A DNA stretch of 64,000 nucleotides from Paenibacillaceae bacterium GAS479. GTDB taxonomy: Bacteria > Bacillota > Bacilli > Paenibacillales > Paenibacillaceae. The position numbers and the translations under genes are program-made. The DNA lies in NCBI GenBank assembly GCA_900105225.1, contig LT629764.1:4422501-4486500 (forward strand), in the 5' to 3' direction. The notes under the pieces are model-generated. The model was given only the letters and a program-made list of their open reading frames with translations, was not told where the DNA came from and made no database searches. This document shows, one piece after another, positions 1-64,000 of the stretch; position 1 is the stretch's first letter; each line of letters starts with the position of its first letter.

Positions 1-351
1 GGCGATTTCCGGATTTTCTTGCAGCTGATCATTCCGCTGTCCAAGCCAGCGCTCGCAACCATCGGGTTGTTCACCGCACTGAGGTATTGGAATGATTGGT
101 ATATGGCGCTGCTGTTCATCTCTAAGGAAGAACTTGCGCCGCTGCAGTACTATCTCTATAAGATGCTTGGCAACATGGAAGGACTCCGCACGGCGATGCT
201 CGGCTCAGGGGCTGGCGTTTCGATCGACATTCCCGGTGAAAGCCTTAAGATGGCCATGACGGTCGTTGCTTGCGGCCCGATCTTGTTCGCTTACCCGTTC
301 ATTCAAAAATACTTCGTACAAGGCTTGACGGTTGGCGCAGTTAAAGGATGA
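1..351 (+). CDS. Carbohydrate ABC transporter permease, C-terminal part (LplC-like)
   Basis: Only the last 116 codons are in the window; the frame is open from base 1, so the gene starts upstream. The visible part carries the end of the permease EAA loop (IIPLSKPALATIGLFT), which in this family docks on the ATPase, and a last membrane segment before a positively charged tail. The WNDWYMALLFI stretch and the closing VQGLTVGAVKG are typical of the LplC/YtcP group of sugar permeases. The gene ends 58 bases before a solute-binding lipoprotein, so the two probably form one importer for an oligosaccharide. Substrate cannot be read from this fragment. Confidence 0.85.
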   Translation, partial: GDFRIFLQLIIPLSKPALATIGLFTALRYWNDWYMALLFISKEELAPLQYYLYKMLGNMEGLRTAMLGSGAGVSIDIPGESLKMAMTVVACGPILFAYPFIQKYFVQGLTVGAVKG

Positions 352-409
352 TCTCAGGGAAACCTGGTTTATCAACATAGCGTTACTATTCATACAAGGG
401 GGAAACAAC

Positions 410-1987
410 ATGATTAAACGGAGCAAACGTCATCTTGGTCTTGCAGTAACGAGCATGCTTGCTGCAACGATGGTACTAAGCGCTTGTGGTCAAGCGAACA
501 ACGCCGGGAATAACAGCCCGGCGGCAAACAACTCGGCTACGAGCAATACGACGAATACCGGAGAACAAGGAAATACCGCAGCTGACACTTCTACGGAAGT
601 AAAGCTGAAACTGGTCTTGCTCGGTGCTAAACCGGCTGATTATGATGCAGTGTTCGCCGAGATTAATAAAAACCTTAAAGAGAAAATCAACGCGACGGTT
701 GAAGCTGAATTCCTGGCCTGGTCCGACTGGAGCCAAAAATATCCGCTGAAATTCGCGGCGAACGAAGATTTCGACATCATTTATACGTCTAACTGGGCTC
801 AATATTCCGATCAAGCAACCAAAGGTGGTTTCTTGGAGCTGACGGATGATCTGCTCTCGAAATATGCTCCGCAAACATGGGCGGCCATGCCAAAAGTGAA
901 ATGGGATCAAGCCCGCATCAACGGCAAAGTTTACATGATTCCTTCCAACAAAGCGAATGAGTTCACGGACAAGCTCGTCCTCATCCGCGACGATCTGCGC
1001 GAGAAGTACGGTCTGGAGCCAGTAAACAGCCCGGAAACGTATGCGGCTTATTTGAAAGCGGTCGCAAAGAACGAAAAAGGCATGACACCGTACGGCCTGG
1101 AGTCGGCCGAGACGAGCACTCATAACTTAGACAAGCAACTGCTTGTACAGAAAAACAATTGGAAAGAATTCACAGGTCTTCCGTTCACCGTTAAGACGGA
1201 TGACGCAAAAGCCCAAGTGTTCAATATGTACGAAACGCCTGAGTTCGATCAGCTTCTAACGTACTATAAAGATCTCGCGGACAACGGCGGCTGGTCGAGA
1301 AACGCGCTGACAAGCAAGAGCAGCACGACGGATGACTTTAAAGCAGGCAAAGTTGCTTCGATGTCGCATAACGTAACGGCGCTTGGCGGCGTTATGGCGG
1401 ACGCTCTAAAAGCGCATCCGGACTGGAAGCTGGCGCTTGCCGATCTGTCCCCGGATAGCAAAAAATCAGCTGCGATCTCCACGCAAAACGGCATGGCGAT
1501 TCACGCGACGTCCGAAAAAGCTGAGCGCGCTCTGATGGCGCTGGACCTGTTCCAAAACGACAAGCAGCTCCACGATCTTGTCATGTATGGTATCGCCGGT
1601 ACGAACTACACGCCTGAAGGCGACGACAAGTTCAGCAAAACGGACAAATATGCAAATTACAACAGCTTCTCGAACTGGGCATGGACTTCTACGCTGGACC
1701 GTGTAGATAGCAACTACCCGCAGGCATCGCAGGATATCGAGAAACAATGGGCTGGTAAAGTGTTCAACTACGAGTTGGAATCGTTTGTATTCGACAAAAC
1801 CAAAGTTGTAAACGAAGTGGCAAACGTCGGTAACGTTATGACTCGTTATCTGGCACCGCTTGAGTACGGCCTGATCAAAGATTTGGATAAAGGCAAAGCT
1901 GAACTGATCAAACAAATGAAAGCGGCAGGCTCGGATAAAATCCAAGCTGAGCTTCAAAGCCAAATTGACGCATTCCTTGCGAAATAA
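410..1987 (+). CDS. Extracellular sugar-binding lipoprotein (large, DUF3502-like C-terminus)
   Basis: 525-residue substrate-binding protein of an ABC sugar importer, anchored outside the membrane. Residues 1-25 form a lipoprotein signal with lipobox VLSAC (Cys26), followed by a low-complexity Asn/Ser/Thr linker. Length (well over the usual 430) and the last ~130 residues match my memory of the DUF3502-type binding proteins of Paenibacillus that pair with LplB/LplC permeases; that domain call is from memory, not a search. Start chosen at ATG 410 because it has AAGGGGGA 6 bases upstream and begins the signal peptide; an open frame extends farther 5' without such support. A strong terminator follows. 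Confidence 0.88.
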   Translation: MIKRSKRHLGLAVTSMLAATMVLSACGQANNAGNNSPAANNSATSNTTNTGEQGNTAADTSTEVKLKLVLLGAKPADYDAVFAEINKNLKEKINATVEAEFLAWSDWSQKYPLKFAANEDFDIIYTSNWAQYSDQATKGGFLELTDDLLSKYAPQTWAAMPKVKWDQARINGKVYMIPSNKANEFTDKLVLIRDDLREKYGLEPVNSPETYAAYLKAVAKNEKGMTPYGLESAETSTHNLDKQLLVQKNNWKEFTGLPFTVKTDDAKAQVFNMYETPEFDQLLTYYKDLADNGGWSRNALTSKSSTTDDFKAGKVASMSHNVTALGGVMADALKAHPDWKLALADLSPDSKKSAAISTQNGMAIHATSEKAERALMALDLFQNDKQLHDLVMYGIAGTNYTPEGDDKFSKTDKYANYNSFSNWAWTSTLDRVDSNYPQASQDIEKQWAGKVFNYELESFVFDKTKVVNEVANVGNVMTRYLAPLEYGLIKDLDKGKAELIKQMKAAGSDKIQAELQSQIDAFLAK

Positions 1988-2009
1988 CAACAAGGATCGT
2001 TAATGGCGC

Positions 2010-2050
2010 AGGATGCAAAGCGCAGGCCGCTTTGCATCCTGTTTGTCTTT
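2010..2050 (+). terminator. Rho-independent terminator after binding lipoprotein
   Basis: Perfect 13-bp stem AGGATGCAAAGCG / CGCTTTGCATCCT with a 5-base loop, then a T-rich run. Confidence 0.9.
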
Positions 2051-2114
2051 ATACAGGCGTTATATCCGGGTCAGGAATTGCCCGAGAATCTATATTTCGC
2101 GAGGAGCGTTGGTC

Positions 2115-3746
2115 ATGCAAGCGGCGTCAAGCATCTATGTGAGGGATTTTAAGCAAGGAGATGACGCGGAGCGAATTCGCGCAGCGATTCAACGCGCGCT
2201 TGCTACGGGTGCGGAACGGGTTGTTTTTGAAGCGGGTCGATATCTCCTTCAGAGTACCGTTACCATTCAAACAGAGGGCTTCGCACATGATGCCGGCAGC
2301 CCGGATGAAGGATTTAAGGCATCTCATCTTGTCATCCTGAGAGCGAACAAGCTGACGCTGCAAGGTGCAGTGGATGAGTTTGGCGAGCCAGCCACTATAT
2401 TAGTCGGTTACAATGACGGGCAAATTCACGATTATTTGCCATCTATTTTATGGTGCGAGGATTGTACGGACTTGGCCTTGCGGGATATTGCATTTACCCG
2501 GGAGCCGGAATTTGCCTCGGCAGGCGTCGTTGTTCATAAGGATGCAAGCCGCATCGTAGTAGAGGTGTTCGAGGGCAATCCTTGCAGTGAGACGATGGGT
2601 GCTTATTGTATGAACCGCTTCGATCCGTTGACCGGCAGCCTCGTAGGTGAGAGTGTAACTTATGGCGATGGCGCGGGCAATCCGTTTATTCGGACGGGAG
2701 AGCGGTTATTGACGCTGGATAGCCCTATGGTAGCCGGCAAAGTTGAGGTTGGTGAGCATCTTTCCTGGCATCAAGGAGCGCGCACGGATTTCCAGACGTA
2801 TTTTGCCCGCTGCGATCGGCTGAGCTTATCGAATATCCGGACTTTCAATGCTAATGGCTTCGCCATGTTAACGGAAAATTGCCGGGACATCTCGGCGGAC
2901 CGCGTCGTATTCCGTCCGGACGGTAATCGATTGTTTACGGCGCCAAGAGATGCGTGGAAGCTGTTCAAATGCAGCGGCAATATTGACATCAACCGGATGG
3001 TTGTAGAAGGCGTGCGGATGGATGGCCAGAATATGCACAGCAATTGGCTTGTGCTGCAAGGCGTCTTGAGCGCTCGCGAGGCGGTATTCTTTTGCAAATA
3101 TACCTTTGCACCGCTAGTGGTAGGTAGTGATGTGGAACTGCATGACGGGGAGCGAGTCATCAAAGTCCGGATCGCTAGCTGGAACCATATGGGCAAAGGA
3201 GAGCATGGCCATTATTACGGGATTGAATTCGAGCAGGATCTGCCCGAAGAGGCTCGTGAAGGCATGCTAGGAGCTGCGAACTGCTGGGAGCCGGATCGGT
3301 ATATATGCCGGGATTCTGAATTCGTCAACATTGCTGGTGCGGGCCATCTCGTGCGTTGCGATCATCTATACATCCTAAACTGCACATACAGGAACACGAT
3401 GAATCCAGGTATTCTGCTCGGTGCGGAGCTGCCCATTCATTCGGAGGGCGGCCACGCAACGGACATCGTTATCAAAAACTGTGAATTCGACAACTGCGGC
3501 TTCTTTCCAAGATACGAGGCAGCGGGCTGTATTGGGGTCAAATCGGCGGGCTTCCAGGGAAAGTTTAACCGTGATATTTTGATCGTTAACAATGTTATGC
3601 GCAATTCACGAATCGGCGTCCATGTCATCGACGGGGATGAAGTCTACCTGATTGGCAATACGTTTGAGAGCGTGGAAGAACCGGTGCTGACCGACGAAGC
3701 AGTGGGCGGGCGGATTTATGAAATGAATCATCGAATAGTCGAATAG
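2115..3746 (+). CDS. Right-handed beta-helix protein, possible polysaccharide-active enzyme
   Basis: 543 residues. No signal peptide or membrane segment is visible from ATG 2115 (GAGGAG upstream), so it may be cytoplasmic. The N-terminal part (IYVRDFKQGDDAERIRAAIQ) is the pattern that opens pectate-lyase-superfamily beta-helix proteins, and later segments (NVMRNSRIGVHVIDGDEVYL, NTFES) look like helix coils with stacked Asn residues. Neighbouring sugar importer genes suggest it acts on an imported or surface glycan. Catalytic residues cannot be assigned by eye and the substrate is unknown. The frame is open further upstream (to 2013), but that region is the preceding terminator. Confidence 0.7.
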   Translation: MQAASSIYVRDFKQGDDAERIRAAIQRALATGAERVVFEAGRYLLQSTVTIQTEGFAHDAGSPDEGFKASHLVILRANKLTLQGAVDEFGEPATILVGYNDGQIHDYLPSILWCEDCTDLALRDIAFTREPEFASAGVVVHKDASRIVVEVFEGNPCSETMGAYCMNRFDPLTGSLVGESVTYGDGAGNPFIRTGERLLTLDSPMVAGKVEVGEHLSWHQGARTDFQTYFARCDRLSLSNIRTFNANGFAMLTENCRDISADRVVFRPDGNRLFTAPRDAWKLFKCSGNIDINRMVVEGVRMDGQNMHSNWLVLQGVLSAREAVFFCKYTFAPLVVGSDVELHDGERVIKVRIASWNHMGKGEHGHYYGIEFEQDLPEEAREGMLGAANCWEPDRYICRDSEFVNIAGAGHLVRCDHLYILNCTYRNTMNPGILLGAELPIHSEGGHATDIVIKNCEFDNCGFFPRYEAAGCIGVKSAGFQGKFNRDILIVNNVMRNSRIGVHVIDGDEVYLIGNTFESVEEPVLTDEAVGGRIYEMNHRIVE

Positions 3747-3762
3747 TCGAATAGTCGAATGG
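3731..3762. repeat. Four tandem copies of an 8-bp unit (TCGAATAG)
   Basis: Short tandem repeat at the 3' end of the beta-helix gene; the stop codon TAG at 3744-3746 lies inside the second unit. Probably replication slippage with no functional role that I can see. Confidence 0.9.
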
Positions 3763-3770
3763 TCTAGGCG

Positions 3771-3810
3771 AAAAAGGGGCGTTTCTTCCAAGTGGAAGAG
3801 CGCCCCTTTT
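3771..3810. terminator. Bidirectional terminator between convergent genes
   Basis: Stem AAAAGGGGCG / CGCCCCTTTT with an inner TCTTCC / GGAAGA pairing. The A-run on one side and T-run on the other let it serve both the beta-helix gene (plus) and the AraC gene (minus), whose stop codon it touches. Confidence 0.85.
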
Positions 3811-4609
3811 ACACGTGGATCGTATGCGATTTACGGTAAATCGATGGGTTTATGCCGAATGATTTTTTAAAGCTTTTACTCAAATGATGTTCGTCTGCAA
3901 AGCCGCAGCGTTCTGCGATGTCAGACAGCGTAAGCGGAGTTTTCTCAAGGAGCTGTTTCACCTTCTCCATGCGAATTCGCTGTACGTACTCGCTCGGCGT
4001 CATTTGGAATTCCTTGCGGAACAGGCGATTGAGCTGCACGGGACTGAGCCCAAGCTCATAGGCGGCGGCATTAACCGCAGGGCCTGTGGCCGAATGCTCC
4101 CGAAGCAGGCGCAGAGCGCGCCGGGCAAGGGGATTGTCGCTCGCCGGAACAGTAAGCGACTGCTGATGGGTTTCTAAGACATGGAGCAACCACAAATCGC
4201 GCAACAGATGCTTCCTGTATAATTGGGCGGTAGGGCTGTGATCGGACATGGACTCCCGCAGCAGCGCCGTAGTGGAGCGAAAGCGGCGCGTATGGCCGGG
4301 GCGAACCCGGCCGTATGCGCTTGTTACCTCATCAAGCCGTTGTGGACTGCGGCCTTTCCAATCGAAGCCAAAAAAATGAAAGCTTAGCCCGCTCGTGACA
4401 CGGCGAAAAATCGTGTCTGGGGGCACGATGATCCAGTCGTTTCGCTCCGCTTTTAACCATGGAGTCAAATTACCGAGCTGATAGTCAAAACCACCTTCAT
4501 CGACGATAAAACCGGCCCAGTGGGAGTAGGTATCGTGCGGCTTTTGGAATTCCGGTGTCATTTCAATAAAGGTGTAAAACAGCAAATCCGGCTCCCAGTT
4601 AGGATTCAT
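3809..4609 (-). CDS. AraC family transcriptional regulator
   Basis: 266 residues. The last ~100 hold the two helix-turn-helix motifs of the AraC family (VNAAAYELGLSPVQLNRLFR and LSDIAERCGFADEHHLSKSF, then FGINPSIYRK). The N-terminal ~150 residues have the fold-like pattern of a cupin sugar-sensing domain (FIVDEGGFDYQL). The start at 4609 is preceded by GGAGG. It is divergent from the gene at 4722 and lies next to a sugar importer, so it probably senses a sugar and controls one or both. Ligand unknown. Confidence 0.92.
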   Translation of the reverse strand: MNPNWEPDLLFYTFIEMTPEFQKPHDTYSHWAGFIVDEGGFDYQLGNLTPWLKAERNDWIIVPPDTIFRRVTSGLSFHFFGFDWKGRSPQRLDEVTSAYGRVRPGHTRRFRSTTALLRESMSDHSPTAQLYRKHLLRDLWLLHVLETHQQSLTVPASDNPLARRALRLLREHSATGPAVNAAAYELGLSPVQLNRLFRKEFQMTPSEYVQRIRMEKVKQLLEKTPLTLSDIAERCGFADEHHLSKSFKKSFGINPSIYRKSHTIHV

Positions 4610-4670
4610 AGAGCAAGCCTCCGGAGTGAAATGATATACAAGAAATATGATAACTCCTTACATTATCAAA

Positions 4671-4688
4671 GTATATACCAGCATATAC
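4671..4688. promoter_or_regulatory. Inverted repeat in the AraC / 4722 intergenic region
   Basis: GTATAT-N6-ATATAC lies between the divergent genes, 33 bases before the ATG at 4722, within AT-rich sequence that could supply a -10 box. Candidate operator or promoter element only. Confidence 0.4.
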
Positions 4689-4721
4689 AATGTTAACAAA
4701 TGACAAGGAGGTCTCATCCTA

Positions 4722-6110
4722 ATGACAACATTGACAAGAACTGATTCTGCTCCGCTAGCGATTTCGGGAGTAATGCCCCATCTGAGTGTATCGGCGACTA
4801 TCGACGGCCCGCGTTCCGAAGGCGGCATCGGCGCGCTTATGCCTTGGGCCAACCGTTTATGGTTTATCACTTATGTTGCTCATACAGATGGTACGGGCGG
4901 CGGTACCGGTCTGTTCGAAGTGAATGAGCGCATGGAAATTAAGAAGCGTCCTGAAAGTGTTGTCGGCACGTATGCCAACCGCATGATTCATAGCGCTTCC
5001 AGCCAACTGGTCATGGGACCGCACTTCATCGATATCCATGGCAATGTCCGCACGGTAACTGAACTGGTCGGCCATCGTCTGACGGCTTCCATGCCGCATT
5101 TGACCGACAAAGTGAATAAAGTATACGTACTGACGATGGAAGGACTGTTGTTCGAGACGAATGTCCATACGCTGGAAACAACGCTGTTGTTCGACCTGCT
5201 CAAGGAACTGAACGTATCCGAGAAATGTTACCCGCATTTTAAAGGCGGTTGGTCGAAGGATGGATGTCTCGTCGTTGCTAACAACACCTATGACGAGCAA
5301 GAATATCTTGGCCAAAAAAGCGATGGCAGACTCGCCCAGTGGGACGGGAAAACGTGGACGATTTTAGAAGAGCAGCCATTCTGTGAAGTCACTTCATCGG
5401 GTGAAGCGCCGCTGTTCGCGACCGGCTTCGACAAGGCGTCGGCCATCTTGAAAACGTTCATTAATGGAGAGTGGTCCACATACCGCCTGCCGAAAGCGAC
5501 TCAGGCGATGGACCATATGTGGTTTACGGAGTGGCCGCGCATCCGTGAGGTGGAAACGGAGCGTCTGCTGATGGATTTCCACGGCATGTTTTATGAAATG
5601 TCGCATAACGCCTTTGGCGGCAAGATCTGGGGGGTGCGTCCGATCAGTACGCATCTGCGGATGATTCCTGACTTCTGCTCATGGAGAGGGATGCTCGTGC
5701 TGGCGGGCAACCAGGTTACTCCGATTATGGATTCCAATATGCTGGCCGGGGAGCCGCAGTCCAACTTATGGTTCGGCAAAACCGATGATCTGTGGTCATT
5801 CGGCAAACCTGCTGGCTGGGGCGGTCCTTGGTGGGAAACGGAAGTTAAGGCAGGAGTAGCGTCCGATCCGTATTTGATGACCGGCTTTGATCGCAAAGTG
5901 CTTCACCTGACGCATGAATCGTCGGAAGAAGTATCGTTCGATGTACAAATCGACTTCCTTGGCAATGGAACTTGGAAAAAGTACACCACGATCAAGGTGT
6001 CCGATGATGGCTACGCTCATCATGTATTCCCGGACGGCTTCAGCGCTCACTGGGTGCGCATCGTGCCGCAAGCGGATTGCAGGGCCAGCGCGCATTTCAT
6101 TTACTCTTAA
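4722..6110 (+). CDS. Conserved-looking protein of unknown function (possible beta-propeller)
   Basis: 462 residues, not recognised. Starts at ATG with AAGGAGGT 10 bases upstream. No signal peptide or membrane segment. The sequence is rich in Trp, Gly and short strand-like blocks (WANRLWFITY, GRLAQWDGKTWTIL, NGEWSTYRL, GNGTWKKYT), which recall repeated four-stranded blades, so a beta-propeller is a reasonable guess; it is not shown. It is divergent from an AraC regulator and near a sugar importer and a beta-helix protein, which suggests glycan metabolism. It ends in a strong terminator, so it is probably monocistronic. Confidence 0.75.
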   Translation: MTTLTRTDSAPLAISGVMPHLSVSATIDGPRSEGGIGALMPWANRLWFITYVAHTDGTGGGTGLFEVNERMEIKKRPESVVGTYANRMIHSASSQLVMGPHFIDIHGNVRTVTELVGHRLTASMPHLTDKVNKVYVLTMEGLLFETNVHTLETTLLFDLLKELNVSEKCYPHFKGGWSKDGCLVVANNTYDEQEYLGQKSDGRLAQWDGKTWTILEEQPFCEVTSSGEAPLFATGFDKASAILKTFINGEWSTYRLPKATQAMDHMWFTEWPRIREVETERLLMDFHGMFYEMSHNAFGGKIWGVRPISTHLRMIPDFCSWRGMLVLAGNQVTPIMDSNMLAGEPQSNLWFGKTDDLWSFGKPAGWGGPWWETEVKAGVASDPYLMTGFDRKVLHLTHESSEEVSFDVQIDFLGNGTWKKYTTIKVSDDGYAHHVFPDGFSAHWVRIVPQADCRASAHFIYS

Positions 6111-6117
6111 TTACAGC

Positions 6118-6157
6118 AAAAACCGGAGCAGCCCCTATTGGGCGGTTCCGGTTTTTT
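6118..6157. terminator. Terminator between convergent genes 4722 and 6165
   Basis: AAAAACCGGA paired with TCCGGTTTTT around a GC-rich loop. A-run and T-run on the two sides make it usable from both strands. Confidence 0.85.
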
Positions 6158-6164
6158 GGTCTGT

Positions 6165-7505
6165 TCAAATTTCTAGCGCGGAATGCCCGGCTGTAAGCTT
6201 CCGGCCCTTGCTCCGGCTCCGATAGAGCAGGAGGGAGCTGGCGAAACCAAGCGCGCATAGGCCGGCTAAACAACCAATGATGCCGGTATAGCCGGAGCTG
6301 CCGAACCGGTCGAGAAACCATCCGAACAGCAGATGAATGAACATGTCGGGCAAGTATCCGATGATGGATATGATTCCGACCGCGCTTCCAGCGACCGCAC
6401 GCGGAATGCCGGCTTCCTCCATGGCCGCCCACATGATGCCGAACGCGATATAAGTGACGGCGGCCGATAGCATGATCAGAGTAATCGCCACCCCGGAGGT
6501 GCCATGACCGCCCGTAACGAGAAGCGAGAGCAGCAGGACTCCGGCGAGGGCGTTGCAGATCCATAACACCTTGGATACCGAGCCGATCCGGTCTGCGATG
6601 ATCCCGCCGATTGGAGAGATGACGAACCGAATGAGTGAGGTTCGGATGATGGCAACAACGCTGGCGGCAGCAGCGGACATTCCCCATACATCGGTCATAT
6701 AAGGTGTGAAATAAGTCTGTCCGGCGAACAGGCCATAACTGGCGAACACGATGAGCGATACGAGCCAAACTTGCGGAATCCGCAGCACCTGCATGAAACC
6801 GGTGCTGGTAGAGGGCTTAGGTATAGTGGGGGAAGGTGTGGATGTCTGAAATTCCGGTGTTGAATTCAGCAGCTCCGGGCTCATCGGCATGGCATCTGCA
6901 AGCTCCACAGCTTCCGACTTTTCCTCTCCTGCGGAACGATACCATAGGGCAATAATGAAGGCAGAGACAAAATTCATCGTACCGTAAAACAGCACCGTTG
7001 CCTTTAGTCCGGCGACCGACGTATCAAACAGCGATATAAGCGCCAGCGCCGCAAAAGAAAAGCCCATGCCAACGATGCCTTGAAACGATTCATAGAAGCC
7101 GTAGAGCCGACCCTGCTCGCGCTTGCCGCCGATCATGCGGACGCTTTTGATCGTTGCGGCCCAATAGCCGAAGCCGGTCGTAATGCCGAGCAATGTCCAG
7201 ATGATCGTCGCGGAGCGGAGCGTCATGTCGATGGCGAACCAGATGCAGAGCAGTCCAGTGCTAATAAACGACAGCACGAGAATCAGCTTTGTATTGAACC
7301 GGTCAGCTAGCCAGCCTCCCGGAATGTAAAGCAGCAAATGCACGGCCGCATAGAGAGTCAGCAGCATGCCGACTTGGCCGTTTGTTGCCTGGAGAGCTTC
7401 CAGAAGCGGCTCGTAAAACACGTATTTAATATAGGGCAACGTAAAGATAGACGCAGCGCCAAATGAAAGGACAAATACAGACAGCAGTTTTTGATAGTTG
7501 CTCAT
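6165..7505 (-). CDS. MFS transporter
   Basis: 446 residues with about 12 hydrophobic segments. The major-facilitator loop between segments 2 and 3 reads GGWLADRFNTK, and the repeat of it in the second half reads GGIIADRIGSVSK. A hydrophilic loop of ~50 residues splits the two halves. Start chosen at ATG 7505 (MSNYQKLLS), preceded by GCGAGGA; the frame is open upstream but would overlap the GntR gene. It is clearly paralogous to the transporter at 8294-9601 (shared pattern W-A-A-I-K-V-R-G-EQG-YG). Last gene of the minus-strand cluster; substrate unknown, perhaps a product of peptide hydrolysis. Confidence 0.88.
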   Translation of the reverse strand: MSNYQKLLSVFVLSFGAASIFTLPYIKYVFYEPLLEALQATNGQVGMLLTLYAAVHLLLYIPGGWLADRFNTKLILVLSFISTGLLCIWFAIDMTLRSATIIWTLLGITTGFGYWAATIKSVRMIGGKREQGRLYGFYESFQGIVGMGFSFAALALISLFDTSVAGLKATVLFYGTMNFVSAFIIALWYRSAGEEKSEAVELADAMPMSPELLNSTPEFQTSTPSPTIPKPSTSTGFMQVLRIPQVWLVSLIVFASYGLFAGQTYFTPYMTDVWGMSAAAASVVAIIRTSLIRFVISPIGGIIADRIGSVSKVLWICNALAGVLLLSLLVTGGHGTSGVAITLIMLSAAVTYIAFGIMWAAMEEAGIPRAVAGSAVGIISIIGYLPDMFIHLLFGWFLDRFGSSGYTGIIGCLAGLCALGFASSLLLYRSRSKGRKLTAGHSALEI

Positions 7506-7554
7506 CGTTATCCTCGCCTCATCCATACTCCCGAGGCACTGCCGCCCATTGCTT

Positions 7555-8190
7555 TTAGATGAACTCCTGATCCATAGAGGTCCAATGCTTCCAGAGCACC
7601 GCACGTACGCGCTCCTTATCTTTGATGGAGAAGGCCTGGAGCAGTTCCTTATGCTCGTCGTTGCATGTTTTTAGGAGGGCGAACAATTTGTTCTCGTCCT
7701 GGCCGACGTACGTTTGGGGAACAAATCCATTGCGGAGCGAATCCAGCAGCTTGATGAGCACGGCGTTGCCGCAGGCGTAGATGTATATGTTGTGAAAATC
7801 ATTCTGGAGCTTCAAATACTCGGGGTAGTTTTTGTATTTAACGGCAATATCGATCCGCTCGGTCAATTCCTGCATGCGTAATAACTGATCCTCTGTCAGC
7901 TCTGCTGCAACAGATACAGCGATAAAACTGTCGAGCAGCGCGATCGCTTCATAGGTTTGCAGCTTCTCGGATTTATCAAAGCGCTTTACGACAAATCCTT
8001 TGCGCGGAATCTGGACGAGCAGGCCGTCTGCTGCCAACTGCAGCAGCGCTTCCCGGGCGGGAGTTCGGCTTACACCGAGCTGTGAGCATACCTCCTGTTC
8101 CGTAATCCGTTGATCCGGCGTCAATCCGCCCGATTGAATTCCATGGGAAATATAATCATACACTTTATCTTTTAATGATTGATGTTTCAT
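7555..8190 (-). CDS. GntR family regulator with FCD-type ligand domain
   Basis: 211 residues. Residues ~5-70 form the GntR winged helix (ITEQEVCSQLGVSRTPAREAL), ending in the wing RKGFVVKRF. The remainder is all-helical with the spacing of an FCD effector domain (NDFHNIYIYACGN; LLQAFSIKDKERVRAVLWKH). Start chosen at ATG 8190 because GGAGGA lies 7 bases before it; ten more codons are open upstream. It lies inside a five-gene run of peptide and amino-acid genes, between two transporter paralogues, and probably represses that run. A GTATACAA site stands upstream. Confidence 0.9.
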   Translation of the reverse strand: MKHQSLKDKVYDYISHGIQSGGLTPDQRITEQEVCSQLGVSRTPAREALLQLAADGLLVQIPRKGFVVKRFDKSEKLQTYEAIALLDSFIAVSVAAELTEDQLLRMQELTERIDIAVKYKNYPEYLKLQNDFHNIYIYACGNAVLIKLLDSLRNGFVPQTYVGQDENKLFALLKTCNDEHKELLQAFSIKDKERVRAVLWKHWTSMDQEFI

Positions 8191-8237
8191 GTGCAGTCCT
8201 CCGGTTTCGACAGGTTTCATGCTCTTCCACGTATAGA

Positions 8238-8245
8238 GTATACAA
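8238..8245 (-). promoter_or_regulatory. TTGTATAC site upstream of the GntR gene
   Basis: Plus strand GTATACAA (minus strand TTGTATAC), 48 bases before the GntR start. The same core occurs twice upstream of the dehydrogenase gene at the head of the cluster (13189-13201 and 13350-13362). Candidate GntR operator; not proven. Confidence 0.4.
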
Positions 8246-8293
8246 CATTAGTGTAGTGGAGGTTGCGCTTCTGTCAAAGCGGAGCAATCCGTT

Positions 8294-9601
8294 CTAAAGC
8301 TGAGTTTCGGCGCCTATAGGAAGCTTCGATTGTGCCGCTGCCTCTGCCTTGACTTTACGGCCCGAGAGCATAAGCGTGATACCGGCAGTGACGGCAATGA
8401 CACAGAGCACAGCGGAATAAATGAAGATCCGGTCATAACCCTCATTGCCGAACTTGTCCAGCCAGCTACCGAACAGGATATACATGAAGGAGTCCGGAGA
8501 GTAAGCGATGACCGACACCAGTCCAACGGAGATGCCTGCATACTTTCGTTCTATCCCCAATTCATCCATTGAAGCGAACATGATTGTGTAGGCGCCTCCG
8601 CCGCCGACGACGATGAGCGCATCTACCGCAATCGCCGTAGTGAGCGATACTTCGGGGCTGAAAATCATGATGGCCAGCAGCCCGAGGCTAAGAGCCATGA
8701 GCACCGTAATCAGCTTGACGGCCGATTTAAGCCAATCGCTCAAAATCCCGAATATCGGGCCGAACATAATGCTGAGCGGTCCGGTGAGCACATAGATGAG
8801 ACCTGCGGAAGCGACGTTCAGATTCATTACATCGCCGAAATACGGAGTGAAGTACGTGGAGATTTGAAGCACGCTGTAACAGCAGAAGCTGATGATGGCA
8901 AACAGCCACACTTGTTTTTTGCGGAGTACATGCACAATATCCCGAAGAGAGGAGCGGGGCGGCGCGGAGCCAGGTTGCTCCCTCGTGCTGCTTTCCGGTT
9001 CGATCGAGGCCACGAAAAATTTGACGAGCACCGCAGCAAGCAGGCATAACACGCTAAAATACAGAAGAATGTACCGCAAGCCGAGCATGGAAGAGGCGGC
9101 AAATCCGGCGAGAATGGCTACGCCGCCGGCATTGAACAGGGAACTGGCCCCAAAGTTGAATGCGTTAAAGTATCCATATGCTTTCCCCTGTTCATGCTCA
9201 TCGCCGACGAAGCGGACTGTTTTGATAGCGGCGGACCAATAGAGCAGATTGCAGATAACGCCTAGCAGCCCCCACAGAATACAGTAGACGACGTACTCCA
9301 TGACAAATGCTGCAACAACGCCGATGACGGACGAAATGAGCAGGCAGGAGAGAATCAGTTTTTTGGTATCAACGCGATCGGCGAGCCATCCGCCTGGAAA
9401 CACTGTGATCAGCGCAAGAATGCCGTATATCGTCATCAGAACGCCCAGCTGCGTATTTGTGATATCCAGTGCATTCAGGATCGGATCGTAAAAAGCGCTG
9501 GTCATGTAAGGGACAAGGAAGATGGCGGCTTGCGTACAACCCATAACCGCAAGGATGAGCATTTTGTGGGGATGTAACATCACGATTTGCGCTTTTCTCA
9601 T
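8294..9601 (-). CDS. MFS transporter (paralogue of 6165-7505)
   Basis: 435 residues, about 12 hydrophobic segments, MFS loop GGWLADRVDTKKL between segments 2 and 3. Start set at ATG 9601 with GGAGAG 5 bases upstream; longer open frame ignored because it runs into the carboxypeptidase gene. It resembles the downstream transporter in several places (WSAAIKTVRFVGDEHEQGKA against the WAATIKSVRMIGGKREQGRL of the other), which points to an old tandem duplication around the GntR gene. The 32-base gap to the upstream peptidase gene suggests co-transcription. Confidence 0.88.
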   Translation of the reverse strand: MRKAQIVMLHPHKMLILAVMGCTQAAIFLVPYMTSAFYDPILNALDITNTQLGVLMTIYGILALITVFPGGWLADRVDTKKLILSCLLISSVIGVVAAFVMEYVVYCILWGLLGVICNLLYWSAAIKTVRFVGDEHEQGKAYGYFNAFNFGASSLFNAGGVAILAGFAASSMLGLRYILLYFSVLCLLAAVLVKFFVASIEPESSTREQPGSAPPRSSLRDIVHVLRKKQVWLFAIISFCCYSVLQISTYFTPYFGDVMNLNVASAGLIYVLTGPLSIMFGPIFGILSDWLKSAVKLITVLMALSLGLLAIMIFSPEVSLTTAIAVDALIVVGGGGAYTIMFASMDELGIERKYAGISVGLVSVIAYSPDSFMYILFGSWLDKFGNEGYDRIFIYSAVLCVIAVTAGITLMLSGRKVKAEAAAQSKLPIGAETQL

Positions 9602-9633
9602 GGCATGCACTCTCCATTTCTCGGGAATGGGTG

Positions 9634-11919
9634 TTATGCGTAAGCGGTTAGTAACAGGGTGTTTGCCATTATGTGAAAAGAGGCGTCGGTATATTTCCGG
9701 AAGCATGGATCGATACCCATAAGCACGTTAGTCCGGCCGTTTTGCTGCGTGTAAAGAACAGCCGGATTTCCGCAGTAGGCATCTTCGTTTTTACACCACC
9801 CATTAATGAAGGAAGGCGCTGCAAACGACACGGGGGCTTTTGCTTCTGCCGAGGCTACGAGTCCATGAGGTCCGACAAGATAAAACGTTTCCTTGGGGTT
9901 AAAGCCGTAGCCGATCGGATCGGTTGGGTCGAATGTCATGTTGAAAGAGCCGCTGCTTGTATTCAAATGCCAGTCCTCATGCTCGTTTTTATGCTCGCTT
10001 CCCTTCAGCAGCGAGCTTGCGCCTGGAATGAAGCCGAGCGTTTCGTTCACAATCATTCCGGAGTACCCGTACATAATCAGGTTGTCAAACAGACCGGCGG
10101 CGCGGAGTACCTCATCCCGTCCACGCTGGCGCAGCGCCCATGTATTGCCGTAACCGACCCCGATCTGCGAATCGTCGAATGGGTCGCTCCACAGATGCAG
10201 CCTCGTCCCTCCGAGCAGGAACACATCGTACTCTTCGGGCTTGATCTCATAACCGCCGTTCAGCTCGGAGAAGGGGAGGAAATCCGCGTTGAATCCCCAA
10301 TCTTTCAGTACTTCGTATACACCTCCGCTGTCCGAAACGATCAGCACTTTGGGCGATCGCACGACATGCGCTTCAGAGGGCAGTGCGGCTGCTGCTCTCA
10401 TTCGGATGTCTTGCCCAGATAGGAAGTCTTCCAGCCAAGCTTCGTCTGCAGTCTTCTTGAAAAAGAAATCGCCGGCTTCTGCGTGCTCCGTGGAATGAGA
10501 GGCTCGATAAACGGTGATGTTTCGTCTGAGAAGAAAGTGAACTAGCTTGATGGAGTCATTTGTGCCAGAGGAGAAGGAGTAATGACTGAGGGAGTCATCG
10601 CTTGTGAATACGCCGGCAATGGCGGCGATCTCGGATACTTCGCTCAGCCCCGTTCCGTCCGCCAGCTGATTCAGCTCAATTGCCGTAATCCCCCTCATGA
10701 CGGGATGGGAATAGAAGGACACATCATACATATTTTCAGCCTGTTCCGTGACATCTTCTCCTTTCCAGAGCAGATTGTGAATCAATCCCCGCAATGGCTG
10801 TGCGGTAGGGATGACATAATCGCCGGAAGGGATCGACCGGTAGACGCGGATACGGTTGCGGAGCAAAATTTCCAGCATGTTTTTGGTGACGGACAGATCG
10901 CGCTGGGTTTCTTGGTCATAGGGGATGACATAGAAGGCCGGGCCTGGTTTCGCCTTGGTGCTTCCGGTAATTCCACGCCGAAAGTACTCGCATTGATTGA
11001 TCAACAGCTCGTTTTTATGCTCGATCGCATAGAGCAAAGAGCCGAGCGCGCCGCAATGTGTGACGGCCGCGCCTTCCTCGTTCGGGAAATTAGTTTCCAG
11101 CGTGTGGGCGATACAACCGAAGCTTTGACTGTAAGTCGATGTATAAATCGGGGAATAATCCTCCCATCCGTCCTTCCATAACAGGGCAGGAATATCCGTT
11201 TTGAGACGCAGTCGTTCCTGGATGACATCGGCCATCTTTTGCGCGTTACGGTGCATATGCGGCTCAAGCAGATCGTATTCAATATTGGGGTTGTGGGGCG
11301 GAGTGCAGGCGTCGATCATGATGTTGCCGGCGCCCATATAACCGTGCATGTCGACCATTGTGACGGGGAAAAAGCGGGCAAGGGCATGCTCGATAATGGC
11401 GCGTGTCTCCGGCTGGGTCTGGGCGGCCATATCCCGGTTGAGATCAATGCCATGAGCGTTGAAAAGATCAATGCCCCGAGCTCTGCCATCGGGATTTGCG
11501 CAGATGGAAATGATGATGAATGCATCATCGAGCAGCCTGCTCATCTCCGTTCCAACGATTTCCTCAATGAAGCTCAGCAAGCCGTCGGTTCCCGAGATTT
11601 CGTGGCCGTGAAGATTGCAATTGAAATAAAGAGGAATGGCATAACACTTTCCGCTGCGGATATCCGTAATGATCTCATCCGGCTGGCGGAGCGAGCGCTC
11701 TCGGAAAGCCTCGTAGCTGCGAATGCTCTCGTCCGTCACATCATTGGCAATAATGACGGTGAATAAATCCCTGCCCTCATGAGAAAGACCGGATTTTTCA
11801 ATGCGTACATAAGAAGGATGCTTTTCCCGCAGTTCATTCAATTTGCCCTCAAGCTCAGAGAAAAGCAAGGCGTAGCGCCAAAGAGGATATTCACGTCCGG
11901 GCGTTGTCGTAATCAGCAT
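9634..11919 (-). CDS. M14 family zinc carboxypeptidase, large two-domain form
   Basis: 761 residues. The N-terminal ~320 are an M14 catalytic domain: zinc ligands H104 and E107 in LHGHEISG, NPDGR at 142-146, LNRD at 160-163 and third zinc ligand H192 in VDMHGYMG. No signal peptide, so probably cytoplasmic. The C-terminal ~400 residues are an extra region with a ThuA/GATase-like look (VLIVSDSGGVYEVLKDWGF; YDVFLLGGTRL); I cannot assign it further. Start ATG 11919 has GGAGAG upstream. Placed between a dehydrogenase and a transporter, it probably trims a peptide or amidated compound to feed the dehydrogenase. Confidence 0.88.
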   Translation of the reverse strand: MLITTTPGREYPLWRYALLFSELEGKLNELREKHPSYVRIEKSGLSHEGRDLFTVIIANDVTDESIRSYEAFRERSLRQPDEIITDIRSGKCYAIPLYFNCNLHGHEISGTDGLLSFIEEIVGTEMSRLLDDAFIIISICANPDGRARGIDLFNAHGIDLNRDMAAQTQPETRAIIEHALARFFPVTMVDMHGYMGAGNIMIDACTPPHNPNIEYDLLEPHMHRNAQKMADVIQERLRLKTDIPALLWKDGWEDYSPIYTSTYSQSFGCIAHTLETNFPNEEGAAVTHCGALGSLLYAIEHKNELLINQCEYFRRGITGSTKAKPGPAFYVIPYDQETQRDLSVTKNMLEILLRNRIRVYRSIPSGDYVIPTAQPLRGLIHNLLWKGEDVTEQAENMYDVSFYSHPVMRGITAIELNQLADGTGLSEVSEIAAIAGVFTSDDSLSHYSFSSGTNDSIKLVHFLLRRNITVYRASHSTEHAEAGDFFFKKTADEAWLEDFLSGQDIRMRAAAALPSEAHVVRSPKVLIVSDSGGVYEVLKDWGFNADFLPFSELNGGYEIKPEEYDVFLLGGTRLHLWSDPFDDSQIGVGYGNTWALRQRGRDEVLRAAGLFDNLIMYGYSGMIVNETLGFIPGASSLLKGSEHKNEHEDWHLNTSSGSFNMTFDPTDPIGYGFNPKETFYLVGPHGLVASAEAKAPVSFAAPSFINGWCKNEDAYCGNPAVLYTQQNGRTNVLMGIDPCFRKYTDASFHIMANTLLLTAYA

Positions 11920-11967
11920 GGAATTCTCTCCTATCCTTCTTTGAAATATCTCTATTTAAGTGAGGTC

Positions 11968-13116
11968 TTAAAAATCGGGGTGATCCGATTGATCAGGGGC
12001 AAAGATATCGAAGGCGACCTCGCGTTGTGTCAGCCCGCGAAGCTTGGCTAACTCGAAAATTTTGCGTGTGTTCCGTCGGCAGAGCTGCTCGATATCGTCA
12101 ACGACTGCTTGAGGGGATTTCTCCACGAGTCCGAAAATGATGACGTCATAGAAACGGATCGCTCCCAGATTGGCTACAAAATCGGTTACGATATCGACTT
12201 CCCTCTTAGCGAGAATGCGTTCACCCTCTACCGAGACGGGGATGTTGGCTCCTTCCACGACCAGCTGAGCCCGTACGCGATGTGCATTGGAGGCGTTGAT
12301 GACATCTTCAAGAGCGACCGGAATGAGAATGTCGCAGTCCACGTCAAGCCACTCTGTATTGGGGATAATGCGGTAATCGGAATCAAAATAGTCGGGGTTC
12401 ATCTCGCCTTTTGGGAGTTTCGTATCGATCAGTTTTTTTACATCGAGTCCACGCTCGCAGACAACCATGCCGTTTGCATCGGCGATGCCGACAACTTTGT
12501 AGCCAAGCTTTGTCATCAGCAGAGCGCAGCTGGCGCCAGCGCATCCGAAGCCCTGTACAACAACACGGGCTCCAGAGTGGCCTCCCTTGAACTTCCAGGC
12601 TTCATCGGCTGAGTAGCCGATGCCGTAACCGGTCACCATGTCATACATGAGGAAGTCATCGTATTTCATTGAAACCATGTCGTCATGATCTTGAATGCCT
12701 TGCTGAATGCGCGGGTTATCGCGCATTTCTTTCGTTTGCGGCAGGCCGATGCCCGTCTCATCAAAAAAGCGGAGCACTTCGCCGTAATCAACGCCCAAAT
12801 CTCCGCCGAGTGATACACCAGCCTTCAGATAAGGGGACATGGCGATTAAATATCGGCGCAGGACGTCTTTGGCGTCCGGAGCTTTGTAATCGTAGGCAAT
12901 ACCGCCTTTGCAGCCGCCGGTCGTGATGGATTCACAAGCCTTGTATTTGTAGGCCATCGTTTTGGCTAGACGAACGACCTCCTCTTTTGTGACCGTAGGA
13001 TGCATTCGCGTTCCACCGCCTGCATAGTGGTTCACAAAATTGTAGACGCACAGCCAGCCTTTCGCTTCCGTCTCCGTGTCATTCCACTCCACAATCAGGT
13101 AAGGTTCATTTTGCAT
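11968..13116 (-). CDS. Glu/Leu/Phe/Val dehydrogenase family protein
   Basis: 382 residues. Oxidatively deaminates an amino acid with NAD(P)+ by family. The substrate domain has GGGTRMHPTV and the glycine-rich catalytic-lysine motif as TGGCKGG (Lys70), where most relatives have GGAKGG. The cofactor domain has VQGFGCAGASCALLM. Start ATG 13116 has GAGGAGG 8 bases upstream. It heads the minus-strand cluster with the M14 peptidase 48 bases downstream. Specificity cannot be read; the Cys in the glycine motif is uncommon in my experience of the family. Confidence 0.88.
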   Translation of the reverse strand: MQNEPYLIVEWNDTETEAKGWLCVYNFVNHYAGGGTRMHPTVTKEEVVRLAKTMAYKYKACESITTGGCKGGIAYDYKAPDAKDVLRRYLIAMSPYLKAGVSLGGDLGVDYGEVLRFFDETGIGLPQTKEMRDNPRIQQGIQDHDDMVSMKYDDFLMYDMVTGYGIGYSADEAWKFKGGHSGARVVVQGFGCAGASCALLMTKLGYKVVGIADANGMVVCERGLDVKKLIDTKLPKGEMNPDYFDSDYRIIPNTEWLDVDCDILIPVALEDVINASNAHRVRAQLVVEGANIPVSVEGERILAKREVDIVTDFVANLGAIRFYDVIIFGLVEKSPQAVVDDIEQLCRRNTRKIFELAKLRGLTQREVAFDIFAPDQSDHPDF

Positions 13117-13188
13117 TTGTAATCCTCCTCAAATTCAATGAAGTCTGCTGTAAAATCAGAGCTTGAATGGGTTAACAAACCTTTTTAA

Positions 13189-13201
13189 GTACTTTGTATA
13201 C
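13189..13201 (-). promoter_or_regulatory. GTACTTTGTATAC element, copy 1
   Basis: Thirteen bases identical to copy 2 at 13350-13362, 73 bases upstream of the dehydrogenase start. Contains TTGTATAC, also found before the GntR gene. Candidate operator. Confidence 0.45.
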
Positions 13202-13349
13202 ATTGATGAACCTACTTCAAATGCATGTGGTTTTCGTTCATGTCATTTAAGTTAACATTAAGATAAGGCAATTCAGAGGGGTTTGGCAATAGTTTTTTTC
13301 TTTATCTGTTTATCGTGTTATATATATGTCATATAAACTTTGCGTTAAT

Positions 13350-13362
13350 GTACTTTGTATAC
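13350..13362 (-). promoter_or_regulatory. GTACTTTGTATAC element, copy 2
   Basis: Exact repeat of copy 1, spaced 161 bases from it; two sites this far apart could allow looping by a dimeric regulator. Inference only. Confidence 0.45.
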
Positions 13363-13620
13363 GACATGAAAAGTGAAAAACAAACCGTGTGTGATCGGTG
13401 ACTAGAGAAGAGGAATCATCAGGAATTGTTAGGAGAGGGGCGCGTTTCATCTATGGAACTCATAAGAAGTTGTTACAAATAGACGCATATCGAGAACGCG
13501 ATATACGATTGCAATAGGGAAAAAGATTCATTCTAAACAAAATAAATAGGCTAAAAAGTTTATTAAAAACTCTCTCATTCAGCAGGAGAAGAGTGGGAAA
13601 CGGCGAATACCAATCTGCTA

Positions 13621-13668
13621 GTGGGGGAAAGTGGGGCAAAGTGGTGATTTGGGGGAGAGAGGTGGGGA
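13621..13668 (+). promoter_or_regulatory. MraZ operator repeats
   Basis: TGGG-type repeats start at 13622, 13632 and 13642 (exact 10-base phase; the third is TGGTG), then 13650 and 13663, just before the mraZ start. MraZ is known to bind direct TGGGN repeats with 5-base spacers in its own promoter, so this is very probably the autoregulatory site. The last copies overlap the ribosome-binding region. Confidence 0.8.
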
Positions 13669-13674
13669 AGGCCA

Positions 13675-14112
13675 ATGTTTCTTGGAGAACATCAGCACAG
13701 CTTAGATGACAAAGGCCGCCTTACTGTACCGTCCAAATTCCGCGATAATCTAGGTCCTGTTTTCATCGTAACCCGCGGGCTCGACAACTGCCTGTTTGTG
13801 TATCCGATGGAAGAATGGAAACAACTTGAGCAAAAGATTCGCCAGCTCCCGCTTATGAAGGCGGACGCACGTGCGTTTAGCCGCTTTTTCTTTTCAGGCG
13901 CGGTGGAATTGGAGCTCGACAAACAGGGAAGGGTAAATTTACCCAATCATTTGACGGAGTATGCGAAGCTGGAGAAGGATTGCATGGTGCTCGGCGTATC
14001 TAGCCGGGTGGAGATCTGGAGTAAGCCGGTTTGGGAAGGTTACTACGAGCAGTCGGAAGAAGCCTTCAACGACATTGCTGAAAAATTGGTGGATTTCGAC
14101 ATTCAATTCTGA
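13675..14112 (+). CDS. mraZ: Transcriptional regulator MraZ
   Basis: 145 residues. Two AbrB-like half domains with the family DxxGR signature: [14 protein letters not shown] near residue 11 and [13 protein letters not shown] near residue 82. MraZ forms a ring and represses the division/cell-wall operon it heads. Usual length (143-152). ATG follows a purine-rich GAGAGGTGGGG stretch that is also part of the operator. First gene of the dcw cluster; rsmH follows after 67 bases. Confidence 0.97.
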
Positions 14113-14179
14113 TTCACGTCACTTTTTTGCACCTTAAAGCAACCACAGTCAGTCACCAAGAAATCAGGAGGACAACCTA

Positions 14180-15142
14180 TTGTTTCATCACATTACAGTT
14201 TTAAAAGAAGAGGCTGTAGATGGTCTCAATATTAAGCCAGACGGAATTTATGTCGATTGTACACTCGGAGGCGCCGGCCACAGTGAGCTGATCGCTTCCC
14301 GCCTTGGTCCAGGAGGAAGGCTTATCGCCTTTGACCAGGACGACTGGGCGCATGAGAATGCGCAGGTTCGGCTAGCTCCCTATTTGGACCGAGTAACGCT
14401 GGTACGGGGCAACTTCCGCTACTTGCAGGAGCAACTGATGCTGCTGCCCGAGGTGCCGAAGGTGAACGGTGTGCCTCAAGTCGACGGTATTCTGTTCGAT
14501 CTTGGCGTCTCAAGTCCACAGCTGGATGAAGCAGAACGCGGCTTCAGCTACAATCATGACGCTCCGCTCGATATGCGTATGGATCGGGAGTCTGATTTGA
14601 CCGCTCACGAAATCGTGAACACATGGGATGAGAAGGAGATTGCCCGGATTCTGTTTGTATACGGAGAAGAGAAGTTCTCCCGGCAGATCGCCAGGGCTAT
14701 CATCAAACAGCGTGCAACTGCCGAAATTATGACGACAAATGAACTTGCCGAGCTAGTTAAGTCCGGAATCCCTGCCGCAGCCCGGCGTACGGGCGGCCAT
14801 CCGGCAAAGCGCAGCTTCCAGGCGCTGCGGATTGCTGTCAACGACGAGCTGCGAGCGGAGGAAGAAGCGCTCCAGCAGGCCGTTGCGTGTGCAGCACCAG
14901 GCGGCAGAATTTCGGTCATTACGTTCCATTCGCTGGAGGATCGGATTTGTAAGCAGCTTTTTGTTGGTTATTTGGCCAAATGCACCTGTCCGCCTGCTTT
15001 CCCGCACTGTGTATGCGGCAGCAAAGGTACACTCCGGCTCGTATCTCGCAAGCCGATCTTGCCATCGGAAGAGGAGCTTGAGGCTAATCCTCGCTCCCGC
15101 TCGGCCAAGCTGAGGGTAGCGGAGAAGCTGCCCCTATCCTGA
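14180..15142 (+). CDS. rsmH: 16S rRNA (cytosine1402-N4)-methyltransferase
   Basis: 320 residues. Methylates N4 of C1402 in the ribosomal P site. SAM-binding motif [12 protein letters not shown] near residue 27, then IAFDQDDWA; the family blocks [27 protein letters not shown] and [12 protein letters not shown] are all present, as is the Cys-rich [13 protein letters not shown] near the end. TTG start with AGGAGG 8 bases upstream. Second gene of the dcw cluster. Confidence 0.97.
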
Positions 15143-15223
15143 ATCGAGTAGGCAGAAAAACACCATTAATGAATTTGAAATCTAAAACTGGAAAAGAATC
15201 CAACCGCAGGAGGGGAACCGGCT

Positions 15224-15610
15224 TTGGCTTACACGAATGGCAATTTGGCTCTGCAGCCAAAAAGAAAACCGGAGCAGCAACGCCCGGTAAAGGAAACGAA
15301 ACGAGTCGTGAAGGTTCGGAAGATGATTCCTCCTTCGGAAATGCTGCGTTATATGGGATCTGTGCTGGTCGTAGTGTGCGTGCTCGTGCTCATTATTTTC
15401 CGCTACTCCCAGGACTACCGCATGGAGCTTCAGATCAAGGAGCTTAACGCCAGCTACAAACAAGCGACTGTAGACGTAAAGGTGCTGCAGGGTGAAGTGG
15501 CCAAGCTGTCCGATCCTGCTGTAATCTCCAAAAAAGCACAGGAGCTCGGTATGACTCCAGCTGCTGCGGAGAAAGACAGCTCAGATGCTAACAAAGAATC
15601 AGGACGTTAA
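15224..15610 (+). CDS. ftsL: Cell division protein FtsL
   Basis: 128 residues, bitopic. Cytoplasmic basic tail of ~45 residues, one membrane segment (SVLVVVCVLVLIIF), then a coiled-coil-like extracellular region. Primary sequence is poorly conserved in this family; identity rests on topology, size and position between rsmH and pbpB. Partners with DivIB and DivIC to activate septal PBP2B. TTG start with AGGAGGGG upstream; 3 bases separate it from pbpB. Confidence 0.9.
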   Translation: MAYTNGNLALQPKRKPEQQRPVKETKRVVKVRKMIPPSEMLRYMGSVLVVVCVLVLIIFRYSQDYRMELQIKELNASYKQATVDVKVLQGEVAKLSDPAVISKKAQELGMTPAAAEKDSSDANKESGR

Positions 15611-15613
15611 GTC

Positions 15614-17911
15614 ATGGCAAATAATCCGATACAAAGCAATACCGTTAAGCGAATCAAAATGAGGACCGTTGTTGTCGGAGGGTTGATTACCCTCCTTTTT
15701 CTTATTTTGATCAGTCGAGTCTTCTACGTGCAGGTCGTGCAGGCAGATTTCTGGCTCAGCGAAGCCAAAGCAATCTGGAAGGAACAGGATACGATCCCGG
15801 CGGAGCGCGGTACGATCAGTGATCGCAAAGGAAATATGCTCGCCATGAACATCCCGGCTTATACCGTCGTGGTTAATCCTAAGCTGCTTAATGAGCTTGG
15901 AATCGCGGAAGAAGCAGCCAAGGGACTTGCCAAGCTGCTTGGCAAATCGGAGCAGGAAGTACTCAAACAGGCGACAATGAAAAACAGCAAAGGTGATTTT
16001 TTGCAGTACCGGGAGCTTCGCCCGGAAGGATGGAATATCGTTAAAGCCAAGGCGGACGAGGTGATTGCGTTCCGGGCCGGTCTCAAGAAAAGTTATGAGG
16101 ATCGGACGTACAAAAAGATCCGTGACACGGGCATTACACTGAATGAAGGCTCCAAGCGTTTTTATCCAAATAATTCGCTCGCAGCTCATGTTCTGGGGTA
16201 TGTGAACAAGGAAGGCGCTCCTGTTATCGGGCTTGAAGCCGACTTTAATAAACAATTGGAGGGGCAGGACGGCAAAATCGTTTATGAAAAGGACGGCAAC
16301 CGCGTTCAGCTCGCTAACGGCAATGCCCAACTGGTTCCAGCTGTGGACGGAAGTGACATCCAGCTGACGCTGGATTCGGAAATTCAGAACTACTTGGAAG
16401 TAGCGATGAAAAAGGCCTACGAAAAATACGAGCCGCTCAGCATTACCGCCATCGCTGCCGACCCCAATACGATGGAAATTCTGGCTATGGGCAATATGCC
16501 GACCTATAACCCAAATGAGTACTCCAAATCCAATGTAGGCAGCTTCTTCAACCATGCTGTTGGATCGGGTTACGAGCCGGGCTCGACGTTCAAAATCATA
16601 ACGTTGGCAAGTGCCGTTGAGGAAGGCAAGTTCAACCCTAATGCTATGTATAAGTCAGGATCAATTATGGTTACAGGCTCACGAATTCGTGACGTCAATC
16701 GTGCTGGTTGGGGCACAATCACTTATTTGGAAGGGCTCAAGCGCTCCAGTAACGTTTCTTTTGTAAAGCTTGGATTGGAGCAGTTGGGCAAAGAGAAGCT
16801 TATTAATTATTTTGAAAACTTTGGATTCGGCAAGCGGACGGGCGTCGAGCTGAAAAACGAAGCCAAAGGTATATTGAACATTAATTATCCGTACGAAGTG
16901 GCGACTTCTACATTTGGACAAGGCCCTCTTGCTGTCACGCCGATTCAGCAGATCGCCGCGGTTGCCGCGGTAGCAAACGGCGGCAAGTTGATGAAGCCGC
17001 ATATCATCAAATCCATTAAAGATCCAGCTACCGGCAAGGTGACGGAGACGAAGCCGGAGATGGTGCGGCAGGTTATCAGCGCCGAAACTTCTCGCAAAGT
17101 TGGCGGCTATTTGGAGCAGGTTGTCTCTGACCAGGAAATAGGCAGTGGCCGTAACGCCGCGATTGCTGGATACCGGGTCGCCGGCAAAACCGGTACAGCG
17201 GAGAAATTCATCGGTAAAGGATACTCAAAGAATGAATATATCGTTTCCTTCATTGGTTACGCGCCGGTGGAAAATCCGAAAATCGTCGTTTATGTCATTG
17301 TCGACTCGCCAAACAACCCAATGGTCGGGGGCGGAACGGTTGCTGCTCCGGTGTTCAAAGAAATTGTCAGCCAGAGCCTGCGCTATATGGGCGTGAAGCC
17401 TGACGCCAAGGCCGTTGAGGATGGGGGCAAGCAAGGCACGCAGACCGTTCCTGATCTGAAGAATAAAGGAATCCAGGAAGCACAATCCGAGCTCAAGTCT
17501 CGCGGCATGGCGTCCAAGGTAGTCGGTAAGGGAACGAAGGTGCTGCTGCAGATTCCGGCAGCCGGGGCGGTATTGGCCGAGAGCCAACAGGTCTATCTTT
17601 TGACGGAGGAGCAGAGCAAGCTCGCCTTGCCTTCGCTAGTCGGCTTGTCGCTTCGCGATGCTCTGCAAGTTTGCTCTTCGACGGGCAAACGCTGCGTGAC
17701 CGAGGGAGATGGTTACGTCGTGAAGCAGACGGATGCGAAGCTGAATGGCGAGCCAGTTGTGAAGCTGACTCTGCAGTCGCCGAGTGAACAGCAAGCGGCG
17801 AAAGACGCTGCGATGGACGCTGCGAAGGATGCGGACAAGAACGGCAATAAGAGTACAGACACGGAAGCGGACACGGTTACTGATGTAGAGCAGAACCAGG
17901 ATACTGAGTAG
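15614..17911 (+). CDS. pbpB: Septal penicillin-binding protein 2B with PASTA domains
   Basis: 765 residues, class B transpeptidase that crosslinks septal peptidoglycan. Membrane anchor at ~18-40, dimerisation domain, then transpeptidase motifs: S324 in GSTFK, S378-S379-N380 (SxN), K525 in GKTGTAEK. Two PASTA repeats follow (TVPDLKNKGI; ALPSLVGLSLR). The end is a charged Asp/Lys/Thr tail encoded by an in-phase 18-base repeat; the repeat continues past the TAG stop, so the tail looks cut short by a nonsense change. Slightly longer than B. subtilis PBP2B. Followed by a 3.4 kb repeat island instead of directly by spoVD. Confidence 0.96.
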   Translation: MANNPIQSNTVKRIKMRTVVVGGLITLLFLILISRVFYVQVVQADFWLSEAKAIWKEQDTIPAERGTISDRKGNMLAMNIPAYTVVVNPKLLNELGIAEEAAKGLAKLLGKSEQEVLKQATMKNSKGDFLQYRELRPEGWNIVKAKADEVIAFRAGLKKSYEDRTYKKIRDTGITLNEGSKRFYPNNSLAAHVLGYVNKEGAPVIGLEADFNKQLEGQDGKIVYEKDGNRVQLANGNAQLVPAVDGSDIQLTLDSEIQNYLEVAMKKAYEKYEPLSITAIAADPNTMEILAMGNMPTYNPNEYSKSNVGSFFNHAVGSGYEPGSTFKIITLASAVEEGKFNPNAMYKSGSIMVTGSRIRDVNRAGWGTITYLEGLKRSSNVSFVKLGLEQLGKEKLINYFENFGFGKRTGVELKNEAKGILNINYPYEVATSTFGQGPLAVTPIQQIAAVAAVANGGKLMKPHIIKSIKDPATGKVTETKPEMVRQVISAETSRKVGGYLEQVVSDQEIGSGRNAAIAGYRVAGKTGTAEKFIGKGYSKNEYIVSFIGYAPVENPKIVVYVIVDSPNNPMVGGGTVAAPVFKEIVSQSLRYMGVKPDAKAVEDGGKQGTQTVPDLKNKGIQEAQSELKSRGMASKVVGKGTKVLLQIPAAGAVLAESQQVYLLTEEQSKLALPSLVGLSLRDALQVCSSTGKRCVTEGDGYVVKQTDAKLNGEPVVKLTLQSPSEQQAAKDAAMDAAKDADKNGNKSTDTEADTVTDVEQNQDTE

Positions 17912-18013
17912 AACCGGGATATAGAGTAGAACCAGGATACAGAGCAGAACCAGGATACAGAGCAGAACCAGGATACAGAGCAGAACCGGGATACAGAGCA
18001 GACTAGGGCACAG
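17888..18013 (+). repeat. 18-bp in-frame tandem repeat across the pbpB stop codon
   Basis: Six good copies of an 18-base unit (GAG CAG AAC CAG GAT ACA) start at 17888, 17906, 17924, 17942, 17960 and 17978, with a decayed seventh at 17996. The first encodes the last residues of PBP2B. Two units carry TAG in place of CAG (17909 and 17927); without them the pbpB frame would run on to TAA at 18032. Confidence 0.92.
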
Positions 18014-19224
18014 ATTAGGATCAGAGCAGTTTAATCCAACTGCATTGCGCTGACCGACGGGACACTAACCGCTGCGCGGAACGGACCCTCCTTCCGATTC
18101 ACTGGAGCCCAGATTCCTTTGATTCCAAAACCCCTGTCGGGGTAGGAATCCGGCCTCCAAGAGAACCGCTGCCGCTTCTCCAGGAGGGTTCCGTCCGCTC
18201 CGCTTCCCGGTCCCGTAAAAAACTCGTCTCCCCCCCCTATTTTTAGGGGGGGCGGCTCGCTCCAGCTTCGCTCCCGGAGCCCGCTGTACCCGCGCTTCAC
18301 GCGGTGGTGGTGCTTCGGCCTGCGGATCCCTGCTACGTAGGCGGGCCCGCCAAAGAGTGAGAGAAATGTAATGAGTAGCTATTGAGTAGAACCGGGATAC
18401 AGAGCAGAACCAGGATACAGAGCAGACTAGGGCACAGATTAGGATCAGAGCAGTTTAATCCAACTGCATTGCGCTGACCGACGGGACACTAACCGCTGCG
18501 CGGAACGGACCCTCCTTCCGATTCACTGGAGCCCAGATTCCTTTGATTCCAAAACCCCTGTCGGGGTAGGAATCCGGCCTCCAAGAGAACCGCTGCCGCT
18601 TCTCCAGGAGGGTTCCGTCCGCTCCGCTTCCCGGTCCCGTAAAAAACTCGTCTCCCCCCTATTTTTAGGGGGCGGCTCGCTCCAGCTTCGCTCCCGGAGC
18701 CCGCCGTACCCGCGCCTCACGCGGTGGTGGTGCTTCGGCCTGCGGATCCCTGCTACGTAGGCGGGCCCGCCAAAGAGCGAGAGAAATGTAATGAGTAGCT
18801 ATTGAGTAGAACCGGGATACAGAGCAGAACCAGGATACAGAGCAGACTAGGGCACAGATTAGGATCAGAGCAGTTTAATCCAACTGCATTGCGCTGACCG
18901 ACGGGACACTAACCGCTGCGCGGAACGGACCCTCCTTCCGATTCACTGGAGCCCAGATTCCTTTGATTCCAAAACCCCTGTCGGGGTAGGAATCCGGCCT
19001 CCAAGAGAACCGCTGCCGCTTCTCCAGGAGGGTTCCGTCCGCTCCGCTTCCCGGTCCCGTAAAAAACCCGTCTCCCCCCCTATTTTTAGGGGGGGGCGGC
19101 TCGCTCCAGCTTCGCTCCCGGAGCCCGCCGTACCCGCGCTTCACGCGGTGGTGGTGCTTCGGCCTGCGGATCCCTGCTACGTAAGCGGGCCCGCCAAAGA
19201 GCGAGAGAAATGTAATGAGTAGCT
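17957..19224. repeat. Three tandem ~420-bp repeats (array A), each with a 105-nt hairpin
   Basis: Copies at 17957-18380, 18381-18800 and 18801-19224, almost identical. Each begins with pbpB-tail 18-base units, so the array grew in place. Each contains a 105-nt hairpin read on the minus strand (18085-18189, 18509-18613, 18929-19033): outer stem ACCCTCCT/AGGAGGGT, inner stem GGAGGCCGGATTCC/GGAATCTGGGCTCC. It also has a C-run/TAAAAATA/G-run hairpin and a GGCGGGCCCGCC palindrome (third copy has one change beside it). The ~89-codon minus-strand open frames inside are repeat by-products. Confidence 0.93.
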
Positions 19225-19274
19225 AAGTAGTTAGGAATGGCCTAACTCTCACGGAGCAGTAGAGTAGCTCACAA

Positions 19275-19608
19275 GCAGCGGTAGAGCAGCTTAGCCCGCA
19301 AGGAGCAACAGCTTTAATTTACATGCAACAGTAGAGCAGCTTAGCCCGCAAGGAGCAACAGTTTTAATTTACACGCAACAGTAGAGTGGATTAGCCCGCA
19401 AGGAGCAACAGCTTTAATTTACATGCAACAGTAGAGTAGCTTAGCTCGCAAGGAGCAACAACTTTAATTTACATGCAACAGTAGAGCAGCTTAGCCTGCA
19501 AGGAGCAACAGCTTTAATTTACACGCAACAGTAGAGTGGATTAGCCCGCAAGGAGCAACAACTTTAATTTACACGCAACAGTAGAGTGGATTAGCCTGCA
19601 TAAAGCAC
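19275..19608. repeat. 50-bp tandem repeat, about 6.7 copies
   Basis: Unit GCAACAGTAGAGCAGCTTAG plus 30 more bases, starting at 19275, 19325, 19375, 19425, 19475, 19525 and 19575, exactly 50 apart, with a few base differences per copy. No spacers, so not CRISPR. It separates the minus-oriented array A from the plus-oriented array C. Confidence 0.92.
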
Positions 19609-19920
19609 TGGTTTACCTCACAAGCAGTAGCCTTCGTGGTAGCTCGCTCCGGCGCATACCCTCAAATAGCTTGTGAGAGCCGAATACTGTAACTAACCGG
19701 GCTTTTGAATATTTGAAAGCCTGTAGAGCGTAACTGCGAGGGCCAAGTACCTCTCTTAAGATTTTGGGAGCATTGGGCCCTGGCACACTTGCTTAGCTCG
19801 GGAACTGTACATGTCCAGCTTGGAGCGGCGCTCCGAAGCAGGTACTCGCTAAGCTCGAGCAGAGCAACTGCGCGAGCTGGGCAGGAGCATCCAGCGCCGG
19901 CACGCCAGCCGCGCCAAGCG
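19609..19920. other. Non-coding spacer in the repeat island
   Basis: About 310 bases with several small palindromes (for example GGAGCGGCGCTCC near 19831) but no recognisable gene, promoter or known RNA. Confidence 0.5.
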
Positions 19921-21262
19921 GCCTGCCGCCTTCCAGGTGTTCGGAAGGCGGCACACACCCAATAAAAAATGGGGGGATAGGAGAGGCGGTCCATGGGAGG
20001 GACTGCGACGATGAAGCGGAGCGGGCCGAAGCCTTCCGTAGAAGCGGGAGCGGTCCTCTTGGAAGTCGGATGCCTACACTTTAGTGTGATAGGCAATCAG
20101 GGCATCCGAGTTCCAGAGGGATCGGAGGAAGGCTCGGTTCGTGCAGCGGCGTTCCGTTACAGCCACTCACATAACCCCCGCCGCGCCAAGCGGCCTGCCG
20201 CCTTCCAGGTGTTCGGAAGGCGGCACACCCAATAAAAAATGGGGGGATAGGAGAGGCGGTCCATGGGAGCGGCTGCGACGGTGAAGCGAAGCGGGCCGAA
20301 GCCTTCCGTAGAAGCGGGAGCGTTCCTCTTGGAAGTCGGATGCCTACACATTAGTGTGTTAAGCGATCAGGGCATCCGAGTTCCAGAGGGATCGGAGGAA
20401 GGCTCGGCCCGCGCAGCGGAGTTCCGTTACAGCCACTCACATAACCCCCGCCGCGCTAAGCGGCCTGCCGCCTTCCAGGTGTTCGGAAGGCGCAACACCC
20501 CCAATAAAAAAATGGGGGGATAGGAGGGGTCGGTCCATGGGAGCGGCTGCGACGGTGAAGCGGAGCGGGCCGAAGCCTTCCGTAGAAGCGATAGCGTTCC
20601 TCTTGGAAGTCGGATGCCTACACTTTAGTGTGATAGGCAATCAGGGCATCCGAGTTCCAGAGGGATCGGAGGAAGGCTCGGTTCGTGCAGCGGCGTTCCG
20701 TTACAGCCACTCACATAACCCCCGCCGCGCTAAGCGGCCTGCCGCCTTCCAGGTGTTCGGAAGGCGCAACACCCCCCAATAAAAAATAGGGGGGTAGGAG
20801 GGGGCGGTCCATGGGAGGGACTGCGACGGTGAAGCGGAGCGGGCCGAAGCCTTCCGTAGAAGCGATAGCGGTCCTCTTGGAAGTTGGATGCCTACACATT
20901 AATGTGATAGGTAATCAGGGCATCCGAGTTCCAGAGGGATCGGAGGAAGGCTCGGCCCGCGCAGCGGAGTTCCGTTACAGCCACTCACATAACCCCCGCC
21001 GCGCCAAGCGGCCTGCCGTCTTCCAGGTGTTCGGAAGGCGGCACAACCCCCCAAAAAAAATGGGGGATAGGAGAGTCGGTCCATGGGAGAGGTTGTGACG
21101 GTGCAGTGGAGCGGGCCGAAGCCTTCCGTAGAAGCGGAAGCGGTCCTCTTGGAAGTCGGATGCCTACACATTAGTGTGTTAGGCGATCCGGGCATCCGAG
21201 TTCCAGAGGGATCGGAGGAAGGCTCGGTCCGCGCAGCGGAGTTCCGTTACAGCCCCTCACAT
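19921..21262 (+). repeat. Five tandem ~272-bp repeats (array C), each with a 105-nt hairpin
   Basis: Period 270-274. Each unit holds, in order, a perfect hairpin GCCGCCTTCC-N8-GGAAGGCGGC (first at 19925-19952; copy five has one change), a C-run/AATAAAAAAT/G-run hairpin, then GAAGCGGAGCGG and a 105-nt hairpin at 20030-20134, 20300-20404, 20574-20678, 20848-20952 and 21120-21224. Outer stem AGCCTTCC/GGAAGGCT; inner stem GGAAGTCGGATGCC/GGCATCCGAGTTCC; loop with ACACT..AGTGT-type palindrome. The hairpin is homologous to that of array A but its stems differ by paired changes. Open frames of 80-95 codons in these units share the repeat periodicity and lack good support as genes. Confidence 0.93.
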
Positions 21263-21378
21263 AACCTCCCATAAGCTCACATAGCGCGTTCTACCAACGA
21301 GCGTTTCCGAATAGGGTAAACATGTACGGACAGACTCTACCTGTCCACCCTAGAACGAAGCGAGAGGGGAACAAGCGG

Positions 21379-23337
21379 ATGAAAGTGTCCAATGTCACCT
21401 TGCGCCGCCGTCTGTTCTTGGCGCTAGTCGTTGTCATCATCGGCTTCAGTGCGCTGATCGTACGGCTGGCCTACGTACAGCTGGTAAGAGGCGGTGAGCT
21501 GTCCGCCAAAGCGGAGGACAATTGGCGCCGCGAGGTTGCTTTTGCTCCCCGGAGGGGCGATATTACGGACCGCAACGGCGAAAAGCTCGCTTATAACGTG
21601 AGCTCACCGACAATCGTGGCGATTCCGGTCCAGATCAAGGACAAGGAAGGAACCGCCCGCAAGCTGGCGCCCGTGCTTGGCATTTCCGAAGAGAAGCTGC
21701 TCGGCTTGCTCAAAAAGAGAGAGAGTAGCGTTTTTATCAAACCGGAAGGCCGCAAAATTACGCTGGAAAAGGCGATGGAAGTTCGCAAGCTGGAATTGCC
21801 GGGCATTGTTGTGGCGGAGGACAACAAGCGTTACTACCCGTTCGGTGAACTGGCAGCGAGCATCATCGGTATTACAGGTACAGATGCTGGATTAACCGGC
21901 GTGGAGAAAAAGTATGACGACCGTCTGAAAGGTGTCAGAGGCAGCGTATCCTATTTATCAGACGCCAGCGGGCATACGATGCCAGGCTCGACCGATAAGC
22001 TCGATGAGCCGAAGGATGGATTGAATTTGGAGTTGACGATTGATCGGCAAATTCAAAGCATCATGGAGCGCGAGCTGGACCAGGCGATGACCAAGTACAA
22101 GCCGAACAACGCCATCGCCATCGCGATGGACCCCAATACCGGCGAGGTGCTCGGCATGGCGAGCCGTCCGACGTTTGAGCCAGGCAACTACAACGCGTAT
22201 CCATCCGAGGTGTATAACCGCATTTTGCCAATCTGGATGACCTATGAGCCAGGTTCTACTTTCAAGATCATCACGCTGGCAGCAGCGCTGGAAGAGGGCA
22301 AGGTTAATCTTAAGAATGAGCGGTTCTTCGACCCAGGTGCAGTAGAGATCGGCGGCGCGCGGTTGCGCTGTTGGAAAAAGGGCGGCCACGGCAGCCAAAC
22401 GTTCCTGGAAGTCGTGCAAAATTCATGCAACCCGGGCTTTGTTGCGCTTGGCAATCGGCTTGGCAAAGACACGCTATTCAAGTATATTAAGGACTTCGGC
22501 TTCGGCAAGAAAACCGGTATCGACATCAGCGGCGAGGAGAATGGAATTCTGTTCAAACCAAGCCAGGTCGGCCCGGTAGAGCTGGCGACAACGGCCTTTG
22601 GGCAAGGTGTCTCGGTAACGCCGATCCAACAGATCACGGCGGTGTCGGCGGCGGTTAACGGCGGTACGCTTTACAAGCCGCATTTGACCAAGGCATGGAC
22701 CAATCCAGAAACGGGCGAGGTTGTGGAGCGGATTGAGCCGGAACCTGTGCGTCAGGTCATTTCAGAGAAAACGAGCGCCCAAGTAAGGGAAGCGCTGGAG
22801 AGCGTCGTGGCGCTTGGCACGGGTGGCAATGCCTTTCTTGACGGCTATCGCGTCGGAGGTAAAACGGGGACGGCTCAAAAGGTCATTAACGGCAGATATT
22901 CCGCGAGTGAGCATATCGTTTCGTTCATTGGCATCGCACCTGCCGACAATCCACGCATCGTTGTATATGTAGCAATCGACAACCCGCAGGGCATCCAGTT
23001 CGGCGGCGTTGTTGCGGCTCCGATTGTAAAAGGAATTTTGGAAGATTCGCTGCAATATATGGGCGTGCCCAAGAGCTCCAAACAAATCGGCAAAAAATAC
23101 AAGTACGGTGAAACGACGATGGTGACGGTGCCGAATCTCGTCGGCAAGACGGTATCGGACATTTACGAGGACATGAACACGAACTTCAATCTTGCCTCCG
23201 CCGGCAGCGGCAATACGGTTATCCGCCAAGCCCCGGCAGCGGGAGAGCGGGTGGATAAAGGGTCGACGATCCGCATCTATTTAGGAAGCGACGCCGACTT
23301 GCCGCCTGCAGCAAGTGGAGATGGACACAACCATTAA
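21379..23337 (+). CDS. spoVD: Stage V sporulation protein D, spore-cortex transpeptidase
   Basis: 652 residues. Class B penicillin-binding protein that works with SpoVE to make spore cortex in the mother cell. N-terminal membrane segment (residues ~10-32), catalytic S293 in GSTFK, SCN at 349-351, KTGT from K495, and a single C-terminal PASTA domain (TVPNLVGKTVSDI). Start ATG 21379 chosen for GAGAGGGGA upstream; the open frame upstream to 21322 lacks a ribosome site. Distinguished from PBP2B by one PASTA domain and position before murE. Its promoter must lie in or past the repeat island, or transcription must cross the island. Confidence 0.95.
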   Translation: MKVSNVTLRRRLFLALVVVIIGFSALIVRLAYVQLVRGGELSAKAEDNWRREVAFAPRRGDITDRNGEKLAYNVSSPTIVAIPVQIKDKEGTARKLAPVLGISEEKLLGLLKKRESSVFIKPEGRKITLEKAMEVRKLELPGIVVAEDNKRYYPFGELAASIIGITGTDAGLTGVEKKYDDRLKGVRGSVSYLSDASGHTMPGSTDKLDEPKDGLNLELTIDRQIQSIMERELDQAMTKYKPNNAIAIAMDPNTGEVLGMASRPTFEPGNYNAYPSEVYNRILPIWMTYEPGSTFKIITLAAALEEGKVNLKNERFFDPGAVEIGGARLRCWKKGGHGSQTFLEVVQNSCNPGFVALGNRLGKDTLFKYIKDFGFGKKTGIDISGEENGILFKPSQVGPVELATTAFGQGVSVTPIQQITAVSAAVNGGTLYKPHLTKAWTNPETGEVVERIEPEPVRQVISEKTSAQVREALESVVALGTGGNAFLDGYRVGGKTGTAQKVINGRYSASEHIVSFIGIAPADNPRIVVYVAIDNPQGIQFGGVVAAPIVKGILEDSLQYMGVPKSSKQIGKKYKYGETTMVTVPNLVGKTVSDIYEDMNTNFNLASAGSGNTVIRQAPAAGERVDKGSTIRIYLGSDADLPPAASGDGHNH

Positions 23338-23361
23338 CGCATTCAGAGAGGAGAGAGCGAG

Positions 23362-24846
23362 ATGCGTTTGGAGCAACTAGCATTGCAGCTTAAAACCGCC
23401 CGTCTTATTGGAGACGGCGCGATTGAAATTACAGGATTGGAGAGGGACTCCCGGGCTGTAAAACCCGGGGACTTGTTCCTTTGCTTGCCGGGCCATACGG
23501 TGGACGGGCATGAATTTGCGGCGCAGGCCGTGGCGGCAGGAGCCGTTGCCCTCGTCGTGGAGCGTCCGCTTCAGCTGGACGTTCCGCAGCTTGTTACAGG
23601 TAGCAGCCGGCATGCAATGGCGGTGCTTGCGGATTATTTTTATAATCATCCGAGCCGGGCCATGAATGTCATCGGAGTTACCGGCACGAACGGTAAAACA
23701 ACGACAACGTACCTGATCGAGCGCATCCTCGGGGATCAAGGCTTGAAGCCGGGCGTCATCGGCACGATTGAAAAACGCTACGCCGGGAAGTCTTTCCCGA
23801 TGAGCGGCACGACGCCGGAGGCGCTTGATTTGCAGCGGGATCTCGCTGATATGCGAGATGCCGGTACGACGCATGCCGCCATGGAGGTTTCCTCCCATGC
23901 GCTGGAGCAGGGCCGGGTCAAGGGAGTTCGCTACCGGACGGCTATATTTACAAACCTGACGCAGGATCACCTGGACTATCACGGGACGATGGATGTGTAC
24001 CGCGAAGCCAAGGGCCTGCTCTTCTCGCGTCTGGGCAACAACTACGGCGGTGAAGAGGGCAGTTCCTACGCGGTGTTGAATGCCGATGATCCGGCAGCGG
24101 CGCGTTTTGGGCAGCTGACGGCGGCGGAAGTTATTACGTATGGCGTGGATTCACCGGCTGATGTGCAAGGTTCCAATATTCGAATCACTGCGGGAGGAAC
24201 TTTCTTCCATTTAAGCAGCTTTGCGGGAGAGACGGATATTACGTTGCAGATGGTTGGCAAATTCAATGTGTACAACGCTCTGGCGGCAATAAGTGCCGGA
24301 CTTTTGGAAGGCATTCCGCTGGAAGCGATCAAGGCCAGTCTGGAAAGCTTGCCGGGAGTGCCGGGACGGGTGGAGTCGGTCAATGCCGGACAGGATTTTG
24401 CGGTCATTGTTGACTACGCGCATACGCCTGATGGCTTGGAAAATGTACTGAAGGCTGTAAGGGAATTTGCGGAAAAACGCGTCATTACGGTATTTGGCTG
24501 CGGCGGCGACCGCGACCGGACAAAACGTCCAATTATGGGTGAAATCGCTTCGCGCTACTCCGATTACACGATTGTCACCTCCGACAATCCGCGGACGGAA
24601 AATCCGGATACGATCCTGCTTGATATCGAGGTCGGCCTGCAAAAGGCGAATGTGCCGCAGGAACGTTACGAGCTCCAGGTGGATCGTCGTGTCGCCATTG
24701 AAAAAGCGGTTGAAATGGCAAGCTCCGGAGATGTAGTATTGATTGCGGGGAAGGGCCATGAGACCTATCAAATCATCGGCAAAGTTACGCATGATTTTGA
24801 TGACAGGCTGGCCGCCCAAGAAGCGATAAGGGGAATACGGAATTGA
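23362..24846 (+). CDS. murE: UDP-MurNAc-tripeptide synthetase, meso-DAP-adding
   Basis: 494 residues. Adds diaminopimelate to UDP-MurNAc-L-Ala-D-Glu in the cytoplasm. ATP loop GTNGKTTTT (108-116), Mur-ligase NLTQDHLDYHGTM block, and the DAP-specificity motif DNPR at 408-411, which shows a meso-DAP wall instead of lysine. ATG with GAGGAGAG upstream. The stop overlaps the murF start by 4 bases (TTGA), implying coupled translation. Confidence 0.97.
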   Translation: MRLEQLALQLKTARLIGDGAIEITGLERDSRAVKPGDLFLCLPGHTVDGHEFAAQAVAAGAVALVVERPLQLDVPQLVTGSSRHAMAVLADYFYNHPSRAMNVIGVTGTNGKTTTTYLIERILGDQGLKPGVIGTIEKRYAGKSFPMSGTTPEALDLQRDLADMRDAGTTHAAMEVSSHALEQGRVKGVRYRTAIFTNLTQDHLDYHGTMDVYREAKGLLFSRLGNNYGGEEGSSYAVLNADDPAAARFGQLTAAEVITYGVDSPADVQGSNIRITAGGTFFHLSSFAGETDITLQMVGKFNVYNALAAISAGLLEGIPLEAIKASLESLPGVPGRVESVNAGQDFAVIVDYAHTPDGLENVLKAVREFAEKRVITVFGCGGDRDRTKRPIMGEIASRYSDYTIVTSDNPRTENPDTILLDIEVGLQKANVPQERYELQVDRRVAIEKAVEMASSGDVVLIAGKGHETYQIIGKVTHDFDDRLAAQEAIRGIRN

Positions 24847-26384
24847 TTATACGCAAGCTCAGTGTTATCGCCGGGATGAGTTCGGGCCGGATGGGGCCCG
24901 GTTACATAGACGCGCCCGAGGAAGCCGCGGAGGGACAGGGGCTCAATCAGGGCCCGTCCCCCCAAGGCTGGCGAGATATTCTCGTGAAGGGTGTAACAAC
25001 GGACTCCAGGCGTGCGAGCGAAGGCCAGTTGTTCGTTCCGCTGTCCGGCGATTCGTTTGACGGCCACGACTATGTGGAAGCAGCTTTTCGGCAAGGAGCC
25101 GCCGCTGCGTTCTGGAGCCTTGATCGGGAGCTGCCCGCCGCACTGGCCGGCAAACCGCTCGTACTGGTGGAGGACCCGCTTGAGGCGCTCCAGAACTTGG
25201 CGGCTGCCTACCGTAGCGAGCTCAAGACGGTTGTGGTCGGCATTACCGGAAGCAACGGCAAGACGACAACGAAGGATATGACAGCGGCCGCACTCGGCTC
25301 GGTTATGAGGGTGCACAAAACAGCTGGAAATCTCAATAATCACATCGGCTTGCCGATGACGGTATTGGCGTTGGCGGAAGATACCGAGGCAGCTGTGCTG
25401 GAAATGGGCATGAGTGGACTGCGCGAAATCGCGCTGCTCACGCAAATTGCCAAGCCTGATATCGCCATCATCACGAACATCGGTGATGCGCATCTGCTGC
25501 AGCTCGGTTCGCGGGAGATGATCGCCCGCGCCAAGATGGAGATCGCCGAGGGGCTGAAGCCCGGCGGCCTGCTGCTCGTGAGCGCTGATGAGCCGCTGAT
25601 CGCGGCGGAGCTGGCGCGAGCTACATTGCCGGAAGGCGCGCAAGTACGTACTTTCGGTGCTTCGCCGCGCAGCGATTGGCGCGCAGCCGGCATCGACGTG
25701 GGCGCGGAATCTTGCGCCTTCACCGTGAAGGCTGGACCGGCCTCCGGTTTCCGGCTCCGCAACATTCCAGCGGCACATTTGGCGGAAGGCTGCGAAGCGA
25801 CAAGCCAGTGCTTCCCGCAAGTCACCATCGAGATTCCGGTGCCTGGCGCGCATAATGTGCATAATGCACTGGCAGCAATCGCCGCTGCGACCGCCTGCGG
25901 CGTACCGGCGGAGGCGATTGCCTCCGGCCTGCGCACGATGCAGCTGACCGGTATGCGCATCCAGCCGGTCGCCGCTTCTTGCGGCGCAATGATTCTCAAT
26001 GACGCCTACAACGCCAATCCGACGGCGGTACGCGCTGCCGTTGATCTGGTTGCTGGGCTGACCGGCTACCGACGCAAGTGGATTGTGCTCTCCGACATGC
26101 GGGAGCTGGGGGAGACGGAGCAGGAGTTGCACCGCGAGACGGGGGCATACATTACGCCCGATAAAGCGGATGCGGTGCTCACTTGCGGCGAGCTGTCGGC
26201 CTTTACCTCTGCTGGAGCTGCAGCGTCCTTCGGACCGCTCGCGGCGGAGGCGGTGCGACATTTTGCCTCGCAGGAGCTATTAATTGAAACGTTAAACGCG
26301 GAGCTGGACGCCAAGGATCTGGTGCTCGTCAAAGGCTCGCGCACGATGCATATGGAAAGGGTCGTAGAAGCGCTTCAGCGTTGA
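24843..26384 (+). CDS. murF: UDP-MurNAc-tripeptide--D-Ala-D-Ala ligase
   Basis: 513 residues, longer than the usual ~455. Adds D-Ala-D-Ala to complete the pentapeptide. ATP loop GSNGKTTTKD (136-145), NLNNHIGLP, and the central NIGDAHL block are present. Extra length comes from a longer N-terminus (residues ~10-45) and an insert before VPGAHNVHNALAA (residues ~265-335). TTG start overlapping the murE stop. Absent from the dcw cluster of B. subtilis but present here between murE and mraY. Confidence 0.95.
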   Translation: MIIRKLSVIAGMSSGRMGPGYIDAPEEAAEGQGLNQGPSPQGWRDILVKGVTTDSRRASEGQLFVPLSGDSFDGHDYVEAAFRQGAAAAFWSLDRELPAALAGKPLVLVEDPLEALQNLAAAYRSELKTVVVGITGSNGKTTTKDMTAAALGSVMRVHKTAGNLNNHIGLPMTVLALAEDTEAAVLEMGMSGLREIALLTQIAKPDIAIITNIGDAHLLQLGSREMIARAKMEIAEGLKPGGLLLVSADEPLIAAELARATLPEGAQVRTFGASPRSDWRAAGIDVGAESCAFTVKAGPASGFRLRNIPAAHLAEGCEATSQCFPQVTIEIPVPGAHNVHNALAAIAAATACGVPAEAIASGLRTMQLTGMRIQPVAASCGAMILNDAYNANPTAVRAAVDLVAGLTGYRRKWIVLSDMRELGETEQELHRETGAYITPDKADAVLTCGELSAFTSAGAAASFGPLAAEAVRHFASQELLIETLNAELDAKDLVLVKGSRTMHMERVVEALQR

Positions 26385-26403
26385 TACGGCAAGGTGGTAG
26401 GTA

Positions 26404-27372
26404 ATGGACATGTTGGTCATATTGATGACACTCGGCGTCTCGTTTTTGCTCTCGGTCATACTAGGTCCGCTATGCATCCCGCTGCTGCGCCGTCTAAAGT
26501 TCGGGCAGCAGGTGCGTACGGACGGTCCGCAGAGTCATCTGAAGAAGTCGGGTACGCCGACGATGGGCGGCATTATTATTATGCTGGCCCTGCTCATCGC
26601 GTTTCTGCGCTTTTCCGAGAAGACGATGGAGTTCTGGGTGCTGCTGATTGGCGCACTTGGCTTCGGCCTCGTCGGTTTCATGGACGATTACATCAAAATC
26701 GTGCTGAAGCGCTCACTCGGACTAACGGCTAAGCAGAAGCTCGGGGGACAGCTGCTGTTCAGCATTATCATCTGTGTACTGCTGTTCAAAATGGACCACA
26801 GCACCGCGATCAGCATCCCGGGGACTCATTTTGGCTTTGATCTGGGCTGGTTTTATTATCCTTTTGTCGTCATTATCTTTTTTGCCACGACTAATGCGGT
26901 GAACTTTACCGACGGAGTGGACGGCCTTCTGGCCGGCACGAGCGGGATTGCCGCAGGTGCTTTCACGATTATCGCCATGCAGGCGACCGAGCATGAGAGC
27001 GCCGTGTTCATGGCAGCGCTTGTCGGAGCAGTGCTTGGCTTCCTTATTTTCAACGCGCATCCCGCGAAGGTGTTTATGGGAGACACAGGTTCTCTCGGCA
27101 TTGGCGGTGCTCTGGCGGCAGCGGCGATCCTCACGAAAACAGAAGTTCTACTCATTCTGATCGGCGGCGTTTTTGTTATCGAGATGGTCTCCGTCATTCT
27201 GCAAGTAGGCTCGTTCAAGCTGCGCGGCAAGCGAATTTTCCGCATGAGTCCGATCCATCACCACTTCGAGCTATCTGGATGGTCGGAGTGGAAAGTTGTT
27301 ACGATATTCTGGGCAGTTGGCCTCGTGCTGGCGGCTGCAGGACTTGCTCTCTACCGAATGAGCGGGGGCTAA
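26404..27372 (+). CDS. mraY: Phospho-MurNAc-pentapeptide transferase
   Basis: 322 residues, ten membrane segments. Transfers phospho-MurNAc-pentapeptide to undecaprenyl phosphate, forming lipid I. Family blocks present: GTPTMGGI, FMDDYIKI (magnesium-binding Asp pair), NAVNFTDGVDGL, MGDTGSLGIGG and the C-terminal SPIHHHFELSGW. Ribosome site AAGGTGG before ATG 26404. Confidence 0.97.
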   Translation: MDMLVILMTLGVSFLLSVILGPLCIPLLRRLKFGQQVRTDGPQSHLKKSGTPTMGGIIIMLALLIAFLRFSEKTMEFWVLLIGALGFGLVGFMDDYIKIVLKRSLGLTAKQKLGGQLLFSIIICVLLFKMDHSTAISIPGTHFGFDLGWFYYPFVVIIFFATTNAVNFTDGVDGLLAGTSGIAAGAFTIIAMQATEHESAVFMAALVGAVLGFLIFNAHPAKVFMGDTGSLGIGGALAAAAILTKTEVLLILIGGVFVIEMVSVILQVGSFKLRGKRIFRMSPIHHHFELSGWSEWKVVTIFWAVGLVLAAAGLALYRMSGG

Positions 27373-27448
27373 ATTTTATATCTCACGCAAACGGCCAACC
27401 GTCCGAATGGATGGCGGAGCCGTTTTGCTGCATAAGGAGAGGATTTGG

Positions 27449-28963
27449 ATGGAACATCCAACTTTATACCGGGGGCGCAAGGTTGTTGTACTTGGACTTG
27501 CCCGCAGTGGCGTCGCTGTAGCGGAGCTGTTTCATAGGCTCGGAGCAGAGGTCGTCGTGAATGATCGCAAGTCGAGAGAAGAGAGTCCGGAGGCGGCAGA
27601 GCTGGAGCAGCTCGGCGTGGAAGTTATCTGCGGCGGCCATCCCCAGAATCTGGTTGGTTCAAATACGAGTTTACTGGTGAAAAATCCAGGGATTCCGTAC
27701 AGCGCTCCTCCTGTCGCCGCTGCGCTCGCACTTGGCGTAGAGGTTGTCACTGAAGTTGAAGTTGCTGGCCATCTGTCGGCCGCTCCGATCATCGGCATTA
27801 CCGGCTCCAATGGCAAAACAACAACGACGACCTGGATCGGCGAAATGCTCCAGGCTGCTGGCCTGAAGCCAATCGTGGCCGGCAATATCGGCCGCCCGCT
27901 GTGTGAGGCCGCGGAAGAGGCTTCCGCTGACAACATTCTTGTCGCAGAGCTGAGCAGCTTCCAACTGAAGGGAACATCCTCTTTCCGCCCGCGCGTCGCG
28001 CTGCTGCTCAATGTAGCGGAGACGCATCTGGACTATCATGGTTCCATGGAAGATTACGTTGCCTCCAAGGCCAAGTTGTTCGACCATCAGACGGAGGAGG
28101 ATACGGCGGTGCTCAACGCGGACGATCCCCTCTGCGTAGGGATCGCAGCCAAGCTGCGTTCGCGCAAGCTGCCTTTCTCGCTGACGCAGCGGTTAGACTC
28201 CGGCGTATTCATTGATCCGCCATATGCCCCTTTAGGCGGTGAGCTTGACGCTGGAGCCACGGCATCGACAGACGCTAACTCTGAGCAGCGGGATGGCGTA
28301 GCGGGAGGCGGTGGGCAGCAAGATGCCCCCACCGACGAGCCCGTGCGTCGTATCGTCTACCGCGACGTTTCCGGCGAGGAGCATATTCTGCTGCCGGTAG
28401 CCGAGCTCGGCATACCGGGCAGGCATAATGCCGCTAACGCGCTGGCAGCGGTGGCGGCGTGCGTCGCCATTGGCGCGGAGCCGGAGGCGCTCGCCGCGCC
28501 ATTGCGGGATTTCAACGCAGTGGAGCATCGCCTGGAGTTCGTCCGCGAAGCAGGCGGAGTGCGGTACTATAACGACTCCAAGGCGACGAACTCAACGGCA
28601 ACGATGATGGCAGTCGGCTCTTTGCAGGTGCCGATTGTGCTGATCGCCGGCGGGCTCGACCGCGGCTCTGACTATATGGAGCTGCTGCCGCTGTTCAAGA
28701 GCCGCATCAAAGGGCTCGTGCTATTGGGGCAGACGCGGCATAAGCTGGCGCATGTTGCGGAGCTGGCGGGTATGAGCGCGGTCCGCATAGTCGATGCTGG
28801 AGATGACGCCGAATCCGCCATCTCCGCAGCGGTGCGCGAGGCAGCCGCCCTGGCGGCACCTGGCGATGCCGTGCTGCTGTCGCCTGCTTGCGCTAGCTGG
28901 GATATGTTCCCTTCCTATGAAGTTCGCGGGCGCATGTTTAAAGATTCGGCGCATACCTTGTAA
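27449..28963 (+). CDS. murD: UDP-MurNAc-L-alanine--D-glutamate ligase
   Basis: 504 residues against ~450 in most bacteria. Adds D-Glu to UDP-MurNAc-L-Ala. ATP loop GITGSNGKTTTT, then AELSSFQL, HLDYHGSM and YNDSKATN blocks. An insertion of ~50 residues (roughly 260-310) rich in Ala, Asp and Gly separates parts of the central domain and carries no motif I know. Start ATG 27449 with AAGGAGAGG upstream; the frame is open 14 codons further 5'. Confidence 0.95.
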   Translation: MEHPTLYRGRKVVVLGLARSGVAVAELFHRLGAEVVVNDRKSREESPEAAELEQLGVEVICGGHPQNLVGSNTSLLVKNPGIPYSAPPVAAALALGVEVVTEVEVAGHLSAAPIIGITGSNGKTTTTTWIGEMLQAAGLKPIVAGNIGRPLCEAAEEASADNILVAELSSFQLKGTSSFRPRVALLLNVAETHLDYHGSMEDYVASKAKLFDHQTEEDTAVLNADDPLCVGIAAKLRSRKLPFSLTQRLDSGVFIDPPYAPLGGELDAGATASTDANSEQRDGVAGGGGQQDAPTDEPVRRIVYRDVSGEEHILLPVAELGIPGRHNAANALAAVAACVAIGAEPEALAAPLRDFNAVEHRLEFVREAGGVRYYNDSKATNSTATMMAVGSLQVPIVLIAGGLDRGSDYMELLPLFKSRIKGLVLLGQTRHKLAHVAELAGMSAVRIVDAGDDAESAISAAVREAAALAAPGDAVLLSPACASWDMFPSYEVRGRMFKDSAHTL

Positions 28964-29006
28964 GTAGGGGGCTTGTCCCTACTTCCCATGCTAGAGGTGT
29001 TGCGTC

Positions 29007-30104
29007 ATGCCCAAAGCCCGATCCGCTCCCGACGTATGGCTGATCGGCTCTATCGCCCTTATTTTAACGATTGGGCTGATCATGGTGTACAGTGCCAGCG
29101 CTGTGCGAGCCTTTCAGGATTTCGGTGACAGATTTTATTACGTGAAGCGCCAGACGCTGTTCGCTGCTCTCGGCATCGGTGCGATGGTTTTCACTGCCAA
29201 CACGGACTATCATGTTTGGAAAAAATACGCGAAGCCGATGCTGCTCGTCTGTTTCGCGCTGCTCGTGCTCGTACTGATTCCGGGCATCGGAGCCGTGCGC
29301 GGTGGTGCGCGAAGCTGGCTCGGCATCAGTTCCTTCGGCATCCAGCCGTCGGAGTTCATGAAGCTCGGCATGATTTTGTTTCTGGCCAAAATGCTGTCCG
29401 ACAACCAGCAGCGCGTCACGCAGTTTACGAAAGGACTGCTGCCTCCGCTTGCACTCATGGGCACAGCCTTCGGCCTGATCATGTTGCAGCCGGATCTCGG
29501 CACCGGCTCCGTCATGATGGGCGCCTCGCTCATCGTACTGTTTGTCGCCGGCGCTCAGCTGAAACATCTTGGCGGACTCGCGGCCATTGGCCTCGTCGGC
29601 ATGGTCGGCCTAATTCTTGCCGCACCATACCGACTTGCCAGGATTACCTCCTTCATGGATCCGTGGTCGGACCCGCTTGGCTCCGGTTACCAGATCATTC
29701 AGTCGTTGTATGCCATCGCGCCGGGAGGGCTGGTCGGGCTCGGGCTGGGGATGAGCCGTCAGAAATACAGCTATTTGCCGGAGCCTCAGACCGACTTCAT
29801 CTTCTCGATTCTAGCAGAGGAGCTTGGCTTCATCGGTGGCTCGCTGCTCATTCTTCTCTTCCTCATTCTGATCTGGAGAGGGATGAGAGCTGCGATTTAT
29901 GCGCCGGATACGTTCGGCAGCCTGCTGGCCGCTGGCATCACCGGCATCGTGGCGGTACAGGTGCTGATCAACGTCGGCGTTGTCATCGGTTTGATGCCGG
30001 TCACCGGTATTACACTGCCGCTTGTCAGTTATGGCGGTTCGTCGCTGACGCTGCTTTTGACGGCGCTAGGTATTCTGCTCAATCTATCCCGTTATTCGAG
30101 GTGA
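29007..30104 (+). CDS. spoVE: SEDS glycosyltransferase SpoVE/FtsW type
   Basis: 365 residues, about ten membrane segments. Polymerises lipid II into glycan strands, pairing with a class B PBP. Family motifs: RGGARSWLGI, QPSEFMKLG, LLQPDLGTG, EPQTDFIFSILAEELGF and PLVSYGGSS. Location between murD and murG fits SpoVE, whose partner SpoVD is in the same cluster; FtsW is normally elsewhere. The SpoVE rather than FtsW assignment rests on this context. Confidence 0.92.
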   Translation: MPKARSAPDVWLIGSIALILTIGLIMVYSASAVRAFQDFGDRFYYVKRQTLFAALGIGAMVFTANTDYHVWKKYAKPMLLVCFALLVLVLIPGIGAVRGGARSWLGISSFGIQPSEFMKLGMILFLAKMLSDNQQRVTQFTKGLLPPLALMGTAFGLIMLQPDLGTGSVMMGASLIVLFVAGAQLKHLGGLAAIGLVGMVGLILAAPYRLARITSFMDPWSDPLGSGYQIIQSLYAIAPGGLVGLGLGMSRQKYSYLPEPQTDFIFSILAEELGFIGGSLLILLFLILIWRGMRAAIYAPDTFGSLLAAGITGIVAVQVLINVGVVIGLMPVTGITLPLVSYGGSSLTLLLTALGILLNLSRYSR

Positions 30105-30109
30105 ATTTC

Positions 30110-31216
30110 GTGCGAATCGTACTGACTGGCGGAGGGACGGGAGGCCATATATATCCCGCCCTGGCCGTAGGCAAGCAGCTGCAGCAGGAGGACGCTCGTA
30201 CGGAGCTTCTTTACATCGGCACATCGAAGGGGCTGGAGGGCCGCATCGTGCCGGAGGCGGGTCTGCGTTTTGAGGCGGTGGAAATTACCGGATTTCGGCG
30301 GAAGCTTTCCATGGACAATTTGCGGACCGTCATGCGCTTCTTTCAGGGCGTTCGCCGCTCCAAGGAGCTGCTCAAGGAATTCAAGCCGGACGCAGTTGTC
30401 GGCACCGGCGGTTACGTATGCGGCCCTGTCGTGTACGCCGCGGCCAAGCTCGGTATACCGACATTAGTCCATGAGCAAAACGTTGTGCCTGGATTGACGA
30501 ACAAGTTTCTGGCCCGCTATGCGGACAGCGTTGCGGTCAGCTTTGAATCGTCGATGCCGCATTTCGGCAAGGCGAAGCGAACCATCTATGCCGGTAATCC
30601 ATGCGCCTCACCAGTCGTCAAAGCGAGCCGCAGCAAAGGTTACGCCTCGCTTGGGCTGCCGGAGGGAAGCCGGATTGTGCTCGTCGTCGGGGGTAGCCGC
30701 GGCGCTAAGGCGATCAATGATTCCATGATCGAGATGGCGCCATCTGCTGCCTCATCCAGGAGTACTTATTTCATTTTTGTTACCGGTGAGAGCTATTTTG
30801 AGCGGACTAGCGACCTGATTAAGGAGCGCGTGTCTGGTGTTAACAATCACCTCCATGTGCTGCCTTATGTACACAATATGCCGGAGGTGCTGGCAGCTTC
30901 TACATTAGTCGTTGGACGCGCCGGCGCTTCCTCGCTTGCGGAGTTTACGGCGCTCGGGCTGCCTTCTATTCTCATCCCGTCGCCAAATGTGACGAATAAT
31001 CACCAGGAGGCCAACGCGCGCAGTCTTATGGATGCAGGAGCGGCTGAGATGGTGCTGGAGAGCGAACTCAGCGGTGCCCTCCTCATGGAGCGTATCGATA
31101 CTATATTGCAGGATAGCGGCAGGCTGCAGAGGATGAAAGAGGCCTCGCGTAAACTCGGCATGCCGAGTTCTGCGAGTATTCTGACGGGCGAGCTGCGCCG
31201 GTTGGCCGGCAGTTAG
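30110..31216 (+). CDS. murG: MurNAc-pentapeptide GlcNAc transferase
   Basis: 368 residues. Adds GlcNAc to lipid I to give lipid II, on the inner membrane face. Glycine loop LTGGGTGGHIYPALA at the N-terminus, GTGGYVCGPVVYAA, HEQNVVPGL and VGRAGASSLAEFTALGLP follow the family. GTG start chosen because GAGGTGA overlaps the spoVE stop 5 bases upstream; the same frame is open far 5' but there it merely shadows spoVE. Confidence 0.96.
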   Translation: MRIVLTGGGTGGHIYPALAVGKQLQQEDARTELLYIGTSKGLEGRIVPEAGLRFEAVEITGFRRKLSMDNLRTVMRFFQGVRRSKELLKEFKPDAVVGTGGYVCGPVVYAAAKLGIPTLVHEQNVVPGLTNKFLARYADSVAVSFESSMPHFGKAKRTIYAGNPCASPVVKASRSKGYASLGLPEGSRIVLVVGGSRGAKAINDSMIEMAPSAASSRSTYFIFVTGESYFERTSDLIKERVSGVNNHLHVLPYVHNMPEVLAASTLVVGRAGASSLAEFTALGLPSILIPSPNVTNNHQEANARSLMDAGAAEMVLESELSGALLMERIDTILQDSGRLQRMKEASRKLGMPSSASILTGELRRLAGS

Positions 31217-31417
31217 GCATAGCCAGGCGGGGCCATGGGCAGCTGTCACCACAGCGTTAGGCTGGGCATAGGATACTGCATAATCGTGTCCGTCAGCTTG
31301 AGGGCGGCCGGTTACCTTTCCCCAAAGGGAAAGAGGCATTCACCGGAGCTTCGCGGCTCCGGGCCGCAGCTTGACTGTGCCAGCCTGCCGCACCGCGAAA
31401 TTTAAGGAGGAACAACC
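31217..31417 (+). other. murG-murB gap with small hairpins
   Basis: Contains stems CTTTCCC/GGGAAAG (31315-31332) and CCGGAGC/GCTCCGG (about 31340-31361) without T-runs. Could affect mRNA processing; no gene seen. Confidence 0.45.
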
Positions 31418-32329
31418 ATGAATTCATGGATGGCAGAGCTGGAGAGGGCCAATGTTGGCGAGATTAGGCAGGATGTGCCGCTTGCCAGGTATACAACCTG
31501 GAGAATTGGCGGCCCGGCTGATGTCCTGATCATTCCAACAGGCAAGCAGGAGCTTATCCGGACGATGTCGATCCTGCATCGCAGCGGCGTTCCTTGGACA
31601 ATCATAGGCAAAGGCTCCAATATGCTGGTGAGCGACAAGGGAATCCGCGGAGTCGTCATCAAGGCGGGAGAAGCGCTGGATTATGTGGAGTTCGACGGCA
31701 CGTTGCTGCGTGCTGGCGCCGCCTATTCCATCATCAAGCTGACGGTCATGGCCGGCAAGCAAGGACTGACTGGCTTGGAATTCGCCGGGGGAATTCCAGG
31801 TACGGTCGGAGGAGCCGTCTATATGAATGCGGGTGCCCACGGGTCCGACGTATCGCGAATATTTAAATCAGCCGAAATTGTACTGGAGACAGGGGAATTG
31901 GTGACATGGGGGCCGGAGGAGATGGCGTTCAGCTATCGCCATTCTCGGCTGCAGGAGGAAGGCAGCAGAGGTGTTGTGCTGGAAGCGGTGCTGGAGCTGC
32001 AGAATGGCGACCGCAAAGAGATTGCGGCTGCACTTGCAACGCATAAAGAGCGGCGCAGACGCACTCAGCCGCTGCAGCAGCCTAGCTGTGGCAGCGTGTT
32101 CCGTAACCCTCCGGGCAATTATGCCGCCAAGCTGGTGGAAGAGAGCGGACTCAAGGGCTTTTCCATCGGTGGAGCGCAGGTTTCAACCATGCATGCCAAT
32201 TTCATTGTTAACACCGGGCAGGCGACGGCTGAAGACGTCCTCACCCTGATCGCCCATATCCGCAGCACGGTCAAGAACCGTACGGGAATTGAACTGATGC
32301 CCGAAGTATTGGTGGTGGGTGAGCGGTAA
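31418..32329 (+). CDS. murB: UDP-N-acetylenolpyruvylglucosamine reductase
   Basis: 303 residues, FAD enzyme that makes UDP-MurNAc. Motifs: ARYTTWRIGGPAD, IIGKGSNMLVSD, GLEFAGGIPGTVGGAVYMNAGAHG, the catalytic-Ser block CGSVFRNPPGNYAAKLVE, and C-terminal GIELMPEVLVVG with the acid-catalyst Glu. Type II (short) MurB as in Firmicutes. AAGGAGG upstream of ATG. Confidence 0.97.
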   Translation: MNSWMAELERANVGEIRQDVPLARYTTWRIGGPADVLIIPTGKQELIRTMSILHRSGVPWTIIGKGSNMLVSDKGIRGVVIKAGEALDYVEFDGTLLRAGAAYSIIKLTVMAGKQGLTGLEFAGGIPGTVGGAVYMNAGAHGSDVSRIFKSAEIVLETGELVTWGPEEMAFSYRHSRLQEEGSRGVVLEAVLELQNGDRKEIAAALATHKERRRRTQPLQQPSCGSVFRNPPGNYAAKLVEESGLKGFSIGGAQVSTMHANFIVNTGQATAEDVLTLIAHIRSTVKNRTGIELMPEVLVVGER

Positions 32330-32344
32330 CTTGGAGGTGTAGGT

Positions 32345-33628
32345 TTGGACAAATTGGTGATTGAAGGCGGGCAACCTCTCTCAGGAACCATTGCTATCCA
32401 AGGGGCGAAAAACGCGGCCCTGCCAATTTTGGCAGCGAGCGTGCTCGCCTGCGGCACAGTTACTCTTGAATCTGTGCCGCAGCTGCTCGATATAGAAGTT
32501 ATGCTTCAGATTTTGCGGGAGCTTGGCTGCCGCACGGATCATGACAAAGAGACGGTCACGCTCAACACTGCGACCGCATATCACGCCCATATCCCGGAGA
32601 AGCTGATGCGCCAAATGCGCTCTTCGATCTTCCTCATGGGGCCGCTGCTGGCTCGCTTCGGCGAGGTTCATATTTATCAACCGGGCGGCTGCGCCATCGG
32701 TGAGCGCAAAATCGACCTTCATCTTGAAGGGCTTCGCGCACTTGGCGCCGAATTGGAAGAGTACGGAGATCGCATTTCCTGCACGGCCGACAAGCTGATT
32801 GGTGCGGATATCCATCTGAGCTTCCCGAGCGTAGGAGCGACGGAAAATATTATGATGGCTGCTGCTCTTGCCGAGGGACGCACAACGATCGTAGGCGCGG
32901 CTCGCGAGCCGGAAATTCAGGATCTGCAAAACTTTCTGAACGCGATGGGCGCTCGTATTATGGGGGCGGGCACGGACACAATTACAATTGATGGGGTAGA
33001 ATCGCTTAATCCTTGCGATTATCGCGTCATTCCAGACCGTATCGTGACCGGCACGATTATGGTGGCGGCTGCAGCAACGAAGGGCCGAGTCACGCTCACT
33101 AATACACGTCCGGCGCATCTATCCTCCTTGATCCATGTCCTTCGCCGCGCGGGTGTTGGAGTAGGTGTTGACGGAGACACGATTACGGTGGGCGCTGCAG
33201 CGAGGCCTAGGTCGATTGAGCGGATTGTCACCTCGCCATACCCCGCGTTTCCTACGGATTTGCAGTCACAGGTGATGGTGCTGCTTACTCTTGCCGACGG
33301 CGTGAGCGTGATGAAGGAGACGATTTTTGAAGGGCGCTTCAAACATGTGGATGAGCTGAGCCGAATGGGCGCCGATATTCGAGTCGATCTGAACTCCGCG
33401 ATCATCAAAGGGGTTCCGCGCCTTTATGGGGCGACCGTAGAAGCAACGGATCTGCGTGCTGGCGCAGCGCTCGTCATCGCTGGACTTGCTGCGCATGGCC
33501 GGACGGTCGTTGAGCAAGTGCATCACATCGATCGCGGTTATGACAGCATCGAGACCATGTTATGCCGGCTGGGCGCTCGTATCGCCCGCAGCGCTCCTGT
33601 CCCGGACAATGGAGCGGTACCTGGCTGA
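32345..33628 (+). CDS. murA: UDP-GlcNAc 1-carboxyvinyltransferase
   Basis: 427 residues. First committed step of peptidoglycan synthesis. Fosfomycin target Cys116 in PGGCAIGERKID; IQGAKNAALPILAA at the N-terminus; inverse-alpha-beta barrel repeats. TTG start after GGAGGTG. Lies between murB and divIB, as in several Bacillales but unlike B. subtilis, where murAA is elsewhere. Whether a second murA exists cannot be seen. Confidence 0.96.
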   Translation: MDKLVIEGGQPLSGTIAIQGAKNAALPILAASVLACGTVTLESVPQLLDIEVMLQILRELGCRTDHDKETVTLNTATAYHAHIPEKLMRQMRSSIFLMGPLLARFGEVHIYQPGGCAIGERKIDLHLEGLRALGAELEEYGDRISCTADKLIGADIHLSFPSVGATENIMMAAALAEGRTTIVGAAREPEIQDLQNFLNAMGARIMGAGTDTITIDGVESLNPCDYRVIPDRIVTGTIMVAAAATKGRVTLTNTRPAHLSSLIHVLRRAGVGVGVDGDTITVGAAARPRSIERIVTSPYPAFPTDLQSQVMVLLTLADGVSVMKETIFEGRFKHVDELSRMGADIRVDLNSAIIKGVPRLYGATVEATDLRAGAALVIAGLAAHGRTVVEQVHHIDRGYDSIETMLCRLGARIARSAPVPDNGAVPG

Positions 33629-33691
33629 ACATTAAATTTCCATGCTTTGGAATATGCCCCCCAAGGACCTGCATCCGTTATTGATTATGAC

Positions 33692-33735
33692 GGCCCATCC
33701 CGCTGCCCTGTAAGGCCGGGATGAGCCTGTTTTTT
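33692..33735 (+). terminator. Possible terminator or attenuator between murA and divIB
   Basis: Stem GGCCCATCCCG / CGGGATGAGCC (one mismatch) followed by TGTTTTTT. It stands inside what should be one operon, so partial termination is likely if it works at all. Confidence 0.6.
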
Positions 33736-33754
33736 AGCAAGAGGAGGGACAAGC

Positions 33755-34519
33755 TTGTCCGAATTGATTCCGCTGCTGAAGGAACCGCCGCCCAAAAAGC
33801 GCGGTAGCCGCAAGCTAATGCTCATACTGGTGCTTCTATTTCTTATTCTATTATCGATCTTGTTTTTCAATTCCAATATAAGCAAGGTTTCTGTCGTCAC
33901 GATCGAGGGCGAGCAGTTCACCAAGGAGACTGACATCCGGAATACCGCCAGTGTGCGACCCGGTGATGCGTTCTTCGGCACGATGGCGAGCACCGTAGAG
34001 CAGCGGATCTCTTCTCTTGGCTCCGTCAAGCAGGCTAAGGTGGAGAAGACTTTTCCCGGCCAAATACGAATCATCGTAGAGGAATTTCCTGCTGTTGCCT
34101 TCGAAATGGATGACGCTGGACGGCTCAGCGCGATTTTGGCCAGCGGGACCATCATCGAAGCGGATACGGGCAGCGCTGTCGTGGACAAGCCGGTACTTTC
34201 AGGCTGGCGCAAGGATGACCCGATCAAGAAGAAGTTATGCCAGGCGCTGGCTGCGATTCCAGCGCAGGAACTGAATCAACTGTCAGAGATCAGTCCGTCT
34301 CCGACGGAATCGTATCCGGATCGCATCCGCATTTACACCCGATCTGGCTTCGAAGTCATTACAGCGGCTTCCCTCTTGAAGGACAAGTTGCTTACGCTGA
34401 ACTCCGTCGTGGAGGAGCGAGCACCGGGGCGCGTGACCTTGTTGCTTGCAGATACGTACTCTCCTTTTCAGACTGAATCGGAGGAAGGCGAGCAGAAGGA
34501 GGGCACGGAGGCTCCCTGA
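33755..34519 (+). CDS. divIB: Cell division protein DivIB/FtsQ
   Basis: 254 residues, bitopic. Basic cytoplasmic tail (PPPKKRGSRK), membrane segment ~23-41, then a POTRA domain (SKVSVVTIEGEQFTKETDIR) and the beta domain (FPGQIRIIVEEFPAVAFE). Works with FtsL and DivIC in septal synthesis. TTG start with GAGGAGGG 6 bases upstream. Confidence 0.93.
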   Translation: MSELIPLLKEPPPKKRGSRKLMLILVLLFLILLSILFFNSNISKVSVVTIEGEQFTKETDIRNTASVRPGDAFFGTMASTVEQRISSLGSVKQAKVEKTFPGQIRIIVEEFPAVAFEMDDAGRLSAILASGTIIEADTGSAVVDKPVLSGWRKDDPIKKKLCQALAAIPAQELNQLSEISPSPTESYPDRIRIYTRSGFEVITAASLLKDKLLTLNSVVEERAPGRVTLLLADTYSPFQTESEEGEQKEGTEAP

Positions 34520-34743
34520 GGGGGGTTGCCGGTGTTCCTCGCCCTTTTATTTCGTTTCAAATAATGGTAGAATTTAAGATATGCTTTTTTTCAATAGGCT
34601 CCATGCTGGGATGAATTACCTGGTGAAAAAAATGTTGAAAAAAGAGGGAAAATATCAACAGCGTGGAATATGTAGGACAGATTAATTTCCCGAATGCAGA
34701 TAGAATCGATATTATAGCGACCCGGAATGGAGGTGCCGCGGAA
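34520..34743 (+). promoter_or_regulatory. Leader before ftsA, probably holding a promoter
   Basis: About 220 AT-rich bases between divIB and ftsA with TAGAAT and TATGCT -10-like hexamers near 34568-34585. No confident -35 partner. A dedicated ftsAZ promoter is expected from B. subtilis. Confidence 0.35.
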
Positions 34744-35985
34744 TTGAGCAGCAATGACATCATTGTCAGTTTGGACATCGGTACATCCAAGGTTCGAGTT
34801 ATTATTGGTGAAGTGAACGACGGAGCCATTAATATAATTGGAGTTGGATCTGCCGACTCGGAAGGAATTCGCAAGGGAGCCATCGTTGATATTGACCAGA
34901 CGGTCAAGTCGATCCGCAGCGCGGTAGAACACGCGGAACGCATGGTGGATATCGAAATTTCTGAAGTGTACGTAGGTGTACAGGGTAATCATATCGCTTT
35001 GCAAAGCAACCACGGCGTTGTCGCGGTGTCGAATGAGGATCGCGAGATCGGAGACGAAGATATTGAGCGTGTCCTGCAGGCTGCCAAGGTGGTCGCTCTG
35101 CCGCCGGAACGCGAGATTGTCAACCTCGTTCCCAAACAGTTTCTAGTGGATGGATTAGAGGGTATCTCGGACCCGCGCGGTATGATTGGCGTGCGGCTAG
35201 AGGTGGAGGCTACCATCGTCACCGGAGCCAAGACGGCCATACATAATTTAATTCGTTGTGTAGAGAAAGCTGGCCTGCACATTTCAGGCATCATTCTCAT
35301 GTCGCTAGCTTCCGGCGTGATGTCTCTGAGCAAAGACGAGAAGTCGATGGGCACAGTTCTTGTCGATATCGGCGCGGGTTCTACGACGCTCGCTATCTTC
35401 GAAGATGGTGGCCTAGTAGCTTCCTCGACGTTGCCGGTAGGCGGAGAATTCGTAACCAACGATATCTCCTACGGACTGCGCACACAGACGGAACAGGCTG
35501 AGAAGATCAAGCTCAAGTACGGCTGTGCATCTGTGTCGGATTCTGCTGAAGATCAGCGCTTCAAGATTACGCGGCTTGGCTCCAACGTGGAGAAGGAATT
35601 CTCCCAAGTGGACTTGGCCAACATTATTGAACCGCGTATGTCTGAGATCTTCTACCTGATCCGCCAGGAAGTACGTCGGCTTGGATATGGCAGCAAAGTT
35701 CAAGGCTATGTACTTACAGGAGGCTCCGTCAATCTGCCGGGCACCCTTACCGTAGCTCAGCATGAGCTTGAATCATCGGTGCGGATTGCCGTACCGGACT
35801 TCATTGGCGTGCGTGATCCGGCATTCGGCAGCGGTGTCGGCATGATCCAGTACGTCAGCAAGCACATGACGATTCGCAGCTCGGGAGCGGTCAAGAAGCA
35901 GGCAAGCCGCAAGACGGGAACCGCAGCCCCCGCTAAACCCGGCATGATTGAACGAATTAAGAATATGTTCAGTGAATTCATCTGA
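34744..35985 (+). CDS. ftsA: Cell division protein FtsA
   Basis: 413 residues. Actin-like protein that tethers FtsZ to the membrane. Phosphate loop [17 protein letters not shown] at the N-terminus, [16 protein letters not shown] for the second loop, [12 protein letters not shown] for the adenosine site, and a C-terminal amphipathic helix ([14 protein letters not shown]) for membrane binding. Start chosen at TTG 34744 with GGAGGTG 8 bases upstream; the 27 open codons before it do not resemble FtsA. Confidence 0.95.
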
Positions 35986-35999
35986 TCGGGGGAAATAGA

Positions 36000-37118
36000 A
36001 TGTTGGAATTCGATATTGACCTAGAACAACTGGCACAAATTAAAGTCATCGGTGTCGGGGGCGGCGGTAGCAACGCGGTGAACCGAATGATCGACTATGG
36101 CGTCAAGGGAGTAGAGTTCATTACGGTGAACACAGATGCCCAAGCGCTTCATCTTGCTCAATCGGAGCATAAGCTGCAGATCGGCGACAAGCTGACGCGC
36201 GGCCTTGGTGCGGGAGCTAACCCTGAAGTTGGCAAAAAAGCCGCCGAGGAATCCCGTGATCTTGTAGCCAGCACGCTCAAAGGCGCCGATATGGTGTTTG
36301 TTACAGCCGGTATGGGCGGCGGCACGGGCACAGGAGCGGCTCCGGTCATCGCTGAAGTCGCGCGTGAGTGCGGTGCGCTGACGGTAGGTGTTGTAACCCG
36401 GCCGTTCACCTTTGAAGGCCGCAAGCGCTCCAACCAAGCCGAGCTTGGCATCGAAGCGCTGAAGGAAAAAGTCGACACGCTTATCATCATTCCAAATGAT
36501 CGTTTGCTGGAAATTGTCGACAAAAAGACGCCGATGCTTGAAGCATTCCGCGAAGCCGACAACGTACTCCGTCAAGCGGTTCAAGGCATTTCCGACCTGA
36601 TTAAAGTACCGGGTCTCATTAACCTTGACTTTGCCGACGTCAAAACAATTATGACCGAGCGCGGCTCCGCGCTGATGGGAATTGGTGTCGCAACAGGCGA
36701 GAACCGCGCTGCAGAGGCTGCTCGCAAAGCGATTCAAAGCCCGCTTCTGGAGACATCCATCGACGGCGCTCGTGGTGTTATCATGAACATCACCGGCGGC
36801 GCGAATCTTTCGCTGTACGAGGTCAATGAAGCGGCTGAGATCGTAATCGAAGCTTCCGACCCTGAGGTGAATATGATTTTCGGTGCGATCATCGACGAGG
36901 ATCTGAAGGATGAGATTAAGGTTACGGTCATCGCAACCGGCTTCGAGCACAAAGCAGCCCCAACGCCGTTGCGTCGTCCGACAGTTCAATCTTCCGCTCC
37001 TGAGGCTACTCCAGAGCAGCGCCAATCGGCTGCAACTCCGAAGCCGTTCAACAATTCCTCCAGCGACCAGCTGGAGATTCCAGCTTTCCTTCGCAATCGC
37101 CCGCGCGGCGATCGCTAG
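36000..37118 (+). CDS. ftsZ: Cell division GTPase FtsZ
   Basis: 372 residues. Tubulin-like ring protein. GTP-binding signature [13 protein letters not shown] near residue 105, VNTDAQAL, the T7 loop [11 protein letters not shown], variable linker from ~318 and the C-terminal peptide [12 protein letters not shown] that binds FtsA and SepF. ATG 36000 with GGGGGAA upstream. Followed by a strong terminator ending the dcw transcript. Confidence 0.98.
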
Positions 37119-37158
37119 GTGAAGGCTTGCAAGTCCTAGTTCTCATACTCATTCCAGA

Positions 37159-37192
37159 ACCGCTTCTCCCTTCAAGGAGAGGCGGTTTTTTC
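37159..37192 (+). terminator. Terminator after ftsZ
   Basis: AACCGCTTCTCC / GGAGAGGCGGTT with a 6-base loop and a T-run. Confidence 0.92.
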
Positions 37193-37212
37193 CTTTTTTC
37201 GAGCCTCCGGCT

Positions 37213-37279
37213 ATCGACAAAAATAGAGCGCTTTGAGCGGCAGGTTTAGACAGACATTGAGCCTGAGGCGAACTATACT
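37213..37279 (+). promoter_or_regulatory. Candidate Spo0A-dependent spoIIG promoter
   Basis: TTAGAC (37246-37251) and TATACT (37274-37279) are 22 bases apart, the atypical spacing known for the B. subtilis spoIIG promoter that needs Spo0A. ATCGACA at 37213-37219 is one base from the reverse 0A box TTCGACA. All by eye. Confidence 0.5.
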
Positions 37280-37335
37280 GAGTTCATTCGTTCTCCGGGT
37301 ATGCTCGAACAGCGAATAGAGGAAGGTGAGCCTCG

Positions 37336-38262
37336 CTGGCCGTATATGTTGACGTGCTATTTTTGAGAGAGATGCTCGTAGACGGCTCTATGCTGCTGTT
37401 GACAGCCTGGATTCGGGGAGTGAAGGCCAGACCGCTACGCGTGCTGGCTGCGGCTGCGATCGGAGCCGTGTATGTTGTGCTGATGCTGTTTCCGCCGTTG
37501 TCTTTTCTTTTTACCGTAGTTGTTAAGGTGGCAATCTCTCTTGCCATGCTGCTGGTAGCTTTCGGTTTACAGGATACTCGCAGCTTTCTGCGTTATATCG
37601 GAGCTTTTTATGCGGTCAATTTCGTTGCGGCAGGGGCTGTACTCGGCATCCATTATCTGCTTCTGTCTGGATCGGACGAGGTATGGAACACGATGCGCTT
37701 TTTGCAGAACGGAATTTCGGCTGAGCTGGAAATGGGGGCCTGGTTCGTCATTTGTGTCGTCTGCATCGGCTTGTACTTGTTAAAATCTGTCGTTGCAGGC
37801 CGCAGGCAAAAGGAGCTCGTCCTTACCCATCTGGCTGAAGTTACGGTCATTATCGGAGACACCGAATATCGCTGCATCGGACTGGTAGATACGGGCAACC
37901 AGCTGTACGACCCGCTGTCGCGTACGCCTGTGATGGTTATGGAAGCTTCACTTTGGGAGGACGATATTCCTCCGGGATGGATGAAGGGAATCCGCGAGTG
38001 TCAGACCGATCGGCTAGTGGCTGGTCTCGGAGAGGACGAGTTCAAGTGGCAGGACCGGATCAGGCTGGTCCCTTACCGAGGAATCAACAAGGGAACCCAG
38101 TTCATGCTGGCGATCAAGCCGGATGGCGTCGTTATTGAAAGAGAAGGGATTCGGAGTGAATCCAGTAAAGTTTTGATCGGGCTCGATGGCGGCAAGCTGG
38201 TGGCGGACGGTTCCTACCGCGCAATTATACATCCCTCCCTGGTAGAGAACCGGGCGGGCTGA
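37336..38262 (+). CDS. spoIIGA: Pro-sigma-E processing peptidase SpoIIGA
   Basis: 308 codons. Membrane aspartic protease that activates pro-SigE after septation. Five N-terminal membrane segments, then a cytoplasmic protease domain with catalytic Asp185 in GLVDTGNQLYDP. The start is probably CTG 37336: an in-frame TGA at 37327 excludes anything earlier, AAGGTGA lies 6 bases upstream, and the resulting (M)AVYVDVLFLREML aligns with the start of B. subtilis SpoIIGA. The alternative is GTG 37354, which lacks a ribosome site and loses the first residues of the membrane segment. Confidence 0.9.
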   Translation: MAVYVDVLFLREMLVDGSMLLLTAWIRGVKARPLRVLAAAAIGAVYVVLMLFPPLSFLFTVVVKVAISLAMLLVAFGLQDTRSFLRYIGAFYAVNFVAAGAVLGIHYLLLSGSDEVWNTMRFLQNGISAELEMGAWFVICVVCIGLYLLKSVVAGRRQKELVLTHLAEVTVIIGDTEYRCIGLVDTGNQLYDPLSRTPVMVMEASLWEDDIPPGWMKGIRECQTDRLVAGLGEDEFKWQDRIRLVPYRGINKGTQFMLAIKPDGVVIEREGIRSESSKVLIGLDGGKLVADGSYRAIIHPSLVENRAG

Positions 38263-38290
38263 ACGATCTTGAATCGAGGAGATGGATCCC

Positions 38291-39013
38291 ATGATGGTGA
38301 AGCTGCGCTTAAATTTTCAATTGTATTATTATCGGTTGTTGTTCCTGTTGGGGCTCAAAAGTCAGGAAATCTATTATATCGGTGGAAGTGAAGCATTGCC
38401 TCCGCCGCTCACCCGTGAGGAAGAGGAGTATCTGCTAGAGCGGCTGCCCTCCGGCGACAGCGCGATTCGCGCGATGCTCATTGAGCGCAATCTTCGACTC
38501 GTCGTTTACATCGCCCGCAAGTTTGAGAACACTGGCATCCACATCGAGGATCTGGTATCGATCGGTGCGATCGGCTTAATCAAGGCGGTCAACACCTTTG
38601 ATCCCGAGAAAAAGATCAAACTGGCCACGTACGCTTCGCGCTGCATAGAGAACGAGATTCTGATGTTCCTGCGCCGCAACAGTAAAACTCGCACAGAGGT
38701 CTCATTCGACGAGCCGCTTAATATCGACTGGGACGGCAATGAGCTGCTGCTCTCCGATGTGCTAGGAACCGAGAATGATACGATTTATCGCAATATCGAG
38801 GAACAGGTCGACCGCAAGCTGCTGCATAAAGCGCTTGACAAGCTAACCGAGCGGGAGAGAATCATCATGGAGCTGCGCTTTGGGCTGGCTGACGGGGAAG
38901 AGAAAACCCAGAAGGATGTCGCGGATCAACTGGGCATCTCGCAGTCCTACATTTCCCGTCTGGAAAAGCGGATCATTAAGCGGCTCCGCAAGGAGTTTAA
39001 TAAGATGGTGTGA
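38291..39013 (+). CDS. sigE: RNA polymerase sigma-E factor precursor
   Basis: 240 residues. First mother-cell sigma factor of sporulation. N-terminal pro-sequence with amphipathic, membrane-binding character ([18 protein letters not shown]) before [14 protein letters not shown], removed by SpoIIGA. Regions 2 ([20 protein letters not shown]) and 4 ([20 protein letters not shown]) are nearly as in B. subtilis. Start ATG 38291, 9 bases after GAGGAG; ATG 38282 is too close to that site. Stands 28 bases after spoIIGA. Confidence 0.97.
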
Positions 39014-39042
39014 GTCATCACGCAAGGCACACCGAAATAGAC

Positions 39043-39090
39043 AAGAGACGCATGCTGAGTTCCCAAAACCGGGAATCGGATGCGTCTCTT
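39043..39090. terminator. Terminator after sigE
   Basis: AAGAGACGCAT / ATGCGTCTCTT, 11 bp, with an inner TTCCC..GGGAA pairing. It separates sigE from the convergent dehydrogenase gene, showing sigG is not read from the spoIIG promoter through this point. Confidence 0.85.
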
Positions 39091-39139
39091 ATGTTTCCAA
39101 GTCTCTCTGTGAGGTCGGCTAATTTTCGGTACACGCGGA

Positions 39140-40477
39140 TCACACTAGACTAAGCGCCGCCTGAATACCGCTGGCAGCTGCTTGGGAAAGGGAACCGGTA
39201 CGGCCGGAGCAATCTCCGATAGCGTACAGGCCGGGCAGAGCCGTCTGGAAGTTAGAATCGGTTTCCAGGCGCGGAGCATAAAACTTGCTGTCTAGTGCAT
39301 AGAGCAGCGTGTTCTCATCCACCGGACAGCCGAGCAGCAGCTCCAGCGCCTCCAGAAATTCAAGCGTTGCCCGGATATAAAGCTCTGGCATTTCCTCCGT
39401 AAGCTGAGCTGGATCAGCTTCAAGCGAAGGCCGGACGGGGTTCGTTTCTAGCCTGAGAGCGGTGGTAGCGCGGCCAGCCTTTAGATCTGCAAGTCGCTGA
39501 ACAGCAATTCGCTCGCCACCCTGATTCACCGCTCCAATTACCTCTCGGGCGTACTCGTTAGCCAACTCCAGATTCGGGAACAGTCTCGGAACGAACAAGC
39601 TGAAATTCAAATTGCCGCTTTTGCCCCCTTGCTCCCGGAAGTTCTGGCCGTCAGCCATGACCAAGCCCTCTTGGTGTTTGCGGATAATGCGGCCGCTTGG
39701 ATTCATACAGTAGGTGGTCGCGCTGAAGCCGTCGCCGTCATAGCGGAGTTTGGTCTCGAAGGTATCTTGCAATATGGAATGGAGCTGTCCCCCGGGCATC
39801 TCCAAGCGGAGGCCCAGATCCAGTCGGGTAACGCTTGGTTCCAGGCCAAGCGGGCGAAGCATACTGGTTAGCCAGTTGCTGCCGCTGCGTCCGGTTGCCA
39901 GTATCAGCTTGTGCGTATCCACATGTTCACCACTGGCCATGCGTAGCCGATAGCCTACTCCGTTTCTGGAGATGGACTGAATATTGGCTTCAAATCGCAT
40001 TTCAATGGATGAGGCCAGTGCTTGCTGGAAACCATCCAGCACTTTATAGGACAGCTTTGTGCCAAGATGGCGAACGGTCGAAGTCAGCAGCTTGAGCCCG
40101 CTGTCAGCAGCTCGGCGGGCTAGCTTGTCGCTATGGGTTCGGTATGGTTCCGCTTCTGCAGCACCGTATAGGCATAGCAGCCGGTCGACCTCATTCATCA
40201 GCGACTGCAGCGCATCGGTCCCGAGCATGGATTCCAACTCACCGCCGAAGTCGCCGGTGAAGTTGTATTTACCTTCGGAGCGGCCGAGACCGCCGAAGCC
40301 GTAATACGCGGAGCAGTCGCTGCAATCGCATCTTAAGCTTTGCTTACGCAGGCAGCGACTATCGTTCAGTGCTTTGCCTTTATCGAGCAGCAGCACACGG
40401 CCGCCGCCCTTTTCCATCAATGTATGAGCAGCAAAGATGCCGCCCACACCGGCACCAATGATCGTTACGTCGTACAA
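39140..40477 (-). CDS. FAD-dependent dehydrogenase (COG2509-like)
   Basis: 445 residues. N-terminal FAD-binding Rossmann motif VTIIGAGVGGIFAAHTL with acidic LLLDKG strand end, a Cys-rich segment (SLRCDCSDC) near residue 50, LILATGRSGSNWL in the middle and LYAIGDCSGRTGSLSQAAASG at the C-terminus, the usual second FAD contact. The arrangement matches uncharacterised NAD(FAD)-utilising dehydrogenases. Physiological substrate unknown. First gene of the segment that separates sigE from sigG. Confidence 0.85.
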   Translation of the reverse strand: MYDVTIIGAGVGGIFAAHTLMEKGGGRVLLLDKGKALNDSRCLRKQSLRCDCSDCSAYYGFGGLGRSEGKYNFTGDFGGELESMLGTDALQSLMNEVDRLLCLYGAAEAEPYRTHSDKLARRAADSGLKLLTSTVRHLGTKLSYKVLDGFQQALASSIEMRFEANIQSISRNGVGYRLRMASGEHVDTHKLILATGRSGSNWLTSMLRPLGLEPSVTRLDLGLRLEMPGGQLHSILQDTFETKLRYDGDGFSATTYCMNPSGRIIRKHQEGLVMADGQNFREQGGKSGNLNFSLFVPRLFPNLELANEYAREVIGAVNQGGERIAVQRLADLKAGRATTALRLETNPVRPSLEADPAQLTEEMPELYIRATLEFLEALELLLGCPVDENTLLYALDSKFYAPRLETDSNFQTALPGLYAIGDCSGRTGSLSQAAASGIQAALSLV

Positions 40478-40560
40478 AAAACGTCCTCCTTATCGCTTCC
40501 CCCACGGGCAATTTACTCAGTTTCCGAGATATTTACTAGGCCCATTATCAGGTTAATCGC

Positions 40561-40818
40561 TTGACTGTGCAATCGGCAAATAAACAGATTAGCAGTACGT
40601 TCAATGTTGATGAGCGGTTTTACGCCTATGTTAAGTTTGATTATCGCTATTCAGATGGGGAGATGGGCGGCGTTTTACTAAATAAATTCGCGAGGTTGTT
40701 TAAAAAATTAGCCGCAGTTTATATTTTGTTAATCTTTTCTCTAGTGGCAGTTTCTATTTGTCCTTTATTCTATAGAAGCGGGCAACAAAGAAGGAACGAA
40801 TGGAGGATGATTTCATGA
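40561..40818 (+). CDS. Possible small membrane protein
   Basis: 85 codons from TTG, with one membrane segment (AAVYILLIFSLVAVSICPLF). The stop overlaps the next start as ATGA, as in coupled genes, but no clear ribosome site supports the TTG; an internal ATG would give ~51 residues. The region 40478-40814 is AT-rich. It may also be just the leader of the ankyrin gene. Confidence 0.3.
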   Translation: MTVQSANKQISSTFNVDERFYAYVKFDYRYSDGEMGGVLLNKFARLFKKLAAVYILLIFSLVAVSICPLFYRSGQQRRNEWRMIS

Positions 40819-41513
40819 GGATGGGGCTCATTATCGCCTTAGTTTGTACGCTCTTTTTACAGGGCTGCTCCTCGGAAAATAGAATTTCTTCACAAAATGA
40901 AGGAGGGAAAGCGACAACTATGGACCAACAATTACTTCAGGCTGCAGATCGTAAAGATGCGTCAGCGCTCGAAAAACTAATTAAAGATGGCGCCAACATC
41001 AATGCTCAGGATTCCAAAGGTAGAACGGCAGCAATGATCGCGACTTATAATAATGACATTGCATCGGCCAAAGTTATCCTTGAGGCAGGTGCTGACGTAA
41101 ACATTCAGGATGAAATGAAAAACACGCCATTCCTATATGCAGGTGCAGAAGGAAACCTTGAGATTTTAAAACTTACCATTGCTGCCGGGGCAGACCCGAC
41201 CATTACGAATCGCTACAACGGAACAGCGTTGATTCCGGCATCGGAGCACGGTTATACGGATGTCGTGCAAGAGCTGCTCACAAACACCAAAATCGATGTG
41301 AACCATGTTAATCGTCTTGGCTGGACCGCTTTGATGGAAGCAATTGTGTTAAATAACGGTAATGCCAATCAACAGGAGACAGTGCGGTTATTGATCGAGC
41401 ATGGGGCAGATGTTAATCTGCCCGATGAAGAAGGAGTCACTCCGCTGAAGCATGCGCGGCAAAGAGGCTTCGACCAAATCGTACAGCTATTAGTGCAAGC
41501 AGGAGCGAAATAA
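40815..41513 (+). CDS. Ankyrin-repeat lipoprotein
   Basis: 232 residues. Signal with lipobox LFLQGC (Cys17), so anchored on the outer face. After a short linker come about five ankyrin repeats (DGANINAQDSKGRTAAMIAT; AGADVNIQDEMKNTPFLYAG; HGADVNLPDEEGVTPLKHA). Ankyrins bind other proteins; partner unknown. Start ATG 40815 has GGAGGATG upstream. Monocistronic or coupled to the small ORF before it, and closed by a terminator. Confidence 0.88.
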   Translation: MRMGLIIALVCTLFLQGCSSENRISSQNEGGKATTMDQQLLQAADRKDASALEKLIKDGANINAQDSKGRTAAMIATYNNDIASAKVILEAGADVNIQDEMKNTPFLYAGAEGNLEILKLTIAAGADPTITNRYNGTALIPASEHGYTDVVQELLTNTKIDVNHVNRLGWTALMEAIVLNNGNANQQETVRLLIEHGADVNLPDEEGVTPLKHARQRGFDQIVQLLVQAGAK

Positions 41514-41518
41514 CCGGA

Positions 41519-41546
41519 AGAGGGGCTGATGAGCCCCTCTTTTTTA
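41519..41546 (+). terminator. Terminator after ankyrin gene
   Basis: AGAGGGGCT / AGCCCCTCT with a 4-base loop then TTTTTT. Confidence 0.92.
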
Positions 41547-41630
41547 CATTTATTAATTGACGGTGAGAAAGATTATCACTACAATGGTTTATATAGGTTT
41601 TTATTGCATAAATCAAGCAGAAATGCAGAA

Positions 41631-43361
41631 ATGAGTGAAGAGATGCTCCGCCGATTTTTCTCGCATTACAAACCCTACAAGGGACTGTTTATTTTAGACT
41701 TCACTTGTGCCGTTGTCGCCGGCCTCCTGGAGCTGGCATTCCCGCTAGCTGTCAATCGCTTTGTGGATGATCTACTGCCTGGAGGCGATTGGAGCCTTAT
41801 CGTTTGGGCATCCATAGGCTTGTTGGCGGTTTATGCTTTGTCAGCGCTACTTAATTATATCGTCACTTATTGGGGCCATATGCTTGGGATTAATATCGAA
41901 ACGGACATGCGCCGCAACTTGTTCGCTAAAGTCCAGAAGCTCAGCTTCCGCTTTTTTGACAACAACAAAACAGGCCATCTTATCGGGCGCATGACCAATG
42001 ACCTCAACGACATCGGGGAGCTAGCGCATCACGGGCCAGAGGACGCCTTCATCGCTGTCATGACGCTGATCGGCGCGTTCGGCCTGATGGCGTATCTCAA
42101 TCTGGAGCTGGCGATCATCACCTTCGTCATCATCCCCGTGCTGGCATGGATGATCATCTTTTTCGGTCGACGCATGAGCCGTACATACGAGCGGATGTTT
42201 GGCAATGTCGGCAATTTCAATGCACGTATCGAGGACAATGTTGGCGGCATCCGTGTTGTTCAATCTTTTGCCAACGAGAAGCATGAGAACAAGCTGTTCG
42301 CCGTTGAAAATCAAAACTATCGTGAAACAAAGCTTGTTGCTTACAAAACGCTATCTGCCAGTATGACGCTCAACTATATGATGATGCGCCTCATTACGAT
42401 TCTGATTCTGTTGTTCGGCGCCTGGTTCTACATTGATGGTCGTATCGAGATCGGCGAGTTCCTGGCTTTCCTGTTACTGTCTAATGTGTTTTTCCGTCCA
42501 ATTGAGAAAATTAATGCGATCATCGAGACCTATCCGAGGGGAATTGCCGGCTTCGCCCGTTATTGTGAGATTATGGACACGGAACCGGACATCAAGGATG
42601 CGCCGAACGCAGTGGAGATTGACCGTGTCACGGGCTCGATCGAGTTCAACAACGTCGGTTTCAGCTACGAGTCGGAGCGTCCCATTTTGCAAAACATCAA
42701 CTTCAGCATTAAGCCAGGGGAGACGGTCGCTTTTGTTGGGCCTTCCGGCGCAGGTAAAACGACCATATGCAGCTTGCTGCCGCGCTTCTATGATGTGAAC
42801 GAGGGTTCGATCAAAGTAGACGGTCGTGATATTCGCGACGTCACCGTGGAATCGCTGCGCCGTAATATTGGCATCGTGCAGCAGGATGTGTTCCTGTTCT
42901 CGGGTACAATTCGCGAAAATATCGCCTATGGCGATCTGGATGCGACAGACGAGCAAATCTGGGATGCGGCGCGCCGGGCGTCGCTCGATGAGCTAATTCG
43001 CTCTTTGCCAGAAGGCATGGACACGGTAATCGGCGAGCGTGGCGTGAAGCTTTCTGGGGGACAAAAGCAGCGCATGTCTATTGCCCGCATGTTCCTTAAA
43101 AATCCGCCGATTCTTATTTTGGATGAAGCGACCTCCGCGCTCGACACCGAGACGGAAGCAGCTATTCAGGCTGCGCTTGCGGAGCTGTCTGTCGGCCGCA
43201 CGACGCTGGTCATTGCACATCGTCTGAGCACAGTCAGAAACGCTGACCGCATTATGGTCGTCAATACGAGCGGTATCGCTGAACAGGGACGTCATCAGGA
43301 GCTGATCGCTGCTGGCGGCATCTACAGCCGACTGCATGTTGCCCAAGCAAGCCAGGCTTAA
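41631..43361 (+). CDS. ABC exporter, fused membrane and ATPase domains
   Basis: 576 residues. Six membrane segments in the first ~320 residues, then an ATPase with Walker A GPSGAGKTT, signature LSGGQKQR, Walker B ILILDEATSALD and switch His in VIAHRLS. Half-transporter of the MsbA/MdlB/YknV type, acting as dimer; this arrangement (MLRRFFSHYKPYKGLF start) is common in Firmicutes multidrug or lipid exporters. Start ATG 41631 or 41643 is uncertain as neither has a strong ribosome site; the longer frame to 41529 runs into a terminator. Substrate unknown. Confidence 0.9.
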   Translation: MSEEMLRRFFSHYKPYKGLFILDFTCAVVAGLLELAFPLAVNRFVDDLLPGGDWSLIVWASIGLLAVYALSALLNYIVTYWGHMLGINIETDMRRNLFAKVQKLSFRFFDNNKTGHLIGRMTNDLNDIGELAHHGPEDAFIAVMTLIGAFGLMAYLNLELAIITFVIIPVLAWMIIFFGRRMSRTYERMFGNVGNFNARIEDNVGGIRVVQSFANEKHENKLFAVENQNYRETKLVAYKTLSASMTLNYMMMRLITILILLFGAWFYIDGRIEIGEFLAFLLLSNVFFRPIEKINAIIETYPRGIAGFARYCEIMDTEPDIKDAPNAVEIDRVTGSIEFNNVGFSYESERPILQNINFSIKPGETVAFVGPSGAGKTTICSLLPRFYDVNEGSIKVDGRDIRDVTVESLRRNIGIVQQDVFLFSGTIRENIAYGDLDATDEQIWDAARRASLDELIRSLPEGMDTVIGERGVKLSGGQKQRMSIARMFLKNPPILILDEATSALDTETEAAIQAALAELSVGRTTLVIAHRLSTVRNADRIMVVNTSGIAEQGRHQELIAAGGIYSRLHVAQASQA

Positions 43362-43378
43362 GCTGTCCGGATTGTTCT

Positions 43379-43420
43379 AACCGCTGCGAGTCGTCATCGA
43401 CTCGCAGCGGTTTCTTTTCT
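43379..43420 (+). terminator. Terminator after ABC exporter
   Basis: Perfect 14-bp stem AACCGCTGCGAGTC / GACTCGCAGCGGTT, 6-base loop, T-rich tail. Confidence 0.93.
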
Positions 43421-44111
43421 TATTGAGCTTGTCTGCGGCACACGCGGCACGTCCGAGGCGCCAATTGAGCTAACCTGGGCGCTTATCCTCGGATTAGCCA
43501 AGCAGATCCGGCGCGAAAATGAGGCTTTGCGCGGCGGCGGTCCTTGGCAGAGTACGGTTGGCAGCGATTTGAATGGCCGCACGCTCGGCTTGCTCGGCCT
43601 GGGTAAAATCGGCAGCCGCGTGGCGGAGATCGGCCGAGTGTTCGGCATGCGCGTCATGGCGTGGATCCAGAATTTTACACCGGAGAAGGCTGCTGAAGGG
43701 GGAGTGGAGCTGGCGTCATCTATGGAAGCGCTGTTGGAGCAGAGCGATTATGTATCGATTCATCTTGTTTTAAGCGAGCGGACGAGGGGATTACTCGGTA
43801 GAGCGGAGCTGCAGAGGCTGAAACCTTCCGCATATCTCATCAATACTTCCCGGGCTGGCATTGTTGATCAGGAGGCGCTGATCCACCATCTGCAGCAGGA
43901 GCGGATCGCCGGTGCAGGTCTTGATGTGTTCCATACGGAGCCGCTGCCTGCGGATCATCCGTATCGGACTTTGCCCAATGTGCTGGCAACTCCGCATATT
44001 GGCTATGTGACAGACAGCAATTATAAACTTTATTTTGCCGATGCGGTCGAGGACATTGAAGCTTGGCTGGATGGGGCGCCGATTCGTCCTGTGCAGCCGT
44101 ATAAGCAGTAA
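43419..44111 (+). pseudogene. D-2-hydroxyacid dehydrogenase, 5'-truncated
   Basis: Frame encodes the C-terminal ~230 residues of a SerA-type dehydrogenase: VCGTRGTSEAPIELTWALIL, Rossmann GLLGLGKIGSRV, LINTSRAGIVDQEAL and the catalytic-His block PNVLATPHIGYVTDS. About 90-100 N-terminal residues (first part of the catalytic domain) are missing, and homology begins within ~10 bases of the exporter terminator, with no start codon or ribosome site there. This looks like a deletion that fused the terminator to the middle of the gene. An internal TTG at 43527 opens the longest ATG/GTG/TTG frame but would cut into the domain. Confidence 0.88.
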
Positions 44112-44192
44112 CTTAAGGAATAAATAATTTCAGTGTCCGTAATTTTGATTGTGCGACGGTCATTAAGATGCTTTGTAAATTAAAATGGGGCC

Positions 44193-44498
44193 GTCCCAAA
44201 AGCCCTAAAATGTACACGAAATAGAGTAGCACCAGCAAGACGGGAGGAGACTGAGCCAAGCTCAGCTTTCCTCCCGTCTTCGTTTATCTGCCGTAACGGA
44301 ACTGAGAAGCCTTATTCCGGGGAAATCGAAGGATTTCGAGGTGTAACGGAACGGAGAGACGCTATTTCGGCATTATCTTGGGACGATCATCATCGCTGAG
44401 CCAAATAACGCTTCTCCGTTCCGTTAGCTAGCTTGAACCCGTGTTTGATGGGAAATAAGCTCTCTGAGTTCCGTTAGATTTAAGGGGCTTTTGGGAAC
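44193..44498. repeat. ~306-bp nested inverted-repeat element with TAACGGAAC motifs
   Basis: Ends are inverted: GTCCCAAAAGCCCT against AGGGGCTTTTGGGAAC (12 bp perfect core). Inside, a TAACGGAAC motif occurs twice direct (44294, 44344) and twice inverted (ending 44426 and 44476). The outer pair share GGAACT, the inner pair GGAACGGAGA, so they match as nested arms. No open frame; could be a MITE-like or structured intergenic element. Confidence 0.8.
44238..44284. terminator. Hairpin inside the inverted-repeat element
   Basis: AGACGGGAGGA / TCCTCCCGTCT, 11 bp, with inner GAGC..GCTC pairing and a weak T-run. Could end transcripts from either side. Confidence 0.6.
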
Positions 44499-44513
44499 CC
44501 TCATAGAGTGAAA

Positions 44514-45824
44514 TTACTTATAAGCTTGGATGCCCAACAAAGTTTCCAAATCGACGATTTTATAGCCGTCTTTCTGTAATGCCTCAATAATGTACGGAAG
44601 CGCTTTGACAGTTTCCGATTGTTCCTTCGTAGAGTGCATAAGAATGATGTCTCCGTTTCTTACGTTAGAAACCACATTATTAACGATATTGTCCTTTTCC
44701 TTTTGCGACCAATCCAGCGTGTCTATTGACCAAAGCACAATGGAGTAACCGTCCTGCTTCGCGGCGGATACGACCTTGTCATCTGTTTCGCCGTATGGTG
44801 TTCGCAACATAGCGGGTGTCTTACCAATAATCTCTTTAATTGCATCTTCGGTTTCTTTCAGTTCGGAATGAATTTGATCCGAATTTTTTTTAGTTAAATC
44901 AACGTGGTTGTAACTATGGCTTAACACCAAATGTCCATTTTCATATGCTCTTTTTACAACATCCGGATATTGTTTGACTTGCTTACCGATGAAGAAGAAG
45001 CTTCCCTTTACCTTATGCTTATCCAGCGAGTCAAGAATAGCCGGAGTTGTCTGATTATCAGGACCGTCGTCAAAAGTTAGGGCGACCATCTTCTCGTTGG
45101 GACCGTTAAGAAATACGTTGTTTTTATGCGCTTTGGCGAAAGCTTTAGTTCTTTTGCGCCAATCCAGCATAGTCGTCCAAGCCTTTGACGATAATGCGTT
45201 TGATTTCCCCACAATATCCAATACATAATTTTCTTTGGATACACTTTGGACGCTTCCTGCCGAAAATACGGAAGTATGGTCGACCGAATTTGCTCCTTTT
45301 GGGATAATGAATTTTAACTGAATGTCTTGCTTAACGTTGTAAACGTAAATATCGTCCGTTCCGATCTCGGCTGTTTTGTCAGGGTTGCCAATGGACTTTA
45401 CGATACTTTCAAGCGTCAGCTTCTGAAGTCGAAGATCGTAAGAACGAGCGTCAAACAACAAACCGTTTGATTGGTTATAGCCGAAGGAAGAAGCATACCC
45501 GTTATACGTTACGTACATACCCGGTCCAACCGCGTCGACCTTATCTGGTTCTCCCCATTCTTGTCGTACTTGCTTTATTGTATTTCTGCCGACAATAAAT
45601 TCATTGTCTGCTGCTTTTCCTTCCCGTGCTAAATCCAGCAAACGCCTTGGGAAGTCAACGTCTTCGGAAGGCTTTACTGTCGGAGATGCAGAAGGAAGCG
45701 TTGTAGATGTAGGTGTAGGTGTAGGTTTTGGCGTTGTTGTTTCGTTCGAAGCTCCGCATGCGGATAAAATAAGTATCGTGATTGAGAGTGTAATCCATTT
45801 CAAAAAACTCTTGAATTTCTCCAT
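44514..45824 (-). CDS. Polysaccharide deacetylase lipoprotein
   Basis: 436 residues. Signal with lipobox LILSACG, Thr/Pro-rich linker, an unassigned middle domain (~60-235), then a NodB deacetylase domain: ALTFDDGPD (catalytic base and metal Asp), SHSYNHVDL (metal His pair), RTPYGE and ILMHST. Removes acetyl groups from a surface polysaccharide or peptidoglycan, outside the cell. Start ATG 45824 taken for AAAGGGG upstream and signal peptide. Monocistronic on the minus strand, divergent from the GntR-ABC operon. Confidence 0.9.
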   Translation of the reverse strand: MEKFKSFLKWITLSITILILSACGASNETTTPKPTPTPTSTTLPSASPTVKPSEDVDFPRRLLDLAREGKAADNEFIVGRNTIKQVRQEWGEPDKVDAVGPGMYVTYNGYASSFGYNQSNGLLFDARSYDLRLQKLTLESIVKSIGNPDKTAEIGTDDIYVYNVKQDIQLKFIIPKGANSVDHTSVFSAGSVQSVSKENYVLDIVGKSNALSSKAWTTMLDWRKRTKAFAKAHKNNVFLNGPNEKMVALTFDDGPDNQTTPAILDSLDKHKVKGSFFFIGKQVKQYPDVVKRAYENGHLVLSHSYNHVDLTKKNSDQIHSELKETEDAIKEIIGKTPAMLRTPYGETDDKVVSAAKQDGYSIVLWSIDTLDWSQKEKDNIVNNVVSNVRNGDIILMHSTKEQSETVKALPYIIEALQKDGYKIVDLETLLGIQAYK

Positions 45825-45990
45825 TTTTAAACTAAATCCCCTTTGTAAGTTGAGATTGTTGTTTTGAATCGCCCTTTTATTGTAGACAAGCAAATCAGGT
45901 TTGAATCGCGGGGCGAATACAGAGCCGAGAAGTTAGGTGAAGGTTTTATCAAGATACTATAAATACAGCAATATCCGAAATAAACAACTA

Positions 45991-46019
45991 TTGACAGTTA
46001 AGTGTATGAAGGGCATAAT
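45991..46019 (+). promoter_or_regulatory. Sigma-A promoter of the GntR-ABC operon
   Basis: TTGACA (45991-45996), 17-base spacer, CATAAT (46014-46019). The first operator overlaps spacer and -10. Confidence 0.8.
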
Positions 46020-46023
46020 ACAC
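46002..46023. promoter_or_regulatory. GntR operator 1
   Basis: GTGTA-N12-TACAC, overlapping the promoter; identical layout to operator 2. Confidence 0.7.
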
Positions 46024-46030
46024 ATATCAA

Positions 46031-46052
46031 GTGTATGAACTACTTAGTACAC
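46031..46052. promoter_or_regulatory. GntR operator 2
   Basis: GTGTA-N12-TACAC, starting 29 bases after operator 1, just before the GntR gene. YtrA-type GntR proteins often bind such sites in their own promoter. Confidence 0.7.
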
Positions 46053-46075
46053 ACACTTAATAGGCGAGGTGTGAG

Positions 46076-46507
46076 ATGAACAACGAAGAATGGCCGGAAG
46101 CGGTCTTTGGCAGCCGAGATCCGGTGTATTTGCAGGTGGTCCGCCATTTCAAGGAGCTAATTGCCACCGGCTGGCTGAAAGCCGGGCAGACCGTACCGTC
46201 CCGGCGTGAACTTGCTTCCCGAATGAAAATTAATCCGAACACGGCGCAAAAAGCCTACAAGGAAATGGAGGAACAGAAATTGATCGTGACCGAGGGCAAT
46301 TCCCCAAGCCGGATTACAAGTGATGCCACGACACTTCGGGCTATCCGTTCCGAGCTGTTAGGCGAGGCGGTGGAGGCGTTTGTGGAGTCCGTTCGCCGTT
46401 TGGAAGCTCCTGTTGATGAGCTAGTGGAACTGGTTCGTGAGAAATACGAGAGGCATCCGCAACAGACAGGCGTGGAGTTTAGGAACGGAAAGGAAGGCGG
46501 AGCATGA
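46076..46507 (+). CDS. GntR regulator, YtrA type
   Basis: 143 residues. N-terminal winged helix (PVYLQVVRHFKELIATGWLK; SRRELASRMKINPNTAQKAY) and a short C-terminal helical dimerisation tail, the layout of the YtrA subfamily that controls ABC transporters. Ribosome site GCGAGGTG before ATG. Stop overlaps the next start (ATGA). Twin GTGTA-N12-TACAC sites in its promoter suggest autorepression, relieved by an unknown signal, often a cell-wall antibiotic in relatives. Confidence 0.93.
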   Translation: MNNEEWPEAVFGSRDPVYLQVVRHFKELIATGWLKAGQTVPSRRELASRMKINPNTAQKAYKEMEEQKLIVTEGNSPSRITSDATTLRAIRSELLGEAVEAFVESVRRLEAPVDELVELVREKYERHPQQTGVEFRNGKEGGA

Positions 46508-47193
46508 TCGAAGTCAGCGATATTCGCAAAACTTACCGCCGCAAGAAGGTATTGAACGGCGTATCCTTTAAGGCAGAGAAAGGGCAGATTACTTGTCTGA
46601 TCGGCCTGAACGGTGCCGGCAAGTCTACCATTCTCAAGGCGATAATGGGACTTACGCCGCTGAATGGCGGCAGCATTCGCATCGGCGGTCAGGTTTTGAC
46701 ACCTGAAGTATATAACACAATTGCTTTCATCCCGGATCGGCTTACGATGCCGGGCTCGATGAAGCTGCGCGATGGCTTGCAGTTCATGGCGGACTTTTAT
46801 CCCCGCTGGAACGCAGAGCGAGCCGAAGACCTGATGAGCTTTTTCCGGCTGGAGCGCGGGGAGCGGATCGGCAGAATGTCCAAGGGCACAGCGGCAAAGT
46901 TCAACCTCGTTCTCGGCATGGCGCAGGATGTGGACTATGTGCTGATGGATGAGCCGTTCTCCGGAATCGATATGTTCAGCCGTGAGATGATTGCCGATGT
47001 GTTCACAAGCCAGCTCGTGGAGGATCGGGGCGTGCTCATTACGACCCATGAGATCGGCGACATCGAGCATCTGGTTGACCGCGCTGTGCTGCTGCAGGAG
47101 GGGCATGTCATCCGCGATTTCAATTGTGAGGACATGCGCAGCGAGGAAGGCAAGTCGGTCATCGACGTGATGAGGGAGGTTTACCGGACTTGA
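46504..47193 (+). CDS. ABC transporter ATP-binding protein
   Basis: 229 residues. Walker A GLNGAGKST, Walker B VDYVLMDEPF, signature degenerate (RMSKGTAAKFN in place of LSGGQ), and His switch LITTHEIGD. The degenerate signature is common in YtrB/EcsA-like ATPases. ATGA overlap with gntR and TTGA overlap with the permease show a coupled operon. Confidence 0.92.
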   Translation: MIEVSDIRKTYRRKKVLNGVSFKAEKGQITCLIGLNGAGKSTILKAIMGLTPLNGGSIRIGGQVLTPEVYNTIAFIPDRLTMPGSMKLRDGLQFMADFYPRWNAERAEDLMSFFRLERGERIGRMSKGTAAKFNLVLGMAQDVDYVLMDEPFSGIDMFSREMIADVFTSQLVEDRGVLITTHEIGDIEHLVDRAVLLQEGHVIRDFNCEDMRSEEGKSVIDVMREVYRT

Positions 47194-48011
47194 AAACGTA
47201 TTTGAAGCTGGTACATATGGAAATTTACCGGTTCCGTTTCATCCTTGGCGGCTTGATGGCGTTGACAGCTATCGTTCAGTTGCTCAGCACGCAGATCGTT
47301 CTGTCAGATCGTCTGAAAACAATCTACGAATCAGCTGCCCGCGAGGGCAAATCGCTAGGGATGGAATATAGCTTTCACATGAGAGAGGTATATTCTACTA
47401 CTGGAGTTTGGATGGTAGTACCGGTCATAATGTGCATCGTGGTGATCAGTCTTTATATTTTCTTGATCTGGTATCGAGACTGGTTCGGCAAATCGACGTT
47501 TGCATACCGACTGCTGATGCTCCCCTACCCAAGGTTCACTCTTTATTTGTCAAAGTTTACCGCTCTTATGGTTTTCATATTCAGCCTGCTGGCGCTGCAG
47601 ATTGTCATTGTTGTTTTGCAGATGATGCTGTATTTCTTCCGCGTGCCGGAAGAACTGCGGGTCCCGGTGTCCTTAGTCGACACAATCCGGTTTTCGGAAA
47701 CTTTCTTTTACATTCCGCTGCAACTGCAAGAATTTCTGCTATTGTACGGCTTTGGTTCTGTTTTCGTTCTGCTGCTGTTCACGACGGTGCTGCTGGAACG
47801 CAGTTACCGCTTGAAGGGGCTGATTGCAGGGCTCAGCTATACGATTGTTACTTTCGCGTTGGTCGCTTGGATGTGGTCAATGGCTGAATCGGATAGTTTT
47901 TTTCTTTTCCCTTCCGAGCTGCTACTTGTTACGATCGCAGTCATGCTCGGCAATACGGCGTTATCGTTATGGCTCGGCAGATGGCTGCTCCGCACGAAGG
48001 TTACGGTTTGA
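47190..48011 (+). CDS. ABC transporter permease of the GntR operon
   Basis: 273 residues with about six membrane segments (for example VPVIMCIVVISLYIFLIWY and LMVFIFSLLALQIVIVVLQM). TTG start overlapping the ATPase stop. Family-level assignment comes from topology and operon position; no motif identifies the substrate. Confidence 0.85.
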   Translation: MKTYLKLVHMEIYRFRFILGGLMALTAIVQLLSTQIVLSDRLKTIYESAAREGKSLGMEYSFHMREVYSTTGVWMVVPVIMCIVVISLYIFLIWYRDWFGKSTFAYRLLMLPYPRFTLYLSKFTALMVFIFSLLALQIVIVVLQMMLYFFRVPEELRVPVSLVDTIRFSETFFYIPLQLQEFLLLYGFGSVFVLLLFTTVLLERSYRLKGLIAGLSYTIVTFALVAWMWSMAESDSFFLFPSELLLVTIAVMLGNTALSLWLGRWLLRTKVTV

Positions 48012-48021
48012 AGGAGGACAT

Positions 48022-49197
48022 ATGAAAAAATATTTTTACAGTATCGGATTAGTCGGACTGAGCCTAATTGTGCTGATTTTTTTTGCCGGAGCGGCAATTG
48101 CTGAGCGCAAACCTCCTCTTGAACTGGTCACGCAGGAAGGCAACGCTGAAGTGATGCGAGGGTATGCACTGGAAGGACTGGGAGCACAGTTGACGTCTGA
48201 CGGTGGAAGAGAATGGATGGATGACAACCGTATTTCCGAAGCATATGAGGATTCGTTGAGCACGAATAATTATGATGGCGAGCGCAATGAACTGATTGCT
48301 GACTATCGCTCTTTCATGCGAGGCTATCAGCGGGCTGATTCCTACTATCGGGACGAGCAGGTGATTATTGGAGCAGACGCTGACAATGAAAAATCGGAGG
48401 TTCTCGTTCGAATTTTAGATCGCTCAAATTCCAAAGTCAAGGAGTTAAAGGTCCCCGTTAAGAGTAACGATAGCATGCGTCAAATAGTTAATCCGAACAT
48501 TATCGTTCAGGACATTCAATTAATTGGTGATCGGATTCATCTGTTAGTAAGTGATTACGCGAATAATGGCTGGGAATATACTGCTTATGCTATTGACCGC
48601 AACAGTGGAACAGTTATCAAGTCTCAAGTTATTTATGTTCCAGAGGAGATGAATGATCCCTCTTTAAGGACGAGCATTGATTTGAAGGCGGAAATCAGAG
48701 AGCTGGCAGCCTCGCCTATTATTATGTTTAATATCAAAACAATGAAGACCGATTCAAGCGGCTCAGAGTCACTTAAGGAATGGCGGGTTATGGGTTATGA
48801 TTATGCCAGCGGAGAAACGTGGAATTTGCCTCAGGAAGGACTGGATTTGATCAAAAAAGGTTTGGAGCCTACGCTTCATGAAGGTAAGCTATTTGCTTAC
48901 GATGATAGCTATTCTGGTTCGAAGATCTATTCCATCGACCCAAAAACGGGCAAGCAAAACGCAGAGTCGCTCTCTCAGGCGGCCGGCGAAGCCGGTTCGA
49001 GAAATATTACGCGATCTATTAAATTTGGGGATGGACTGATCTACGTAAGCATCCTTGAAGATGGTGTTACCAGTGTTATCGTTTATGACGAGGCAACCCA
49101 TGCCGTCGCATACAGAGGATTGGTCAAGTTCAAGAAGGCTAGCGCAAAAGCGGACAGACTTTTTTATTTTCACAGTCTCAAATATATAGGGAAATAA
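48022..49197 (+). CDS. Membrane-anchored protein of unknown function in GntR-ABC operon
   Basis: 391 residues, not recognised. One N-terminal membrane segment or uncleaved signal (SIGLVGLSLIVLIFFAGAAIA), then ~360 extracellular residues with repeated strand-like blocks (WEYTAYAIDRNSGTVIKSQV; YDDSYSGSKIYSIDPKTGK), which suggests a beta-propeller. AAGGAGG 6 bases before ATG and only 10 bases after the permease stop. Likely an accessory or sensor for the transporter. Confidence 0.75.
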   Translation: MKKYFYSIGLVGLSLIVLIFFAGAAIAERKPPLELVTQEGNAEVMRGYALEGLGAQLTSDGGREWMDDNRISEAYEDSLSTNNYDGERNELIADYRSFMRGYQRADSYYRDEQVIIGADADNEKSEVLVRILDRSNSKVKELKVPVKSNDSMRQIVNPNIIVQDIQLIGDRIHLLVSDYANNGWEYTAYAIDRNSGTVIKSQVIYVPEEMNDPSLRTSIDLKAEIRELAASPIIMFNIKTMKTDSSGSESLKEWRVMGYDYASGETWNLPQEGLDLIKKGLEPTLHEGKLFAYDDSYSGSKIYSIDPKTGKQNAESLSQAAGEAGSRNITRSIKFGDGLIYVSILEDGVTSVIVYDEATHAVAYRGLVKFKKASAKADRLFYFHSLKYIGK

Positions 49198-49216
49198 AAC
49201 TGATCTCATCCGATCT

Positions 49217-49245
49217 GCCGCAGCCAAGCCTGCGGCATTTTTTTT
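49217..49245 (+). terminator. Terminator ending the GntR-ABC operon
   Basis: GCCGCAG / CTGCGGC stem and eight T. Isolates sigG from upstream transcription. Confidence 0.85.
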
Positions 49246-49350
49246 ATCCCCTAATAATGTCGAAAATTCCCTTTATCCTGTTGGTTGGATGCGCTCCCAA
49301 GGGTCTGTCGCCGCTTGTCTGACGCTTCCGTTGGAGGAATAAAAATGAAG

Positions 49351-49390
49351 CCCAAGGAGATAATGCTTATTAATGTTTCTCCTTGGGAGG
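49351..49390 (+). promoter_or_regulatory. Hairpin occluding the sigG ribosome site
   Basis: Perfect 10-bp stem CCCAAGGAGA (49351-49360) / TCTCCTTGGG (49378-49387). The GGG of the ribosome site GGGAGG (49385-49390) is buried in the stem. Confidence 0.7.
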
Positions 49391-49398
49391 TAGTCACG

Positions 49399-50181
49399 TT
49401 GACCCGAAATAAAGTCGAGATCTGTGGAGTGGATACCGCCAAACTCCCCGTCCTTACCAATGTCGAAATGCGAGAGCTATTCACTGCTCTTCAGACGAAA
49501 AATGAGTGGTCTGCCAGAGAGAAACTGGTAAATGGAAACCTTAGGCTGGTCCTCAGCGTCATCCAGCGGTTCAACAACCGCGGAGAGTTTGTAGACGATC
49601 TGTTCCAGGTCGGCTGCATCGGACTGATGAAGGCCATTGATAATTTTGATCTGGGCCAAAATGTTAAGTTCTCCACTTACGCTGTACCGATGATTATCGG
49701 CGAAATTCGCCGTTATCTACGTGACAATAACCCGATCCGTGTCTCTCGCTCATTGCGCGATATTGCTTACAAGGCGCTCCAGGTACGGGATGCGCTGACG
49801 AATCAGAACTCAAGGGAGCCGACCATTCTCGAGATTGCCGAAGCGCTTGGCGTGCCCAAAGAAGATGTTGTTTTTGCACTGGACGCCATCCAAGATCCGG
49901 TGTCACTATTCGAGCCGATCTATCATGACGGCGGTGATCCCATCTATGTGATGGATCAGATCAGCGATGATCGCAACAAGGATGTTGGCTGGATCGAGGA
50001 AATTGCGCTGCGCGAAGCGATGCACAAGTTGAACCAGCGCGAGAAAATGATTCTCTCGATGCGCTTTTTCGAGGGTAAAACGCAGATGGAGGTTGCCGAC
50101 GAAATCGGCATTAGCCAGGCTCAAGTTTCCCGTCTGGAGAAGTCGGCCATCCAGCAGCTGCAGAAACATGTCAAGACTTGA
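49399..50181 (+). CDS. sigG: RNA polymerase sigma-G factor
   Basis: 260 residues from TTG 49399. Late forespore sigma factor. NKVEICGVDTAKLPVL at the start, region 2 (QNVKFSTYAVPMIIGEIRRY) and region 4 (ADEIGISQAQVSRLEKSAI) match B. subtilis SigG closely, including its 260-residue length. TTG chosen because GGGAGGT lies 7 bases upstream and the protein then begins exactly like the relative; an ATG at 49345 with TGGAGG would add 18 residues, and that stretch forms a hairpin over the TTG ribosome site. Separated from sigE by 10 kb. Confidence 0.95.
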   Translation: MTRNKVEICGVDTAKLPVLTNVEMRELFTALQTKNEWSAREKLVNGNLRLVLSVIQRFNNRGEFVDDLFQVGCIGLMKAIDNFDLGQNVKFSTYAVPMIIGEIRRYLRDNNPIRVSRSLRDIAYKALQVRDALTNQNSREPTILEIAEALGVPKEDVVFALDAIQDPVSLFEPIYHDGGDPIYVMDQISDDRNKDVGWIEEIALREAMHKLNQREKMILSMRFFEGKTQMEVADEIGISQAQVSRLEKSAIQQLQKHVKT

Positions 50182-50226
50182 ACAGCTCATTGTTTAACTA
50201 GTCCAGCTTAACTAGCAGGAGAACTC

Positions 50227-50250
50227 AAGGCGCCGATCGGCGCCTTTTTT
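50227..50250 (+). terminator. Terminator after sigG
   Basis: Palindrome AAGGCGCCGATCGGCGCCTT then T-run. Confidence 0.88.
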
Positions 50251-50331
50251 CATGTCTTTATGGGCTGTTCCCCTGTCCTTGCTCATATACTGAAATAGGC
50301 AACTTACACCCCAGGACGGGAAGTGCGGTTT

Positions 50332-50634
50332 ATGATCATGAAAATCTCCGACTTTCAGACGAAGGATGTCATCAATATCGTGGATGGTAAAAAGCTGGGC
50401 CAGATCAGCGATATGGAAATTGATCTTCGCCAGGGTAGGATTGATTCCATCGTAGTGCCGCATCTCACGAAATTTTTTGGCATGTTCGGCAACGGAACAG
50501 AACTGGTCATTCCCTGGCGCAACATTGTTAAGATCGGCGCGGATGTAGTGCTGGTCAGAATGGAAGGCGCAAGCGGCAAAGTTTATCTGGAAGATGAGGA
50601 CCTTCAAGTCAAGCCGTTGCAGCGACGGGATTAA
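50332..50634 (+). CDS. ylmC: YlmC/YmxH family PRC-barrel sporulation protein
   Basis: 100 residues. PRC-barrel-like strands (DVINIVDGKKLGQISDMEID; RIDSIVVPHL; LVIPWRNIVKIGADVVLV). Function unproven; conserved in spore formers after sigG. ATG at 50332 or 50338; ribosome site weak. Confidence 0.9.
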   Translation: MIMKISDFQTKDVINIVDGKKLGQISDMEIDLRQGRIDSIVVPHLTKFFGMFGNGTELVIPWRNIVKIGADVVLVRMEGASGKVYLEDEDLQVKPLQRRD

Positions 50635-50701
50635 CCCGGCGTTAGCACGGCTTTCCAGCGTTTATGGGCTCATGGTACACTGGACACGAGGTGAGAATCG
50701 G

Positions 50702-51565
50702 ATGGAACCGTTTGTTTCCAAGCATAGATTGGATAAGGCGAAGGAGGCTTCGCTTTTTTTGTTGGAATCGTGGGTAAAAGAAGGAAGAGGCCTCACGGCC
50801 GGCTTCACTGGCCGTGAAGGAGGTGCCAGCGTCGCGCCTTGGGCTTCGCTGAATATGGGGCTGCATGTCGGAGATGACGATAACGCAGTTCTTGAAAACC
50901 GCAGGCGGTTAGCGGAAGCGCTCGGCTGGAGCTTCGAGGCTTTCACCTGCGGCGAGCAGGTGCATGGCTGCGCCGTGCAGGCTGTAGGAGCCGTCAATGC
51001 CGGCAGCGGCCGGGACAGCCGAACGACAGCAGTTCAAGATACGGACGCACTCATGACCGATGAGCCTGGCGTCCTGCTTGTTTCCTTTTATGGGGATTGT
51101 GTACCGCTTTACTTCTGGGATCCCGTGCGGCGTGCGGCCGCTCTCGCCCATGCCGGTTGGAAGGGTACGGTGCTGGAGATCGGCCGCGAGACGATCGAGG
51201 CAATGGGGAGCAGCTATGGCTGCAAACCCGAGAATATCCGTACGGCCATCGGGCCGTCAATCGGGGATTGCTGTTACGAGGTTGACGAGAACGTGTTATC
51301 GCGGGTTCGTCCGCTGCTGGAGGAGCTGCGGCAAGCGGACGTGGAAGCTTTTGCAGAAGTAATAACAGACTCCACACCCGGACATGGCTTCCTTAACTTG
51401 AAAGAGCTGAACCGACAGATTATGATAAAAGCAGGAATTTTGCCGATGCATATCGAATTATCGGAGTGGTGCACTGGTTGTCGCCGCGATCTGTTCTTCT
51501 CCCACCGCATGGAGGGAGGGCGAGCGGGCCGGATGGCTAGCTGGATCGGCATGGAGGGCAGGTGA
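50702..51565 (+). CDS. pgeF: Purine nucleoside phosphorylase / laccase-domain protein YlmD
   Basis: 287 residues. YfiH/YlmD family with the conserved metal ligands in CGEQVHGCAV, FYGDCVPLYF and LAHAGWKGT; C-terminal CTGCRRDLFFSHR. Relatives act on purine nucleosides and, as PgeF, edit misplaced peptidoglycan precursors; which applies here is unknown. AGGTGAG before ATG. Confidence 0.92.
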   Translation: MEPFVSKHRLDKAKEASLFLLESWVKEGRGLTAGFTGREGGASVAPWASLNMGLHVGDDDNAVLENRRRLAEALGWSFEAFTCGEQVHGCAVQAVGAVNAGSGRDSRTTAVQDTDALMTDEPGVLLVSFYGDCVPLYFWDPVRRAAALAHAGWKGTVLEIGRETIEAMGSSYGCKPENIRTAIGPSIGDCCYEVDENVLSRVRPLLEELRQADVEAFAEVITDSTPGHGFLNLKELNRQIMIKAGILPMHIELSEWCTGCRRDLFFSHRMEGGRAGRMASWIGMEGR

Positions 51566-51570
51566 CGCTG

Positions 51571-52302
51571 ATGACGCTCGCGCAGCGCAAGGCGGAGGTA
51601 GAGGGAAGAATTGCGGAGGCATGCCGCCGGGTTGGGAGAGATCCTTCCGAGGTTGGCGTGATCGCCGTAACGAAGTACGTGTCATTAGAGCGGACACAGG
51701 AGGCGCTTGCCGCAGGCTGTCGGCATCTGGGTGAGAATCGCTGGCAGGATGCCCGGGAGAAGTGGCTGACGCTTGCGGATGAGCATGGAGAGGGCGGTAG
51801 CGAGAACGGGAGCAAGGCACCGATCTGGCATTTTATCGGCTCTCTGCAGTCGAACAAGGTTAAGGACGTCGTAGGCAGATTTACATATATTCATTCGTTG
51901 GACAGGCTTCCGCTCGCGGAAGCGATACACCGCAAGGCCAGCAGTCTGGGCATCATGGTGCCTTGCTTCATTCAGGTTAACGTCTCGGGGGAAGAGTCCA
52001 AACATGGCCTGACCCCGGACGGCTTGCAGGAGTTGGCACTCGGGCTGCGCGACTATCCGTCGATCCAACCGATTGGACTTATGACGATGGCGCCGCATGA
52101 GGAAGACCCGGAGCTGACGCGCCCGGTTTTCCGCCGGCTGAGGGAGCTGAGGGATGAGGCCAACCGACTGGGTTGGTTCTTAGAGCCGCTGACCGAACTA
52201 TCGATGGGCATGTCCAATGATTTTGAAGTGGCCATTGAAGAAGGCGCCACCCGGGTTCGACTCGGAACCATTCTGGTGGGCAAAGAGGAGGAGCTGATGT
52301 GA
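51571..52302 (+). CDS. ylmE: YggS family PLP-binding protein YlmE
   Basis: 243 residues. Pyridoxal-phosphate homeostasis protein; the PLP lysine is in VIAVTKYVS near residue 32, with [10 protein letters not shown] and [18 protein letters not shown] completing the barrel. Start ATG 51571 with AGGTGA 5 bases upstream; GTG 51562 is possible. Overlaps sepF by 4 bases. Confidence 0.95.
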
Positions 52303-52742
52303 AGGTGATGAACAAGTTCATGAATTTCCTTGGCTTACAGGATGAGGAAGAGATTATCGAACGTGAGACGGTGCAATCACAGGACGAGCAGGAAGTTGAA
52401 ACTTCCCCGGCAGATTTGCGTAAGCAATCCAAAGGCAGCAACATCGTCAGCATTCATTCCCAGAAAAATATGCGTGTCGTTTTGAGCGAACCGCGCTCCT
52501 ATGACGAGGCGCAGGAGATTGCGGATCACTTGAGAAACCGCCGCTCGGTCATCGTGAACCTGCAGCGCGTACGTACCGATCTTGCAGTTCGCATCGTGGA
52601 CTTCCTAAGCGGTACAGTTTATGCGCTGAATGGCCATATCTCCAAGCTGGGTCCAAATATTTTCTTGTGCACGCCGGATTCGGTTGATGTTCAGGGCACC
52701 ATAACGGAAATGCTAGCAGACGAAGACTACAGACAAAGATGA
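52299..52742 (+). CDS. sepF: Cell division protein SepF
   Basis: 147 residues. Membrane-binding amphipathic start ([11 protein letters not shown]), acidic linker, then the FtsZ-binding ring domain ([51 protein letters not shown]). GTG start with GAGGAGG upstream. Bundles FtsZ and anchors it at the septum. Confidence 0.96.
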
Positions 52743-52755
52743 GGTGACCTAACCG

Positions 52756-53031
52756 TTGGGATTCAATTACGTCAGCCTAATTTCAAGCCTTGAGACGATT
52801 TACAGCTTCTTGATTATCGGTTACATCTTGCTTTCCTGGCTACCCAACGCCCGTGAGAGCTTCATTGGTGAATTCCTCGGCAAAATTGTCGAGCCTTACC
52901 TCAGCATTTTCCGCCGTTTTATCCCGCCGATTGGTGGCATGCTGGATATTAGCCCGATTGTGGCCCTGTTCGCGCTTCGCTTTGTCGTGGCTGGCCTGAT
53001 CGGAGTTTTAGACTTTTTGTTCGGACGCTGA
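52756..53031 (+). CDS. ylmG: YggT family membrane protein YlmG
   Basis: 91 residues, two membrane segments flanking SWLPNARESFIGEFL and EPYLSIFRRFIPPIGGMLDISP, the YggT signature. TTG start with GAGGTGACC. Role in division or membrane organisation is not settled. Confidence 0.93.
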   Translation: MGFNYVSLISSLETIYSFLIIGYILLSWLPNARESFIGEFLGKIVEPYLSIFRRFIPPIGGMLDISPIVALFALRFVVAGLIGVLDFLFGR

Positions 53032-53035
53032 TTAG

Positions 53036-53815
53036 ATGTCTGGTTTTTTTGAACATTTCCTTCCGGAGGAGCGGCCATTCGTGGATCGTGTGCTGGAATG
53101 GGTCGAGAGGTCCGCTGGGCTCCATGAGCTCAAGCGGACCGATTTTTTAGATCCACGCCAGCAAAGTATTCTGCAGTCGCTTGCCAATCGGGAGCCGTCT
53201 ATAACGATCCGGCTTGACGGAGGTTACGAGGGAGCGGAGCGCAGGCGGGCGCTAATCGCCCCGGAATATCGTTATCTCGAGGCGGAGGATATGAGTATCG
53301 TCGTGTTGGAAGTTGAAGCCCCCTCTGGCGGGCATCCCGATTTGGATCACGGCGATTATTTGGGCTCTGTACTCGGTCTCGGCATTAAGCGCGATCGAAT
53401 CGGCGATATTCATGTCGGCGAAGAAGGGGCGCAGTTGCTTGTTGCAGCGGAAATCGCAGAGTTTCTTAACATTCATTTACGCCAGGTGCATCGGCTGAAC
53501 GTAATGACCGCTATAAGACCGCTGTCCGAGCTTCGGCCGGTCACGGCTACTATGGAGGAGATGGCGTTCACAGTAGCCTCAATGCGACTGGATGGCATCG
53601 CGAGTGATGTGTACCGCATCAGCCGCGCCAAAATTGTCGATCCAATCCGCGCCGGCCGCTGCCGTGTTAACTGGAAAGCGGAGGAAGATCCGTCAAAACA
53701 GCTGCGTGAAGGAGATGTCGTGTCGATCAAGGGACTCGGCAGATTCAAGCTGCTGGAGGTAGACGGTGTAACCAAGAAGGGGCGCATTCGTGTACGCGCA
53801 GGCAAGTTTGTCTAG
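53036..53815 (+). CDS. ylmH: S4-domain RNA-binding protein YlmH
   Basis: 259 residues. N-terminal ~180 residues of the YlmH type (GYEGAERRRALIAP; LGIKRDRIGDI), C-terminal S4 RNA-binding domain (MRLDGIASDVYRISRAK; REGDVVSIKGLGRFKLLEV). YlmH proteins are linked to ribosome rescue and division. Starts 4 bases after the ylmG stop. Confidence 0.94.
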   Translation: MSGFFEHFLPEERPFVDRVLEWVERSAGLHELKRTDFLDPRQQSILQSLANREPSITIRLDGGYEGAERRRALIAPEYRYLEAEDMSIVVLEVEAPSGGHPDLDHGDYLGSVLGLGIKRDRIGDIHVGEEGAQLLVAAEIAEFLNIHLRQVHRLNVMTAIRPLSELRPVTATMEEMAFTVASMRLDGIASDVYRISRAKIVDPIRAGRCRVNWKAEEDPSKQLREGDVVSIKGLGRFKLLEVDGVTKKGRIRVRAGKFV

Positions 53816-53830
53816 GCGAGTACAGGGATC

Positions 53831-53873
53831 AGGATGGGCGCTTCGCCTTGGCGGACGGGCTCATCCTTTTTTT
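53831..53873 (+). terminator. Terminator after ylmH
   Basis: AGGATGGGC / GCTCATCCT around a GC-rich loop, seven T. Confidence 0.8.
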
Positions 53874-54045
53874 ACCGGTGTTCATGGTCTGAATGAAAAG
53901 ATGAGTTCTGCCGATATAGGGAGAAGACGTCTTTTTTTTCGCGGCATGTGAACTTTGCAGGAAATTGGCTGTACCTGTCGAAATGAATAAGCCACACCAT
54001 GGACGGCCCAAACATCAGGAATCCATTCAAGCAGGAGGTGCCCCA

Positions 54046-54543
54046 ATGCCGCTGACGCCATTGGACATACATAACAAGGAGTTTGGAAGACGACTCCGCG
54101 GCTATGACGAGGACCAGGTCAATGAGTTTCTGGATCAAGTCATCAAGGACTATGAAGCGCTGATTCGGGAGAACAAGGATTTGCAAAATCAGATCCTCAA
54201 TCTTCAGGAGAAGCTCAACCATTTCTCCAATATCGAGGAGACGCTTAGCAAAACGATCATCGTTGCCCAGGAAGCGGCTGACGAGGTGAGGGGCAATGCC
54301 AAGAAAGAGGCTCAGCTCATCATCAAGGAAGCAGAGAAAAATGCCGACCGCATCATCAACGATTCTCTGATGAAGTCTCGCAAAGTTTCGCTGGAGGTCG
54401 AGGAACTCAAAAAGCAGGCTTCCATTTACCGTACACGTTTCCGTACACTCGTTGAAGCACAGCTGGAGCTTCTCTCCCAGGATGGCTGGGATAAGCTGGA
54501 GTCTGCATCTAGCAGCTTGTCGCTTGAGCAGTCTAACCGCTAA
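54046..54543 (+). CDS. divIVA: Septum and pole marker DivIVA
   Basis: 165 residues. N-terminal curvature-sensing block (LTPLDIHNKEFGRRLRGYDE; VNEFLDQVIKDYE) then coiled coil to the end. Recruits MinJ/MinD and, in sporulation, RacA. AGGAGGTG 6 bases before ATG 54046; upstream open codons ignored. Confidence 0.96.
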   Translation: MPLTPLDIHNKEFGRRLRGYDEDQVNEFLDQVIKDYEALIRENKDLQNQILNLQEKLNHFSNIEETLSKTIIVAQEAADEVRGNAKKEAQLIIKEAEKNADRIINDSLMKSRKVSLEVEELKKQASIYRTRFRTLVEAQLELLSQDGWDKLESASSSLSLEQSNR

Positions 54544-54550
54544 TTTATTT

Positions 54551-54578
54551 TCCCCCGACAATGGGGGATTTTTTTTAT
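54551..54578 (+). terminator. Terminator after divIVA
   Basis: CCCCC / GGGGG around CGACAAT-like loop, followed by eight T. Confidence 0.85.
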
Positions 54579-54610
54579 ATTGTATTTCGGTGGGGCCGTG
54601 CCTCTGGCGG

Positions 54611-54640
54611 TTGACACCTTTTAACCCAATGGGGTATAAA
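54611..54640 (+). promoter_or_regulatory. Promoter of the ileS T-box transcript
   Basis: TTGACA (54611-54616), 18-base spacer, TATAAA (54635-54640). Confidence 0.8.
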
Positions 54641-54644
54641 GTAG

Positions 54645-55027
54645 TATAGAAATGTTTATGTTTGACTAACAATGTGAACATCAACTTCATTGACGAGAAC
54701 AAGCAAGCTGCGGGGAAGTCCCTCAGAGAGCCGGCCATAGTGCTGCAAGTCGGCGTTCGGAACCCAGCCATGCATCCTCTCCGAGAAGCGCTGCCGAAGC
54801 GGTCTGGATTCCATAAGGAATTCAGTCACAGTAAGCCGCGCCGGATGTCCTCCGTTACAGGGAACGCGGATCGGTTACAGTTAGATCCGCTGCCGAGGAA
54901 CGCCCCGTCTCCACTACACTCGCACCCTTTTATTAGGTGCCTGCAGTAGCGTTTATGGATCCGCGTTCGATCTAGGGTGGTATCGCGAGTTTACGCTCGC
55001 CCCTTTCCAGGGGCGGGCTTTTTTATT
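54645..55027 (+). ncRNA. T-box leader (isoleucine) of ileS
   Basis: T-box AGGGTGGTATCGCGAG at 54974-54989 (common form has ACCGCG), followed by terminator GCTCGCCCC/GGGGCGGGC with T-run at 54995-55025. Stem I features include CAGAGAGCCGG near 54724, and the sequence GCATCCTCTCCGAG gives a candidate AUC isoleucine specifier at 54774-54776. Uncharged tRNA-Ile should stabilise the antiterminator and allow ileS expression. Confidence 0.9.
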
Positions 55028-55048
55028 TATCTAAGGGAGTGTTGAGGT

Positions 55049-58000
55049 ATGCAGAGAGTCGACGTAAAAGAAAAGGCGCGCAGTCGCGAACTACGCGTAT
55101 TGAATAAGTGGAATGAAGAAAACACATTCAAAGCATCCATCGAGAACCGTGCAGGAAAGCCGAACTTCGTGTTCTACGAAGGACCGCCAACCGCGAATGG
55201 TGCACCGCATATCGGTCATGTACTGGGACGCGTTATTAAGGATTTCATCGGCCGCTACAAAACGATGTCCGGCTATCGCGTTGTGCGCAAGGCCGGATGG
55301 GATACCCATGGCTTGCCGGTCGAGCTTGGTGTTGAGAAGCAGCTTGGCATTTCTGGCAAGCAAGAGATCGAGAACTATGGCGTAGAAGAATTTGTGAAAA
55401 AGTGTAAAGACAGCGTGTTCGAGTACGAGCGTCAGTGGCGTGAGCTGACCGAAGCGATCGGCTACTGGACCGACATGGATGATCCGTATGTCACACTCAA
55501 AACGAGCTACATCGAGAGCGTGTGGCATATCCTTTCCACGATTCACGGCAAAGGTCTGCTGTACCGCGGTCACCGCGTTAGCCCCTACTGCCCTTGCTGC
55601 CAGACCACGCTCAGCTCGCATGAGGTTGCTCAAGGCTACGAGGATGTCAAGGATCTCAGCGCCACGGCCAAATTCCCGCTGGAGAATGGCGAGGGTCATT
55701 TGCTTGCTTGGACAACAACTCCTTGGACGCTGCCAGCCAACACAGCGATTGCCGTCAACCCTGAGCTGACGTATGCCAAAGTAAAGCGTGACGGCGAAGT
55801 GTATTTTGTCGCAGAAGCGCTTGTAGAAAGTGTGTTCAAGGGCGAAGAGAAGCCTGAGATTGTTGGTAGCGTTAAGGGGTCCGAACTGGTTGGACTTGCT
55901 TACAAGGCTCCGTTCAACTACGTGCCTGTTGAGAAAGGCCATGTTGTCATCGGCGCGGACTTTGTCAGCGACACAAGCGGTACAGGCATGGTGCATATCG
56001 CTCCTGCACATGGTGATGATGACTACAAAACCGCTCGCAAAAACGGCATCAGCTTGCTGGCGGTCGTAAACAACCAGGGCCGTTATATCGATGAAGTGAC
56101 GGATCTCGCGGGCCGTTTTGTCAAAGATGGCGAAGTGGACATCGAAATTGTCAAAATGCTCAGCGAAAAAGGCCTGCTTTTCTCCAAAGAGAAATACGAG
56201 CATAGCTATCCGTTCTGCTGGCGCTGCAAATCGCCGCTCATCTATTACGCAACCGAGAGCTGGTTCATCGAAACGACGGCCGTTAAAGATCAGCTGATTG
56301 CCAACAACAATGGGGTGGAATGGTATCCAGGCCATATCCGCGAAGGTCGTTTTGGCAAGTTCCTGGAGGATCTGGTTGACTGGAACATCAGCCGCAATCG
56401 TTATTGGGGAACGCCGCTCAACGTATGGGTTTGCGAGGCGACAGGCAAGGAATATGCGCCATCCAGCCTTGCCGATCTGCGCGAGCGTTCCGTTACGGAG
56501 CTTGCAGAAGATTTTGAGCCGCATAAGCCTTATGTGGACGAAGTGAAGCTGCACAGCCCATTCGCGGAAGGCGCCATCATGACTCGGACTCCGGAAGTGA
56601 TCGACGTATGGTTCGACAGCGGTTCGATGCCGTTTGCCCAGCAGCATTTCCCGTTTGAAAATGAAGAGCGCTTCGCTGAGCAATATCCGGCGGATATGAT
56701 CTGCGAAGGCATCGACCAGACACGCGGCTGGTTCTACAGCCTGCTCGCTGTATCGACACTGTACAACGGCAAAGCGCCGTACAAGTCGGTCATTTCCACG
56801 GGACACATTCTCGATGAGAATGGCCAAAAAATGAGCAAATCCAAAGGCAACGTCATCGACCCTTGGGAAATCATCAACGAATACGGCACAGACGCTTTCC
56901 GCTGGGCTCTGCTCGCTGATAGTGCGCCTTGGAACAGCAAAAAATTCTCGCGCGGAATCGTCGGTGAGGCGAAGTCCAAAGTCATTGATACGATCGTGAA
57001 CACCCATGCTTTCTTCGCGCTGTATGCAACCATCGATGGATTTGATCCGGCTGAGCATCAGGGCCGCGTATCCTCGGTCAAGCTGGACCGTTGGATTGTC
57101 TCGCGCCTTAACTCGCTTGTGCGCACGGTTGTCAGCGGGCTGGAAAGCTGGGATTTCCTCAATTCCGCCAAAGCTATCGAGGCATTCGTCGACGAGCTTA
57201 GCAACTGGTACATTCGCCGCTCACGCGACCGCTTCTGGGGAAGCGGCCTGACGGACGACAAGCTGGATGCCTACTGCACGCTGCGCGATGTGCTGATGAC
57301 GCTGTCCCGCCTGATCGCTCCGTATGCTCCTTTGCTCGCGGAGGAAGTTTACGGCAACCTTGGTGGCAAAGGAAGCGTGCATCTGGATGATTACCCTGTC
57401 GCAGACGAGTCTGCTATCGATGCAGAGCTGGAGCGTGACATGGGGACAGCGCGTACGATCGTTGAGCTTGCGCGCAATGTGCGCAACGAGACCAGCATCA
57501 AAACTCGCCAACCGTTATCCGAGCTGATTGTCTCCCTGAGCGGCGAGTTCGCGCTGACAGACTACGAAGAAATCATCAAGGACGAGATCAACGTGAAGGG
57601 AATCGTCGTTGAGGATTCCGACAGCGGGTTTGTCGACTTCACCCTGAAGCTGAACCTCAAAGTTGCGGGCAAAAAATTCGGCAAAAACGTCGGTCCAGTC
57701 CAGGCGTATCTCAAAGGTCTCGACGCTGCCGGAACACGGGCAATCGTGACGGCTGGCAGCTTCGTCTTCACAACGCCGGAGGGTGAGGATCTTCCTGTCG
57801 CACTGGATGAGCTGCTTGTTGAGAAGCAGGCCAAGGCTGGCTTTGCTTCCGCTTCCGGTAGCGGACTGACCGTGGCATTGAATACGGACATCACGCCGGA
57901 GCTGGAGCAAGAGGGCTGGGTCCGCGAGGTTATCCGCGCCGTTCAAGATACGCGTAAAAAGCTTGATCTGCCGATCGAGAAGCGCGTTGATCTGCTGCTT

Positions 58001-58153
58001 GATACAGATGAAAGCCTCACCGAAGCTCTTAAAACGTATGACAGCCTGCTGCAGGACAGCGTTTTGCTGAATAGCGTTAGCTTTGGAAGCGAGCCTGGCA
58101 TGGAGCGCGTGGCTCTGGGTGAGCGCGAGTTCGGAGTTCTGATTCAGGGGTGA
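55049..58153 (+). CDS. ileS: Isoleucyl-tRNA synthetase, long type-2 form
   Basis: 1034 residues against ~920 for the type-1 enzyme of B. subtilis. Class I motifs: HIGH in TANGAPHIGHVLG (near residue 56) and KMSKS in DENGQKMSKSKGN; editing domain with LLAWTTTPWTLPANTA and GTGMVHIAPAHGDDDY; C-terminal tRNA-binding part without the zinc cysteines of type 1. The sequence pattern (YEGPPTANG, GWDTHGLPVELGVEK) is that of the eukaryote-like type-2 class, several of which resist mupirocin. T-box controlled. Confidence 0.95.
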   Translation: MQRVDVKEKARSRELRVLNKWNEENTFKASIENRAGKPNFVFYEGPPTANGAPHIGHVLGRVIKDFIGRYKTMSGYRVVRKAGWDTHGLPVELGVEKQLGISGKQEIENYGVEEFVKKCKDSVFEYERQWRELTEAIGYWTDMDDPYVTLKTSYIESVWHILSTIHGKGLLYRGHRVSPYCPCCQTTLSSHEVAQGYEDVKDLSATAKFPLENGEGHLLAWTTTPWTLPANTAIAVNPELTYAKVKRDGEVYFVAEALVESVFKGEEKPEIVGSVKGSELVGLAYKAPFNYVPVEKGHVVIGADFVSDTSGTGMVHIAPAHGDDDYKTARKNGISLLAVVNNQGRYIDEVTDLAGRFVKDGEVDIEIVKMLSEKGLLFSKEKYEHSYPFCWRCKSPLIYYATESWFIETTAVKDQLIANNNGVEWYPGHIREGRFGKFLEDLVDWNISRNRYWGTPLNVWVCEATGKEYAPSSLADLRERSVTELAEDFEPHKPYVDEVKLHSPFAEGAIMTRTPEVIDVWFDSGSMPFAQQHFPFENEERFAEQYPADMICEGIDQTRGWFYSLLAVSTLYNGKAPYKSVISTGHILDENGQKMSKSKGNVIDPWEIINEYGTDAFRWALLADSAPWNSKKFSRGIVGEAKSKVIDTIVNTHAFFALYATIDGFDPAEHQGRVSSVKLDRWIVSRLNSLVRTVVSGLESWDFLNSAKAIEAFVDELSNWYIRRSRDRFWGSGLTDDKLDAYCTLRDVLMTLSRLIAPYAPLLAEEVYGNLGGKGSVHLDDYPVADESAIDAELERDMGTARTIVELARNVRNETSIKTRQPLSELIVSLSGEFALTDYEEIIKDEINVKGIVVEDSDSGFVDFTLKLNLKVAGKKFGKNVGPVQAYLKGLDAAGTRAIVTAGSFVFTTPEGEDLPVALDELLVEKQAKAGFASASGSGLTVALNTDITPELEQEGWVREVIRAVQDTRKKLDLPIEKRVDLLLDTDESLTEALKTYDSLLQDSVLLNSVSFGSEPGMERVALGEREFGVLIQG

Positions 58154-58212
58154 TTTCCGCGAGCTAGTAGAGTGGATTTGAGAGCTGGTGCGGAACTTCG
58201 CTGCAGGAGCCG

Positions 58213-58317
58213 ATCCTTTCTCCGATCCCTCTGGAAGTCGGATGCCCTGATCGCCTAACACACTAAAGTGTAGGCATCCGACTTCCAAGAGGACCGCTAC
58301 CGCTTCTCCGAAAGGAT
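58213..58317 (-). repeat. 105-nt hairpin, C subfamily, minus strand
   Basis: Same length and layout as the array C hairpins. Read on the minus strand, the outer stem is ATCCTTTC/GAAAGGAT in place of AGCCTTCC/GGAAGGCT, both arms changed together; the inner stem is perfect (GGAAGTCGGATGCC / GGCATCCGACTTCC). Upstream on that strand are the CCCC-AATAAAAAAAC-AGGGG and GCCGCCTTT..AAAGGCG hairpins (58367-58410). Confidence 0.88.
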
Positions 58318-58499
58318 TCGTCTCCCTCCGCTTCGCCGCACAAGCTCTCATAGGCGTCTCTCACCCCTGTTTTTTTATTGGGGTGGGGGGCGCCTTTAGC
58401 ATACGTAAAAGGCGGCAGGCCGCTTGGCGCGGCGGGTGGTGCGACGCTCAATGGAGCAACTGCACCAACTGAAACTGTAATTGCTCCTGGAACTGAACT

Positions 58500-58632
58500 G
58501 AACTGGACCGGATTGGATTGGATTGGATTGGAACTGGATTGGAACTGGATTGGAACTGGAACTGGAACTGGAACTGGAACTGGAACTGGAACTGGAACTG
58601 GAACTGCATCCGCATCCGCATCCGCATCCGCG
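58500..58632. repeat. GGATT / GGAACT / CATCCG short tandem repeats
   Basis: Runs of GGATT, then about ten GGAACT hexamers, then CATCCG hexamers. Long frames on both strands read as Gly-Thr, Asn-Trp or Gln-Phe repeats and are not credible proteins. Confidence 0.92.
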
Positions 58633-58801
58633 GCATCAGTCGTTGCCCAAGGCATTCTGGTAGTAAGAATTATCCAGATGTTACGGGACATACTAGCCTT
58701 TAGGCTGGAGAAGACAGAAATAAGCCTCCTCGGCCTTCCGCTTTGCGGTTGGATGGGGAGGCTTTATAAGGTTAAGATGAGCGAAATGGAGGAAAACCGG
58801 G

Positions 58802-59131
58802 ATGGGCGAAGATAGTCGAAGGGATACGATCAGCGAGCGGGAGCAAATTAGCTTTCTGCAAGACCGGCTAGAGAAAATAGCCGCCGATCTGGAAAAATCG
58901 CAGATGGCGGAGTATGTGGAACTTCTAAACCGACCGTTCTCGCTGATCTGGCGCAATCTGATGGTCGGCATTTCCAGAGGCATCGGTTCCGTGATCGGGT
59001 TAGCTTTTTTTACAACGGCAATTTTATATATACTGCAAGCTCTTGGGCAGCTCAATTTGCCGATTATTGGCGATTATATTGCGGATATTGTGAGAATCGT
59101 GCAAATTCAGCTGGACGGCAAGCAATATTGA
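58802..59131 (+). CDS. Small membrane protein, DUF5665-like
   Basis: 109 residues. Charged N-terminal helix (DRLEKIAADLEKSQMAEYVELL), RPFSLIWRNLMVGISRGIGSVIG, one membrane segment (LAFFTTAILYILQALGQL), and short tail. Matches my memory of DUF5665 proteins of Firmicutes; function unknown. Ribosome site GGAGGAAAA. Lies between repeat elements. Confidence 0.85.
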   Translation: MGEDSRRDTISEREQISFLQDRLEKIAADLEKSQMAEYVELLNRPFSLIWRNLMVGISRGIGSVIGLAFFTTAILYILQALGQLNLPIIGDYIADIVRIVQIQLDGKQY

Positions 59132-59159
59132 GCTAGTTATAGGAACTGAGATCTATCAA

Positions 59160-59270
59160 GAAGTCGGTTCGCTCGATTAAACGGAATTTCGCTGCCAATG
59201 CGGAAAGCGATTCGCACGATTGCACGGAATTTCGCTGCCAGTGAGGAAGTCGGTTCGCTCGATTGCAAGT
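59160..59270. repeat. 43-bp tandem repeat, about 2.5 copies
   Basis: Units start at 59160, 59203 and 59246 (GAAGTCGGTTCGCTCGATT; the second is GAAAGCGATTCGCACGATT). Confidence 0.85.
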
Positions 59271-59290
59271 AACGTCACTGCTTGAACTGA

Positions 59291-59325
59291 GCCTTTCTTC
59301 GATCCCTCTGAAAGCTGGATGCCCT
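59291..59325 (-). repeat. Half-copy of the C-type hairpin
   Basis: GCCTTTCTTCGATCCCTCTG onward matches one arm of the hairpin at 58213 (ATCCTTTCTCCGATCCCTCTG region), then the similarity ends. A decayed remnant. Confidence 0.65.
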
Positions 59326-59601
59326 CGCGGTTGATATGCACGATTAGCTATGCGGTACACAACGCTATAAGCGACGTGATAGAGAAATTAATCGTTTGAG
59401 AGGCCGAGCCATTGTTTCTATAGAAACATGCAGATCAAAGTTTAAATCAGCCGAGATGTACGTGGCTGAAGGGAAAGGCTGTTCGCCGAGCGAAAGCTCG
59501 GTAAATAGCGAAGCTTCAAAGGCGAAGCCGAAGATGAGCCACCCCCTATAAAAAAAGGGGGGGATGCAGGGTTTTCAGGACAGTGAAGCGAAGCGGACGG
59601 A

Positions 59602-59704
59602 ACCCTCCTGTAGAAGCGGCAGCGGTTCACTTGGAGGCCGGATTCCTACCCTAAACGGGTATGGAATCAAAGGAATCTGGGCTCCAGAGAATCGGAAGGA
59701 GGGT
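59602..59704 (+). repeat. 103-nt hairpin, A subfamily, plus strand
   Basis: Outer stem ACCCTCCT/AGGAGGGT and inner GGAGGCCGGATTCC/GGAATCTGGGCTCC, as in array A; terminal loop stem TACCC/GGGTA where array A has ACCCC/GGGGT. Preceded by CCCCC-TATAAAAAAA-GGGGGGG (about 59542-59565) and GAAGCGAAGCGG. Confidence 0.88.
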
Positions 59705-59835
59705 CTGTCCGCGAAGCTGTATTTGTCCTGAATAGTAGGAGGGTCTGTCCGCGAAGCGGCATTTGTCCTGAAATGTAAGGGCCTGTCCGCGAAGCTGTAT
59801 TTGTCCTGAAATGTAAGGATCTGTCTCCGAAGCAA
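59697..59835. repeat. 38-40-bp tandem repeat, about 3.5 copies
   Basis: CTGTCCGCGAAGC begins at 59705, 59745 and 59783, with a variant at 59821; followed in each by ATTTGTCCTGAA. Starts inside the 3' arm of the A-type hairpin, so it grew from it. Confidence 0.88.
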
Positions 59836-59848
59836 TATGTCAGCTCAG

Positions 59849-60550
59849 CTACTCCTCCCCCAGTTCCTCACCATCGCCGCGCTCCATGTAGCTGTTGTAC
59901 TCCCGGTTGCGGATCACGCTCACATGGCGGCCAGTGATGTCCGTCGCCAGGAAGCTCTCTATATCCTCCACATAGCCGTCATTCTCCTCCGCTTCAATGC
60001 CCAACCGATCGTAATTGTCACCAGGATGCTCTTGCATCGCAGGAGAATCCGAGTTGCCCCAGCTCTCGACAACTTGCCAGGCATCCTCACCGTCAAAGCC
60101 TGGATCGTCTTTGCCGTCCCGGTCAGAATCTCCGAAAGGAGGCAAGAGCACAGCTTCCTCTGCAGGCCGGCGATGGGATGTATGCTGGCGTGGAGAATGA
60201 TCAACGCAGTACTGCGTGTCAGGAAGCGCTTCAAGCCGCTGTTCAGGGATTTCTTTTCCGCAGGAGATGCAAAATCCATAGCTGCCATTGTCGATGGAGC
60301 GCAGTGCGGCTTCCACCCGGTCGCGATGAAGATCGAATTGATCCTCCAGTGCCAGGTCTTTGCCTCGCTCGAACATTTCCGTCGCGACATCGCCGGGATG
60401 GTTGTCGATTGTACTGAGCTCGCCGGTTTCATCGCGCAAGGCATTCTGAAGTCCGCTATGCTCGGTTTGCTCTTTGTGGCGGATTAGCTCCTCCCGTTCA
60501 AGCAGAAGCTGCTGTTTCATCCGTTCGACAAAGGCTGGAGAATGAGTCAT
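59849..60550 (-). CDS. DksA/TraR zinc-finger protein, YteA/YlyA type
   Basis: 233 residues. N-terminal helical hairpin (MKQQLLLEREELIRHKEQTE), then NHPGDVATEMFERGKDLAL and a zinc finger YGFCISCGKEIPEQRLEALPDTQYC with three Cys visible and a C-terminal acidic domain with a YteA-like ending. B. subtilis has ylyA between ileS and lspA; the gene is in the same place but on the other strand here. Start at 60550, ribosome site weak (AAAGGTG 12 bases off). Confidence 0.88.
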   Translation of the reverse strand: MTHSPAFVERMKQQLLLEREELIRHKEQTEHSGLQNALRDETGELSTIDNHPGDVATEMFERGKDLALEDQFDLHRDRVEAALRSIDNGSYGFCISCGKEIPEQRLEALPDTQYCVDHSPRQHTSHRRPAEEAVLLPPFGDSDRDGKDDPGFDGEDAWQVVESWGNSDSPAMQEHPGDNYDRLGIEAEENDGYVEDIESFLATDITGRHVSVIRNREYNSYMERGDGEELGEE

Positions 60551-60822
60551 CGTTTCGCACACACCTTTCAGCAGCCGCTGCAACGGCTGGCGGTTTCTTT
60601 TTACTGGTGTTAGTGTGGACGAATTGGGCCAGCTTTACAGATGGGCTTCTATGGAAGAAATGCTCCCCTTCAAAAAGCGCGATGGAACACATGTAAATCT
60701 TGCTTCTCCATAATGAAAAAGCTGGCATTCAGACGCTGAAAGCTCATGTCACGACTGCCCGTGGGAGGCTGGCTCCGCCTGGAATGGTTATGCTACAATG
60801 AGACGGACGAGGAGGGAAAGGC

Positions 60823-61353
60823 TTGAAAATCAAGGGGTATTCATATTTGGTTGCGATCGCAGCCATCCTGGTGGATCAGCTCGCTAAATTGATCATTATC
60901 AATCGGCTTGAGCTGTATGAGCAAATTAAAGTAATTGGAAATTTCTTTATTATTACTTCGATTCGAAACACAGGAGCTGCGTTCAGCATCCTGGAGGGCC
61001 AGCAGCTGTTTTTCCTCATCATCACACCGCTGGTGGTGGCTGGAATTGCCTGGTATATCCATCAACAACGCAAATCAGGAAACACTTGGCTGCTTACAGC
61101 GCTAGGCCTAGTGCTCGGAGGTGCGATAGGCAATTTTATTGATCGACTGATTTACGGCCATGTGGTTGATTTTCTTTCCTTCAACTTCGGTTCGTATTCC
61201 TTTGCAGTGTTCAATTTGGCGGATACGTCGCTTACAATTGGCGTAATCATGATCATTGTGGACACTTTGCTTGAGGATCGCCGCACGAGGAAGGCTGCCC
61301 GTAACAAAGAGGGTAAAGATCAACCGAAGGAAATACTACACACAGAGGACTGA
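60823..61353 (+). CDS. lspA: Lipoprotein signal peptidase
   Basis: 176 residues, four membrane segments. Cleaves signal peptides of lipoproteins. Family motifs VDQLAKLIIINRL (first), RNTGAAFSI, GAIGNFIDRLIYGHVVDF (catalytic Asp) and FNLADTSLTIG (second catalytic Asp). TTG start with GAGGAGGG upstream. Stop directly abuts the next ATG. Confidence 0.96.
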   Translation: MKIKGYSYLVAIAAILVDQLAKLIIINRLELYEQIKVIGNFFIITSIRNTGAAFSILEGQQLFFLIITPLVVAGIAWYIHQQRKSGNTWLLTALGLVLGGAIGNFIDRLIYGHVVDFLSFNFGSYSFAVFNLADTSLTIGVIMIIVDTLLEDRRTRKAARNKEGKDQPKEILHTED

Positions 61354-62346
61354 ATGATAACAGTGAAAGATACAGAAACAGAAGCGGGTTTAGGCCGTGA
61401 GGTGGAATTCGTAGAAGAGCAGGAAAGCGATAATCAGTTGGAATGGACGATTGAGAGCAGCGAGGCCAAACAGCGCTTGGACAAATTTATTACGGACAAG
61501 CTGGCTGATCCTGCAATCTCTCGGACCCAAGTGCAAGAATGGATTAGCGCTGGGGCGGCTACGATTGGTGGTCGCACTGTAAAAGCCAACCAAAAACTTG
61601 CGGAAGGCGATCAGCTTGTTGTGATCATACCTGAGCCGCAGGCGGCGGAGATCGTTCCAGAAAATATTCCGCTGGACATTGTATACGAGGATAGCGATGT
61701 GATCGTGATCAACAAACCTCGGGGCATGGTCGTGCATCCGGCCCCTGGCCACTCCGGCGGTACTGTCGTAAACGCGCTAATGTATCATTGCAAGGATTTG
61801 TCCGGCATTAACGGTGTTATGCGTCCCGGAATCGTCCACCGTATCGACAAGGACACCTCCGGCCTGCTGATGGCCGCTAAAAATGATCTGGCGCATCTTT
61901 CGCTGGCGGAGCAGCTCAAGGAGCATAGTGTTACGCGCAAGTATATTGCGCTCGTTCATGACAATCTTCAGCATGATATCGGAACGATTGATGCGCCTAT
62001 CGGGCGTGATGATAAGGATCGCAAAATGTTTACCGTCACGATCAAAGGCAGCAAACATGCGGTGACGCATTTCCAGGTCATCGAACGACTGGGCGATTAC
62101 ACGCTGGTTGATTTGCAGTTAGAAACGGGACGCACGCATCAAATTCGCGTTCATCTGAAGTATATCGGCCATCCTTTGGCAGGAGACCCGATTTACGGCC
62201 GCAACAAAACGGTAGCGCTCAAAGGACAAGCGCTGCATGCAGCGCTGCTTGGCTTCACCCATCCGCGCAGCGGAGAGCGGCTGGAGTTCGAAGCGCCGAT
62301 TCCTGGAGATATGCAGCATGTGCTGACTAACCTGCGTAATCGCTAG
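61354..62346 (+). CDS. rluD: RluD-family 23S rRNA pseudouridine synthase
   Basis: 330 residues, with an N-terminal acidic extension of ~30. S4 domain (QRLDKFITDKL), synthase domain with catalytic Asp in GIVHRIDKDTSGLL, TGRTHQIRVHL and GDPIYG. Homologue of B. subtilis YlyB after lspA. Ribosome site within the lspA end (GAGGA). Confidence 0.95.
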   Translation: MITVKDTETEAGLGREVEFVEEQESDNQLEWTIESSEAKQRLDKFITDKLADPAISRTQVQEWISAGAATIGGRTVKANQKLAEGDQLVVIIPEPQAAEIVPENIPLDIVYEDSDVIVINKPRGMVVHPAPGHSGGTVVNALMYHCKDLSGINGVMRPGIVHRIDKDTSGLLMAAKNDLAHLSLAEQLKEHSVTRKYIALVHDNLQHDIGTIDAPIGRDDKDRKMFTVTIKGSKHAVTHFQVIERLGDYTLVDLQLETGRTHQIRVHLKYIGHPLAGDPIYGRNKTVALKGQALHAALLGFTHPRSGERLEFEAPIPGDMQHVLTNLRNR

Positions 62347-62567
62347 GAGCAGAAAGGCGGGGCATTCTGCGTAGCTGGATAATTCCGGCACACATATGTC
62401 TGCGGATGCCATCACAAACGCAATGTCGTGACTTTTCATGCATGGACCACCGTTCATACGTGAATAATTGAACGTCGGGAAGCTCCGTCGTAAAAATGCA
62501 AATTTTCCACGCAATGTTCTATTAGCATGCAGGCTTGCCTGCGCTATGCTTAAATAATGCGATTATG

Positions 62568-62598
62568 ACCCGGGCGCTTGATCGCCCGGGTTTATTTT
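62568..62598 (+). terminator. Hairpin with T-rich tail before dapL
   Basis: ACCCGGGCG / CGCCCGGGT, 6-base loop, then TTTATTTT. Either ends the rluD transcript or attenuates dapL, whose ATG is 26 bases later. Confidence 0.8.
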
Positions 62599-62623
62599 GA
62601 AATAAGGAAAGGTGATTCGACCT

Positions 62624-63859
62624 ATGACTTCCATTAATTCCAATTACCTTAATCTTCAAGGGAGCTATTTGTTCTCTGAGATCGCCAAGCGGCGCACTAA
62701 GTTTATCCAGGATAACCCGCAAGCAGAAATTATCAGCCTCGGCATCGGCGACGTGACGCGCGGACTTCCGGATGCTGTTACCAAAGCGATGCATGCAGCA
62801 ATCGACGAGCTGGCTGCGCCGGGTTCTTTCCGTGGTTATGGCCCTGAGCAAGGATACGACTTCCTGGTAAATGCAATTATCGAGAACGACTATAGGGCTC
62901 GCGGCGTGGATATCCAGTCGAACGAAGTATTCGTTAGCGACGGTTCCAAATGCGATGTCGGCAATATTCAAGAAATTTTCAGCCAAGATGCAATCGTAGC
63001 TGTTCAAGATCCGGTTTATCCAGTTTATGTGGATACGAATGTTATGGCGGGCCGCTCCGGTCTCTTCAACAGCGACATCGGTCGTTACGAGAACATCGTT
63101 TACCTCGACTGCACGGCAGAGAATAACTTCAAGCCTTCGCTGCCTGACCGTAAGGTTGATCTTATTTACCTTTGCTACCCGAACAATCCAACTGGCATGA
63201 CGCTGACGAAGGACGAGCTCAAGGTATGGGTTGACTACGCACGCGAGAACAACTGTCTGATCCTGTTCGACTCGGCTTACGAGGCGTTCATTACGGAAGC
63301 GGATGTGCCGCATAGCATTTATGAGGTTGAAGGTGCGCGCGAGGTAGCTATTGAGTTCCGCAGCTTCTCCAAAACAGCGGGCTTCACTGGCGTACGTTGT
63401 GCGTACACCGTTGTGCCGCGCGAGCTGAGAGGTTTTGATAAGGACGGCAACACTGTCGTTATCAATGATCTATGGAACCGTCGTCACACGACGAAGTTCA
63501 ACGGCGTATCCTATGTGACTCAACGTGGCGCGGAAGCGATCTATTCAGCCGAGGGCAAAGAGCAGATCCGCAGCCTCGTTGATTACTATATGACCAATGC
63601 TGGCATTATCCGTGATGGACTGCGTTCGCTCGGTCTGGAAGTATTCGGCGGCGTCAACGCTCCTTATATTTGGCTCAAAACGCCAAGCGGTCTTGATTCT
63701 TGGGCATTCTTCGACAAGCTGTTGTCTGAGGCGAACATCGTCGGTACGCCTGGCGTGGGCTTCGGCCGCAGCGGTCAAGGGTACTTCCGCCTGACTGCCT
63801 TTGGCAGCCGTGAAAATACCGAAAAAGCAGTAGAACGTATTCGCAAACTTAGTCTTTAA
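62624..63859 (+). CDS. dapL: LL-diaminopimelate aminotransferase
   Basis: 411 residues. PLP enzyme converting tetrahydrodipicolinate directly to LL-DAP. PLP lysine in [36 protein letters not shown] and [12 protein letters not shown] match the DapL family closely. AAGGAAAGGTGA before ATG. Supplies the DAP used by MurE at 23362 and for dipicolinate in spores. Confidence 0.96.
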
Positions 63860-63862
63860 TTA

Positions 63863-63917
63863 AAATGGGGCTGTTCTAGACGTCATGTTAATGACGGTGG
63901 GAGCAGCCTCATTTTTT
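63863..63917 (+). terminator. Terminator after dapL
   Basis: AAATGGGGCTG / CAGCCTCATTT with inner CGTCAT/ATGACG, then T-run. Confidence 0.88.
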
Positions 63918-63920
63918 CTC

Positions 63921-63949
63921 TTTACATACATATAAACATTCAGTATAAT
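63921..63949 (+). promoter_or_regulatory. Sigma-A promoter for the next gene
   Basis: TTTACA (63921-63926), 17-base spacer, TATAAT (63944-63949). The gene it drives is beyond the window. Confidence 0.8.
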
Positions 63950-63961
63950 GAATAATTATAC
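63943..63961. promoter_or_regulatory. Operator-like palindrome over the -10 box
   Basis: GTATAAT-GAATA-ATTATAC, perfect 7-bp arms with a 5-base centre, covering the -10 box and likely start site. Confidence 0.6.
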
Positions 63962-64000
63962 AACATTTCTTCTCGCGAGATAGGGTTGACTTCGCTAACC

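Follow-up and report, generated by a model that had tools for sequence, protein, structure and literature searches.

The window, a stretch of 64,000 nucleotides from Paenibacillaceae bacterium GAS479, carries ten copies of a hairpin that was originally predicted, from the letters alone, to be 105 nt long and possibly an undescribed structured RNA or DNA element. This raises the question of what kind of element it is, whether its fold is maintained by selection and how it came to be repeated. The analysis below showed the repeat to be real, strongly selected, mobile and structured, and REP/MITE-like in its behaviour.

Hairpin copies in the window and layout of the fold

All ten predicted copies were found (Table 1). 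A search with the motif AGAAGCGGNAGCGG, allowing up to two mismatches, gave 16 matches in the window, these ten included, against 2.46 expected, and none of 100 shuffles reached 16. Four copies are on the minus strand, namely those at 18085, 18509 and 18929 (A-type) and the one at 58213; the remaining six are on the plus strand. The stems, compensated pairs and retained G-G mismatch that had been described were all seen in the window copies. The predicted length of 105 nt fell short: the hairpin is present but extends to approximately 137 nt with an outer helix and an internal loop, and to approximately 170–230 nt (outer limit set by eye) with a further helix of free sequence, P0. AGAAGCGGNAGCGG was constant as proposed but not wholly unpaired, as a 2-bp mini-hairpin lies inside it.

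Table 1. Positions in the window of the hairpin copies, tandem repeats and neighbouring genes
Feature	Position	Strand	Basis
Penicillin-binding-protein gene	15614-17911		has transpeptidase and PASTA domains; top NCBIfam match (spoVD_pbp) scores below cut-off
Tandem amplification, 3 x ~420 bp, one A-type hairpin per unit	17960..19225		repeat comparison
A-type hairpin copy 1 (137-position core)	18068..18205	-	covariance model, 142.4 bits
C-run / A-T loop / G-run hairpin, example	18230..18252		by eye
A-type hairpin copy 2	18492..18629	-	covariance model, 142.4 bits
A-type hairpin copy 3	18912..19049	-	covariance model, 142.4 bits
50-bp tandem repeats between A (-) and C (+) hairpins	19281..19600		repeat comparison
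Tandem amplification, 5 x about 272-274 bp, one C-type hairpin per unit	19908..21266		repeat comparison
C-type hairpin copy 1	20014..20150	+	covariance model, 154.5 bits
C-type hairpin copy 2	20284..20420	+	covariance model, 157.3 bits
C-type hairpin copy 3	20558..20694	+	covariance model, 152.2 bits
C-type hairpin copy 4	20832..20968	+	covariance model, 159.5 bits
C-type hairpin copy 5	21104..21240	+	covariance model, 154.2 bits
spoVD	21322-23337		NCBIfam match above cut-off
C-type hairpin, ileS / DUF5665 gene interval, left member of divergent pair	58197..58333	-	covariance model
DUF5665 gene, between ileS and yteA-family gene	58802-59131		domain match
A-type hairpin, DUF5665 gene / yteA-family gene interval, right member of divergent pair	59586..59720	+	covariance model

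Read on the strand carrying AGAAGCG, the element has P0 as its outermost part, complementary and free in sequence (by eye; 16 bp in L063 and also visible in L104 and L106). Inside P0 is an internal loop, AGCGGAG/GCAGCGG, followed by helices of free sequence. The junction bears a mini-hairpin, GC-GNNA-GC or sometimes GC-GNA-GC or AC-GNA-GT. After it come a semi-constant helix, CGTTCGCCTTTG/CAACAGCGATCGGA, in which mismatches recur, then a helix of free sequence and finally a tip that varies. The layout of the core is that of a three-way junction with conserved internal loops. Among 127 copies the mini-hairpin loop was GNYA in 83, GNRA in 20 and GNA in 15, and 9 were unmatched. The sequence of the outermost helix differs between subfamilies, and the fold is common to the genera of the alignment, with differing stem sequences. 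AAGCGG is the consensus of PriA/primosome assembly sites; this consensus did not turn up in the accessible portions of the open-access literature. A reading of the element as a cluster of Chi sites (5′-AGCGG in B. subtilis according to the accessible part of PMC4824097) was rejected, as AGCGG is too poorly conserved across the 127 copies: 78 have it within their first 14 nt, 61 within their last 14 nt and 20 as a double loop motif.

The interval between the penicillin-binding-protein gene and spoVD holds three A-type copies (-) and five C-type copies (+), each set forming one tandem block. As eight of the ten copies thus belong to two tandem amplifications, the ten do not represent ten independent insertions. 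In G003 the same site holds three copies, one A-type and two C-type. A hairpin made of a C-run, an A-T loop and a G-run accompanies many copies of the window genus on their 5′ (interior) side, though not every copy; L006, for example, lacks it.

Further repeats accompany the hairpins. Tandem repeats of 18 bp (AGAGCAGAACCAGGATAC) run from the 3′-end of the penicillin-binding-protein gene into the hairpin array (17887–18002) and recur within the 420-bp units. The stretch separating the C-type hairpin from the DUF5665 gene contains 6-bp repeats (58529–58631; TGGAAC x13 and GCATCC x4). At 59285–59323, near the A-type copy at 59586, half a C-type copy consisting of the right arm was seen by eye on the reverse strand, with no model match; it is apparently a decayed insertion. 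Tandem repeats of 38 bp at 59700–59833 duplicate the 3′ arm and tail of the adjoining A-type hairpin, and copies in L072 and L074 are bordered by outer repeats of a similar kind. The interiors of several divergent pairs in congeners contain arrays of approximately 51–52 bp with a sequence other than that of the window's 50-bp repeats. Those in L071, L074 and L084 are built on GTTACGCGGAAAAACCGAGTAAC variants common to unlinked loci, and BLAST located arrays of 51–52-bp repeats inside several other divergent pairs of G001 and G005. Head-to-tail hairpin arrays with exact spacing were observed at 151 nt in Paenibacillus sp. NEAU-GSW1 (L357, 3157–3740) and at 177 nt in Paenibacillus baekrokdamisoli (designated G181; L129, L130).

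Covariation and the strand that folds

An alignment of 127 distinct sequences from the window's own family and named relatives, which was fitted to the covariance model and leans towards it, had 91.0% paired cells compared to 69.6% when shuffled. The covariation score was 0.543, against 0.171 for shuffled alignments and 0.06–0.11 with slid partners. Double changes were found in 38 of the 43 pairs (shuffled mean 34.6; equalled in 4 of 500 shuffles). A simplified R-scape-like test, whose null preserves the tree as well as how many changes each column has undergone (60 simulations; E<0.05), returned 13 significant pairs out of 9180 column pairs, of which 12 belong to the 43 structure pairs. The thirteenth (columns 74-256) is off-structure and lies in the same helix, between two structure pairs. 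Absence of covariation above phylogenetic expectation had been set beforehand as the refuting outcome; by this simplified test it was present in 12 of the 43 stem pairs, with which the shuffle counts agree, and the original reading of an element selected for folding is therefore supported.

Comparison of seven orthologous copies in G000 and G003 revealed changes at 18 of 594 paired positions, 10 of which break the pair and 8 of which keep a standard pair, and at 31 of 354 unpaired positions. In four further comparisons of copies taken as orthologous, 12 pairs were changed and kept and 11 were changed and unpaired; two more such comparisons showed no change at paired positions. As 10 of the 18 in-place changes break pairs, much of the selection may act on the copies that spread rather than on every resident copy.

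The alignments also indicated which strand folds. Over all pairs there were 264 G·T against 44 A·C (alignment A3), and in columns that were at least 80% Watson-Crick there were 101 G·T against 29 A·C cells (alignment A4), with 23 of these columns having more G·T, five more A·C and five tied (p=0.0009). This excess of G·T identifies the AGAAGCG strand as the folded one. When two copies were folded on both strands, the AGAAGCG strand had the lower z-score with DNA and RNA parameters alike. The tetraloop usual in RNA is GNRA, and in DNA d(GCGAAGC) forms a mini-hairpin of unusual stability; d(GCGAAGC) co-occurs with DNA mini-hairpin terms in the accessible portions of the literature. In window copies folded on the given strand, the mini-hairpin was predicted in four of four with DNA parameters and in one of four with RNA parameters. 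The loop types together with this prediction slightly favour DNA, and a bias towards the sense strand (see below) fits RNA as well as lagging-strand template DNA. The folded molecule would thus be single-stranded DNA slightly before RNA, in a judgement close to even.

Distribution and mobility

A covariance model (R1) was built from 11 copies. At E≤0.001 it gave at least 36 matches in the window's own genome, and all eight genus genomes, this one included, carried the repeat with at least 27–64 matches each, counts that are lower bounds because 150 candidates were scored per genome. Family-wide, matches were found in 230 of 295 genomes and 13 of 19 genera, and order-wide in 208 of 296 genomes and 26 of 48 genera; the two genome sets overlap, with many genomes in both, and 11 candidates were scored per genome. 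Among the matches listed, those outside the window's own family fall in families f6 and f4. The number of matches per genome was 147 in G181, 79 in G222, 59 in G268 and 11 in G149. A pattern scan of named genomes found at least 119 stretches, 118 of them in Paenibacillus, Saccharibacillus, Gorillibacterium or Fontibacillus. A single exact match to the core pattern in Pseudanabaena biceps (L362), which had no covariance-model match, is either chance or contamination. The copies examined sit between open reading frames.

At the gathering score Rfam gave no match in the window or in four loci of other genomes, and at a loose threshold it gave four matches in the window, all below their cut-offs and none credible. 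No earlier description of the hairpin was found in the accessible portions of the open-access literature, subscription papers being outside its reach, and within these bounds the term 'undescribed' in the original prediction holds. The repeat is common in a large group of bacteria and apparently uncatalogued. Viral contigs had no match to the core pattern, plasmids had none to one C-type query and phages had none to one A-type query. Carriage by phages or plasmids was rejected on these queries.

Mobility, on which the original prediction was silent, was seen in P. baekrokdamisoli, where the hairpin forms the core of a MITE. At L121, between genes that we take to be ribH and scpA, G181 has a hairpin copy that 21 of 21 congeners lack: the site measures 295 bp in G181 and 34–130 bp in the congeners, whose compared stretch holds no hairpin. 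The main G181 family has inverted ends of about 25 bp, GGCTCTAAACC.../GGCTCAACACT..., and the terminal-repeat pattern matched 46 times in this genome. In 29 of the 30 loci inspected, the terminal repeat and the core motif start 64–68 nt apart, the repeat coming first. The remaining locus (L382) has a terminal repeat directly followed by GAGCC and no hairpin core, and has the appearance of a G181 MITE that lost its interior by deletion. Among 23 copies with both ends visible, chosen and bordered by eye, 8-bp target duplications were perfect in five and matched at 7 or more of the 8 positions in nine. The mean match was 5.2 compared to 3.0 for shuffled partners, none of 20,000 shuffles was as good, and of the lengths from 5 to 10 only 8 stood out. 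L383, outside these 23, has another perfect 8-bp duplication. The G181 family therefore has the terminal inverted repeats and target duplications that define MITEs. Other G181 copies carry the same core beside different flanks, (T)AAGTTGAACT.... In the window genus there is only the outer complementary helix with ends that are not fixed; the MITE ends and the target duplications were established for the G181 family.

Occupancy of the window's two sites varies within the genus. By the model (E≤0.001), the penicillin-binding-protein gene/spoVD site is occupied in three of eight genomes (G000, G003 and G006) and the ileS-yteA site in two of eight (G000 and G003), the ileS-yteA stretch of the other genus genomes having no model hairpin. 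One further weak match (27 bits) in L228 is elsewhere within its locus. A composite element carrying the DUF5665 gene was considered for the ileS pair and rejected because the DUF5665-gene stretch also lies between ileS and yteA in other genus genomes.

Neighbouring copies less than 2.5 kb apart in G000, G001, G005 and G181 were, among the matches listed, divergent (-+) in 31 cases, (++) in nine, (--) in six and convergent (+-) in none; for four of these pairs the strands were taken from BLAST. Loci of other genomes added more divergent pairs and also two cases of convergent neighbours (L255 and L305). The spacing in both is approximately 1.12 kb, and they probably represent a single locus present in two related species. 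Orientation relative to the replichore was inconsistent (G000 p=0.04, G001 p=1, G181 p=0.03), its direction hinging on an unlocated origin.

The families searched for a mobilising enzyme, Y1 and ISL3, yielded none. The Y1 transposase domain PF01797 was present in three of 13 genomes (G002, G003 and G237) and absent from G000, G001, G005, G181, G268, G222 and G149, which have 11–147 repeat matches each. ISL3 was absent from G000, G001 and G005 and was present in G181 only as a broken relic, which shares nothing with the MITE terminal repeat beyond GGCTCT. Being absent or broken in the four genomes searched, ISL3 was rejected as the mobiliser.

Explanations of the repeat and comparison with known systems

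Probably, the repeat is a non-autonomous REP/MITE-like mobile element whose long hairpin is recognised as one folded single strand. Spreading would depend on the core, whose structure a protein would bind, and in at least one lineage a DDE-type transposase would act on the terminal helix. Divergent pairs may have arisen by insertion near an older copy, and the tandem blocks by local replication slippage. Against this explanation, a folded core should be superfluous for a DDE transposase, the families searched yielded no mobilising enzyme, and in-place changes often break pairs. A related and unlikely proposal places the mobility signal in the folded core itself: the three-way junction with its GNNA/GNA mini-hairpin would be the single-stranded DNA recognition structure of an undescribed Paenibacillales system that depends on single-stranded DNA, inserts as divergent pairs and can be carried by MITEs with differing ends.

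It is doubtful, if still to be taken seriously, that the hairpin is a structured RNA with a host function, such as processing, stability or insulation in untranslated regions, carried incidentally by mobile elements. The fold is strand-specific, in-place change is lower at paired than at unpaired positions, and single copies show a bias in their gene contexts. Among 51 singles from G181 (of 52 loci, one having no motif match) and 40 others, with genes taken as the longest open frames, the folded strand coincided with the sense strand in 33 of the 45 co-directional contexts (G181 19/24, others 14/21; p=0.0025), and convergent gene contexts were favoured over divergent ones (21 vs 5). A sense count relative to the upstream gene (35 vs 8) was inflated by convergent contexts and was replaced by the co-directional count. 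Outside G181, however, the bias is weak (14 vs 7, p=0.19, in a set that includes the four mutually orthologous copies L087, L090, L098 and L101), more than half of the in-place changes at paired positions break the pair, the loops are chiefly GNYA rather than GNRA, and occupancy of the two sites is not conserved within the genus. An improbable alternative is a boundary element beside transcription terminators; the divergent pairs would be accounted for if its 5′ side is turned towards the terminator. Terminator-like hairpins were seen by eye in several of 16 folded pair interiors, and outside G181 (n=37) hairpins were stronger in the 5′ flank than on the 3′ side (p=0.001) or in control windows (p=0.008). 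No flank effect was found in G181 (n=50), however, and scanning this genome for terminators showed no clear enrichment (12, 17, 12 and 9 of 51 compared to 18 and 15 of 93 control windows).

Two explanations fared worse. Template switching between the arms of a quasi-palindrome, which the original prediction had named as its alternative, makes paired changes without selection, and the proneness of the element and its flanks to tandem duplication is a sign of replication errors at hairpins. As a duplex-DNA process, however, it should not favour G·T over A·C, and it should erase the constant asymmetric loops and mismatches, which are instead kept across genera. Predicting neither, it is very improbable. 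Movement of the copies as REP/BIME repeats by a REP-associated Y1 transposase would account for an intergenic, multi-copy repeat in inverted pairs with a GTAG/GGAG-like tetranucleotide in the junction. It is scarcely credible given that PF01797 was lacking in seven genomes with copies and that the element is several times longer than REPs, which are 20–40 bp according to the accessible part of PMC3733652.

The repeat is a case of unusually clean structural covariation within a mobile element. It offers a system for studying the reasons for which a mobile repeat holds on to its fold but not to its ends, the nature of the folded molecule (RNA or DNA) and the origin of the almost exclusively divergent arrangement of adjacent copies. 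The covariance model would additionally let annotators mark regions of the hairpin repeat.

The ends of MITEs are typically their conserved part, whereas the hairpin repeat conserves its core and varies at its ends. Prokaryotic MITEs (Correia/NEMIS, ERIC, RUP and BOX) have terminal repeats, target duplications and stable stem-loop transcripts, as described in the accessible part of PMC10969869, and the G181 family fits this description. The repeat is like the REP/BIME-RAYT system in consisting of intergenic palindromes in alternating orientation; it differs in its length of approximately 137–230 nt, its conserved internal loops and three-way junction, and the absence of Y1 from those seven genomes. 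The bcr1-type repeats of the Bacillus cereus group, in the accessible part of PMC6542083, are approximately 100–400 bp, mostly chromosomal, associated with a TTTAT motif and confined to one species group, with features of mobile elements and a mean of 39 and up to 130 copies per strain. They are like the hairpin repeat in length, copy number and mobile features, whereas matches to the hairpin repeat span an order and one of its lineages has terminal repeats and 8-bp duplications, the two having been compared by description. The hairpin repeat resembles both the REP/BIME and the bcr1/MITE repeats, but its conserved fold is far more elaborate.
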